A DNA stretch of 39,219 nt from NCBI RefSeq assembly GCF_000515235.1, contig NZ_KI911558.1:1307898-1347116 (forward strand), given 5' to 3'. The notes under the pieces are model-generated. The model was not told the DNA's origin. It was given only the letters and a program-made list of their open reading frames with translations, and did not search any database. The stretch comes from Synechococcus sp. CC9616 (lineage in GTDB: Bacteria > Cyanobacteriota > Cyanobacteriia > PCC-6307 > Cyanobiaceae). Position numbers and translations under genes: made by a program. Of the stretch, positions 1-39,219 are shown piece by piece (the first letter of the stretch is position 1; the number at the start of each line of letters is the position of its first letter).

Positions 1-1
1 T

Positions 2-103
2 CTTCTGAATGAAGGTCTGCGTGCCTGGATGGCACCGGCTGACCAGCCACACGAAAACTTCGTCTTCCCTGAAGAGGTTCTGCCCCGTGGTAACGCTCTC
101 TAA
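2..103 (+). CDS. psbD: Photosystem II D2 protein, 3' end only
   Basis: The frame starting at base 2 encodes the last 33 residues of D2, ending in the typical tail [12 protein letters not shown] before TAA at 101-103. D2 is one of the two reaction-centre core subunits of photosystem II in the thylakoid membrane. The 5' part lies outside the window. The gene overlaps the start of psbC by 17 bases, the conserved psbDC arrangement, so the two are cotranscribed and probably translationally coupled. Confidence 0.93.
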
Positions 104-1475
104 TCCCGGTCTTGTCGCCACTGGCGGCAAAGACCTTGACTCCACCGGGTACGCCTGGTGGTCCGGCAACGCACGTCTGATCAACCTGTCCGGCCGATTG
201 CTTGGTGCCCACGTGGCCCACGCCGGTTTGATGGTGTTCTGGGCAGGCGCAATGATGCTGTTCGAGGTGAGTCACTTCACCTTCGACAAGCCCATGTATG
301 AGCAGGGCTTCATCTGCATGCCCCACGTCGCCACCCTTGGCTACGGCGTGGGACCAGGTGGTGAGGTAACTGATCTCTTCCCCTTCTTCGTGGTCGGTGT
401 TCTGCACCTGATCAGCTCCGCCGTTCTCGGCCTTGGCGGCCTCTATCACGCACTGCGTGGTCCGGAAATTCTCGAGAACTATTCGTCCTTCTTCTCCCAG
501 GATTGGCGGGACAAGAATCAGATGACCAACATCATTGGTTATCACCTGATTCTTCTCGGTGTCGGCTGCCTGCTGCTGGTCTTCAAGGCCATGTTCTTCG
601 GCGGCGTTTACGACACCTGGGCACCAGGCGGTGGTGATGTTCGTCTGATCACCAACCCAACTCTTGATCCGGGTGTGATCTTCGGTTATCTGTTCCGCGC
701 CCCCTTCGGTGGGGAAGGCTGGATCATCGGTGTGAACTCCATGGAGGACATCATCGGTGGACACATCTGGCTGGGATTGACCCTGATCTTCGGTGGCATC
801 TGGCACACCATCACCAAGCCCTTCGGCTGGGTGCGTCGTGCCTTCATCTGGAACGGTGAGGCCTACCTGAGTTACAGCCTCGGCGCTCTGAGCTTCATGA
901 GCTTCATCGCTTCGGCCTACATCTGGTTCAACAACACCGCCTATCCCTCCGAGTTCTGGGGCCCCACCAACGCTGAGGCTTCCCAGGCTCAGAGTTTCAC
1001 CTTCCTGGTGCGTGACCAACGCCTCGGAGCCAACATCGGTTCCGCCATGGGTCCTACCGGCCTTGGCAAATACCTGATGCGCTCCCCCACCGGCGAAATC
1101 ATCTTCGGTGGTGAAACCATGCGCTTCTGGGACTTCCGTGGCCCCTGGCTGGAGCCCCTTCGTGGCCCCAACGGACTGAGCCTCGACAAGCTCCAGAACG
1201 ACATTCAGCCATGGCAAATCCGCCGTGCAGCTGAGTACATGACCCACGCTCCCAACGCGTCGATCAACTCCGTGGGCGGCATCATCACCGAGCCCAACTC
1301 GGTGAACTACGTGAACCTTCGCCAGTGGCTGGGTGCAACGCAGTTCGTGCTCGCCTTCTTCTTCCTGATCGGTCACCTCTGGCATGCCGGCCGTGCCCGC
1401 GCAGCCGCTGCTGGCTTTGAGAAAGGAATCGACCGTCAGGCCGAGCCCGTGCTGGGTATGCCCGACCTCGACTGA
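87..1475 (+). CDS. psbC: Photosystem II CP43 chlorophyll-binding core antenna protein
   Basis: The 462-residue product is the six-helix inner antenna CP43, which binds chlorophyll a and passes excitation energy to the D1/D2 reaction centre. The long lumenal loop keeps the GGETMRFWD segment, which contains the Arg that lies near the Mn4CaO5 cluster. The C-terminus shows [21 protein letters not shown] place the start at GTG 87, not at the ATG at 9, because the protein from there begins VVTLSNPG, aligning with the known CP43 start VETLFNG. An AGAGG ribosome site at 73-77 lies 9 bases upstream, inside psbD. The sequence is of the marine Synechococcus type. An intrinsic terminator follows at 1508. 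Confidence 0.97.
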
Positions 1476-1507
1476 GACTCGGCATCACTCAAGCGATCGT
1501 CTCTCAT

Positions 1508-1535
1508 GCCTCCACCGCACGGTGGGGGCTTTTTT
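1508..1535 (+). terminator. Rho-independent terminator of psbDC
   Basis: A GC-rich inverted repeat (GCCTCCACCG at 1508-1517, CGGTGGGGGC at 1520-1529, with one G-U pair) is followed by six T. The outer pairs give a strong stem with a short loop. It lies 32 bases after the psbC stop and before metB, so it should separate photosystem expression from the sulfur genes. Confidence 0.85.
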
Positions 1536-1624
1536 GTTTGCAGCTCGTAACCACAAAACGATCCTGTTGATCGACAAATGCGGCGCAAGTGATTTTCTAG
1601 CCTTCCTGGATCGCATCAGCGGCT

Positions 1625-2773
1625 GTGTCCACCGAACCAGGCCTCAATACCCGTGTGATCCACCACGGAGAGAGCTTTGCCTCGCAGACGGGCACGGTGA
1701 TGCCACCGATCTTCCCAAGCTCCACCTTCGCCCACGGGAACACGGAAGGCTTTGATTACACACGTTCGGGAAATCCCAACTTCCGAATCCTTGATCGGGT
1801 GCTGGCCTCCCTCGAGGAGGCTGCCCATGCCACCGTTTTCGCCTCAGGCGTCAGCGCCATCACGGCCGTTGTCTCCCAGCTTCAACAAGGGGATCTGGTG
1901 CTGTGTGAGGAAAACCTCTACGGCTGCACCGTGCGCCTGTTCGAGCAGGTCTTCGCCAAATTCGGGCTGCGCACTCAATGGGTCGACTTCACCAAACCCG
2001 ATGCCGTTGAGCTGATCGAGCGCAGCAACCCGGCCATGGTGTGGCTGGAAAGCCCGACCAATCCACTGCTCAAGGTGATCGACCTCAAGGCGGTCTGCAG
2101 CGTGGCGCGGGAACACAAGGTTCCTGTTGTTGTCGACAACACCTTCGCCACAGCCCTCGTTCAACGCCCGCTCCAACTCGGCGCCACCCTCTCACTCACC
2201 AGTACGACCAAATACATCAACGGCCACTCCGATGCCCTCGGCGGTGTGGTTTGCACCAACGACCCTGAATGGCAGCAAAAGATGGTGTTCTCTCAGAAAG
2301 CGCTGGGTCTCCAGCCGTCCCCCTTCGACTGCTGGCTGATCACCCGTGGCATCAAAACACTGCCTCTGCGGCTGAAACAGCAGATGGCCAACGCCGCCGC
2401 CCTTGCCGATCTGCTGGCACTGCATCCCAGCGTCAACTGGGTGCGCTACCCCCATCGTCATGACCACCCTCAGCACACGGTGGCCAAACAACAGATGGCG
2501 GGTGGAGGCGCAATCGTCACCGTCAGCTTCAACACCACACAGGAGCAGACCTATGCCCTGTGCAAAAGGCTCCGGTGGTTCACGATGGCTGAGAGCCTTG
2601 GTGGCATTGAAAGCCTGATCTGCCATCCCGCCACCATGACCCATGCCGCTGTCGCTGAAAACGTGAAGCGGAAACTCGGCATTGACGATGGTCTGGTGCG
2701 GCTGTCGGTGGGCTGCGAAGACCTGGCGGATCTCCAGGCTGATCTGCAGCAGGCCCTGGAGCCCCATCCATGA
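1625..2773 (+). CDS. metB: Cystathionine gamma-synthase (Cys/Met metabolism PLP enzyme)
   Basis: This 382-residue fold-type I PLP enzyme of the Cys/Met family most likely joins an activated homoserine ester to cysteine, giving cystathionine for methionine synthesis in the cytoplasm. It has the usual family length and motifs: DYTRSGNP (residues 44-51), WLESPTNP (140-147), the cofactor Asp in VVVDNTF (about 171), and Schiff-base Lys196 in STTKYINGHSD. The start is GTG 1625. The stop overlaps the ATG of the next gene by 4 bases (ATGA), so both are probably one operon. Cystathionine beta- or gamma-lyase activity cannot be excluded from sequence, because the family is hard to split by motif. Confidence 0.86.
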   Translation: MSTEPGLNTRVIHHGESFASQTGTVMPPIFPSSTFAHGNTEGFDYTRSGNPNFRILDRVLASLEEAAHATVFASGVSAITAVVSQLQQGDLVLCEENLYGCTVRLFEQVFAKFGLRTQWVDFTKPDAVELIERSNPAMVWLESPTNPLLKVIDLKAVCSVAREHKVPVVVDNTFATALVQRPLQLGATLSLTSTTKYINGHSDALGGVVCTNDPEWQQKMVFSQKALGLQPSPFDCWLITRGIKTLPLRLKQQMANAAALADLLALHPSVNWVRYPHRHDHPQHTVAKQQMAGGGAIVTVSFNTTQEQTYALCKRLRWFTMAESLGGIESLICHPATMTHAAVAENVKRKLGIDDGLVRLSVGCEDLADLQADLQQALEPHP

Positions 2774-4224
2774 GCGCTCGCAATCTGCTCAGCGATCCCT
2801 GTTGGCAGGCCAGCGACCTCGGTTTACCGCTACCCGATGCACCCCATGCCGTGTCCGTTGCCCTGCCCCGCTGGCAGGACGTGATTGCCTACGAAGAGAA
2901 CGATCCCGCCTGCCGCAACGCACTCAAGACCATCTATCCGCGCTTTGGCCTGCATCCACTGCTCAGAGAACTGGTTGATGAGATCGCCAACCCAGGGGGT
3001 TCAGCCTGGCCTTATTCCTCTGAGGCGGCAGCCCACGCTGCCGCTGCCCATTGCCAACGAAAAGCAACCCAGGGAATCACAGAAGTGATTCGCACAGCAG
3101 GGTTGTGGTGCCTCAAGGCGGACGCTGAATCCACACAGCATGCACGGGCGTTTTGGCAGCACACCGGCCTGGGCGCCACATCGCGACAGGTCGCCATCGC
3201 CCTCAAGCGAGAGCCCGCTCCTGCACCGAAAGCAGGCCAGGAGGCGCGCCGAATCGTGCGCGAGCGACTGGCTGAGATCCACGGCATTGACGTGGCCAGG
3301 ATCAGCCTGCATACGGCGGGGATGGCGGGACTGCATGCCGCACTGACGGCGGTTCAGGCGTTGCGGCCCAATCGTCCAACGCTGCAACTGGGCTTTCCCT
3401 ACGTTGATGTGCTCAAGCAACCGCAGGTGGTGTTCCACGGCGGCGAGCTGATGCAAAGCAGCAACCTGCTTGAGGTGGCGCAAATCCTCGACCAACTGCA
3501 GCCAGCAGCCGTGATCGTGGAATTACCCAGCAACCCATTGCTGCGCTGCATCGATCTGCCGGCGGTCGCCGAGCTTACTCATGCCCGCGGTATCCCTGTG
3601 ATTGCGGACGACACGATCGGTACCGGGATCAATCTGCAGGCACTCCCCCATGTGGATCTGATCTTCACCTCCCTCACCAAAAGCTTTGCCGGACGGGGCG
3701 ATGTGATGGCAGGCAGCCTGCTGGTGAGTCCTCACTCAGCCTGGAGCGAACAGCTTCTGGCACGGATCAAACCACTGGCAACCGTGAGCGACGGTGACGC
3801 CATGGCGCTGGAGGAAGCCAGCCGCGACGTCCGTCAGCGCGTGGCGCAACTGGACGCGAACTGCCTGACGCTGGCTCGGCATCTGGACAACCATCCCGCT
3901 GTGGAACGGGTCCTGCATCCCAAGGACTGTGCCAATTTCCAGGCTCTGATGCGGCCGAACGCAGGTCACGGTTGCCTGCTCTCCTTTGAAGTCAAAGGGG
4001 ATGAAGGGCAGGCGCGTCGGGTTTATGACGGCCTGAAAGTGAACAAGGGGCCCAGCCTGGGAACCTCATTCACCCTGGCTTGTCCCTACACACAGCTGGC
4101 CCACTACCAAGAGCTGGACTGGGCTGCAGGCTGCGGCGTGTCAAGCCATCTCCTGAGGGTGTCCGTGGGTCTGGAAGAACCCGCTGAGCTGTGGGAGCGC
4201 TTTGAGCAGGCCCTGAGCGGCTGA
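2770..4224 (+). CDS. Second Cys/Met PLP enzyme, Str2-like cystathionine gamma-synthase relative
   Basis: The 484-residue protein has the C-terminal Cys/Met PLP domain: ELPSNPLL (251-258), ADDTIGT (279-285), and probable Schiff-base Lys304 in SLTKSF. About 100 extra N-terminal residues include NALKTIYPRFGLHPLL (50-65), resembling fungal Str2-type cystathionine gamma-synthases rather than bacterial MetB. It is divergent from metB, and the region that normally reads DYTRSGNP is not recognisable. Its start overlaps the metB stop (ATGA), which implies translational coupling and a linked role, perhaps as a partner subunit or with a different activated substrate. The exact reaction is not shown. Confidence 0.75.
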   Translation: MSARNLLSDPCWQASDLGLPLPDAPHAVSVALPRWQDVIAYEENDPACRNALKTIYPRFGLHPLLRELVDEIANPGGSAWPYSSEAAAHAAAAHCQRKATQGITEVIRTAGLWCLKADAESTQHARAFWQHTGLGATSRQVAIALKREPAPAPKAGQEARRIVRERLAEIHGIDVARISLHTAGMAGLHAALTAVQALRPNRPTLQLGFPYVDVLKQPQVVFHGGELMQSSNLLEVAQILDQLQPAAVIVELPSNPLLRCIDLPAVAELTHARGIPVIADDTIGTGINLQALPHVDLIFTSLTKSFAGRGDVMAGSLLVSPHSAWSEQLLARIKPLATVSDGDAMALEEASRDVRQRVAQLDANCLTLARHLDNHPAVERVLHPKDCANFQALMRPNAGHGCLLSFEVKGDEGQARRVYDGLKVNKGPSLGTSFTLACPYTQLAHYQELDWAAGCGVSSHLLRVSVGLEEPAELWERFEQALSG

Positions 4225-4319
4225 GGGGATTGACTGAAGTCTGAACATGCCCTTAACAACAGGGCTCCAGCCAATTGTTATTCCTACTTTGGATTATTCG
4301 GGCCCTTCACTGACGTTCC

Positions 4320-5306
4320 ATGTCCCGCATTTACGACGACAACAGTCTGGCTATTGGCAACACTCCGCTGGTCAAGCTGAACAGCGTCACCAAAAACTGC
4401 AAAGCCACCGTGCTGGCCAAGATCGAAGGCCGCAATCCCGCCTACAGCGTTAAATGTCGCATCGGGGCCAACATGATCTGGGATGCCGAGAAGAGCGGCA
4501 AATTAACCAAAGGCAAGGTGATTGTTGAGCCCACATCGGGCAACACCGGCATTGCCCTCGCCTTCACAGCCGCATCGAGGGGTTACAAACTGATCCTCAC
4601 GATGCCCGAATCGATGTCGATCGAGCGTCGTCGCGTGATGGCCGTTCTCGGAGCTGAACTTGTGCTCACAGAGGCGGCGAAAGGGATGCCGGGTGCGATC
4701 GCCAAAGCCAAGGAAATCGCCGATGGCGATCCCGCCAAATATTTCATGCCCGGGCAGTTCGACAATCCTGCCAACCCGGACATCCATTTCAAAACAACAG
4801 GTCCTGAAATCTGGAACGATTGCGATGGATCGATTGATGTTCTGGTGGCGGGTGTCGGCACCGGCGGCACGATCACAGGTGTCTCCCGTTACATCAAGAA
4901 CGAAGCGGGCAAAGCCATCGAATCAGTCGCAGTCGAACCGACTCACAGCCCGGTGATCAGCCAAACCCTGAATGGGGAGGCCGTCAAACCTGGCCCGCAC
5001 AAGATTCAAGGCATCGGCGCTGGCTTCATCCCCAAAAACCTCGACCTCTCCGTCGTGGACAAGGTGGAGCAGGTGACCAACGATGAATCGATCGCCATGG
5101 CGCTGCGTCTGGCCCAGGAGGAGGGTCTGTTGGTAGGCATCTCTTGTGGTGCTGCTGCGGCCGCCGCCATTCGCCTGGCTGAACAGGACGCCTACGCCGG
5201 CAAGACCATCGTGGTGGTGCTGCCGGATCTCGCCGAGCGTTATCTCTCCTCCGTGATGTTTGCCGACGTCCCGACAGGAATAATTGAACAACCCGTGGCT
5301 GTTTAG
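4320..5306 (+). CDS. cysK: Cysteine synthase A (O-acetylserine sulfhydrylase)
   Basis: This 328-residue fold-type II PLP enzyme makes cysteine from O-acetylserine and sulfide. Lys45 in the [10 protein letters not shown] motif binds PLP, TSGNTG (72-77) is the substrate loop, and GVGTGGT (178-184) cradles the cofactor phosphate. The protein looks closer to enterobacterial CysK than to typical cyanobacterial paralogs (shared [16 protein letters not shown] and [11 protein letters not shown]). The usual PSSGERY near the C-terminus is PDLAERY here, so the Ser that contacts the PLP ring nitrogen is replaced by Asp. It lies downstream of the metB pair, with a 95-base gap that may hold its own promoter. 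Confidence 0.93.
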
Positions 5307-5331
5307 GTCGTGGCTTTTTAGGTCATCAACA

Positions 5332-5369
5332 ACATCCAGAGCGGTTCCATCCGGAACTGCTCTGGATGT
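5332..5369 (+). terminator. Long hairpin after cysK, possible terminator
   Basis: An 11-base perfect stem (ACATCCAGAGC with GCTCTGGATGT) extends through GGTTCC/GGAACT with one G-U pair to about 17 pairs around a 4-base loop. It lies 26 bases after the cysK stop. No T-run follows, so it may be a factor-dependent terminator or an mRNA 3'-end stabiliser and not a classic intrinsic terminator. Confidence 0.5.
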
Positions 5370-5433
5370 TCGGACAAGTCTGTTGAATCGTGATAAGAAC
5401 AGGCGTAGTCCGGCGGTTGTGCACGTCTGAGCG

Positions 5434-5955
5434 ATGAACAGCAGTCAGGTCGTCAGTCTTGGAACTCTGGAGGCCGATCTCGGGCTCAGTAGGGTTGATC
5501 TGTTGCTGGTGATCCGCGAACTCGGCATCGAACCGATCAGAAAAGGGATGCGAACCTGGATTCGGCAGGATCAGGTGAGTGTTCTTTATCAGCACCTGGG
5601 TAAAAGCAACCCCCAGGAGCCTTTGATCGCTGAAGTGGTGCCAACGGCAGTCATCGATGACGCCCCCCTTGTGCCACTGAATGCAACCCATGGGCAGGAG
5701 GATGAAGACCTCAGGAAATACTCAAAACTGCGACTCCTACGTGAACGCATTGAAGTGCTTGATCTTCTGCGGGAGAGCGGAGTGGAATTACCAAGCCAGG
5801 AAATTTGCTCTTTGCTCGATCTCAAACGTTTACCTCCCTTAGACAACCTGGAGGATGGCAGGGACGGTTTTCAACGGATGGGGCTGGAGTTTCTGCGTAT
5901 TCGCAAAGATGGCCAGCGCTCAGCATGGAAAGTAAGACGGCAGAAAAACGTTTGA
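5434..5955 (+). CDS. Conserved hypothetical protein with N-terminal HTH-like segment
   Basis: I do not recognise a named family for this 173-residue protein. The first 50 residues (SLGTLEADLGLSRVDLLLVI, then a basic wing-like stretch RKGMRTWIRQDQV) look like a small MerR or excisionase-type helix-turn-helix. Residues about 85-135 are rich in Lys, Arg, Glu and Leu and are probably helical. The C-terminus is basic (SAWKVRRQKN). There is no signal peptide or membrane segment, so it is a likely cytoplasmic DNA-binding protein. It is the first gene of the accessory block and reads in the direction of the UPF0016 gene, 81 bases upstream of it. Confidence 0.6.
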   Translation: MNSSQVVSLGTLEADLGLSRVDLLLVIRELGIEPIRKGMRTWIRQDQVSVLYQHLGKSNPQEPLIAEVVPTAVIDDAPLVPLNATHGQEDEDLRKYSKLRLLRERIEVLDLLRESGVELPSQEICSLLDLKRLPPLDNLEDGRDGFQRMGLEFLRIRKDGQRSAWKVRRQKNV

Positions 5956-6036
5956 ACGCAAATATCCAAGGCATTAACCGATACCGCATCGCCACCGAAA
6001 AACATTTAGTTTTATGAAAATTCTTACTCCACAACC

Positions 6037-6639
6037 GTGGCTGGGTTCACCACTGCGTTTGCCACGGTTGCTATTGCCGGAATCGGCGACAAATCATTTT
6101 TAACAGCTCTTGTTCTGGCAGCTCGTCACAAAGCCCGCTGGGTGTTCACTGGAAGCTTTCTGGCACTCACAACTGGCGCAGCACTGTGGATCGGCCTGGG
6201 CGTATGGATGCAAACACACATCTCGATGGAGATCATCAAGCTTGTATCAGGGGTGACATTTCTGGGGTTTGGAATCAAAGCGTACATGGACGCCTATATC
6301 TCACACAGTGGTCAACCCGGCAAAACAGCTCAGCGCCCTATTTCAGAAGAAGGCGTCACACTCTCTGCCAACGCAGTGATCAGAGGCTCCTTCACAACGA
6401 CGTTTCTGGCGGAATTCGGTGATCGCACACAACTCGCATTGCTTGGGCTGGCAGCCGCTCCAGACATCTCAGCTGAAAGCATCTTTACAGGTGCCGTTGC
6501 CGCAAACATCTTGCTAGCCATTGGGGCCGTCACCTCTGGTAAATGCCTCAGTCAACGAATATGTCAAACAAGGATTGCTCTTATAAGCGGAACTTTATTC
6601 ATAGTTCTTGGCATCAAGATTTTAATGCAAACGAGTTAA
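6037..6639 (+). CDS. UPF0016/GDT1 family cation transporter
   Basis: This 200-residue inner-membrane protein has about six hydrophobic segments in two repeats, the GDT1/TMEM165/MneA design that exchanges Mn2+ or Ca2+ for protons. The signature ExGD[KR][ST] should occur twice. The second copy is intact (EFGDRT, 126-131), but the first reads GIGDKS (15-20), so the metal-binding Glu of that repeat is Gly. The start is GTG 6037: the in-frame stop at 6007 leaves little room and no ATG is available. No clear ribosome site is visible. It converges on the pseudo-ATPase gene with one base between the stops. Confidence 0.85.
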   Translation: MAGFTTAFATVAIAGIGDKSFLTALVLAARHKARWVFTGSFLALTTGAALWIGLGVWMQTHISMEIIKLVSGVTFLGFGIKAYMDAYISHSGQPGKTAQRPISEEGVTLSANAVIRGSFTTTFLAEFGDRTQLALLGLAAAPDISAESIFTGAVAANILLAIGAVTSGKCLSQRICQTRIALISGTLFIVLGIKILMQTS

Positions 6640-6640
6640 A

Positions 6641-8776
6641 TTATTTAATTCTCGAGGCGGAACTGCTGAGCGCAAACAATGTATTCAGCTCAGCAACAAT
6701 CGGCACAAGATTGAACAAAGCGATTGATTGCGCAGGAGTCAGCGCAGACACAAATCCAGCCAAAGACGTTGCACACGTTAGAGCCACAATTGAGGATGAA
6801 TTAATCTTCGTCGCAGATTCGTAACGGCGGCTCAGCAGAATCAGTCGGGACAACCACATCGGATCACCACCAAGGATCACGTCACAAACGGTCTTCGACA
6901 CAAACCCCGTGTCATCATTCGACAAACCAATGGCAACATCAGCACAGGACATCGCAGGAATATCGTCGATCACATCGCCGAGATAGGCCACTGTGGCACC
7001 GTTCCGCTTCAACTGCTTCACCCGCGAACAGCGCAAAAGGGGTTCTTGTGAGCCACTGGCCCTGAGGTCATCGCCAACCACCTCAACATTCACATTCAAA
7101 GATCTGAGCTGATTAAACAGCTCAGAAAAACGATCGCTCAAACTCCAGTCGATCAAAAGACGGCCGAGCACCCCCTCAGAACGACTAAATTCAACAATGT
7201 TCTGGCTTGCGAGACAGCCAGAATCGACAACAGACTGTTCTTTATAAAAGCGAATCGTAATCGCACTTTGATGATCAAATTCAACAACATACGACGCCTG
7301 GGAAAGCTCTCCAGCATTGACCTCTAACGATTGAACAGGCAGTGGTGTCATCTCCACATCCATCAGCACTCCCCAAAAGACAGTGGCTGGATCAGCTTTG
7401 ATGGATAGAGCAATCGAATAAAGAATCTGAATTAAATCATCTTTAGCAAGGGATCGATCGATGAACTGTTCACGACATTCAAAACTACCGAGCTGTTGCA
7501 GTGCATTGATGCTAATAAGCACATTGTCAACCGCAGACAAGTTGGACAGGACTCTTGCATCTGCAATGTGAACTTGATTAAGCGCCATATCTACCAACGC
7601 AGTCTCTGCAGAAGACAACTTGCACTTTTCTGATTCCTTCAAGGGGTTGAATGCCAGAAATGAAATCGCGCGTTCAGTCAGACCATTGACCAGAGACCAC
7701 ATTCCAAAACCCAACTGAAGCGGTGGAGCCAAAGAGCGGTAAAGATTCTCAAGTGGGGCACCAGGTGAGTTCGATGAGGTTTCTGACCATATTGTTTCCT
7801 CGATACTTAACACTGGGGCCTCAGAAAAAGACTGAAGGGCCTCGCAAACAGCCTCTCCCTGCAAGACGTAAGCACCAAAATTAATCTCATCGCCAACCAC
7901 CAATCTCAAAGGCAGCGAAGAGCCATCCAGAAGAGCATTAACGACAAGCAACTCACCCTTAACCAGCCGGGCATGGAGAAAAACGTGTTGACCAATCGTG
8001 ATGCTGTAGAGCATGCCAGGCTCAACCTCTCCCAGAGATAGCTTCGAGCCACAAGGTTCAAGTGAACTCCGATCAACAGGACTGATCAGAACCGCATTTT
8101 TAAGGCGCTCAATGAAATCAACAAATTCCTTGCTGCGTCCCCCTGTGCTTTGGCTGATGGACTGGAGAGCTTCCTTGGAACTGTCCAAAAGCCCATCAAG
8201 CAGGGATTCCCGTGCCAGACCACCGCTAATCAGGGTTGTGGAGAGGGCCACCTCAACAGATGACTGAAGAAGATTTTGCGTTGTCACTACATCTCCAAAC
8301 AACCATTTCCAGATTGAACGTAGAAAATGTCGTAGCAGTGGCAAATTCAGAACAATCGCAGATGTAGCCAATGCCAGGGGCGGGACGACCATCAATGAAT
8401 CAAACGCCAAGACAGAGGCACACAAAGCACCATTCCGAACCGCGTGATGAAAAGACTGACTCTTGACAATATCTACAAGCTGGTTTTCCTGAGCAAGCGC
8501 AGTTTCCAGAGAAGTATCAGAAAATGGGTCAACGAAACAGCGATTTAAGACTGTAAGAAGATGCTCACGGTTTCCCAAAGGGAAACGAATCACAACAGTC
8601 GAAGACACCACATTGATCCGATGGCTGATCAACCAATGGGTGCGGTGAAGAACAGATCCACAATGACGACGCAAGCCAAGTGAATTGGACAAGCCAGGAT
8701 GAAAAATTCTCAGACGGCCATCAATCTCACTTCTGATCACCCATGGAGCGTCTGTGTCTTGAAGACTGGCAGCCAT
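6641..8776 (-). CDS. P-type ATPase-like protein lacking all catalytic motifs (pseudo-ATPase)
   Basis: The 711-residue protein follows the layout of the neighbouring P1B-type ATPase with no frameshift or stop: an N-terminal HMA-like module without CxxC (about 18-80), hydrophobic segments about 116-150, an actuator-like region, more membrane segments, a HAD-like region and two C-terminal helices (about 662-703). Every catalytic site has changed. The TGES position reads DGSS (284-287), DKTGT reads SINAL (422-426), the nucleotide-binding HP is DP (462-463), and GDGIND is GDVIDD (600-605). It should not form the phospho-aspartate. It is the last gene of a minus-strand run, 5 bases after the HMA-LPxxPG gene, so it may be a partner subunit of the active ATPase. 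Confidence 0.82.
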   Translation of the reverse strand: MAASLQDTDAPWVIRSEIDGRLRIFHPGLSNSLGLRRHCGSVLHRTHWLISHRINVVSSTVVIRFPLGNREHLLTVLNRCFVDPFSDTSLETALAQENQLVDIVKSQSFHHAVRNGALCASVLAFDSLMVVPPLALATSAIVLNLPLLRHFLRSIWKWLFGDVVTTQNLLQSSVEVALSTTLISGGLARESLLDGLLDSSKEALQSISQSTGGRSKEFVDFIERLKNAVLISPVDRSSLEPCGSKLSLGEVEPGMLYSITIGQHVFLHARLVKGELLVVNALLDGSSLPLRLVVGDEINFGAYVLQGEAVCEALQSFSEAPVLSIEETIWSETSSNSPGAPLENLYRSLAPPLQLGFGMWSLVNGLTERAISFLAFNPLKESEKCKLSSAETALVDMALNQVHIADARVLSNLSAVDNVLISINALQQLGSFECREQFIDRSLAKDDLIQILYSIALSIKADPATVFWGVLMDVEMTPLPVQSLEVNAGELSQASYVVEFDHQSAITIRFYKEQSVVDSGCLASQNIVEFSRSEGVLGRLLIDWSLSDRFSELFNQLRSLNVNVEVVGDDLRASGSQEPLLRCSRVKQLKRNGATVAYLGDVIDDIPAMSCADVAIGLSNDDTGFVSKTVCDVILGGDPMWLSRLILLSRRYESATKINSSSIVALTCATSLAGFVSALTPAQSIALFNLVPIVAELNTLFALSSSASRIK

Positions 8777-8781
8777 GATGT

Positions 8782-9315
8782 TCAGATTGCCCCGACAAAC
8801 GGTCTCCGAACAGTCAACGCAAGATCAAAGACAAGAGTCGCCAACATCAAAAGCCAAACCCCTGGTGACAATGGCAGGAAGAGACCAATGAAGCCAAGAA
8901 GAAACAAAGCCAGCGATGTTAGGAGTGCCGAGAGAGACAACGACATGGATAGAGCGTTTGCCAAACAACGGGCGGAATCACGCATCCAAGACCTGCTTTG
9001 AGCAGAAACAGGGCGAACCACCTCTGTCGGTGAGAGAGGAGTCTCGGAGACAACAATTCTCTGACGGATCAATTGTTGACGAACACCATCACGCACCATT
9101 CCAGTTAGATCCTGCCCAAGTTGAGGACTTAAATTCCCAATCCTCATGATGATCAAAGACCCAGACAAAGTGTTCAGACGGATCACCCACTCGGATGGGG
9201 GGAAGATCTGTTCAAGATCGCTGCGTAATCGCGTCCAGTCAAGTTGCTGAGCTCGAACGATTCGATATCGCCAACGGCGATTGGTTGAATGCATCAAATT
9301 CAAGGCGGGAGCCAT
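8782..9315 (-). CDS. HMA-like module fused to LPxxPG membrane hairpin (first copy)
   Basis: About 177 residues from the ATG at 9315. I prefer this start to 9369 because it lies 5 bases after the ATPase stop and avoids an overlap. The N-terminal 70 residues show the alternating pattern of an HMA-type domain (RRWRYRIVRAQQ, then LNTLSGSLIIM) without the CxxC metal site. The C-terminus has two hydrophobic segments around GFIGLFLPLSPGVWLLML, resembling PGPGW/DUF454-type membrane proteins. The copy at 13368-13799 shares this architecture. It lies between the active and the degenerate ATPase genes and was probably cotranscribed with both. It may be a membrane chaperone or adaptor; the function is unknown. 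Confidence 0.68.
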   Translation of the reverse strand: MAPALNLMHSTNRRWRYRIVRAQQLDWTRLRSDLEQIFPPSEWVIRLNTLSGSLIIMRIGNLSPQLGQDLTGMVRDGVRQQLIRQRIVVSETPLSPTEVVRPVSAQSRSWMRDSARCLANALSMSLSLSALLTSLALFLLGFIGLFLPLSPGVWLLMLATLVFDLALTVRRPFVGAI

Positions 9316-9320
9316 CGATA

Positions 9321-11864
9321 TCAAGCCACCATCACGTTGTAGAGATTGCTGTCTTTGCAATAGGTCCACTGGAAGCCCTCTGGGTCATGCTCTGCAATCC
9401 AGGAGCTGAAATCATCACGCCGGCGACGGGCCGAAATTTTTTGATAACTCACACCCACCCGCTCAGAGAGCTCCGTCACCTTGAGAGGAAGTGCTGACAC
9501 CTTGCTCTTTTGCACTCCCGCGCCATCAGTTGCAACAGGCTGTAGGGCTGTGACCGATGGTTCAGTGGCAAGTGGTTCAGTGCCCGATGATTCAGGCACT
9601 GCATGCCGCGATGGCAGCTCGCGAGCCTGGAAGCCCAAGGCACGAATGGCATTGCCAGCAGCAACCAAACACGATCCATTGTTCAGGAAAACCGCTGCAA
9701 TCGGGCTGACGGGAAGGAACGTACCGATCACAAGGGCAGACAGGTTGGGGACACCGACAATGGCGATGTTTTGCTTCACCAAACCGAAGGTATGACGAGC
9801 AAGATCTTGAGCCACTATCAGATCGGAGACCCGATCATTTGTGAGAACAATGTCTGCCGTTTCACGAGCAAGATCACTACCAGAGGCGAAGGACACCGAG
9901 ACATCTGCATAGGCGAGCGCCGCGGAGTCGTTGATGCCGTCCCCAACGAACACCACTTTTTTCCCTTGGGCCGTGAAGTGCTGAACGAGTTCCGCCTTTT
10001 GATCAGGAAGGGCGTCTGAATGAACCTCCTCAGGCTTCAATCCAATGTCTTTGGCAACAGCATGAGCAACCGGAGCAATATCACCAGTCAACATGTGAGC
10101 CTCAATTCCACGGCGATGCAACTCCGCAATCATGTCGGGAGTATCTGGACGCACCTGATCAAGGGCATAGTGAATGGAGGCCAGACGACCGTTCACAGAG
10201 AGATAAATAGGGGTTGCAACCCGAAGCTTGGGATCAGCTTCAAACACCGGAATTACGACATTTTCGTCCTCGAGCAACTTGGAATTACCCAGAAGGACCG
10301 TCTGACCATTGACCTGCGCGCAGACACCACGTCCAACCCTGTAATCCCAACTTTCGCAATCGATCACAGACACTTGCTCTTGTTCGGCATAGTCCCGAAT
10401 AGCTTTGGCGATGGGGTGGTTCAGTCCCTGTTCAAGTGAAGTTGAAAGCTGAAGAAGCTCATGGATTCTCTCGTGGGTTGGAGAGGAGATCACAGCTCCA
10501 GAATCATCGAACACCAAAACCTCAACGATCGAGGGATGGCCTTCTGTCAACGTTCCTGTTTTGTCGAAGACAACAACATCGATCGTTTCAAGCTGTTCAA
10601 GAGCACGGCCGCTTCGAATCAGCAGGCCTTGACTGCCTGCTCTTGTGAGGGCGGCCATAATGGCCGTTGGAACAGAGACACGAAGACCCGTTCCAAGGTC
10701 GAACATCAGCAATGAAGCTGCCTGGGCGATGTTGCCTGCACTCAGCAACAGAGAAATGCCTGCCAGAGCCAACGTCGGCATCACGAATCGGTTTGCAATA
10801 TTGGCGGCAAAATTTCCAACTCTTGTATCAAAAACAGGCGCTTCTTCAATCATTTTGGTGATTTGACCCACTCGGGTGTCGTCACCAACGGCAGATGTTT
10901 CTACAACAATGTTGCCCTCAAGAACGATGAATCCAGCCAGAATTTCATCCCCAGGCCCTGAGTGCCTTGGTACTGATTCGCCTGTTAGTTTGACAACATC
11001 AAGTGACGCCTCACCCGACTCAATGACGCCATCAATGGGTATCTTGTCCCCTGGCAAGAAGACAACACGATCACCAGCTGATAAATCAAAACTGGACACG
11101 ATTACCTCACCATCTTCGGTAAGCAAGCGCACATCTGATTGAAGGCTGGAGACTAGATCTGTATTGGAAGAATGAGCAATACGCTGAGTAGCATCACGAA
11201 CAGCCTCACCACCCTCGATCATGGTGATCATCATGGCAGGCCCAAGCAGGAAGCCCTCAAGGCTGTGAAGGAGAACAGCCAGAGCATCTAGGAAATCGAC
11301 ATTGATTTTCTTGTCCTTTTTGAGGCCGTCCCAAGCTCTTTTAAAACTCAAATGAGCCGAGACAATGATGAAGCCCCCAACAGCCAAGGGCGGCAATGCG
11401 AGTGGTCCGGAAAGAATGGCTAATGCCAGTGAGCAAACAGGAAGAACGATGCGCGTTGGAACAAATTTCTCATCATCCTCATCATTTTGTTGAGAGGCCT
11501 CAACGCTTGACAAGGTAGGTTCTACAACGGGAATTAATGGAATATCACCGCTGTTCTGTGGAAGAGAGTTCAACCACTGCAAGGCGTCAACATTGCATTT
11601 TTTCGCAAAGACAACGACATAACAACAAGCCCAACGGTTAAAACGAACAGCTTCAACGTCATCCAGTGAGTTGATATGTCTCTCAAAATTATCTGGATCC
11701 TTTAATCCAGGCGAAACACTAAATCGCAGCCGCTTGGAAGAAGCATGCAAAATTCGATCGATAAAGCGTGGAAGGCTGGGAGGACAAACTTTTTCTCTTG
11801 TACCACCAGATCCATCAATGACATCAAATCCGGTTGTCGCGTCGACTTGAAAGGAAGCAGCCAT
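9321..11864 (-). CDS. P1B-like P-type ATPase with atypical metal motif and C-terminal HTH-like extension
   Basis: This 847-residue membrane pump has all catalytic elements: TGES (294-297), phosphorylated Asp434 in DKTGT, HP (483-484), TGD (593-595) and GDGIND (641-646). The N-terminal 35-100 region is HMA-like but lacks CxxC. Where copper or zinc pumps carry CPC or SPC, this one reads DLGTGLRVSVP (389-399), so the substrate is not predictable from the usual rules. After the last membrane segments comes a Pro/Glu/Thr-rich linker (about 748-790) and then a small domain, LSERVGVSYQKISARRRR, resembling a helix-turn-helix. It follows a DUF5132 gene and precedes the HMA-LPxxPG and pseudo-ATPase genes on the same strand. 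Confidence 0.88.
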   Translation of the reverse strand: MAASFQVDATTGFDVIDGSGGTREKVCPPSLPRFIDRILHASSKRLRFSVSPGLKDPDNFERHINSLDDVEAVRFNRWACCYVVVFAKKCNVDALQWLNSLPQNSGDIPLIPVVEPTLSSVEASQQNDEDDEKFVPTRIVLPVCSLALAILSGPLALPPLAVGGFIIVSAHLSFKRAWDGLKKDKKINVDFLDALAVLLHSLEGFLLGPAMMITMIEGGEAVRDATQRIAHSSNTDLVSSLQSDVRLLTEDGEVIVSSFDLSAGDRVVFLPGDKIPIDGVIESGEASLDVVKLTGESVPRHSGPGDEILAGFIVLEGNIVVETSAVGDDTRVGQITKMIEEAPVFDTRVGNFAANIANRFVMPTLALAGISLLLSAGNIAQAASLLMFDLGTGLRVSVPTAIMAALTRAGSQGLLIRSGRALEQLETIDVVVFDKTGTLTEGHPSIVEVLVFDDSGAVISSPTHERIHELLQLSTSLEQGLNHPIAKAIRDYAEQEQVSVIDCESWDYRVGRGVCAQVNGQTVLLGNSKLLEDENVVIPVFEADPKLRVATPIYLSVNGRLASIHYALDQVRPDTPDMIAELHRRGIEAHMLTGDIAPVAHAVAKDIGLKPEEVHSDALPDQKAELVQHFTAQGKKVVFVGDGINDSAALAYADVSVSFASGSDLARETADIVLTNDRVSDLIVAQDLARHTFGLVKQNIAIVGVPNLSALVIGTFLPVSPIAAVFLNNGSCLVAAGNAIRALGFQARELPSRHAVPESSGTEPLATEPSVTALQPVATDGAGVQKSKVSALPLKVTELSERVGVSYQKISARRRRDDFSSWIAEHDPEGFQWTYCKDSNLYNVMVA

Positions 11865-11896
11865 GAGTAGGAAATGGTGGGATTTTTAGAAAAGAA

Positions 11897-12247
11897 TTAC
11901 TCGACAGTCACATCAGTAATAGTTGCTGATTTTGCAGTTTTAGGAGAGCCATTATTGGCCACCTCCTGATCTGCAATCTCCTCAGAGGATGATTCCGACT
12001 TAGCTTCTTCAACAAGATCAACAAAAGATTCAGCAACTTCTGCTGCGCTTTTGGCAACGCCACGCGCTACCTTGCCAGCAGCACCAGCTGCAACAATGCC
12101 AACTTTGACGCCATTTTTGGCCATGCTGCGACCAGCTTGCCCCATCGAATCACCCAATTCCTGATTCCCCATCTTTCGAACCACTGGTGCCATGGCCATG
12201 AGGGCAGCTCCAGCCCCAAATGCGACAACCATCTCAAATTCGAACAT
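11897..12247 (-). CDS. DUF5132-like small membrane-associated protein (first copy)
   Basis: About 116 residues from the ATG at 12247. I prefer it to the TTG at 12277 because MFEFEMVVAFGAGAAL matches the start MFELEYLIAFGIGAGL of the copy at 13803-14114. A hydrophobic Gly/Ala-rich N-terminal segment leads to a glycine-zipper-like middle (GIVAAGAAGKVARGVAK) and an acidic tail (VAESFVDLVEEAK). This matches the general form of DUF5132 proteins. No catalytic motif is seen, so a scaffold or membrane-lining role is possible. It is the first gene of the minus-strand ATPase run, 32 bases upstream of the ATPase, and divergent from the ArsA-like gene. Confidence 0.7.
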   Translation of the reverse strand: MFEFEMVVAFGAGAALMAMAPVVRKMGNQELGDSMGQAGRSMAKNGVKVGIVAAGAAGKVARGVAKSAAEVAESFVDLVEEAKSESSSEEIADQEVANNGSPKTAKSATITDVTVE

Positions 12248-12298
12248 GGGTGGAGGGGGGATTAATCCTTTAGACAACTTTACTCTGATTTATGTGAT

Positions 12299-13393
12299 TT
12301 GATATGTGGATTCCCCAAAAGCACCAATCTGTCGACAGCCGTGATCCGATTTATCAGCAGTGACCGGTGTCGGACACTACATTCCGTGATCAATGAGCTG
12401 ATTCAAGCAGACATTATCAGCTCAAAATCAATGCTCCTCGATACAAGAGGTGATTTTGCCGATTTAGAAACCGTTGACCAGGAGTATGAATGGATACAAT
12501 TCGATCACAATCAGGTTCTTGAAGATCTTTGGAATGAATTAAATCCACATGCAAAAGAATGGTGGGATCTCCTCGATATCAGCGACAAGCAATCTGCAGA
12601 ACTTCCATCTTTACCTGGCATAGAAGATATCACTCGACTAATTTTTATTTGTCGCCACCTAAATATGGAAAACAGTCATCAAGACATCGTCGTGATTTTG
12701 CCACACCCACATCACGCGATACGACTTCTAGGCATGGCACAACAAGGGCCTTTTTTGATCGAGAACCTGCTCGAACCTCTACTTAATTGGTGGGATAACA
12801 CCAGGAAGTCGTTATCAGCAGTAGAAACACTTCTAAGGATCAAATTGCCATCATCTCAGCAATTACGATTATCTGCTCAATGGAGACACTATTTTGAATA
12901 TCTTCAAACCTTGTGCAGTGACAGAATGCTCCATCGCCTTTATTTAATTCTTGATGGAGCTGATCAAAGCAGATTGAACTTAATGCGGCAACTCAGTTTG
13001 TGCGGCATGAATGCAGTCACCCCAAGCGGATTGATCATGAGTGATCTTGATTCACAGGTCATGGTTCAAATCAGCAAGGAATTAGATCCTTCCATGATCG
13101 AACTTGTATCGAGCGACCAACTCAGCAAGGCTAAAATAGAGACAATAGAGAGCAAATACAAGGCTGATCTTTTCTTAGATGCTCCTCATCAATCAATTAC
13201 TATTTACCTTCCAGGCGTTAACAAAGCCGAACTCGTCATTAAACAATCCGGTACCACCATCTTTCTATTTTATTTGGGCCAAAAACGTGTAATAGAACTA
13301 CCTGAAACTTTAAACGCACTAACTTGCCAAAAAGGACAAATTAAACTTGGCTGGCTAACGCTTCGTTTTATTCAACCGGGACAGAATGCTTAG
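12299..13393 (+). CDS. ArsA/Get3-like protein without Walker A, with HSP20-like C-terminal domain
   Basis: The 364-residue product has the plan of cyanobacterial ArsA-family proteins. Residues about 100-165 (ELPSLPGIEDITRLI, then IRLLGM and FLIENLL) match the ArsA segment around DTAPTGHTLRLL. Residues about 289-358 look like the ArsA HSP20-type domain (ITIYLPGVNKAELVIKQSG, ending LGWLTLRF). The P-loop GKGGVGKTT is absent: the N-terminus reads CGFPKSTNLST. The DTAPTGH box has become ILPHPHH, losing the Asp. The reading frame is intact, so it is probably a functional pseudo-ATPase and not a decaying gene. The start TTG 12299 is uncertain. Its 3' end overlaps the convergent HMA-LPxxPG gene by 26 bases. 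Confidence 0.72.
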   Translation: MICGFPKSTNLSTAVIRFISSDRCRTLHSVINELIQADIISSKSMLLDTRGDFADLETVDQEYEWIQFDHNQVLEDLWNELNPHAKEWWDLLDISDKQSAELPSLPGIEDITRLIFICRHLNMENSHQDIVVILPHPHHAIRLLGMAQQGPFLIENLLEPLLNWWDNTRKSLSAVETLLRIKLPSSQQLRLSAQWRHYFEYLQTLCSDRMLHRLYLILDGADQSRLNLMRQLSLCGMNAVTPSGLIMSDLDSQVMVQISKELDPSMIELVSSDQLSKAKIETIESKYKADLFLDAPHQSITIYLPGVNKAELVIKQSGTTIFLFYLGQKRVIELPETLNALTCQKGQIKLGWLTLRFIQPGQNA

Positions 13394-13799
13394 ATCCTGG
13401 TGGTCGCCAACCCAAAGACCAGGCAATAAGAAAAAAAGGTGTTCCAGGCATGATTGGCAAAATCCATCCAAGGATCGCGAAAATAATCATCGTTTGTGCC
13501 GTAACATGACAAAGCTGACGATTGAACAGTTCTTGACGTGTTGGTGGTAGTTGAGGACCGAAAGAAACAGTATTTACTAAAAAATGATCAAACCAGCCTT
13601 GAAGGTCTATAGCATTGAGTTTTACAGAACAATCACTAGAGGTTATCAACACGCCGGAATAATCCAATGCAAATCTGAAAATGTAAGTTGGAAAGCAATA
13701 CTGAAAAGAACTCTGCATGCATTGCTGAGATCTTTTAGAAAGTTTCTGATTAAACTTAAATCTTACGCGTCCCGGCAGAGCGTGCCGAATTTCAACCAA
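13368..13799 (-). CDS. HMA-like module fused to LPxxPG membrane hairpin (second copy)
   Basis: The 143-residue protein begins VEIRHALPGRVRFKF, the typical opening of HMA_2-type modules, followed by the strand-rich pattern VLITSSDCSVKLN and no CxxC. The C-terminal part is a hydrophobic hairpin, AILGWILPIMPGTPFFLIAW, of PGPGW/DUF454 character. It parallels the protein at 8782-9315 in architecture but not closely in sequence. The start is TTG 13799, 3 bases after the DUF5132 stop, so the pair is probably translationally coupled. As in the other half of the locus, a DUF5132 gene precedes an HMA-containing gene. Confidence 0.68.
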   Translation of the reverse strand: MVEIRHALPGRVRFKFNQKLSKRSQQCMQSSFQYCFPTYIFRFALDYSGVLITSSDCSVKLNAIDLQGWFDHFLVNTVSFGPQLPPTRQELFNRQLCHVTAQTMIIFAILGWILPIMPGTPFFLIAWSLGWRPPGSKHSVPVE

Positions 13800-13802
13800 G
13801 GT

Positions 13803-14114
13803 TTAGGATTTGCTGGATTTAGCTGATTTAACAGTCGCTTTTGGCTCGGCGAGATCAGCCTTAGCTTCGGCGAGAATATCGCCAAAACTTTCTCCAACTT
13901 CACTCAAACCAGACTTCATACCAGAGAAAAGGCCAGAAAATTTCGAGCCAATGACCAAACCCACTTTTAAACTTTGCTTTGTCAGCCCTCGTCCAGCGCC
14001 GGAAATGGTTTTGGTGACGCCACTTTCACGACCCGCTACGGAGGCTGCCACTGGTGTTAGAGCAACAAGACCAGCTCCGATACCAAAAGCAATAAGGTAC
14101 TCAAGCTCAAACAT
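13803..14114 (-). CDS. DUF5132-like small membrane-associated protein (second copy)
   Basis: This 103-residue protein has a hydrophobic N-terminal segment (MFELEYLIAFGIGAGLVAL), a Gly/Ser/Lys-rich middle and an acidic helical stretch, VGESFGDILAEAKADLAE, that matches the conserved end of DUF5132 proteins. A Lys/Ser-rich tail follows. It is a clear relative of the protein at 11897-12247. It starts the HMA-LPxxPG pair and is separated from the DUF1345 gene upstream by 102 bases holding an inverted repeat. The function is unknown; a structural or adaptor role at the membrane is a guess. Confidence 0.72.
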   Translation of the reverse strand: MFELEYLIAFGIGAGLVALTPVAASVAGRESGVTKTISGAGRGLTKQSLKVGLVIGSKFSGLFSGMKSGLSEVGESFGDILAEAKADLAEPKATVKSAKSSKS

Positions 14115-14146
14115 GGTCTTAAAACAGATAAACTCAATCTAGGGAG

Positions 14147-14183
14147 CTTTTGTGCTTTTGTGAAGTGTTGATGATCACAAAAG
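14147..14183. repeat. Tandem and inverted CTTTTGTG repeats between DUF1345 and DUF5132 genes
   Basis: CTTTTGTG occurs at 14147-14154 and again at 14155-14162. The second copy, extended to CTTTTGTGA, is followed after 11 bases by its perfect inverse TCACAAAAG (14175-14183). This gives a 9-pair stem in RNA from either strand. It sits downstream of the DUF1345 stop and upstream of the DUF5132 start on the minus strand. It could be an operator, an mRNA processing site or a partial terminator. Confidence 0.55.
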
Positions 14184-14216
14184 TGGTGCCTGCATCTCAG
14201 CAGGACAGTTGCCGAC

Positions 14217-14879
14217 TCAACTGACCTGGGTCACGAGGGAAAGAATGATCGAAAGAACCGTCGAAGCAAACAAAAAAGCTGCAATGCAGTGAATAATCAC
14301 GACGCGGCGAATTGAAGAATCTTCAACACTGCAATCAGTCATGGAATAAGTAAGGCCGATTGAGTAAGCAACATAGAGAAAATCGCTGAAGCTTGGCTCT
14401 GAACCCTGAAAAACGAAGGCCTGTTGAGCTTCGTTCTCTTCAAGCGCACGGGGATTCTGCTCAAAATAACTCTTTGCGTAGTAAAGAGCGAAACCGTTGT
14501 GCAATTGCAACCATGCAAGAAACAGTGAAATAAATGTCAAGAAAATCTGAACATAGTCCGGCAAAATGTTTTTCTTATCATGTAGATCATTGATGCAAAA
14601 ACAAAGTAGTCCCACGCTCATAAAAACAAGCGCCACAGTGCGTAAGGCAACATAGGATTCAACCGATTGCCAACGCTCAAAGACTTGACGTGTTTCATGC
14701 ATGGAAAGCGTCCAAGTTTTTCGATACAGCGTGACCAGATCCCACACCAGTGCCATGGTGATAGAAATAGTGAAGGCCTCTTTAAAAGTCACGAGTTGAA
14801 TCAAGATCAACGTGATGACCAATCCAACCATCGAGGACCGGATCAGACGATATCGATCTGAAAGGAAGCGGGGATGCAT
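14217..14879 (-). CDS. DUF1345 family membrane protein
   Basis: The 220-residue protein has about five hydrophobic segments and the DUF1345 hallmarks LHNGFALYYAKSYFE (about 127-141), then DFLYVAYSIGLTYSMTDCSV and the Arg-Arg plus His-rich stretch RRVVIIHCIAAFLFAS. The biochemical role of this family is not established. Its ATG lies 3 bases after the stop of the antiporter-like gene, so the two are probably translationally coupled and may act together at the cytoplasmic membrane. Confidence 0.8.
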   Translation of the reverse strand: MHPRFLSDRYRLIRSSMVGLVITLILIQLVTFKEAFTISITMALVWDLVTLYRKTWTLSMHETRQVFERWQSVESYVALRTVALVFMSVGLLCFCINDLHDKKNILPDYVQIFLTFISLFLAWLQLHNGFALYYAKSYFEQNPRALEENEAQQAFVFQGSEPSFSDFLYVAYSIGLTYSMTDCSVEDSSIRRVVIIHCIAAFLFASTVLSIILSLVTQVS

Positions 14880-14882
14880 CTT

Positions 14883-16364
14883 TTACATTTGAATATCTGA
14901 ACCTTGAACAGTCTGAGCTGTAATTCGGTTGTAAAATCTGGGTATCATTACTGATTTAACCAGCATTGAAATAATAACTGTTCCACACACTGAATTGGCC
15001 ATAAGATGATATGCCTGATAAGGAACAATTTCAGACATGCTTATCTCAAATATTTCCTCCAGTAAAATAGGTGCTTGTACTACTAAAGCCATAGAGACGG
15101 CACCCTTTGGACTCCAAGATGCCAAGATTTTTTTCTCGTCAATTGCGATTGTCTCTCCTCGAAGAAAAAGCCAAACACAGACTGGACGAATCGCAATAAC
15201 TCCAAGCCAGACATAAAGAGCAATTGGTAAATCAACGAAAAATGACTTCGCATTAAGGCCGAGACCGATCGCGAAAAATAGAATCGCTTCACAGGCAATA
15301 TTGAGCGACTCCAATTCCTCACTAAGGAATTTAATTTCATCTTCAGTGGATGAACTTCTGTACGAAATAGAGGTGACAACCCCCATAACAAGTGCACAAA
15401 GGTATCCCCCATGGCGCAGGGACAGATCTGAAAACACGTAGCCAAGAATCGTAAATCCAAATGCAACAAGCACAAGTTGAGGTTTGGACGTCACAAAATG
15501 ACGAATGACAAGATTCAGCAGATAGCCAAGGATCACACCACACACAATGCCTAGAAAAATGCCTTTGAAGATGTCCTGAACCAGAACACCTTGATTCATC
15601 GTTGAATAACCCGGATTAATTTGCAGCCAAAACAGAATAAGCAGCTCAGCTACAGCAACTGAAATCGCTGCCGAAATTGATGTTTCTACTTTGAAAATGT
15701 TGATAAAAATGGCCTGAAATTTTTTAACCTTTCTTGCTACAAACGAAAACGAGTTCCAATCATTGACTGAGAGAGAATAAATAATGACGACAGTGATTAG
15801 AGTGAGAACACCTTCATCAACTCCCTCTGCATAGCCTAGCTTCTGGAAGACTCCCAGCCCAAATCTTATATACATTAACCAAAACAACATACTTAATGCC
15901 GTGCCAAATAGGGCTAACTGCATGGAGCTGAATAACAAATTACTTCTCTTCAAGAGCAACCGATCTGATGTCAAACCGCTAAAAAACAACAGCACACAAA
16001 GAGCAATGACATGAACCTGCTCCAGGGGAATAGTATTAAACGTAAAATTTGCAATATTGATGCACAATCCAAGTAAAAACAAGAAGATTGAACCCGGTAT
16101 ACTTAGCTTAGCCCCAAACTTATCGCATAACGTGCTGACAATCAGGAGAAGCGCAAAAGCAATAAGTGTCGTTTGAAATGATATCTCTAGAGAAGAAGTT
16201 GCTTCTGACGAATTTGTGATGGTACTGGACGCGTGACGCTCTGCTGCAAAAACAATCCAGGAAGGTACACCGAACACAATCACATCAACTCTCAACTTGA
16301 TTCTGTACACAGAGTCACAATTCAATTGACATAGGTGAGCGAATGCTGACAACTTGCCGGTCAC
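14883..16364 (-). CDS. CPA1-type cation/proton antiporter-like protein, ion-binding ND motif missing
   Basis: The 493-residue protein has about twelve hydrophobic segments and the overall NhaP/CPA1 order: FFSGLTSD (127-134), a TDP-like site reading SVND (199-202), an ESxxND-like site reading ETSISA (227-232), and SPKGAVSMAL (418-427) for the usual WGPRGAVSLAL. The Asp of the first site remains. The Asn-Asp pair that binds the ion in CPA1 exchangers is Ser-Ala here, and Arg in the last motif is Lys. Simple Na+/H+ exchange is therefore doubtful; a channel, sensor or different ion is possible. The start is GTG 16364, divergent from the carbonic anhydrase gene 45 bases away. Confidence 0.78.
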   Translation of the reverse strand: MTGKLSAFAHLCQLNCDSVYRIKLRVDVIVFGVPSWIVFAAERHASSTITNSSEATSSLEISFQTTLIAFALLLIVSTLCDKFGAKLSIPGSIFLFLLGLCINIANFTFNTIPLEQVHVIALCVLLFFSGLTSDRLLLKRSNLLFSSMQLALFGTALSMLFWLMYIRFGLGVFQKLGYAEGVDEGVLTLITVVIIYSLSVNDWNSFSFVARKVKKFQAIFINIFKVETSISAAISVAVAELLILFWLQINPGYSTMNQGVLVQDIFKGIFLGIVCGVILGYLLNLVIRHFVTSKPQLVLVAFGFTILGYVFSDLSLRHGGYLCALVMGVVTSISYRSSSTEDEIKFLSEELESLNIACEAILFFAIGLGLNAKSFFVDLPIALYVWLGVIAIRPVCVWLFLRGETIAIDEKKILASWSPKGAVSMALVVQAPILLEEIFEISMSEIVPYQAYHLMANSVCGTVIISMLVKSVMIPRFYNRITAQTVQGSDIQM

Positions 16365-16409
16365 TCATTGCCAGTTACCAGTGATATAACCCAGTAAAAG
16401 GATCAGGTC

Positions 16410-17060
16410 ATGGGCACGTCATCAAGTAGCCCCTATATCGATTCAGGGGGGCAACAAACTACCCCACATGACATTGTCAACGAGCTGAAAAGTGGCCTGC
16501 AGCGTTTTCTTGATGGTCAATCGGCCCATCCCCATGCAACCGAGGCACGCCGTCATCAACTTGCTGGCGGACAACATCCCCAGGTTGCCGTCCTGGCCTG
16601 TTCCGATTCTCGCGTTCCAGTTGAGGTGATTTTTGATGCCGGATTCGGGGATTTGTTTGTGATCCGTAATGCAGGAAACACCAACACCTTTGGTTCTGCA
16701 GGCTCGATTGAATATGCCGTTGCAGATCTGGGAATCTGTGTCCTTCTGGTCATGAGTCATCAGGGATGTGGCGCCGTCAAGGCCGCTTATCTGACAGGTC
16801 AGGACTTTTCTCCCTCGTTGAGCGAATTGGTAAACGACATCAAATCAGGATTAAACAATCACGGCTTCAGTACCGACGATCACAAGACCTATGAACAAGC
16901 TTGTATTGCCCATTCGAGAATCACAGCGGAGGCACTTGTTCAGGACAGCGACGTCATCCGTGATGCCGTCAGCAACAAAACACTTCTCGTTCAACCAGCC
17001 TTTCTACACATCGATCCTCTCTCGATCACCTGGCTTGAGCCGCTTTACGGCAAGGACTGA
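16410..17060 (+). CDS. Beta-class carbonic anhydrase
   Basis: This 216-residue enzyme interconverts CO2 and bicarbonate. The zinc ligands Cys64 (in CSDSRVP, with Asp66 and Arg68), His117 and Cys120 (SHQGCGAV) are all present, so it should be active. There is no signal peptide, which points to the cytoplasm or an internal membrane face. Alpha-cyanobacterial carboxysomes normally use CsoSCA, so this is probably a non-carboxysomal enzyme. It is divergent from the antiporter-like gene, a context that suggests pH or bicarbonate balance. Its 3' end overlaps the convergent queA by 16 bases. Confidence 0.93.
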
Positions 17061-18142
17061 GCGCTCGGAATCACGGACTCGGGAGCGATCCACATGGCAT
17101 CGCCGTAGGAGAAAAAGCGATAGTGCCGCTCTTTGGCCTCCTGATAAAGCTTCAAAAGTGTTTGCCGACCAATCAAGGCACTGACAAGCAACAACAGAGA
17201 ACTTTTGGGAAGGTGGAAATTGGTTAACAGCCCTTCAACCACGCGAAATCGATACCCAGGCTTGATCACAAGATTCACGGGCCCGCAAAAGCTGCGTAAT
17301 TCACCCCCATGGGCCTGAGCAGCTCCCTCCAAAGCGCGCACGCTCGTTGTGCCAACAGCAATCACCCGGCCACGACAGGCACGGATTGCTTCGACCACCT
17401 CGGCTGTGACCTCCACCCATTCGCTGTGGAGATCAAGGTTGGTGAGGTCCTCATTTTCCAGCGGCCGGAATGTTCCCAGACCAACGTGCAGCGTGATGCA
17501 CTTAAGCCGGACGCCCTTGCGCTGTAGGGCAGCCAGCAGTTCATCACTGAAATGCAGTCCTGCAGTTGGTGCTGCCACCGCGCCGGGACGCTCCGCGTAG
17601 CGGGTTTGGTAGCGATCAGCATCCTCTGGATCATGCCGATCGATATAGGGCGGCAGAGGAACCTCACCGTATTGATTCAGCAACGCCTCGATCGTTGCGG
17701 CATCACGGCAGTCGCTTGGGAACTGAACCAAACGTCCCCCGCTGGCAGGATCCACCGCCAACACCGTCAGGGTGATCGATGTTCCTTCGATGGTGAGCAC
17801 ATCACCGGGACGCATGCGTTTGGCTGGTCGAGCCAGACACAACCACTGGCCGCCGTTGCGGGGCTCCAGCACGAGCAGCTCGGACCGGCCGCCTCCAGCA
17901 CGCCGCACATGGAGCCGCGCTTTCAACACGCGTGTGTCGTTGACAACAAGCAGGTCTCCCGCCTGAAGTTCCTCCAGAAGATCCCAGATCCGACGATGGC
18001 GAGCAGCCGACGGTGCAGCTCCAATGGGTGGAGCCATCAGCAGGGCTGCATCGTGGCGCGGCTCAATCGGCGCCTGAGCGATGAACCCTTCCGGCAGGGC
18101 GTAGTCGTAACTGCTCAGCAGCAGATCCCTGGGATCGGGCAC
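17045..18142 (-). CDS. queA: S-adenosylmethionine:tRNA ribosyltransferase-isomerase
   Basis: The 365-residue enzyme transfers and isomerises the ribosyl part of S-adenosylmethionine onto 7-aminomethyl-7-deazaguanine in tRNA, giving epoxyqueuosine at the wobble base. Family motifs include an N-terminal [54 protein letters not shown] and [16 protein letters not shown]. The length is normal. It lies 5 bases downstream of pdhC on the same strand and marks the right flank of the accessory block. Confidence 0.97.
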
Positions 18143-18147
18143 CAGGA

Positions 18148-19518
18148 TCAGAGAGCCAAACTCTCCGGACGACGTTCGATCAACTCAGCAAGATCCTTGA
18201 GGAACGCCGCACCATTGGCGCCGTAGATCACCCGATGATCAGCCGTGAGATTGACCTGCATCTGACGCTTCACGGCAATCGATCCATCCGCACCAGCCAC
18301 AACGGTGGGACGTGACGCAGCGACGGCCAGGATCGCTCCAGTGCCTGGAGGAAGAATTGCATCAAAGCGATCCACCCCGAACATGCCGAGGTTGGAGAGG
18401 GTGAAGGTCCCGGTGCTGTACTCCTCGGGCTGCAGCTGTTTACTGCGGGATCGCTTGACCAGATCCTTCCACTGGCGTGACATCTCATAGAGATCGGTGC
18501 GATCGGCTTGACGCAGGACTGGTGTGATCAGGCCGCCGTCCTCCATGGCCACCGCAATCGCCACATTCACGTCTGCGGGGTAAGCCATCCCGGCAGGGGT
18601 CGTCGCGGCATTCACCTGGGGATGCCGGGCCAGCGTGACGGCCACCGCCTTTGCAAGCAGAGCCGTCATGGTGACGCCCTTTGGCTTCACCTGTTTGTAA
18701 AAGCGATCGAGTTTGTCGGTGGTGATCGTGTAGCCGACCCGGAAACAGGGGACCGCCAGACTGGCCTCCATGTTGCGGTTCACGGCTCCCTGGAGCGTGT
18801 TGAACGGGACCGTGTCTCCTGGACGGCCAAAGCTGTTGCCGGCCGGTGCAGCCGCGGCCTCGGCTGCAGGCGCTGGCACGCCATGGCCAGCGGCGGCCGG
18901 TGCAGATCCTTCCGCCACCCGTGGAACAGTGATGGGCTGTCCGCTTGCCTGCTCCACGTCTTCCGCCTGAATGCGGCCATGGGGACCGCTGCCGCGGACG
19001 GTGGCAAGGTCCACCCCCATCTGGGAGGCGAGCTTCTTGGCACGGGGGCTCGCCACGATGCGGCCGTCGTTCACCACGGGAGCTGCCAGCACGGGGGCCA
19101 CCGGAGCGGGGGCGGGTGCTGGAGTCGATACCGGTGCTGCAGCCACAGGAGCTGGCGCTGAAGGGGCTGGAGCAGCTGGCGGTGCCTCAACCGTTGTGGA
19201 AGCCGATGCCGCGGCCGATGAAGTGGCCGATGCAGTGGGAGTTGGTGCTTTGGCCTTGGCTTCAGCGATCTCCGCCTCGGTTTCAACAATCAGGCCGATG
19301 GTTTCGCCGACAGGTGCCGTACTGCCCGCTGGCATCAGCACGGCAGCCAGGAAGCCGTCCTGGAACGACTCCACGTCCATATCAGCCTTATCGGACTCAA
19401 CCACCAGCACCGATTCACCACGACCGACCTTGTCGCCCGGTTGCTTCAGCCACTCGACGATCTTGCCCTCCGTCATCGTCGAGCTCAGGGCTGGCATGAA
19501 GATGTCGAAGGTCGCCAA
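18148..19518 (-). CDS. pdhC: Dihydrolipoamide acetyltransferase, E2 of pyruvate dehydrogenase
   Basis: The 456-residue E2 core subunit transfers acetyl groups from lipoyl-Lys to CoA. An N-terminal lipoyl domain has the target Lys44 in [11 protein letters not shown] long Ala/Pro-rich linker follows (about 80-150), then a peripheral-subunit binding domain ([16 protein letters not shown] to GRIQAEDV, about 158-192) and the catalytic domain. The active-site motif reads HRVIYG, where many E2s have HRVxDG; the same Tyr is common in plastid-type E2, so I treat it as lineage-normal. The upstream lipB gene makes the lipoyl precursor. Confidence 0.94.
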
Positions 19519-19583
19519 AACCGTCTCCGAGTGGGCATATCAGGGGAGTGTACGAGCCGGCTGAAGCCAGTGACCGCTCAGGA

Positions 19584-20027
19584 TCAGGCGCCTTCAACCG
19601 ACTGGACGACGCCGTCCCGCACCACAATTGCCACCTGCATCTTCTCCACGAGGTTGTCTCCGACCTTGAGCTCACAGGTGCTCTCCAGCTGGCCCTGCTC
19701 AACGATCTGATCCATCTCAAGTTCACGCACTTGGGACTGCTGCTGCAGGAAGGTGCGTTTTTGCTCCTCCAGTTCGGAACGCTTGGCGGCAACCTGCTGC
19801 TGGATCTGAGCCACTTGATCCTGAACTCGGGGATCAAGAGGATTGGCACTCTGGCGGCGGACTTCATCGACCACCTGCTGGCCTTCCTGCTCCAGCTGGG
19901 CCAGCTGCTGATCCAGGCCGGCAATGCTGTTGCTGATCTCCCGTTCGGCTTCCTCCTTCCAAGTGGGTGTCACCACAGCGCGGACGGTGATTGGACGCTT
20001 GATCGTCAGGGTGGTGCCGTCGGACAT
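19584..20027 (-). CDS. YlqD family coiled-coil protein
   Basis: The 147-residue product starts with a strand-rich segment (LTIKRPITVRAVVTPTWKEE), continues with a long coiled coil rich in Gln, Glu and Leu (about 30-110), and ends in a second strand-rich part (LKVGDNLVEKMQVAIVVRDGVV). This is the YlqD family, widespread in cyanobacteria and Firmicutes and of unknown function. It has no signal peptide. It lies between the acyl-activating enzyme and pdhC, all on the minus strand. Confidence 0.85.
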   Translation of the reverse strand: MSDGTTLTIKRPITVRAVVTPTWKEEAEREISNSIAGLDQQLAQLEQEGQQVVDEVRRQSANPLDPRVQDQVAQIQQQVAAKRSELEEQKRTFLQQQSQVRELEMDQIVEQGQLESTCELKVGDNLVEKMQVAIVVRDGVVQSVEGA

Positions 20028-20073
20028 GATATTGAAGGAGTTGCCGCAAGCGTCTCAGCCACAGGCGCAGAGG

Positions 20074-22023
20074 TCAATCTCGGTTTCCTCTCCCATAGAG
20101 AATTTCGATCAGGGCAGCGTCCCTAGCAGTGATCCGGTCACGCCGTTGCTTGAGCGTCTGGGTCAGCAGTCCGTTCTCAATGCTGAAGGGAGCAACCAGC
20201 ACAACACCCGCCAGCCGTTCATCTCCGCGGGCTCCCTTGCGCTGTTTGAGCAGTTGATTGGATTCCCGCATCAACAGTTTCAGCAGTGCTGGATCTCCAG
20301 GGAATCCCCCGAGATCATCAGGCACGGACAGGTTGTTGTCCTGCGCCCAGGGCCTGATCATCTCCGGCCTCGGGACCAGCAGCGCTCCAAGTTGGCGCTC
20401 ATCCTGTCCAACCAGCATCACCTGCTCGATCAACGGGCTGGCGACAAGCGCTTCCTCCAGCGGCCCAGGCTCAATGTTCTCGCCACTGCTCAGAACGATG
20501 GTGTCCTTGGCACGACCGGTCAGGGCCAGTGAGCCATCCGGGAGAAGCATGCCCAGGTCCCCTGTGTCGAACCAGCCATCCGCATCGAGCACCTTGGCCG
20601 TGGCCTCCGGCTTGCCCAGGTATCCCTTCATCACCTGCGGGCCCCTCACCAACACACGCCCGCGCTGACGGAATCCCAGCGCCTCCCCCGATTCAGGCTC
20701 AACGATGCGGAACTCCGTCTCGGGCATCGGCAAACCGGAACTGCCGCGGATGTTGCGCCACGGCCGGCGGCAACTCACCACAGGGCTTGTTTCCGTCAGG
20801 CCATATCCCACAAGAAGTTCAATCCCCACCGCTTCAAAGAAGGCGTCGATGTGGGGTGCAATGGCCCCGCCACCACTGATCGGATAGCGCAACTGGCCTC
20901 CGCTCAACTGGCGGCGCAGCTTGGGCCAGATCAGAGAGGAGGCGAGAGCGTGCAGAGGCCAGCGCAGCCCTGCAGTCAGCGCGCTCAGCAGACGGTCTGC
21001 AGCGGAGGCGGGCTCGAGCATCAGGTTCCAGGCCTGACGCTTGGCGAGGCAGTGAGCGGCACTGTTGGCCAGGGCCGCCCTCAGGAGGCGCTGTCGCGAG
21101 GGCGGGAAGGTCTTCAGGACATCCTCAAAACCCGCCTGAACTGCCTCCCAAAGCCTTGGGACGGTTGCCATGGCAATCGGACGAACGCGCGGCAGGTCCT
21201 TCTTGAGCTGTTTGATCGTGGTGTAGGTCTGCGAGCAGGCGCAGGACAGGAAGTAATAGCTGGCGCTTCGCTCATAGGCGTGCCAGATCGGCAACACGCT
21301 CAGCACGGGAGACCCGGGCTCCGGAAACGCCACAGAGGCCAGGGAGCGCATCTGGTGCAACAGGTTGCCGTGAGTGAGCGGAACCCCTTTGGGCTGGCCA
21401 GTGGTCCCGGATGTGTACAGAACGGTGGCAACGGCCTCCGCATCACCCTGCAGCTCCAGCTCAGCGCTTCCCTGCGCTGAACGCAGCAGGTCGTCCCAAC
21501 TAAGAAGCTCATCCACCGCATCACCCTCAAGCTGCAACACGAACCGGAGCCGGTTGCGCTGATCCGGCGTCAGCTGCAGACGACGCCAGAGATCGGCGTT
21601 CTGCACGATCAGAGCTGTGGCACCGCAGTCTTCGAGGATGTAACGCAGCTCTTCCACCGGCGCGGACGCCCCGCGCACCGCATCGGCTGCGCCGGCTCGC
21701 ATCAGCCCCTGATCCGCCACCAGCCAGCGGGGACTGTTTTCAGCGAAGAGGGCGACGACATCGCCCGGCTCGATCCCTTGGTTTCGAAACCCAACCGCCG
21801 CCTCAGAAATCCTCTGTGCCAGTTCGTCGAAGCTGAAACATTCCGGATGGGCGGCATGGGGAGCATCCACAGCCATGAGCTTGCCGTGGTGGTCTGCCAG
21901 CCAGGGCCAGACCGCATCAATCCGAGTCAACCCATCGACATGGCTGTGACCTAGAAGCCCACGCTGCTCGCGCTCGGTCGCGGTCCAGCCGACCTTGGCA
22001 ACTCCTGCAGGTTGCGCACTCAT
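20074..22023 (-). CDS. Long-chain acyl-CoA/acyl-ACP synthetase (AMP-forming)
   Basis: This 649-residue adenylate-forming enzyme activates free fatty acids through an acyl-AMP. Motifs seen are the P-loop-like YTSGTTGQPKGVPLTH, the gate segment GYGLTETSPV and GWFDTGDLGMLLPDGSL followed by GRAKDTIVLSSGENIEP. In cyanobacteria the single enzyme of this type is usually an acyl-ACP synthetase (Aas) that recycles fatty acids released from membranes, so that is the likely role, though acyl-CoA use cannot be excluded. It is upstream of ylqD and downstream of lipB on the same strand. Confidence 0.92.
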   Translation of the reverse strand: MSAQPAGVAKVGWTATEREQRGLLGHSHVDGLTRIDAVWPWLADHHGKLMAVDAPHAAHPECFSFDELAQRISEAAVGFRNQGIEPGDVVALFAENSPRWLVADQGLMRAGAADAVRGASAPVEELRYILEDCGATALIVQNADLWRRLQLTPDQRNRLRFVLQLEGDAVDELLSWDDLLRSAQGSAELELQGDAEAVATVLYTSGTTGQPKGVPLTHGNLLHQMRSLASVAFPEPGSPVLSVLPIWHAYERSASYYFLSCACSQTYTTIKQLKKDLPRVRPIAMATVPRLWEAVQAGFEDVLKTFPPSRQRLLRAALANSAAHCLAKRQAWNLMLEPASAADRLLSALTAGLRWPLHALASSLIWPKLRRQLSGGQLRYPISGGGAIAPHIDAFFEAVGIELLVGYGLTETSPVVSCRRPWRNIRGSSGLPMPETEFRIVEPESGEALGFRQRGRVLVRGPQVMKGYLGKPEATAKVLDADGWFDTGDLGMLLPDGSLALTGRAKDTIVLSSGENIEPGPLEEALVASPLIEQVMLVGQDERQLGALLVPRPEMIRPWAQDNNLSVPDDLGGFPGDPALLKLLMRESNQLLKQRKGARGDERLAGVVLVAPFSIENGLLTQTLKQRRDRITARDAALIEILYGRGNRD

Positions 22024-22054
22024 CAGCGGATCCTTGAGCTCTCAGTCAGGCCTA

Positions 22055-22726
22055 TCACGATCCAGGCGACTCCTGCCAGAAAAGACGGAATTGATCGGCG
22101 AGGGCATTGAGGATCAGAGGCTGCACCTGGTCTGTCGTCAATCCAGGGATCCACTCCGACAAACGCCCCACCTCGCGCCCCTCAAGCCCGCAGGCGGTGA
22201 TCGCGCTGAAACCGCTCAGATCGCAGTCGACATTCAGCGAGAGACCATGCTGGGTGATCCAACGACGGCAGCCGATTCCGATCGCACCAACCTTGCGGCC
22301 GTCCAGCCACAGCCCGGTGAGTCCCGCCTGGCGTTCCCCACATAGACCCAGCTCAGCCAACACATCGATCAACACCTGCTCCAGCACCCGCAGATGGACA
22401 TGCAGATCAGGCGTGCGGCGCTGCAGATCCAACACGGGATAAACAACGATCTGACCCGGCACATGGTGGGTCACCTCACCGCCTCGATCGATGTGATGCA
22501 GCGGATGTGGCGGCTGCGCCACATCGAAATGGAGATGATCGAGGCTTGCCCCGCGCCCAAGGGTGTAGCAGGGGGGGTGCTGCAGGATCCAGACCGCCTC
22601 CGGTGCCGTGACATCGGCCATCAGGCGTTCCTGCCAGCGACGTTGATCCGCCCAGGCGATTTCAAAGGGGACCGGATCCGGCGGCTGGAAACAAATTGCT
22701 CCCTCTGGGTGTGCCGATGCGCTCAC
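22055..22726 (-). CDS. lipB: Octanoyl-[ACP]:protein N-octanoyltransferase
   Basis: The enzyme moves octanoyl from acyl carrier protein to lipoyl domains, the first step of lipoate assembly; the E2 gene about 2.5 kb downstream is a natural client. Motifs are [33 protein letters not shown], and [24 protein letters not shown], which contains the catalytic Lys. Length is 223 residues from GTG 22726. A longer version from 22804 is open but would overlap the divergent hpf gene, so I reject it. The exact start is uncertain within a few codons. Confidence 0.9.
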
Positions 22727-22766
22727 CGGATCTAACTTGCTGTTAACAACCGGCAAGGAACAAGGC

Positions 22767-23354
22767 ATGAAGTTGCTGATCCATGGTCGCAACCTCGAGA
22801 TCACGCCTGCCCTGAGGACCTATACCCAGACAAAGCTGGAGCGGGCCATTCATCATTTCGGCGACGTGGTGCGAGAGGCGGACGTTCACCTGTCCGTGGC
22901 CAGGAACCCACGGGTACCGCAGCAGACGGCGGAGGTGACGGTGTTCGCCAATGGAACCGTGATCCGGGCACAGGAACGCAGTGAGAACCTCTACGCCAGC
23001 ATCGATCTTGCTGCCGGCAAGCTCTGTCGGCAGCTGCGTCGCTGGAAGGACCGCCACAGCGACCACCATCACAGCCATGGCCATCGGGCCAGCATCACGC
23101 CGGGCACGGAAACCGTCAGCGCCGAGAGCCAGGTGGATGAGTCGTTGCTCAAGGGTCGTGAGGCGGAACTGCCCAACCCCGGCGTGCGACGCAAATACTT
23201 TTCAATGCCACCGATGAGCCTCGATGAGGCGCGCCGGCAGCTGGATCTGATCGATCACGACTTTTACCTGTTCCGGGAGCGTGACAGCGATGAGCTTCAG
23301 GTGATCTATCACCGCAATCACGGCGGATACGGTGTGATCCAGGCGAGGAACTGA
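22767..23354 (+). CDS. hpf: Long-form ribosome hibernation promoting factor (LrtA)
   Basis: The 195-residue protein has the N-terminal ribosome-binding domain ([19 protein letters not shown], then [15 protein letters not shown]), a His-rich linker ([13 protein letters not shown], about 94-107) and the C-terminal dimerisation domain ([20 protein letters not shown]). Long HPF dimerises 70S ribosomes into inactive 100S particles. In cyanobacteria it is known as the light-repressed transcript LrtA. The start ATG 22767 follows an AAGGAA site by six bases. It is divergent from lipB with a 40-base gap and 14 bases upstream of deoC. Confidence 0.95.
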
Positions 23355-23368
23355 GCCGCCAGTCACCA

Positions 23369-24046
23369 ATGGTCGAGTCGAAGCTGGAGCTGCCGGATCT
23401 GCCTCCGCTGATGGATCAGGCCATCCTCGACCCTCTGCTGACGCAGGAGGAGCTGATCACCGCCTGTGATGCCGGCCGGCAGGAGAACGTGCGCGCGATC
23501 TGCACCACCCTGCGACTGCTGGAACCCCTGCGGGAAAGACTTGGAAAAACCGGAGGACCACGCCTGGTGGCGGTGGTTGGCTTCCCTTTCGGCTCATTGC
23601 CAGGCGAGCTCAAGCAGATGGAAGCGGAATGGGCTGCGGCACGGGGGGCTGAAGAGCTGGACATGGTTCCCGATTTCACGGCCCTGATCAATCAGAACTC
23701 CGGTGCCTTCGCTGAAGAAATCGCTGGTATTTGCGAACTGGGACTTCCAGTGAGAGTCGTGCTGGATATGGCCCGGCTCAGCGAAGACCTGATCACGCTG
23801 GCGGTGGACGCAGCAATCGATGCCGGTGCCGCCGGTCTACAAACCAGTAACGGCTTCGGGCCTGCCACCAGCACAACCCAGGTGAAACAGTTGCTGGGCC
23901 TCGCTCGAGGCCGCTGTGCCGTCAAAGCCGCTGGCGGAATTCACACGCCAGAGCTGGCGATCGACCTGGTGGAAGCCGGCGCCTCCCTGCTGGGTACGAG
24001 CAGCGCTCCCCAGCTGCTTCAGGCGTTAAGACGGCCCGCCGGTTAG
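23369..24046 (+). CDS. DeoC-family aldolase lacking the Schiff-base lysine
   Basis: The 225-residue TIM-barrel protein aligns with 2-deoxyribose-5-phosphate aldolase: GFPFG (71-75), ELDMV with Asp98, a TSNGFG segment (159-164) and VKAAGGI with Lys186. In DeoC the lysine of KTSTGF forms the Schiff base with the substrate; here the codon is CAA, giving Gln158. The proton-relay Asp and second Lys remain. It may therefore be inactive as a classic aldolase or do other chemistry. Its stop TAG touches the GTG of recO directly, so the two are cotranscribed. Confidence 0.8.
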   Translation: MVESKLELPDLPPLMDQAILDPLLTQEELITACDAGRQENVRAICTTLRLLEPLRERLGKTGGPRLVAVVGFPFGSLPGELKQMEAEWAAARGAEELDMVPDFTALINQNSGAFAEEIAGICELGLPVRVVLDMARLSEDLITLAVDAAIDAGAAGLQTSNGFGPATSTTQVKQLLGLARGRCAVKAAGGIHTPELAIDLVEAGASLLGTSSAPQLLQALRRPAG

Positions 24047-24856
24047 GTGAGCGAACGACGCCTGGAGGGCCTCGTCCTGAAGGTGGGCCCACTGGGAGAA
24101 CACGACCGATTGCTGACCCTGCTCAGCGATGAGGAAGGCATCACCCGACTGGCGGTCCCGGGCGCTCGACGTCCCAAAAGCAGTCTCGCGGCTGCAGCAC
24201 CGCTCACCCTGCTCGAGCTTCAGGTGGGCGGGCGCAGCGGCCTGGCGCGCGTGAGACAACTCCGAATTCAGCGCAGCTTCTCCAGACTGGGGCGCGACCT
24301 GGAAACCCTGGCCGCCTCTCAGGCGCTCAGCGATCTCTGCCTGCGACTCACGGCCGACAACGACCCGATCCCAGGACTGTTCACCACCGTGATCCTGCAC
24401 TTGGAGCGACTTGAATCAAGCGACCTGAGCCGAGACGAGGTTCTGGCATCGTCAGTTCAGGCTTGCGTCCACCTGCTCACGCTTGGGGGCTACAGCCTGC
24501 CGTTGCAGAGCTGCTGCCTCACTGGCGTTCCTCTGCAGCCTCCACTCGGGCAATGGCACTGGCGCTGCAGCCTGCTGCCGGAGGATGGATTCGCGATCGG
24601 CTCGCAGCCGCAGGCACGCCTGGAGCTCAATCCCTCCGAGCTTGCCCTGCTGCAGCGGCTCATCCGGGCGGATCTCCCGCGTCGGCAGAACGGAGACCTG
24701 ATGGGCCCTCGACGGGTGTGGTTGAGGCTGCTGACGGTGATCGATGTCTGGATCCAAACCCATCTGCAACGCAAGAACCGTGCCCTGGCGATGTTGAGAG
24801 ACAGCCTGCAGACGCCAGACATGGGCGATCATGACGGCGACGAGAAAGGATCTTGA
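24047..24856 (+). CDS. recO: DNA repair protein RecO
   Basis: The 269-residue protein helps load RecA onto SSB-coated single-stranded DNA in RecFOR repair. The N-terminal OB fold reads RRLEGLVLKVGPLGEHDRLLTLL, followed by GARRPKSSLAAAAPLTLLEL. The C-terminal helical part includes a Cys pair (SCCLTG). The start GTG 24047 follows the deoC stop without a gap. The stop overlaps the TTG start of the transporter gene. Confidence 0.93.
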   Translation: MSERRLEGLVLKVGPLGEHDRLLTLLSDEEGITRLAVPGARRPKSSLAAAAPLTLLELQVGGRSGLARVRQLRIQRSFSRLGRDLETLAASQALSDLCLRLTADNDPIPGLFTTVILHLERLESSDLSRDEVLASSVQACVHLLTLGGYSLPLQSCCLTGVPLQPPLGQWHWRCSLLPEDGFAIGSQPQARLELNPSELALLQRLIRADLPRRQNGDLMGPRRVWLRLLTVIDVWIQTHLQRKNRALAMLRDSLQTPDMGDHDGDEKGS

Positions 24857-26208
24857 GCGGCACCGACTCCAGCCTTCCATCGGACGGGGGTCGCGGACTG
24901 CGATCCGTAATGCGTCTCGATGGCTTCAGGAAGCTTTGGATCGGCCAGATCTTCTCCCAGCTGGCCGACAAGTTCTACATCGTTCTGATGGTGTTTCTGA
25001 TCGCCCAGTACTGGGTGAGCAGCGACCCGCAGAGCCATGGAGCTCTGACGGAAATCGCCTCAGCGATTCGGATGGATATCGAGACGAGGGCCGAGCGGAT
25101 CACCCTGCTGGCCACGGGCATCTACGTGGCCAATACGCTGCCGGCCATCCTGCTGGGGATGCTGGCCGGAGTCTGGGCAGACCGGTGGCCGAAACGACGG
25201 GTGATGGTGATCTCCAATGCGATGCGGGCGCTGCTTGTGCTGTTCGCCCCGTTCTGCTTGATGCCTGGCCCCCTGTTTCTCGGCCTGAGCTGGGGGTACT
25301 GGGCGCTGTTGCTGATGACCTTCCTGGAGTCGGTGCTCACCCAGTTTTTTGCACCGGCTGAGCAAGCAGCGATCCCCCTCCTCGTTCCAGGCAACAAACT
25401 GCTGGCCGCGAACTCGCTGTATCAGGCCACCAGCATGGCCGCCACGATCATCGGCTTCGCCCTCGGCCAGCCGATTTTGAGGTTGCTCAATCAGACCTTC
25501 CTGAAAATCGGGTTATCCGGCGGCGAATTTCTTCTGCTGCCGTTCTGTTACGGCATGGCGGCATTCAGCATCAGCGCGATCCGACTGAACGAAACACCCC
25601 AAACACCACGCAGCATCGGAATCGGACAGGAGCTTCGAGAAGGACTCCAGGTCCTCGTCAAGCGGGCCTCAGTGCGCAGGGCCATGCGCAACCTGGTGTT
25701 GCTCTACAGCTTGCTGGCGGCGATGTACGTACTGGCCATCAGCCTGGCGGGATCGATCGGCAGCCTCGGACCGACAGGCTTCGGGACCCTGCTGGCCATG
25801 AGCGGACTCGGCATGGCCATCGGCGCCGTCCTCACAGCGCAGCTTGGGCATCAGATCAGCCGGCACCATCTCGGGGCCAGTGGCCTGGCGGCCATCACGG
25901 TCTGCCTGGCACTGCTTGGACAGCTTCAGGGACGTTTGCTGGTGACGTTGACGCTTTGCATGGTGTTGGGCGTTGGGGCGGCCCTCGTGGCCATCCCGGC
26001 GCAGACCACCATTCAGGAGGACACACCGGAAACGGAGCGAGGCCGAGTCTTCGGCCTTCAGAACAATCTGATCAACATCGCCCTAAGCCTGCCGCTGGTT
26101 CTGGCCGGCACCCTGGTGAGCAGCATCGGGCTGGAACCGGTGCTGATCCTGCTGGCTGCCCTGGCCGGTCTTGCGGCCTTGCTGGAGAGACCTTGGAAGC
26201 GCTGCTAA
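24853..26208 (+). CDS. Major facilitator superfamily transporter
   Basis: The 451-residue protein has about eleven to twelve hydrophobic segments. The MFS loop motif between helices 2 and 3 appears as GVWADRWPKRRVMV (about 116-129). RVFGLQNNLINIALSLP near the C-terminus is typical of EntS/MFS_3-like exporters. The substrate cannot be told. The start is TTG 24853, overlapping the recO stop by four bases, which implies translational coupling. Confidence 0.85.
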   Translation: MSGTDSSLPSDGGRGLRSVMRLDGFRKLWIGQIFSQLADKFYIVLMVFLIAQYWVSSDPQSHGALTEIASAIRMDIETRAERITLLATGIYVANTLPAILLGMLAGVWADRWPKRRVMVISNAMRALLVLFAPFCLMPGPLFLGLSWGYWALLLMTFLESVLTQFFAPAEQAAIPLLVPGNKLLAANSLYQATSMAATIIGFALGQPILRLLNQTFLKIGLSGGEFLLLPFCYGMAAFSISAIRLNETPQTPRSIGIGQELREGLQVLVKRASVRRAMRNLVLLYSLLAAMYVLAISLAGSIGSLGPTGFGTLLAMSGLGMAIGAVLTAQLGHQISRHHLGASGLAAITVCLALLGQLQGRLLVTLTLCMVLGVGAALVAIPAQTTIQEDTPETERGRVFGLQNNLINIALSLPLVLAGTLVSSIGLEPVLILLAALAGLAALLERPWKRC

Positions 26209-26241
26209 CTTTCCGGTTCCCCAGGAGGAGGGTCGTCGAGG

Positions 26242-27411
26242 TTGGCGCAGATCGCCTGGTTGGGTAAGAAGTCGCCGTTCTGCGGGAATGTCTCCTACGG
26301 GTTGATCACCACGGAGGCTTTGCGCGTTCGCGGCCATCAAACTCACTTCATTCACTTCGATAACCCCCGCAGTCCAGAAGGATCTGCCACCGCGTTTCTG
26401 GCGAATGATCCGGATGTGAGCCTGCCCTATCTGGTGAAATCCCAGGTGTACACAATTCCCTCCCCCAGTGCCCATCGGGAGTTGCGGGACTGCCTTGCGC
26501 GGCTGAAGCCTGATCTTGTACACGCCAGCCTGACGCTTTCGCCGCTTGATTTCCGACTACCAGATCTCTGTCAGCAGCTGGGTGTGCCTCTGGTCGCCAC
26601 CTTTCACCCACCCTTCGATTCCAGTCTCCGCAATCTCACTGCAGGCACGCAACAACTCTCTTATCAGTTGTACGCGCCGGCTCTGGCCCGCTACGACCGG
26701 GTGATCGTGTTTTCAAAGCTCCAGGCGGAGGTCCTGGAACGTCTGGGTGTCCCGGCTGATCGACTGAAAGTGATTCCCAACGGCGTCGATCCCGAGCGCT
26801 GGAGGCCGGCCGGCTCCGGCAAAAGTTCATTCATCCAGCAGCGGATCCATCAGCGGCTTGGAGGGGAGCGGATCTTCCTGTACATGGGTCGACTGGCCAC
26901 CGAGAAAAATGTCGAGGCGCTTCTGCGGGCCTGGCGACTGGTGTCACCGGAAGGCTGCAAGTTGGTGATCGTTGGAGATGGCCCGCTGCGCAGCACCCTT
27001 CAGAACAGCTACGACGATCCCAACGTGCTCTGGTGGGGGTACGAGGAGGACCTGGATGCCAGGGTCGCCCTGCTGCAGTGTGCTGAGGTCTTCCTGCTTC
27101 CCAGCCTCGTTGAAGGCCTGTCACTGGCGTTACTGGAAGCCATGGCCTGTGGCACCGCATGTGTCGCCACGGATGCCGGTGCTGACGGAGAGGTGCTCGA
27201 TCAGGGCGCCGGCATTGTGATGAGCACCCAGGGGGTCACCACCCAGCTGCGCACCCTGCTGCCCGTTCTGAAAGAACAGCCGGTGCTCACGAGGGAACTT
27301 GGCCATCAGGCACGCCAGCGAATCCTCGAGCGGTACACGCTTGGCAGCAATATTGACGCCATTGAGGCCTTGTACAGCACCCTGATTCCTGCTGCACCGC
27401 TGGCTGCCTGA
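26242..27411 (+). CDS. Glycosyltransferase family 4
   Basis: The 389-residue GT-B enzyme opens with AWLGKKSPFCGNVSYGLITTEAL, a form shared with cyanobacterial family-4 enzymes that include the galactolipid synthase DgdA, so glycolipid synthesis is possible but not proven. The C-terminal nucleotide-sugar domain has IPNGVDPERW, YMGRLATEKNVEALL, and the E-x7-E segment EGLSLALLEAMACG. The start is TTG 26242 behind an AGGAGGAGGG ribosome site at 26223-26232. It is 33 bases after the MFS gene and convergent with proC. Confidence 0.85.
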   Translation: MAQIAWLGKKSPFCGNVSYGLITTEALRVRGHQTHFIHFDNPRSPEGSATAFLANDPDVSLPYLVKSQVYTIPSPSAHRELRDCLARLKPDLVHASLTLSPLDFRLPDLCQQLGVPLVATFHPPFDSSLRNLTAGTQQLSYQLYAPALARYDRVIVFSKLQAEVLERLGVPADRLKVIPNGVDPERWRPAGSGKSSFIQQRIHQRLGGERIFLYMGRLATEKNVEALLRAWRLVSPEGCKLVIVGDGPLRSTLQNSYDDPNVLWWGYEEDLDARVALLQCAEVFLLPSLVEGLSLALLEAMACGTACVATDAGADGEVLDQGAGIVMSTQGVTTQLRTLLPVLKEQPVLTRELGHQARQRILERYTLGSNIDAIEALYSTLIPAAPLAA

Positions 27412-27475
27412 ACAGGGGCAGCTTGAATAGCAGCAGTTTGAACTAGTGCTCTTCGACGAAGGGCAACATGCGACG

Positions 27476-28291
27476 TCAGGCCAGTTCCCGACTGCGTTCC
27501 GCCGCCGCAATGACCGCTTCGATGAGTGCGGAGCGCAAGCCCGACTCTTCCAACACGCGCAACCCAGCGATGGTGGTGCCACCCGGAGAGCTCACCATGT
27601 CCTTGAGCACAGCAGGATGCAGTTCCCGGCCCTGAAGCAGGGCCGCCGTGCCAGCAAGGGTGCGATGGCTGAGACGGTGTGCCAAAGCCCTCGGCAGGCC
27701 GGCTGCAACAGCCCCATCGGCCATCGCTTCCGCCACCACAGCGACGAAGGCAGGACCTGAAGACGTCAATGCCAGGAAGGCATCGAGCTTCGCCTCGGGC
27801 AGCTCGAGCACTTCACCAACCGTGCGGAACAGATCCAAGACCTTGCTCTGCTGATCGGAGCCGACCCCCTCTCCCCAAGCCAGGGCCGTCAGACCAGCAC
27901 CCACCAAGGAAGGCGTGTTGGGCACGGCGCGTACGCAGCGATGGTGCGGGAACAGCTGTTGGAGACGCTGCAGCGACACTCCAGCCAACACAGAAATCAG
28001 CAGTGGTTTGCCAGCCACCTGCGCCGGCGCAGCTGCAGCGACGGCGTCCAGCTGCTGGGGTTTAACAGCGAGCAACTGCAGGGGAACATGCCAGACCTGC
28101 TGGGCTGGCTCAGAGGCCGCCACATGAAGGCTGATTCCTTCAGGCAGTTCGGATCTGAGGCTCTGAACCCTTGCTTCACTGCCCACAACGGCAATCAGAT
28201 CAGCTGGATCGAGATCGCCCCGTTCAAGAAGCGGCTGTACCAGCGCCTGAGCCATGCGGCCCAGGCCAATCACCCCAATCGCAGCCTTCAC
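27476..28291 (-). CDS. proC: Pyrroline-5-carboxylate reductase
   Basis: The 271-residue enzyme reduces pyrroline-5-carboxylate to proline with NAD(P)H. The N-terminal dinucleotide motif is IGVIGLGRMAQAL. Also seen are VRAVPNTPSLVGAGLTAL and the C-terminal dimer segment DMVSSPGGTTIAGLRVLEESG, both family signatures. Length is normal. It lies 20 bases downstream of sepF on the same strand, the usual cyanobacterial sepF-proC order. Confidence 0.97.
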   Translation of the reverse strand: MKAAIGVIGLGRMAQALVQPLLERGDLDPADLIAVVGSEARVQSLRSELPEGISLHVAASEPAQQVWHVPLQLLAVKPQQLDAVAAAAPAQVAGKPLLISVLAGVSLQRLQQLFPHHRCVRAVPNTPSLVGAGLTALAWGEGVGSDQQSKVLDLFRTVGEVLELPEAKLDAFLALTSSGPAFVAVVAEAMADGAVAAGLPRALAHRLSHRTLAGTAALLQGRELHPAVLKDMVSSPGGTTIAGLRVLEESGLRSALIEAVIAAAERSRELA

Positions 28292-28311
28292 AACGCTGGA
28301 ATTTCAGCCCT

Positions 28312-28875
28312 TCAAAGGGCTGCAGCTCCCCAGGCTGGAGAAGGGGCTGAAACGGATTCCAACTCTGAGGAGTCCGATTCCCTGGTTACCACCGTGGGGC
28401 TCGAGGCCTCTTCGTGGGTGGCATTGGTGACAGTGACGCAGCTCGGTGCGAACAGAAAAATACTTTCGCCGACACGCTCCTGATGGCCATCAATGGCGAA
28501 GGTTCCCCCCGCCACGAAATCAACAGCGCGCTGAGCCTGATCCGGCTCCATCATCGTCAGATTGAGGATGACAGTTTTACGTTCGCGCAAGGCCTGGATC
28601 GCACGTGGCATCTCATCAAAGCTTCTGGGCTCCATGAGATTGACTTCTGCCGATGCAGTGCTGATTCCCGGCATGCCGATCACATTTGATCCAGGCAGGC
28701 TGTCTCCAAGATCAAACGGATTGCTGTCTCCAATGGTCGCTAACGCACCACCATCGGCCTGACTGGCACGCTGATCATCTTCAACCTGCTCGTCGTCGTA
28801 GGCGAAGTCGTCGAGCTCACCATCGAGGTAATCATCTCCGGCGACGACAGCACGTAGACGGGAAATCAGCGACAC
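28312..28875 (-). CDS. sepF: Cell division protein SepF
   Basis: The 187-residue product begins [18 protein letters not shown], the membrane-binding amphipathic helix of SepF. An acidic linker follows, then the conserved core [44 protein letters not shown] and [11 protein letters not shown]. SepF anchors FtsZ filaments to the membrane and bundles them at the septum. The start is GTG 28875, preceded by GAGAGG eight bases upstream. The longer frame from 29010 would overlap pipY and has no such site. Confidence 0.94.
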
Positions 28876-28952
28876 CTTGGATTCCTCTCGGCCTGAGACA
28901 GGTAGGGCCATACCCCTAAATAGCGTTCCGATCAGCCAGGAGCAAGTCACTG

Positions 28953-29609
28953 TCAACCGTCTTTTACCGGTGGACGTGGACCAAAGAGGGCGGATCCGAG
29001 CCGCAACCACGTACTGCCCGCTGCCACCGCCTCACGCCAGTCGCCGCTCATCCCCATGGAGCGCTCCGGCAGCGCGAGGCGATCGGCAAGAGCAGCACAC
29101 TCCCCGAACAGCACATGGCGCTCCTGGGAGGTCAATCCCTGGGGGGCCATGGTCATCAGTCCGCGGATACGCAGAGCCGGAAGCTCCCGGAGCCTGGGCC
29201 ACACATCCAACAACTCCGCCGCCGACCAGCCCCCCTTGTTCGGATCAGGACGCAACTTCACCTGCAAAAACACCTCAGGGCTTCGGTTTTCCTCAGATGC
29301 AATCCGAGCGATCCGCTCCGCCAGGCTCCAGGACTCCAGGGAATGGATCACGCCAAAGGCACGCACCACAGCGCGCACCTTGTTGCTCTGCAGGCGACCG
29401 ATGAAATGCCAGTTCAGCGCGAGGTCATCAAGCTCGGCCTGTTTCCGCTGCGCTTCCTGAAGCCGACTTTCACCAAAGGCTGTCTGCCCCAGGGCTGCAA
29501 TCTCTTGGATCGCTGTAGCCGGGTGCCCCTTGCTCACCGCCAACAAGCGGGACCTCTCCGGCAGCTGAGCCCTCAGGTCATGCCAGCGATCAACGGAGTG
29601 CGAGGGCAC
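28953..29609 (-). CDS. pipY: PLP homeostasis protein PipY (YggS/PLPBP family)
   Basis: About 218 residues from GTG 29609. The fold-type III barrel binds PLP through Lys27 in LLAVSKGHP. Also seen are [36 protein letters not shown] and the phosphate-binding SMGMSGDW. It balances cellular PLP and amino-acid pools without known enzymatic activity. It starts 4 bases after the pipX stop; the pipX-pipY pair is known from Synechococcus elongatus, where the products are functionally linked. Confidence 0.93.
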
Positions 29610-29613
29610 GGCG

Positions 29614-29880
29614 TCAGATGAATGTCTGATCGAACAGCTGCCGCCAGTTCTCAACCTCTGCCGGCGCGTCGCGGCGACAGCGATTGAGATGGACCTCAGC
29701 GTGGTGGCGGGCATCCTGATAGGGAATGACCTCGAACTGGGCACCCCGGGGCTGCAGGGTCACCAGGAAGAACATGCGTTGGGCATACAGCGTGGCGTAC
29801 ACGTCACGCCCCTCTCCCGCAGGGGCCACCCGATACAGCATCCCGAAAGTGGGGTGATTGAGATAGCGCTCAGCACTCAT
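29614..29880 (-). CDS. pipX: PII-interacting protein X, NtcA coactivator
   Basis: The 88-residue Tudor-like protein begins MSAERYLNHPTFGMLYR and contains ATLYAQRMFFLVT, both diagnostic of PipX. It binds NtcA when 2-oxoglutarate is high and switches to PII (GlnB) when nitrogen is plentiful. I choose ATG 29880 over the in-frame GTG at 29892 because the resulting length fits the 89-residue family. It sits between ecfT and pipY on the minus strand. Confidence 0.96.
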   Translation of the reverse strand: MSAERYLNHPTFGMLYRVAPAGEGRDVYATLYAQRMFFLVTLQPRGAQFEVIPYQDARHHAEVHLNRCRRDAPAEVENWRQLFDQTFI

Positions 29881-29894
29881 CCAGCGGCTCACAC

Positions 29895-30803
29895 CTACAG
29901 CTCACCGTACTTTCCGCGCAATCCCAGCAAAAGCAGCAGGCTGACTGCTGCCAGGAGATTTAACCAACGGGCGGGCGGATGGCGCTGCAATCGGAACACA
30001 TCTGGACCCATCACCCGGCCACCGCGGGCGACCAGGGCCTCGGCGCCCTGCTCGGCGCGAAGCAGGATGTTGGCAAGCAAGCGCTCACCAACAGCGAGCA
30101 CGAGCCCAAAGGCGGCCTTGAAGCCAAGCCGCCTGAGACTCACTGCCCGACTGATGAGTGAGCGCAGCAGGTTCTGCAGCTCCTCCTGAACCAGGGGCAG
30201 GAAACGCAGCGCCAGCAACAGCTGAAATCCCAACCGGTCCATCGGCAAACCAAGACGCTGCAGCGGAGACAGACACCAGTTCAGAGCCCAGACCAGATCC
30301 TCCGGCGTGGTGGTGATCAACACGAGGTTGACGCTGTGAATCACCGTGAAGATGAGCGTGGACGTGCGTAAACCGAGCAGAGCTGAGGCACGGTCAATCA
30401 CCAGGGGACCAAGGGCAAACGACCCGATCCGCCAGGGCCCCAGGCGCACCAGATCCCAGGCTGGCCCCTCAGCAGCGGCTCCGGGCAGCTCATCGTCCGG
30501 ACGCAGCGCCAGAGCAGCCGGAGGATCAACGGCTGGCAGCAGCATGGACAGGATCCCGACGGCCGCCGCCAGCAGCATCAGGACCATCAGGGAGCGCCAC
30601 CAGAGCCGCACTGGCAAACCACTGCCCAGGGTGAGCAGCAGAAGCACCAGCACCAGAGCCAACCGCCAGATGGGTCCCGCCAGGACCGGCGTCAGCAAAA
30701 ACAGCAGCGACCAGGCGAGCTTCAGGCGAGGGTCCAGTCGACGCATCCAACCGGTGGAGCCATCGACGTACTGCCCCATGGGGATCTGACGCAGCCAATC
30801 CAT
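29895..30803 (-). CDS. Energy-coupling factor transporter transmembrane protein (EcfT/CbiQ family)
   Basis: The 302-residue membrane protein is the T component that couples ECF ATPases to a vitamin- or metal-binding S component. It shows the family N-terminus WMRRLDPRLKLAWSLLFLLTPV, several hydrophobic segments, and the C-terminal coupling helices with Ala-Arg-Gly motifs (LISRAVSLRRLGFK and ALVARGGRV). No ATPase or S component lies nearby. It follows der by three bases and precedes pipX, a conserved cyanobacterial order. Confidence 0.9.
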   Translation of the reverse strand: MDWLRQIPMGQYVDGSTGWMRRLDPRLKLAWSLLFLLTPVLAGPIWRLALVLVLLLLTLGSGLPVRLWWRSLMVLMLLAAAVGILSMLLPAVDPPAALALRPDDELPGAAAEGPAWDLVRLGPWRIGSFALGPLVIDRASALLGLRTSTLIFTVIHSVNLVLITTTPEDLVWALNWCLSPLQRLGLPMDRLGFQLLLALRFLPLVQEELQNLLRSLISRAVSLRRLGFKAAFGLVLAVGERLLANILLRAEQGAEALVARGGRVMGPDVFRLQRHPPARWLNLLAAVSLLLLLGLRGKYGEL

Positions 30804-30806
30804 GAA

Positions 30807-32174
30807 TCAGCTCTGACGCTTCTGCTGGCGGGCAAGATCACGCTCAACATCACGCTGTTGCTTGCCGCGCCAAAACAGTTTCACGGGAGTGCCATCGAAA
30901 CCAAGGCCCTCACGGATCTGGCGTTCGACATAACGGCGATAGGTTTCGCCGAACAGCTTCGGCTCATTCACAAACAACGTGAAGCTGGGCGGACGGCTGG
31001 CGACCTGCGTGCCGTAATACAACCGTCCCTGGCGACCACCGCGTGTGGTGGGTGGACTGCGCCAGCTCAAGGCTTCCTTGAGCACTTCATTGACAACGGA
31101 CGTGCTCACCCGCCGCCGATGTTGCTCAACGGCCACAGCGGCAATGGCAAAAATGCTGTCCACCCGCTGCCCGGTCAGCGCGGAGGTGAACAGCATCGGC
31201 GCCCAGTCCAGGAAATAAAGCTTTGCCCGCAGCTCCTTCTCCATGGCGGGCATCGTGTGGCTGTCCTTTTCGACGGCATCCCACTTGTTGACCACCACGA
31301 CACAGGCCCTGCCGTCTTCCTCGATCCGCCCGGCCAAGCGCTGATCCTGCTCGGTCACACCATCGAGAGCATCGATCACCAACACGCAAACATCGCTGCG
31401 TTCGATCGCCTTGAAGCTGCGATTGATGCCGAAGTACTCGGGTCCATAACTGACGCTGCGGCGCCGCCGGATCCCCGCTGTATCGACCAATCGCCAGGTT
31501 CGGTTCTCGCGTTCGATGCTGGTGTCAATCGTGTCGCGGGTCGTGCCGCGAATCGGGCTGACGATGGCGCGGGTCTCACCGCAGATGGCATTAAGCAGGC
31601 TTGATTTGCCAACATTCGGCCGACCGATGATCGCCAGTTGAATCGGCTCCTCCTGCTCTCCCTCCTGATCTTTGGGTGGCAGGAAAGTAAGCACATGGTC
31701 CAGCAACTCACCGGTTCCGACTCCATGAATCGCTGAGATCGGATAGGGCTCCCCCAGTCCCAGGCTCCAGAACTCGGCGGCCATCGCCGCACCCTGCTCA
31801 GGCGACTCGCATTTGTTCACAGCCAGCAAGGTCGGGCAGGACTGCGTGCGCAGAAACTCAGCAATCGATTCGTCCGCGGCCGTGATCCCCTGCTGACCAT
31901 CAGCGATTACCAATGCAACGCTGGCCTCTTCGAGGGCCAGGGCTGCCTGTTCACGGATCTCCGGCAGGAACTCACTGTCGTCGTCGAAAACCAGCCCGCC
32001 GGTGTCCACCACCTTGAACTCGCGGTCCCGCCAGAAACCATCCTGATAGGTGCGATCGCGTGTGACGCCGGGCTGATCGTGGACGATCGCCTCCCTGCTG
32101 CGACACAGGCGATTGACCAGCGTGGACTTGCCGACGTTGGGGCGTCCGATGATTGCGATGACGGGGCGCGCCAA
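30807..32174 (-). CDS. der: Ribosome-assembly GTPase Der (EngA)
   Basis: The 455-residue double GTPase is needed for 50S maturation. Two G domains are seen: [12 protein letters not shown] with DTGG and NKCE, then [12 protein letters not shown] with DTAG and NKWD. A KH-like domain follows at the C-terminus ([13 protein letters not shown], then [24 protein letters not shown]). The start appears to be TTG 32174, with GGAG about nine bases upstream. EngA is reported to interact with PipX in Synechococcus elongatus, and here it lies in the same run of genes. Confidence 0.97.
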
Positions 32175-32292
32175 AGGGCGGAACTCCGATCAATTCATGA
32201 CCCTACAAAGGCGCCGAAACGGAAAACTTCCCAAGAGAGACTAATGAGTCTCATTTGAGACGGCTATGTGGTGGGCAGTGTCTTGAAGCGTC
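32175..32292. promoter_or_regulatory. Divergent intergenic region with palindromes between der and an L,D-transpeptidase gene
   Basis: The 118-base gap separates two divergent genes. It contains the perfect 6-1-6 palindrome AATGAG-T-CTCATT (32243-32255), inside a larger set of alternating inverted repeats: GAGACT (32237-32242), AGTCTC (32247-32252) and GAGAC (32257-32261). The symmetry and position suggest a repressor operator, of Fur-family size. I could not place clear -35 and -10 boxes. Confidence 0.45.
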
Positions 32293-32676
32293 ATGCTCGA
32301 GCTCGTCGCCAGCCTTGTGGTCGATCTCTCCGACCAGAACCTGACCGTCTACGACAGCAATCAGGAAATTGTTCGGGTGATTCCGGTCAGCACCGGCAAA
32401 GCCTCCACACCGACCCCGATCTTCAACAGCAAGGTGTTCACGAAGTACCGCTCCACCACGATGCGGGGACGCACGTACGTGGTGCACGGCGTCCCTTACA
32501 CGATGTGCGTAAGCGCCAACGAAGCCATCTGCATCCATGCCGCTCCCTGGCAGGAGAACGCTGGACAGGCCTTTGGAGTCCCCCGCAGCAACGGCTGCGT
32601 GCGCATGCCCTTGGCCCATGCCCGCTGGCTGTTCCAGAACACGCCCACCGGCACGCCGATCTCAATCCAGGCCTGA
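32293..32676 (+). CDS. Short L,D-transpeptidase (YkuD domain)
   Basis: The 127-residue protein is little more than a YkuD catalytic domain: LVVDLSDQNLTVYDSN, VSTGKASTPTPIF, catalytic His82 in CIHAAPW and Cys102 in SNGCVRM. These enzymes make 3-3 peptidoglycan cross-links or attach proteins to the wall. No export signal is visible at the N-terminus chosen, which is odd for an envelope enzyme. It is divergent from der and abuts the convergent DUF1823 gene with no gap. Confidence 0.88.
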   Translation: MLELVASLVVDLSDQNLTVYDSNQEIVRVIPVSTGKASTPTPIFNSKVFTKYRSTTMRGRTYVVHGVPYTMCVSANEAICIHAAPWQENAGQAFGVPRSNGCVRMPLAHARWLFQNTPTGTPISIQA

Positions 32677-33144
32677 TCAGCGCACAGGCCGGTCCCCTGG
32701 GTGACCGGCCACAGGGTTCTCGGGAACGGCCAACCCAGGAGCCAGGGGGCCCGTCTCAGCCAGGGGCTCCCCCTGTTGCCTCAGCCAGGCCAACAGCCAG
32801 CTCACCGCTGTGGCCCGACGGGTGCGCCTCGGATAGAGCTCGCCGATGCGGTATCCCGTGAAGCCAAGCTGCTGCTTGAGGAGCTGTTTGTGCTCCTTGG
32901 GGATGGAGCGGGTGAGCTGCACCGATGGCGGACGCTCGGCAATCAGCTCCGGAGCGTTCGGGAATGCTTCTGACCACACCGCAGGTGTGTCGGGTCCGGC
33001 GTGCCAGCCGTCATCTCCAGCCAGATAGCCCAGTCGCTCCCAGATCCGTTCACAGACGAACTGATCACTGCAGCGATCCTCAAGAATCTGTTGAAACAGA
33101 GCGCGACTGAGGGGCCAGGGGTCAGACACGTGGATCGGCAGCAT
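32677..33144 (-). CDS. DUF1823 family protein
   Basis: The 155-residue protein shows the conserved core of this cyanobacterial and plastid family: FVCERIWERLGY (about 28-39), ERPPSVQLTRSIPKEHKQLL, LGFTGYRIGELYPRRTRRATAVSWLLAW. It is probably soluble, and its function is unknown. Its ATG lies six bases from the ATG of the divergent dus gene, so the promoters of the two must lie inside each other's coding sequence. Confidence 0.85.
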   Translation of the reverse strand: MLPIHVSDPWPLSRALFQQILEDRCSDQFVCERIWERLGYLAGDDGWHAGPDTPAVWSEAFPNAPELIAERPPSVQLTRSIPKEHKQLLKQQLGFTGYRIGELYPRRTRRATAVSWLLAWLRQQGEPLAETGPLAPGLAVPENPVAGHPGDRPVR

Positions 33145-33150
33145 GGAGTG

Positions 33151-34188
33151 ATGCTGACGTGTCGCCCTCTCCTGCTACCCGGCCGAGGCAGTCCTCGGGA
33201 ACTGTCCTGCCGCGTCCTTCAATCGCCATTGGCCGGAGTGAGTGACAGGGTGTTCCGCGATCTGGTACGTCGCTGGGCTCCCAAAGCCCTCCTGTTCACC
33301 GAAATGGTCAATGCCACCAGCCTCGAGCTGGGGTTCGGACGCGGGAAGGTGGAGGAACTCGGCGAGGAGCCCGGACCCATCGGCGTGCAGCTCTTCGATC
33401 ACCGTCCCACTGCCATGGCGGAGGCAGCGAAACGCGCTGAGGACGCCGGTGCCTACTTGATTGACATCAACATGGGCTGTCCGGTCCGCAAGATCGCCCG
33501 CAAAGGCGGTGGCTCCGGACTGATCAGGGATCCGGATCTGGCCGCACGAATCGTCGAAAGAGTTGTCGGCGCGGTGAATCTGCCCGTCACAGTAAAAACA
33601 CGTCTGGGCTGGTGCGGCACCAACCTGGACCCGGTGCAGTGGTGCCGCCTGCTTCAGCAGGCAGGGGCCCAGATGCTCACCCTGCATGGCCGCACCCGCG
33701 AGCAGGCCTTTAAAGGAGCAGCCGATTGGCAGGCGATTGCCGAGGTGAAAAAGCACCTGTCGATTCCCTTGATCGCCAACGGCGACATCAGAACGCCGGA
33801 TGATGCCCTGAGATGCCTCGAGCAGACGGGCGCCGATGGCGTGATGGTGGGTAGGGGGACCATGGGCGCACCCTGGCTGGTGGGGCAGATCGATGCTGCA
33901 TTGAACGGCCGTTCAGTCCCGTCCACCCCTGGACCGCTGGAACGGGTTGAACTGGCTCGCGATCAAATGCTGGCTCTTGTGAAAGCCCGAGGCGATCACG
34001 GCCTGCTGATCGCCAGGAAGCACATGGGTTGGACCTGCACGGGTTTTCAGGGAGCTCCGCAGCTGCGCCAGGCCCTGATGCGCGCGCCCACACCAGAGGC
34101 CGCCTTAACGTTGATTAATGATCAAATCAGGGTTCTGAGTGAGCCTGCTTCTGCTCCTCTGGCCCCTCTGGCTCACCCGACGACCTGA
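33151..34188 (+). CDS. dus: tRNA-dihydrouridine synthase
   Basis: The 345-residue FMN enzyme reduces uridine in the tRNA D-loop. Family motifs are LQSPLAGVSDRVFRDL, DINMGCPVRKIARKGGGSGL with the catalytic Cys, TLHGRTREQAFKG, IPLIANGDIRT and DGVMVGRGTMGAPWL. I start at ATG 33151; the frame stays open upstream to 33001, but that part covers DUF1823 on the other strand and has no Dus homology. The last 50 bases overlap the start of the GT2 gene. Confidence 0.93.
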   Translation: MLTCRPLLLPGRGSPRELSCRVLQSPLAGVSDRVFRDLVRRWAPKALLFTEMVNATSLELGFGRGKVEELGEEPGPIGVQLFDHRPTAMAEAAKRAEDAGAYLIDINMGCPVRKIARKGGGSGLIRDPDLAARIVERVVGAVNLPVTVKTRLGWCGTNLDPVQWCRLLQQAGAQMLTLHGRTREQAFKGAADWQAIAEVKKHLSIPLIANGDIRTPDDALRCLEQTGADGVMVGRGTMGAPWLVGQIDAALNGRSVPSTPGPLERVELARDQMLALVKARGDHGLLIARKHMGWTCTGFQGAPQLRQALMRAPTPEAALTLINDQIRVLSEPASAPLAPLAHPTT

Positions 34189-36145
34189 GGCGCACTCGCC
34201 GCTATGGGCCCGCCGAAGCCTGATCCTGCTGATCACCGGGCTGATCATTCGATATCTGGCCTGGCGCTGCACAGCCAGCCTCAACCTTGAGTCCCCAGCA
34301 TCCACCGCCCTCAGCCGGGTGTTGCTTGCGGCAGAAAGCTGGTTACTGGTGACCGGGTTGTTGCCCTTATGGCTGGCCTGGAGGAGATTCCCCGACCGTC
34401 GACAGCAGGCGCATGAGACAGCCAAGGCCTTTCGCAACAGCGCCTGGAAGCCCCACGTCGACATCTTGATCCCGACCTGGGGAGAACCTCTGGACGTGCT
34501 TGAGCGCACCCTGATGGGCTGCCTGAACCAGACCTACCCACACACCTCGGTGTATCTGCTGGATGACAGCAACCGAAACGACGTCAGAGCGCTGTCTCGA
34601 CACCTGGGATGCCACTACCGCCACAGACCGGAACGGGCCAATGCCAAAGCCGGCAATCTCAACGATGGGCTCCGCCTCGGCCGAGGCGAACTGATCGCCG
34701 TGTTCGATGCCGACTTCATTCCCCAGCAGCGGTTTCTGGAATGCAGCATCGGACTGCTCGAGGATCCCGGCATCGGCTTGGTTCAGACGCCTCAGTGCTT
34801 CATGAATGCCGATCCAGTGATGCGCAATCTGGGAATGGAGCGATGGCTGCTGCCGGATGAGGAGAGCTTTTATCGCTGGATCGAGCCGGTGCGGGACGGC
34901 TGGGGTGCTGTGGTGTGCGCCGGCACCTCATTCGTCGTGAAACGCGAGGCCCTCCAACAGGTTGGGGGATTCGTTGAGCAAGCGCTGTCCGAGGACTTTG
35001 TCACCGGCATTGCACTCAGAGCGAAGGGTTGGCGATTGGTTTACCTCCAGCAAAAGCTGAGTGCCGGCCTGGCGGCGGAATCGATGCTCGATTTCGTTCG
35101 CCAGCGCCAACGCTGGGCTGCTGGCACCTTGCAGAGTTTGCATCTGGAGAGCGGGCCTCTCCGCGCCAAGAACCTCTCAATCGGGCAACGACTGGCCTAT
35201 CTGGAGGGAGTGATCCATTGGCTCAACAACATCCCCAGACTGATCCTGATGTTGATGCCCCTGAGTTACGGCTTGCTGGGAATCACACCGATCAACATCA
35301 GCGTTGAGGCGATCCTGTACCTGCTCGTGCCCCTCTGGGGAACGATGCTCCTGGGCATCGGCTGGCTCAATCGTGGCAGCCGTGCAGCACTGCTGGGGGA
35401 ACTCACCAGCTGGGTGCTCACCGTGCCGCTCACCCTCACCGTGATCAGCAGCAGCCTGGGGCGTCGCCTGGGCTTCCAGGTCACGCCCAAACATCAGACC
35501 CGTTCGAGAGCCGGCTGGAGCTGGGCCCTGGCAGCGCCCCTGCTGCTGCTCTCCGCACTCAATGCAACCAATCTGATTCTGCTTCTGTTCTCCCTACCCG
35601 CGCTGGGGCCGCGGGCGTGGGATCAAGGAATGCTCGGCCTGGTTTGGGCCTGCCTCAATCTGCTGGGAACGTTGATCGCGCTGAGAGCCTGCTGGGATCC
35701 CGCGATTGACAATGCCAGCCCCTGGTTCGCCGTCGATCTCGAGGCATGGATCGGTGACGCTGGCGGCCATCTACACCCCTGCCGGATCAGGGCCATCAGC
35801 GAACAGGGAGCCGAGCTCAGCTTCGAGGGATCCGCTCCTCCTTTGGTGGCGAGCAGCCAAGTGCAGTGGGACAGTCGGATCCCGGCCCTGCACTTCTCGC
35901 TCAAGGCGGTTGGTGCGTCAGCTCACTCCGTGAGCTGGGAACCCATGGACGCGATGCAGCGCAGGGCGCTGATGACATGGCTCTACGGACGCGATCAGTG
36001 CTGGGTGGATCGCATCGCTCCGCAGGAATGGAAAGCCCTGCTGGTTCTGCTAAAGCGACTGCTGCAGGGCCGTCCTGACCTTGGCCCCCTGCATCGAAGC
36101 CTCATCCCCATCGCCCCTCAAGGCAACACATCAGGCCATCTTTGA
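34139..36145 (+). CDS. Cellulose-synthase-like family 2 glycosyltransferase
   Basis: The 668-residue membrane enzyme has two N-terminal hydrophobic segments, a cytoplasmic GT-A domain with DDS (142-144), DAD (190-192), SED in the TED position (284-286) and QRQRW (322-326), then several membrane helices and a C-terminal PilZ-like domain (about 525-600). This is the plan of processive bacterial cellulose synthase BcsA. The PilZ part lacks the RxxxR pair and has AISEQG where D/NxSxxG is expected, so c-di-GMP control is unlikely. No bcsB or bcsC is nearby. The start GTG 34139 overlaps dus by 50 bases. Confidence 0.87.
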   Translation: MSLLLLLWPLWLTRRPEAHSPLWARRSLILLITGLIIRYLAWRCTASLNLESPASTALSRVLLAAESWLLVTGLLPLWLAWRRFPDRRQQAHETAKAFRNSAWKPHVDILIPTWGEPLDVLERTLMGCLNQTYPHTSVYLLDDSNRNDVRALSRHLGCHYRHRPERANAKAGNLNDGLRLGRGELIAVFDADFIPQQRFLECSIGLLEDPGIGLVQTPQCFMNADPVMRNLGMERWLLPDEESFYRWIEPVRDGWGAVVCAGTSFVVKREALQQVGGFVEQALSEDFVTGIALRAKGWRLVYLQQKLSAGLAAESMLDFVRQRQRWAAGTLQSLHLESGPLRAKNLSIGQRLAYLEGVIHWLNNIPRLILMLMPLSYGLLGITPINISVEAILYLLVPLWGTMLLGIGWLNRGSRAALLGELTSWVLTVPLTLTVISSSLGRRLGFQVTPKHQTRSRAGWSWALAAPLLLLSALNATNLILLLFSLPALGPRAWDQGMLGLVWACLNLLGTLIALRACWDPAIDNASPWFAVDLEAWIGDAGGHLHPCRIRAISEQGAELSFEGSAPPLVASSQVQWDSRIPALHFSLKAVGASAHSVSWEPMDAMQRRALMTWLYGRDQCWVDRIAPQEWKALLVLLKRLLQGRPDLGPLHRSLIPIAPQGNTSGHL

Positions 36146-36870
36146 CGGATCAGCAGCAGTGAGAAGTAGGGACGTTCTTCAGCTGCGATCTGCTCGGCAG
36201 GAGCAATGCATTGGTCAGGCCATCCCACCTTCTCGGCAAATAGAGAACGAGACAGGAGACCTCGCTGCTCCAGAAGAGGACGAAGCCAGCGCCAACGACG
36301 TCCAAGCTTGAGCAAGGCCAGGTTTTGTCCCTGCTCCTCGGCGTGGCTGGCCATCCTCTCGAAATCCAACTCGGAATCAGGACAGGGAGCCACCAGGAGC
36401 TGGTCCTGCTGCAGCGCCAGGGGCCAGACAGCCGCTGCTGCCGTCGACGAGAAGGATGTGATTCCAGGGATCACCCGCAGCTGGCAACTGGGGTGACGTT
36501 GCTGTAGGGACAACAACACATAGCTGCCGCTGGCAAACAAGGAGGCATCCCCCTCACAAAGCAGCACCACCTGTTTGCCGGTGGAGACTTCAGACGCCAG
36601 CAGATCGGCCGCAGCCTTCCAGGCCTGTTGTCGTGGTTCCGGTGCCTCCACCATTGGAAACACCACCGAAAGCTGGGGCTGATCAGGCTTGATCCAGTGA
36701 CTGGCGATCCGCATCGCCATGCTGATTCCGCCCTCACAAGCCACCGGGGCAACGATCAGATCAGCCTGTTCGATGGCACGGACCGCGGCCACTGTGAGCA
36801 GATCGGGATCTCCTGGACCGACTCCGACAAGCGTGAGTGCTCCCCAGTTCTGCGGGTCGATGATGGCCAG
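36118..36870 (-). CDS. cobI: Precorrin-2 C20-methyltransferase, start codon unresolved
   Basis: The enzyme adds a methyl group from S-adenosylmethionine at C20 of precorrin-2 in cobalamin synthesis. The SAM-binding motif LVGVGPGDPDLLT is encoded upstream of the first usual start codon (GTG 36792), so the true start must be farther up. The frame is open to a stop just above 36880, but no ATG, GTG or TTG occurs in that stretch; CTG 36870 or one of the two ATC codons after it are the only candidates. Other motifs are VVLLCEGDASLFASGSY and VIPGITSFSSTAA. The 3' end overlaps the GT2 gene by 28 bases. Confidence 0.85.
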   Translation of the reverse strand: MAIIDPQNWGALTLVGVGPGDPDLLTVAAVRAIEQADLIVAPVACEGGISMAMRIASHWIKPDQPQLSVVFPMVEAPEPRQQAWKAAADLLASEVSTGKQVVLLCEGDASLFASGSYVLLSLQQRHPSCQLRVIPGITSFSSTAAAAVWPLALQQDQLLVAPCPDSELDFERMASHAEEQGQNLALLKLGRRWRWLRPLLEQRGLLSRSLFAEKVGWPDQCIAPAEQIAAEERPYFSLLLIRQRWPDVLP

Positions 36871-36895
36871 GGAACCTGTCGTCCGGAGTCAGACG

Positions 36896-37456
36896 GTGAG
36901 TCGCCTCAGCATCTTTCCAGAGAGTGCGGCGGATGGCGGGGCGAGGCCCGCCGAGCCGCTGCTGGTGAGCCACGATCCGCTGACCATCCAGCAGGAGCTT
37001 GGCCAGCGGGGGATCGGCTTCGAGCGCTGGCCGGTGCGGACCCGTTTACCCCAGGGTGCTGATCAGACAACGGTTCTGCAGGCCTTCAGAACAGATGTGG
37101 AGCGAGTCCTCTCAGAAGCAGGGCACGCCAGCGTTGATGCTCTGCGGGTCACACCGAGCCATCCCGACAAGGACTCTCTGCGTCGACGTTTTCTCAGTGA
37201 ACACACCCATACCGATGACGAGGTGCGCTTTTTCGTGGAGGGCCGCGGGCTGTTCTGTCTGCACATCGGAACTGAAGTGCTTGCCGTTCTCTGTGAACGG
37301 GATGATCTGATTCAGATTCCCGCCGGCACTCGCCACTGGTTTGACATGGGCGATCAGCCGCAGTTCTGCGTCCTGCGTTTCCATGGCAACAACCCGGGTT
37401 GGCTGGCAACCTTCACCGGAGATCCGATTGCGGAACGGTTTCCGAGGCTGGAATGA
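36896..37456 (+). CDS. mtnD: Acireductone dioxygenase
   Basis: The 186-residue cupin oxidises acireductone in the methionine salvage pathway. Metal ligands His103, His105, Glu109 (HTHTDDEVRFFVEGRG) and His147 (IPAGTRHWFDMG) are all present. Product choice depends on whether Fe or Ni is bound. I use GTG 36896, giving MSRLSIFPES; the longer frame from 36719 lies over cobI. The stop overlaps the next ATG (ATGA). Confidence 0.93.
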   Translation: MSRLSIFPESAADGGARPAEPLLVSHDPLTIQQELGQRGIGFERWPVRTRLPQGADQTTVLQAFRTDVERVLSEAGHASVDALRVTPSHPDKDSLRRRFLSEHTHTDDEVRFFVEGRGLFCLHIGTEVLAVLCERDDLIQIPAGTRHWFDMGDQPQFCVLRFHGNNPGWLATFTGDPIAERFPRLE

Positions 37457-37860
37457 GCAACGTCCCCCTGCCGAATCGGCCCATGCATTGGGTCAAGCTG
37501 TCCTTCGGTCTGATCATCGTTGTGGCCAGCTCAGCACTGGTTGCTGAACGCACCTGGGCGGACGATGCATCAGTCGCCCGCAAGGTGGCCAGGATCGAGC
37601 TGGCGAGAAGCATTCGATCGTTTGCTGCCAGCACGCTTGCCAATGGTCAATGTCTGGTGAAGGCCGGACGCCTTAGTCAGCGCCAGATCAACAAGGCCAT
37701 GCCCATCGCCCTGCGCGAAATGGGGATCAGCCCCACTGTGCTGACCAATCCACAGGTGATCAAAGCCGCCGGAATGTTGCAGCCGGAACTCGATGACGAC
37801 TGCGGGCTGACGTCGATGGATGCGGAAAAGGCACGCGAACTGGTAAACGACGAGCTGTAA
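37453..37860 (+). CDS. Small secreted protein of unknown function
   Basis: The 135-residue protein has a hydrophobic N-terminal segment (LSFGLIIVVASSALVAE) ending in a plausible signal peptidase site near TWADDAS, so it is probably periplasmic or membrane anchored. The mature part is helical, with two Cys (GQCLVKAG and DDDCGL) that could form a disulfide. The LVKAGRLSQRQINKAMPIAL stretch is moderately basic. I recognise no family. The ATGA overlap with mtnD suggests cotranscription. Confidence 0.65.
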   Translation: MSNVPLPNRPMHWVKLSFGLIIVVASSALVAERTWADDASVARKVARIELARSIRSFAASTLANGQCLVKAGRLSQRQINKAMPIALREMGISPTVLTNPQVIKAAGMLQPELDDDCGLTSMDAEKARELVNDEL

Positions 37861-37876
37861 GTCCCGGCTCGGGTCC

Positions 37877-37907
37877 AGTCGGAGACGCCTAAACAACCGA
37901 CTTTTTT
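37877..37907 (+). terminator. Weak possible terminator
   Basis: AGTCGG (37877-37882) pairs with CCGACT (37897-37902) around a 14-base loop, and a run of six T follows at once. The stem is short, so termination may be partial. The whole 101-base gap (37861-37961) between the two secreted-protein genes holds no other gene. Confidence 0.4.
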
Positions 37908-37961
37908 CTCCTCGAAAAAAAGAAGATCTCCATACGGTGCGCTTCTCTTTTTCTTTGATGG

Positions 37962-38489
37962 ATGAATTCAGCGCGCGTTCTGGCGGCAACCCTGCTGATT
38001 CCTGCCTTGCAGGCACCGGCCAGTGCCAACGACCTGGCGACGCTGCCGTCGTCCGAATCCGTCCTGGTTCTGGAGCGAACCTCGCGCCAGCTCTCCCGCA
38101 CAGGAGATCCGATCTGGAATCTTCGTCTTGAGAGCCCTGGCGAAACAACACTGCACTTCGAAGCGGTCACTGGTCGCGCCCATCGACAGAACGCTGATCG
38201 CCACGTTGCCGGCACTCGGGCCCCTCTCCCCGCCGGCCGATACAGCCTGGGCCCTGTGGAGCCCCTCGGCCCTCAGGATCCCAGTGAATTGGGTCCCGTC
38301 TGGATCGGTATTGAGCCTCTGTTCCGCACGGGACGGGGCCACCTCGGCATTCACCTCGACCCAAGCGCCAATCGCAATGCCAACAGCGGCACACTCGGAT
38401 GCGTTGGCCTAATTCGCCGCAGCGACATGTTGAAACTGGCCGATCTGATTGAGCGCCGAAACGTTCAGGCACTGGTGGTGAACGATTGA
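37962..38489 (+). CDS. Secreted L,D-transpeptidase-like protein
   Basis: The 175-residue protein begins with a signal peptide (MNSARVLAATLLIPALQAPASA, cleavage likely near 22). The catalytic-domain signature appears as His131 in LGIHLDPSA and Cys147 in SGTLGCVGLI, the GTxGCVGL form of the L,D-transpeptidase superfamily. It may act on peptidoglycan in the periplasm. Its stop TGA overlaps the ATG of the methyltransferase gene by one base. Confidence 0.78.
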   Translation: MNSARVLAATLLIPALQAPASANDLATLPSSESVLVLERTSRQLSRTGDPIWNLRLESPGETTLHFEAVTGRAHRQNADRHVAGTRAPLPAGRYSLGPVEPLGPQDPSELGPVWIGIEPLFRTGRGHLGIHLDPSANRNANSGTLGCVGLIRRSDMLKLADLIERRNVQALVVND

Positions 38490-39013
38490 TGGTCTCTCGA
38501 TGGGGACTGACCTGGGGTGGCTGGCTCGATAACAGGAGAGGCGAATGGTGGCTCCTGGCCCAGATGATCCTGATCGCCGCCCACCTCTTGCCACCATGGC
38601 CGGCTCCGGCGACCTGGGGACTGGCCATCTGGCCGCGACCTCTGTTTGGCCTCGGGAGCCTGATTGTGCTGGCTGGCTTTGCACTGGCCGGACAGGGATT
38701 TCTGGCTCTTGGCGCCAGCCTCTCGCCACTCCCTGCTCCACGCGACGACAACCGCCTAATCACCAACGGGGCCTACCAACGCTGTCGCCATCCGCTGTAT
38801 CAGGCGGTGCTGGTCTGCTCACTTGGTGTGGTGATTGCCCTGGGGAGTGTTCTGCACCTGCTGCTGCTGATCGCTCTCACCATGGTTCTGCGCGGCAAGG
38901 CCAAACGCGAAGAGAAAGCCTTGCTGGCCAAGCATCCCGACTATGCCCAATACCGCCAGAGCGTCCCGGCCATCGTTCCAGGACTGCCTGGCCTTGACTG
39001 GCGTTCGCGATAA
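38489..39013 (+). CDS. Isoprenylcysteine carboxyl methyltransferase-like membrane protein
   Basis: The 174-residue protein has about four hydrophobic segments and the C-terminal signature of the ICMT/PEMT family: RLITNGAYQRCRHPLYQAVL, then KREEKALLAKHPDYAQYRQSV. Bacterial members are SAM-dependent methyltransferases of small lipophilic substrates or are uncharacterised. I start at ATG 38489, which shares a base with the previous stop, over the TTG one codon earlier. Confidence 0.85.
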   Translation: MVSRWGLTWGGWLDNRRGEWWLLAQMILIAAHLLPPWPAPATWGLAIWPRPLFGLGSLIVLAGFALAGQGFLALGASLSPLPAPRDDNRLITNGAYQRCRHPLYQAVLVCSLGVVIALGSVLHLLLLIALTMVLRGKAKREEKALLAKHPDYAQYRQSVPAIVPGLPGLDWRSR

Positions 39014-39064
39014 AAGCTGTGCCAGACCTCTTCGTGCTGAAATGTTGGAAATTTTCAAGATCTG

Positions 39065-39219
39065 ATGACGTTGGGGGCTAGCGACCGCAAGGGAATCATC
39101 CTCGCTGGGGGTAGTGGCACCAGGCTTCATCCGATCACGCAAGCCGTCAGCAAACAGTTACTGCCGGTGTATGACAAGCCGATGATCTATTACCCACTCA
39201 GCACGCTGATGCTGGCGGG
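39065..39219 (+). CDS. rfbA: Glucose-1-phosphate thymidylyltransferase, 5' end
   Basis: The first 51 codons are present. [16 protein letters not shown] is the nucleotide-binding loop and [20 protein letters not shown] is the conserved sugar-nucleotidyltransferase segment of RfbA. The enzyme makes dTDP-glucose from dTTP and glucose-1-phosphate for dTDP-rhamnose and surface polysaccharides. The gene runs off the window. No strong ribosome site is visible. Confidence 0.95.

Follow-up and report, generated by a model that had tools for sequence, protein, structure and literature searches.

A conserved locus of Synechococcus sp. CC9616 that may encode a multi-subunit P-type pump with a catalytically dead partner

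Few pumps have been studied as thoroughly as the P-type ATPases, and no pump is known to us in which a dead copy of the enzyme itself serves as a second subunit. ABC transporters whose heterodimers contain one dead site are informative pairs, and KdpFABC exemplifies a P-type ATPase dependent on small and channel-like partners. Proteins with CoBaHMA (HMA_2, PF19991) domains, reportedly described by Gaschignard et al. in 2024, are defined by conserved basic residues instead of CxxC, and these domains have been linked to calcyanin. In CPA1 Na+/H+ antiporters, the ion-binding Asp lies in an ND/DD motif. Get3d binds tail-anchored proteins (PMC10248533). Members of the GDT1/UPF0016 family carry one or two copies of the motif ExGD(K/R)(S/T) (PMC7380456); the Synechocystis protein Mnx, which exports manganese, is one of them (PMC11649195, PMC7380456). 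Term searches of work on marine picocyanobacterial gene content gave no clear match for parts of the locus described here, and a P-type ATPase family reported there as common to clade VIII and subcluster 5.2 could, but need not, correspond to the one discussed below (PMC7522525). A literature search on DUF5132 and on cyanobacterial P-type ATPase pseudoenzymes found nothing.

The window analyzed here is a stretch of 39,219 nucleotides from Synechococcus sp. CC9616. Our main reading, to which we assign a probability of about 0.45, is that the locus in it constitutes one inherited module, most likely encoding a predicted multi-subunit P-type pump with a dead partner (Table 1). The nine genes of the preliminary description were all found in place with open frames, but its nine-gene boundary did not hold, as the antiporter was present in 7 of 20 loci and a carbonic anhydrase gene outside the proposed range in 18. 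Comparison with empty sites revealed a low-GC island of 12 genes (5434-17060), in which genes for a 173-aa protein, a GDT1 antiporter and the carbonic anhydrase join the nine. In each of 12 cluster-less genomes of the genus, cysK and queA are adjacent at the same place; 11 of these sites are empty and one carries a lone DUF1345 gene. Since the empty site is seen in cluster-less genomes, the island comes and goes as one block. Its GC content (approximately 6000 to 17000) is 42-53%, compared to 59-64% in the flanks (1.5-kb windows). A mirrored layout had been proposed, which turned out to be wrong: the pseudo-ArsA gene (hereafter pseudo-Get3d) is the sole one of the nine on the plus strand, and the other eight are all encoded on the minus strand. 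The claimed repetition of accessory genes was borne out, as the pair of DUF5132 and HMA genes occurs twice. Both copies have the same orientation and the layout is thus a partial tandem. For three genes the starts chosen previously are probably too far upstream, and the conserved ones are given in Table 1. The region between two of them is a candidate two-way promoter, in which a promoter scan detected 7 sites versus a mean of 12.9 in shuffled sequences. A terminator scan gave no excess either (12 sites versus 12.5 in shuffles). For the 173-aa protein, a regulator-like function is suggested by our own reading of its sequence; there was no convincing Pfam match, and the gene was absent at the locus in all 12 cluster-less genomes.

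Table 1. Positions of the island's genes and of the putative promoter region within the window
Feature	Position	Strand	Evidence and occurrence
Small 173-aa protein (label tatHTH)	5434..5955	+	within 9 kb of the ATPase in 18/20 loci
GDT1/UPF0016 cation-proton antiporter, one of two motifs altered	6037..6639	+	Pfam GDT1 5.1e-32; 8/20 loci
Catalytically dead P-type ATPase (pseudo-ATPase), N-terminal HMA-like domain	6641..8776	-	hhalign, AF2, Foldseek, motif counts
HMA-LPxxPG 1, HMA-like domain and C-terminal LPxxPG membrane hairpin	8782..9315	-	alignments; 18/20 loci; conserved start (previously 9369, probably too early)
Active-type P-type ATPase without CPC or CxxC	9321..11864	-	Pfam E1-E2_ATPase 4.8e-29, Hydrolase 1.2e-27
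DUF5132 paralogue a, one hydrophobic segment	11897..12247	-	18/20 loci; conserved start (corrected from 12277)
Candidate two-way promoter region (putative)	12248..12340	.	93 bp, divergent, between corrected starts
Pseudo-Get3d, ArsA-HSP20 relative without P-loop	12341..13393	+	19/20 loci; conserved start (corrected from 12299)
HMA-LPxxPG 2, HMA-like domain and C-terminal LPxxPG membrane hairpin	13368..13799	-	AF2; 20/20 loci
DUF5132 protein b	13803..14114	-	Pfam DUF5132 borderline; 20/20 loci
DUF1345 membrane protein	14217..14879	-	Pfam 3.5e-30; 19/20 loci, two copies in five
CPA1-like antiporter homologue without the conserved Asp	14883..16364	-	Pfam Na_H_Exchanger 1.7e-16; 7/20 loci; start uncertain
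Beta-carbonic anhydrase	16410..17060	+	Pfam Pro_CA 1.5e-29; 18/20 loci; outside the range of the preliminary description

The active-type ATPase shares with P1B-type enzymes (CopA, ZntA) the A, P and N domains together with the DKTGT, TGE and GDGxND motifs. DKTG, TGE[SAT] and GDGxND were present in all 27 active-type ATPases, the HP motif in 26 of them. Unlike the P1B-type enzymes, the protein has neither CxxC (0/27 anywhere in the sequence) nor a CPC-type motif in the metal-site helix (CPC, SPC, CPH or TPC, 0/27), and a dead paralogue is encoded beside it. The membrane-helix motif reads FDLGTGLRVSVP and is kept in distant relatives; DLGTGLR (DxGTGxR) occupies the position of CPC, which is replaced by DxxTGxR across the clade, and the last membrane helix carries NNGS. 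Because DxGTGxR stands where canonical P1B heavy-metal pumps have the metal-binding CPC, the enzyme is not one of them. That the locus encodes an ordinary exporter of this type with worn-out accessory genes is therefore very improbable, even though Cu- and Zn-ATPases, which are P1B ion pumps, are its closest solved relatives by sequence and a Gloeothece relative is annotated in the public record as "heavy metal translocating P-type ATPase". For the substrate of the DxxTGxR clade, this annotation is probably wrong. Nor are the accessories worn out, since they are under purifying selection.

The pseudo-ATPase (6641-8776) matched the Pfam families E1-E2_ATPase and HMA_2 below threshold. An hhalign comparison with the active ATPase gave 99.8% over 644 columns, and the best Foldseek match of its AF2 model, which is of modest confidence (pLDDT 64.9, pTM 0.47), was ZntA (4umw, E 4.2e-23). 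Judged by these profile and model comparisons, the protein is homologous to the active ATPase over its whole length and P1B-like. None of the motifs DKTG, TGE[SAT], GDGxND and HP was found in any of 30 pseudo-ATPases. The dN/dS values of 0.13-0.31 (7 pairs) indicate purifying selection, which confirmed the degenerate partners of the preliminary description as selected proteins; degeneracy moreover extends to the antiporter, where Ala stands for Asp. Some genomes possess additional pseudo-ATPase copies away from the cluster. In locus L038 (AG-670-F04), the cluster is kept without pseudo-ATPase and without antiporter, and both have thus been dispensable at least once. A 921-aa ATPase-like protein in L104 was rejected as a dead partner, as it is a P2-like cation ATPase with Cation_ATPase_C, and was not counted. 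Of the two plasmid neighbourhoods inspected (one Gloeothece, one Deinococcus), that of Gloeothece PCC 7822 has the order ATPase, DUF1345, DUF5132 and dead ATPase (522 aa). This dead ATPase may or may not have arisen independently: a quick tree separated all dead ATPases, that of Gloeothece included, from the others by a branch with support 93, but the Gloeothece branch is very long and the program warned that long branches meet.

HMA-like modules without CxxC had been noticed in four proteins of the locus, and this observation stands. RxR was found within the first 90 residues in 27/27, 29/30, 26/26 and 25/25 members of the four families, RxN in the same order in 27/27, 30/30, 24/26 and 0/25, and CxxC anywhere in 0/27, 4/30, 0/26 and 0/25. 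The AF2 model of HMA-LPxxPG 2 (pLDDT 78.6) comprises the succession strand-strand-helix-strand-strand-helix followed by a long helix. H6, R11, R13 and PGTPFF are invariant in 12 sequences of this protein, whose gene overlaps the 3'-end of the pseudo-Get3d gene by 26 bp. Both hairpin proteins have a hydrophobic segment at the C-terminal end. A fold search with the model retrieved copper chaperones with Z values of 5.3-5.9, level with reverse transcriptase and LuxS folds; because of this tie, the search is compatible with the fold class but does not support the family. The resemblance to CoBaHMA proteins lies in the basic residues replacing CxxC, in a tentatively HMA-like model and in the genetic association with P-type ATPases and with a lipid kinase. 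Unlike them, two window proteins scored 15.0 and 13 bits with HMA_2, below the cut-off of 30 bits, and the other two had no match at E 0.1; partner proteins in distant loci passed the cut-off. The two DUF5132 proteins are paralogues (37-43% identity). DUF5132a, which has a conserved MFE(F/L)E start, had no Pfam match, and DUF5132b lay at the cut-off of 25 bits (24.7 in the protein search, 25.2 in the genome search).

These data also bear on the idea that the HMA-like domains are CoBaHMA-type readers of anionic lipids and that the ATPase moves lipid or is gated by it. The conserved basic residues without CxxC and the modeled fold are consistent with lipid handling or sensing, as is an HMA_2-bearing diacylglycerol kinase encoded about 1.6 kb beyond the Gloeothece plasmid genes. 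On the other hand, the solved proteins closest in sequence are P1B ion pumps, the carbonic anhydrase and GDT1 of the island suggest ions, and the island of the window contains no recognizable lipid gene. We consider this explanation unlikely.

The pseudo-Get3d protein was assigned by Pfam to ArsA_HSP20 (12299-13393, 1.1e-8; ArsA_ATPase below threshold) and by profile matches of its C-terminal part to Nostoc All4481 (3igf/8egk, E 5.6e-11) and Arabidopsis At1g26090 (8elf, E 1.4e-5). Like Get3d, it combines an ArsA-like body with a C-terminal alpha-crystallin (HSP20) domain, but unlike Get3d it lacks the P-loop (Walker A), for which neither of two patterns matched any of 24 sequences. No ATPase cycle is thus expected. 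The gene is under purifying selection, with dN/dS values of 0.12-0.46 (7 pairs).

In the GDT1 protein of the island, the first motif is changed from ExGDKS to GxGDKS (Glu to Gly) in all seven marine island copies, and the second one (ExGDRT) is intact in all seven. The protein thus belongs to the same family as Mnx with one intact motif, but differs from it by the lost Glu; in a GDT1 copy near the L060 cluster both motifs are intact. In the antiporter, Ala was found in 9/9 sequences where all four usable same-genome paralogues have Asp (a fifth paralogue was in the wrong frame and left out), and no solved relative was detected at E 0.01. The 220-aa DUF1345 protein had been considered as a Kdp-like channel subunit; its Pfam match is to DUF1345 and to nothing channel-like, and the idea is kept as speculation. 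The island differs from KdpFABC in having no Kdp-type subunit among its Pfam matches and in that the partner is a second, dead ATPase. The carbonic anhydrases retain CxDxR and HxxC (22/22), and their tree distances track those of the ATPase (r 0.94). Carbonic anhydrase together with a Ca/Mn-type antiporter and HMA-like domains recalls the setting of calcyanin, and a mineral-related system connected with intracellular Ca-carbonate is conceivable on these grounds, though highly doubtful.

Marine and lake-type relatives also carry the cluster, with conserved gene order in both. A scan of 300 genomes of the family covered the ATPase, pseudo-ATPase, pseudo-Get3d and HMA-LPxxPG 2. Among 27 ATPase-bearing genomes, HMA-LPxxPG 2 and pseudo-Get3d were each found in 26 and the pseudo-ATPase in 25; in the two genomes without a pseudo-ATPase at the blast level, a divergent copy was found by profile. 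Fisher tests of co-occurrence with the ATPase, which treat related genomes as independent, gave p values of 4.9e-34 (HMA-LPxxPG 2), 1.8e-34 (pseudo-ATPase) and 4.9e-34 (pseudo-Get3d). The gene trees had 8-16 splits in common per pair compared to at most four in label shuffles, which served as the baseline instead of a species tree. Lack of co-occurrence or independent inheritance, which the preliminary description had named as arguments against a single system, was thus not observed; co-occurrence is near-perfect and the trees are congruent. Where one genome contributed several loci (e.g. L024/L038, L026/L042, L029/L069, L035/L071), one was used for trees, locus counts and motif counts; L023 and L030 from one mixed bin were both kept, and part of the loci lie on incomplete contigs. 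The loci of G229, G250, G134 and G158 deviate in arrangement and content.

A decaying set of horizontally acquired pseudogenes might account for the low GC content of the island relative to the genome and for the lost catalytic motifs. However, all frames are open and dN/dS is at most 0.46 for every island part in every pair tested. Furthermore, 16 lake-type and other family loci have 57-68% GC overall, the loci G134 and G158 41-44%. Selection and long conservation refute decay, which is hardly credible. More weight has to be given to an island of homeostasis genes that travel jointly and meet the needs of one physiological condition (salt, pH, Mn or Ca, inorganic carbon), with products that act separately and form no complex. 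GDT1 (8/20 loci) and the antiporter vary among loci, Na_H_Exchanger proteins are found elsewhere alone, and so are carbonic anhydrase relatives, for which 133 of the 300 genomes had a match (E 1e-20) that includes genomes without the cluster. However, this explanation does not fit well with the near-perfect co-occurrence of ATPase, pseudo-ATPase, pseudo-Get3d and the HMA-hairpin protein, with dead members devoid of any enzymatic function and with HMA-like domains repeated in four proteins. It is regarded as rather unlikely.

The locus most likely encodes a heteromeric pump that includes a dead subunit with a regulatory role and is linked to the handling of hard cations and inorganic carbon; we infer the complex, the chaperone role and the cargo as follows. 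The dead ATPase would be the partner of the active enzyme and either regulate it or support it structurally. The HMA-like domains, with RxR/RxN for CxxC, may bind anionic lipid headgroups or one another rather than metal and would keep the parts together at one membrane. Pseudo-Get3d could be a holder that does not hydrolyse ATP and is reserved for the two proteins with C-terminal hairpins, in analogy to the binding of tail-anchored proteins by Get3d. DxGTGxR in the CPC helix together with GDT1 and carbonic anhydrase would argue against Cu or Zn and in favor of a hard cation (Ca, Mn, Mg or K) or of a role in the balance of pH and inorganic carbon. To our knowledge, the set of hairpin proteins, dead ATPase and pseudo-Get3d has not been described. 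A more far-reaching proposal, possible though doubtful, is a new class of heteromeric P-type pumps in which an active ATPase with a non-metal transport site has evolved as a pair with an old family of dead ATPases, HMA-like lipid-binding domains keep the parts together and a Get3 without ATP hydrolysis serves in assembly. Retired enzymes (ATPase, Get3, antiporter and half of GDT1) would then act as regulatory or structural subunits of a single machine coupling cation movement to inorganic carbon.

Abundant picocyanobacteria harbor a conserved family of dead ATPases that is maintained by selection and has more than one copy in some genomes. The location of pseudo-Get3d beside C-terminally anchored proteins allows a direct test of the role of Get3d without ATP. 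Taken together, the block of about 12 genes around one working pump and its selected dead relatives suggests that some ocean and lake cyanobacteria possess an undescribed multi-part pump.

The nine genes named in the preliminary description are all present with open frames, and GC content over their stretch is 42-53% compared to 59-64% in the flanks (1.5-kb windows) of this 2.65-Mb genome. Comparison with homologues shifted three starts inward, to 9315, 12247 and 12341; the overlap between the P-type ATPase gene and HMA-hairpin 1 (an HMA-like domain with a C-terminal LPxxPG membrane hairpin) was only apparent and vanished after this correction. Since eight of the nine genes share the minus strand, their layout is a partial tandem, not the mirror previously proposed, with DUF5132b and HMA-hairpin 2 in one half and DUF5132a, ATPase, HMA-hairpin 1 and pseudo-ATPase in the other. 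The extent of the cluster had to be revised too. At an identity of at least 76%, the ATPase was found in six of 33 other genomes of the genus, and all six carry the cluster between cysK and queA, at the same site and in the same order; one lacks the pseudo-ATPase and the antiporter homologue (CPA1-like), the cluster being otherwise kept. The site was inspected in 12 of the 27 genomes devoid of the cluster, and in 11 of them the cysK-queA gap measures 24-94 bp between match ends. The twelfth (L125, genome G009) has a lone DUF1345 gene in a 918-bp gap, and no other island gene was detected at this site in the 12 genomes. Because the site is empty or nearly so in these 12 genomes, the inherited unit comprises 12 genes rather than nine.

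Genes of the island (5434-17060 of the window) and features of other loci. Counts refer to 20 loci with the ATPase, some stopping at contig edges, and give those with the gene within 9 kb.
Feature	Position	Strand	Loci with gene
173-aa gene	5434-5955	+	18/20
GDT1	6037-6639	+	8/20
Pseudo-ATPase	6641-8776	-	19/20
HMA-hairpin 1	8782-9315		18/20
ATPase	9321-11864	-	
ATPase C-terminal segment	9321-9485		
DUF5132a			18/20
Pseudo-Get3d	12341-13393	+	19/20
HMA-hairpin 2	13368-13799		20/20
DUF5132b			20/20
DUF1345			19/20
Antiporter homologue	14883-16364	-	7/20
Carbonic anhydrase			18/20
Tandem of dead ATPases	L054:12631-17233		
Divergent dead ATPase	L062:4347-6473		
Divergent dead ATPase	L063:14589-16811		
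302-aa protein	L053:4431-5339		
302-aa protein	L056:14440-15348		
Lone DUF1345 gene	L125:7806-8447		
Diacylglycerol kinase	L115:14941-16443		

The same core occurs in records under the names Synechococcus, Vulcanococcus and Cyanobium, a number of which point to lakes by name. Overall GC is 57-68% in 16 of these family loci and 41-44% in two (G134, G158); gene order and content deviate in these two genomes and in G229 and G250. At L053 and L056, a protein of 302 aa without Pfam match adjoins DUF5132b, and a 281-aa protein with a sub-threshold glycine-zipper match has a similar position at L060. Clusters with 76-98% ATPase identity were also seen on contigs binned as Rhodopirellula sp. MED697 or Deltaproteobacteria UBA6967 (L023, L025, L030), which are probably misbinned picocyanobacterial contigs; L025 and L030 also contain a Synechococcus-type queA, and L030 additionally odhB.

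Co-inheritance was analyzed in 300 genomes of the family for four proteins, the ATPase (E 1e-100), HMA-hairpin 2, pseudo-ATPase and pseudo-Get3d (the ArsA-like protein). Matches were obtained in 27, 28, 25 and 28 genomes, respectively, and the ATPase was shared with the three other families in 26, 25 and 26 genomes. As exceptions, G203 has ATPase and pseudo-ATPase without the two other families, G285 has HMA-hairpin 2 and pseudo-Get3d without the ATPase, G087 has pseudo-Get3d alone, and the hairpin match of G147 is weak and interrupted. G134 and G158 showed no blast-level pseudo-ATPase, a divergent copy being detected by profile. Fisher p values of 2e-34 to 5e-34 are overstated owing to relatedness among the genomes. 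Trees of eight families have 8-16 splits in common per pair (shuffled maximum 4), partly mirroring shared species history, and their pairwise distances correlate at 0.78-0.95.

The catalytic motifs DKTG, TGE[SAT] and GDGxND are each present in 27/27 cluster ATPases, and the closest solved structures are Cu and Zn P1B pumps. None of the 27 contains CPC, SPC, CPH, TPC or CxxC. The helix bearing CPC in P1B pumps is occupied by FDLGTGLRVS (LDLGTGLRVS in G134 and G158). Among the sequences aligned, distant relatives from cyanobacteria and a copy on a Deinococcus plasmid have LDxx(T/S)GxR there (K for R in L049), and CPC, CPH or SPC is found in pumps of other classes recovered by these searches. A C-terminal segment, LSxRxGxxxQxIxARRRRxDFxxWxxxxDPxG, is conserved in most copies and, by its sequence, looks like a small HTH-like module. 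In other cyanobacteria, DUF5132 gave 38 matches in 32 of 145 genomes. Ten of the 20 neighbourhoods fetched (L096, L097, L099, L101-L107) include an ATPase of the cluster family, which in one case is split over two frames and in another is reduced to a fragment at the edge of a contig; the remaining ten do not, two of them (L108, L109) having a different kind of P-type ATPase.

The pseudo-ATPase, the dead partner, aligns with the ATPase over 644 columns (hhalign, 99.8%), and its AF2 model (pLDDT 64.9) matched ZntA best (E 4.2e-23, TM 0.56/0.65). By the patterns used, DKTG, TGE[SAT], GDGxND and the HP motif were found in none of 30 copies; a few have an isolated TGE or HPVA elsewhere in the sequence. 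Its dN/dS is 0.13-0.31 (seven pairs), and a quick tree of 51 rows united the 20 dead copies from the cyanobacterial family in one group (support 100). Additional copies lie away from the cluster, once two in tandem. This tandem of dead P-type ATPases is located at L054 (G214), far from the cluster, and L057 and L070 have one additional dead ATPase each. A second, divergent type near carbonic anhydrase and DUF5132b (L062, L063) clusters with the dead ATPases of G134 and G158 in the quick tree. A plasmid of Gloeothece PCC 7822 has consecutive genes for ATPase, DUF1345, DUF5132 and a protein of 522 aa. This protein, a P-type ATPase of reduced length with HMA_2, leaves the A-domain and nucleotide-domain profile stretches unmatched, and DKTGT was not found in it.

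HMA-like modules do recur in four proteins, as first noticed. RxR is present in 27/27, 29/30, 26/26 and 25/25 of their sequences and RxN in 27/27, 30/30, 24/26 and 0/25. The model of HMA-hairpin 2 has the order strand-strand-helix-strand-strand-helix, and that of the pseudo-ATPase opens with much the same order. Residue pattern and modelled strand-helix order presumably agree with CoBaHMA domains. Near the ATPase/DUF5132 genes of the Gloeothece plasmid lies a YegS-type diacylglycerol kinase with a C-terminal HMA_2 (L115), which fits a lipid link.

Pseudo-Get3d was matched to Nostoc All4481 (Get3d structure) in the alpha-crystallin part of the latter (E 5.6e-11). While this part is alike, the P-loop of Get3d is missing in all 24 sequences. 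The antiporter homologue has Ala in 9/9 sequences where four usable same-genome paralogues have Asp, which we take to be the ion-binding residue. The first-motif Glu of GDT1 is gone from 7/7 marine copies and still present in the one near the L060 cluster. In carbonic anhydrase, CxDxR and HxxC are both intact (22/22), so that ATPase and carbonic anhydrase are, going by sequence, the parts with the full set of catalytic motifs checked.

The recognised parts each fall in a known superfamily, and P-type ATPases linked to HMA_2/CoBaHMA have been noted previously. No description of the gene set was found in the open-access literature, most subscription journals lying outside the scope of the search. 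What the comparisons establish for the island is confined to co-inheritance, motif states and selection; regarding complex, chaperone role and cargo, we infer and favour a heteromeric pump. The carrier without pseudo-ATPase and antiporter argues against this reading, as does the variability of accessory transporters among loci. In the heteromeric pump, the active ATPase and its dead homologue would form one unit, tied together by the HMA-like domains and small membrane proteins. The presumably non-hydrolysing Get3d may hold the C-terminally anchored hairpin proteins until insertion. As cargo, a hard cation with a connection to pH or inorganic carbon is probable.
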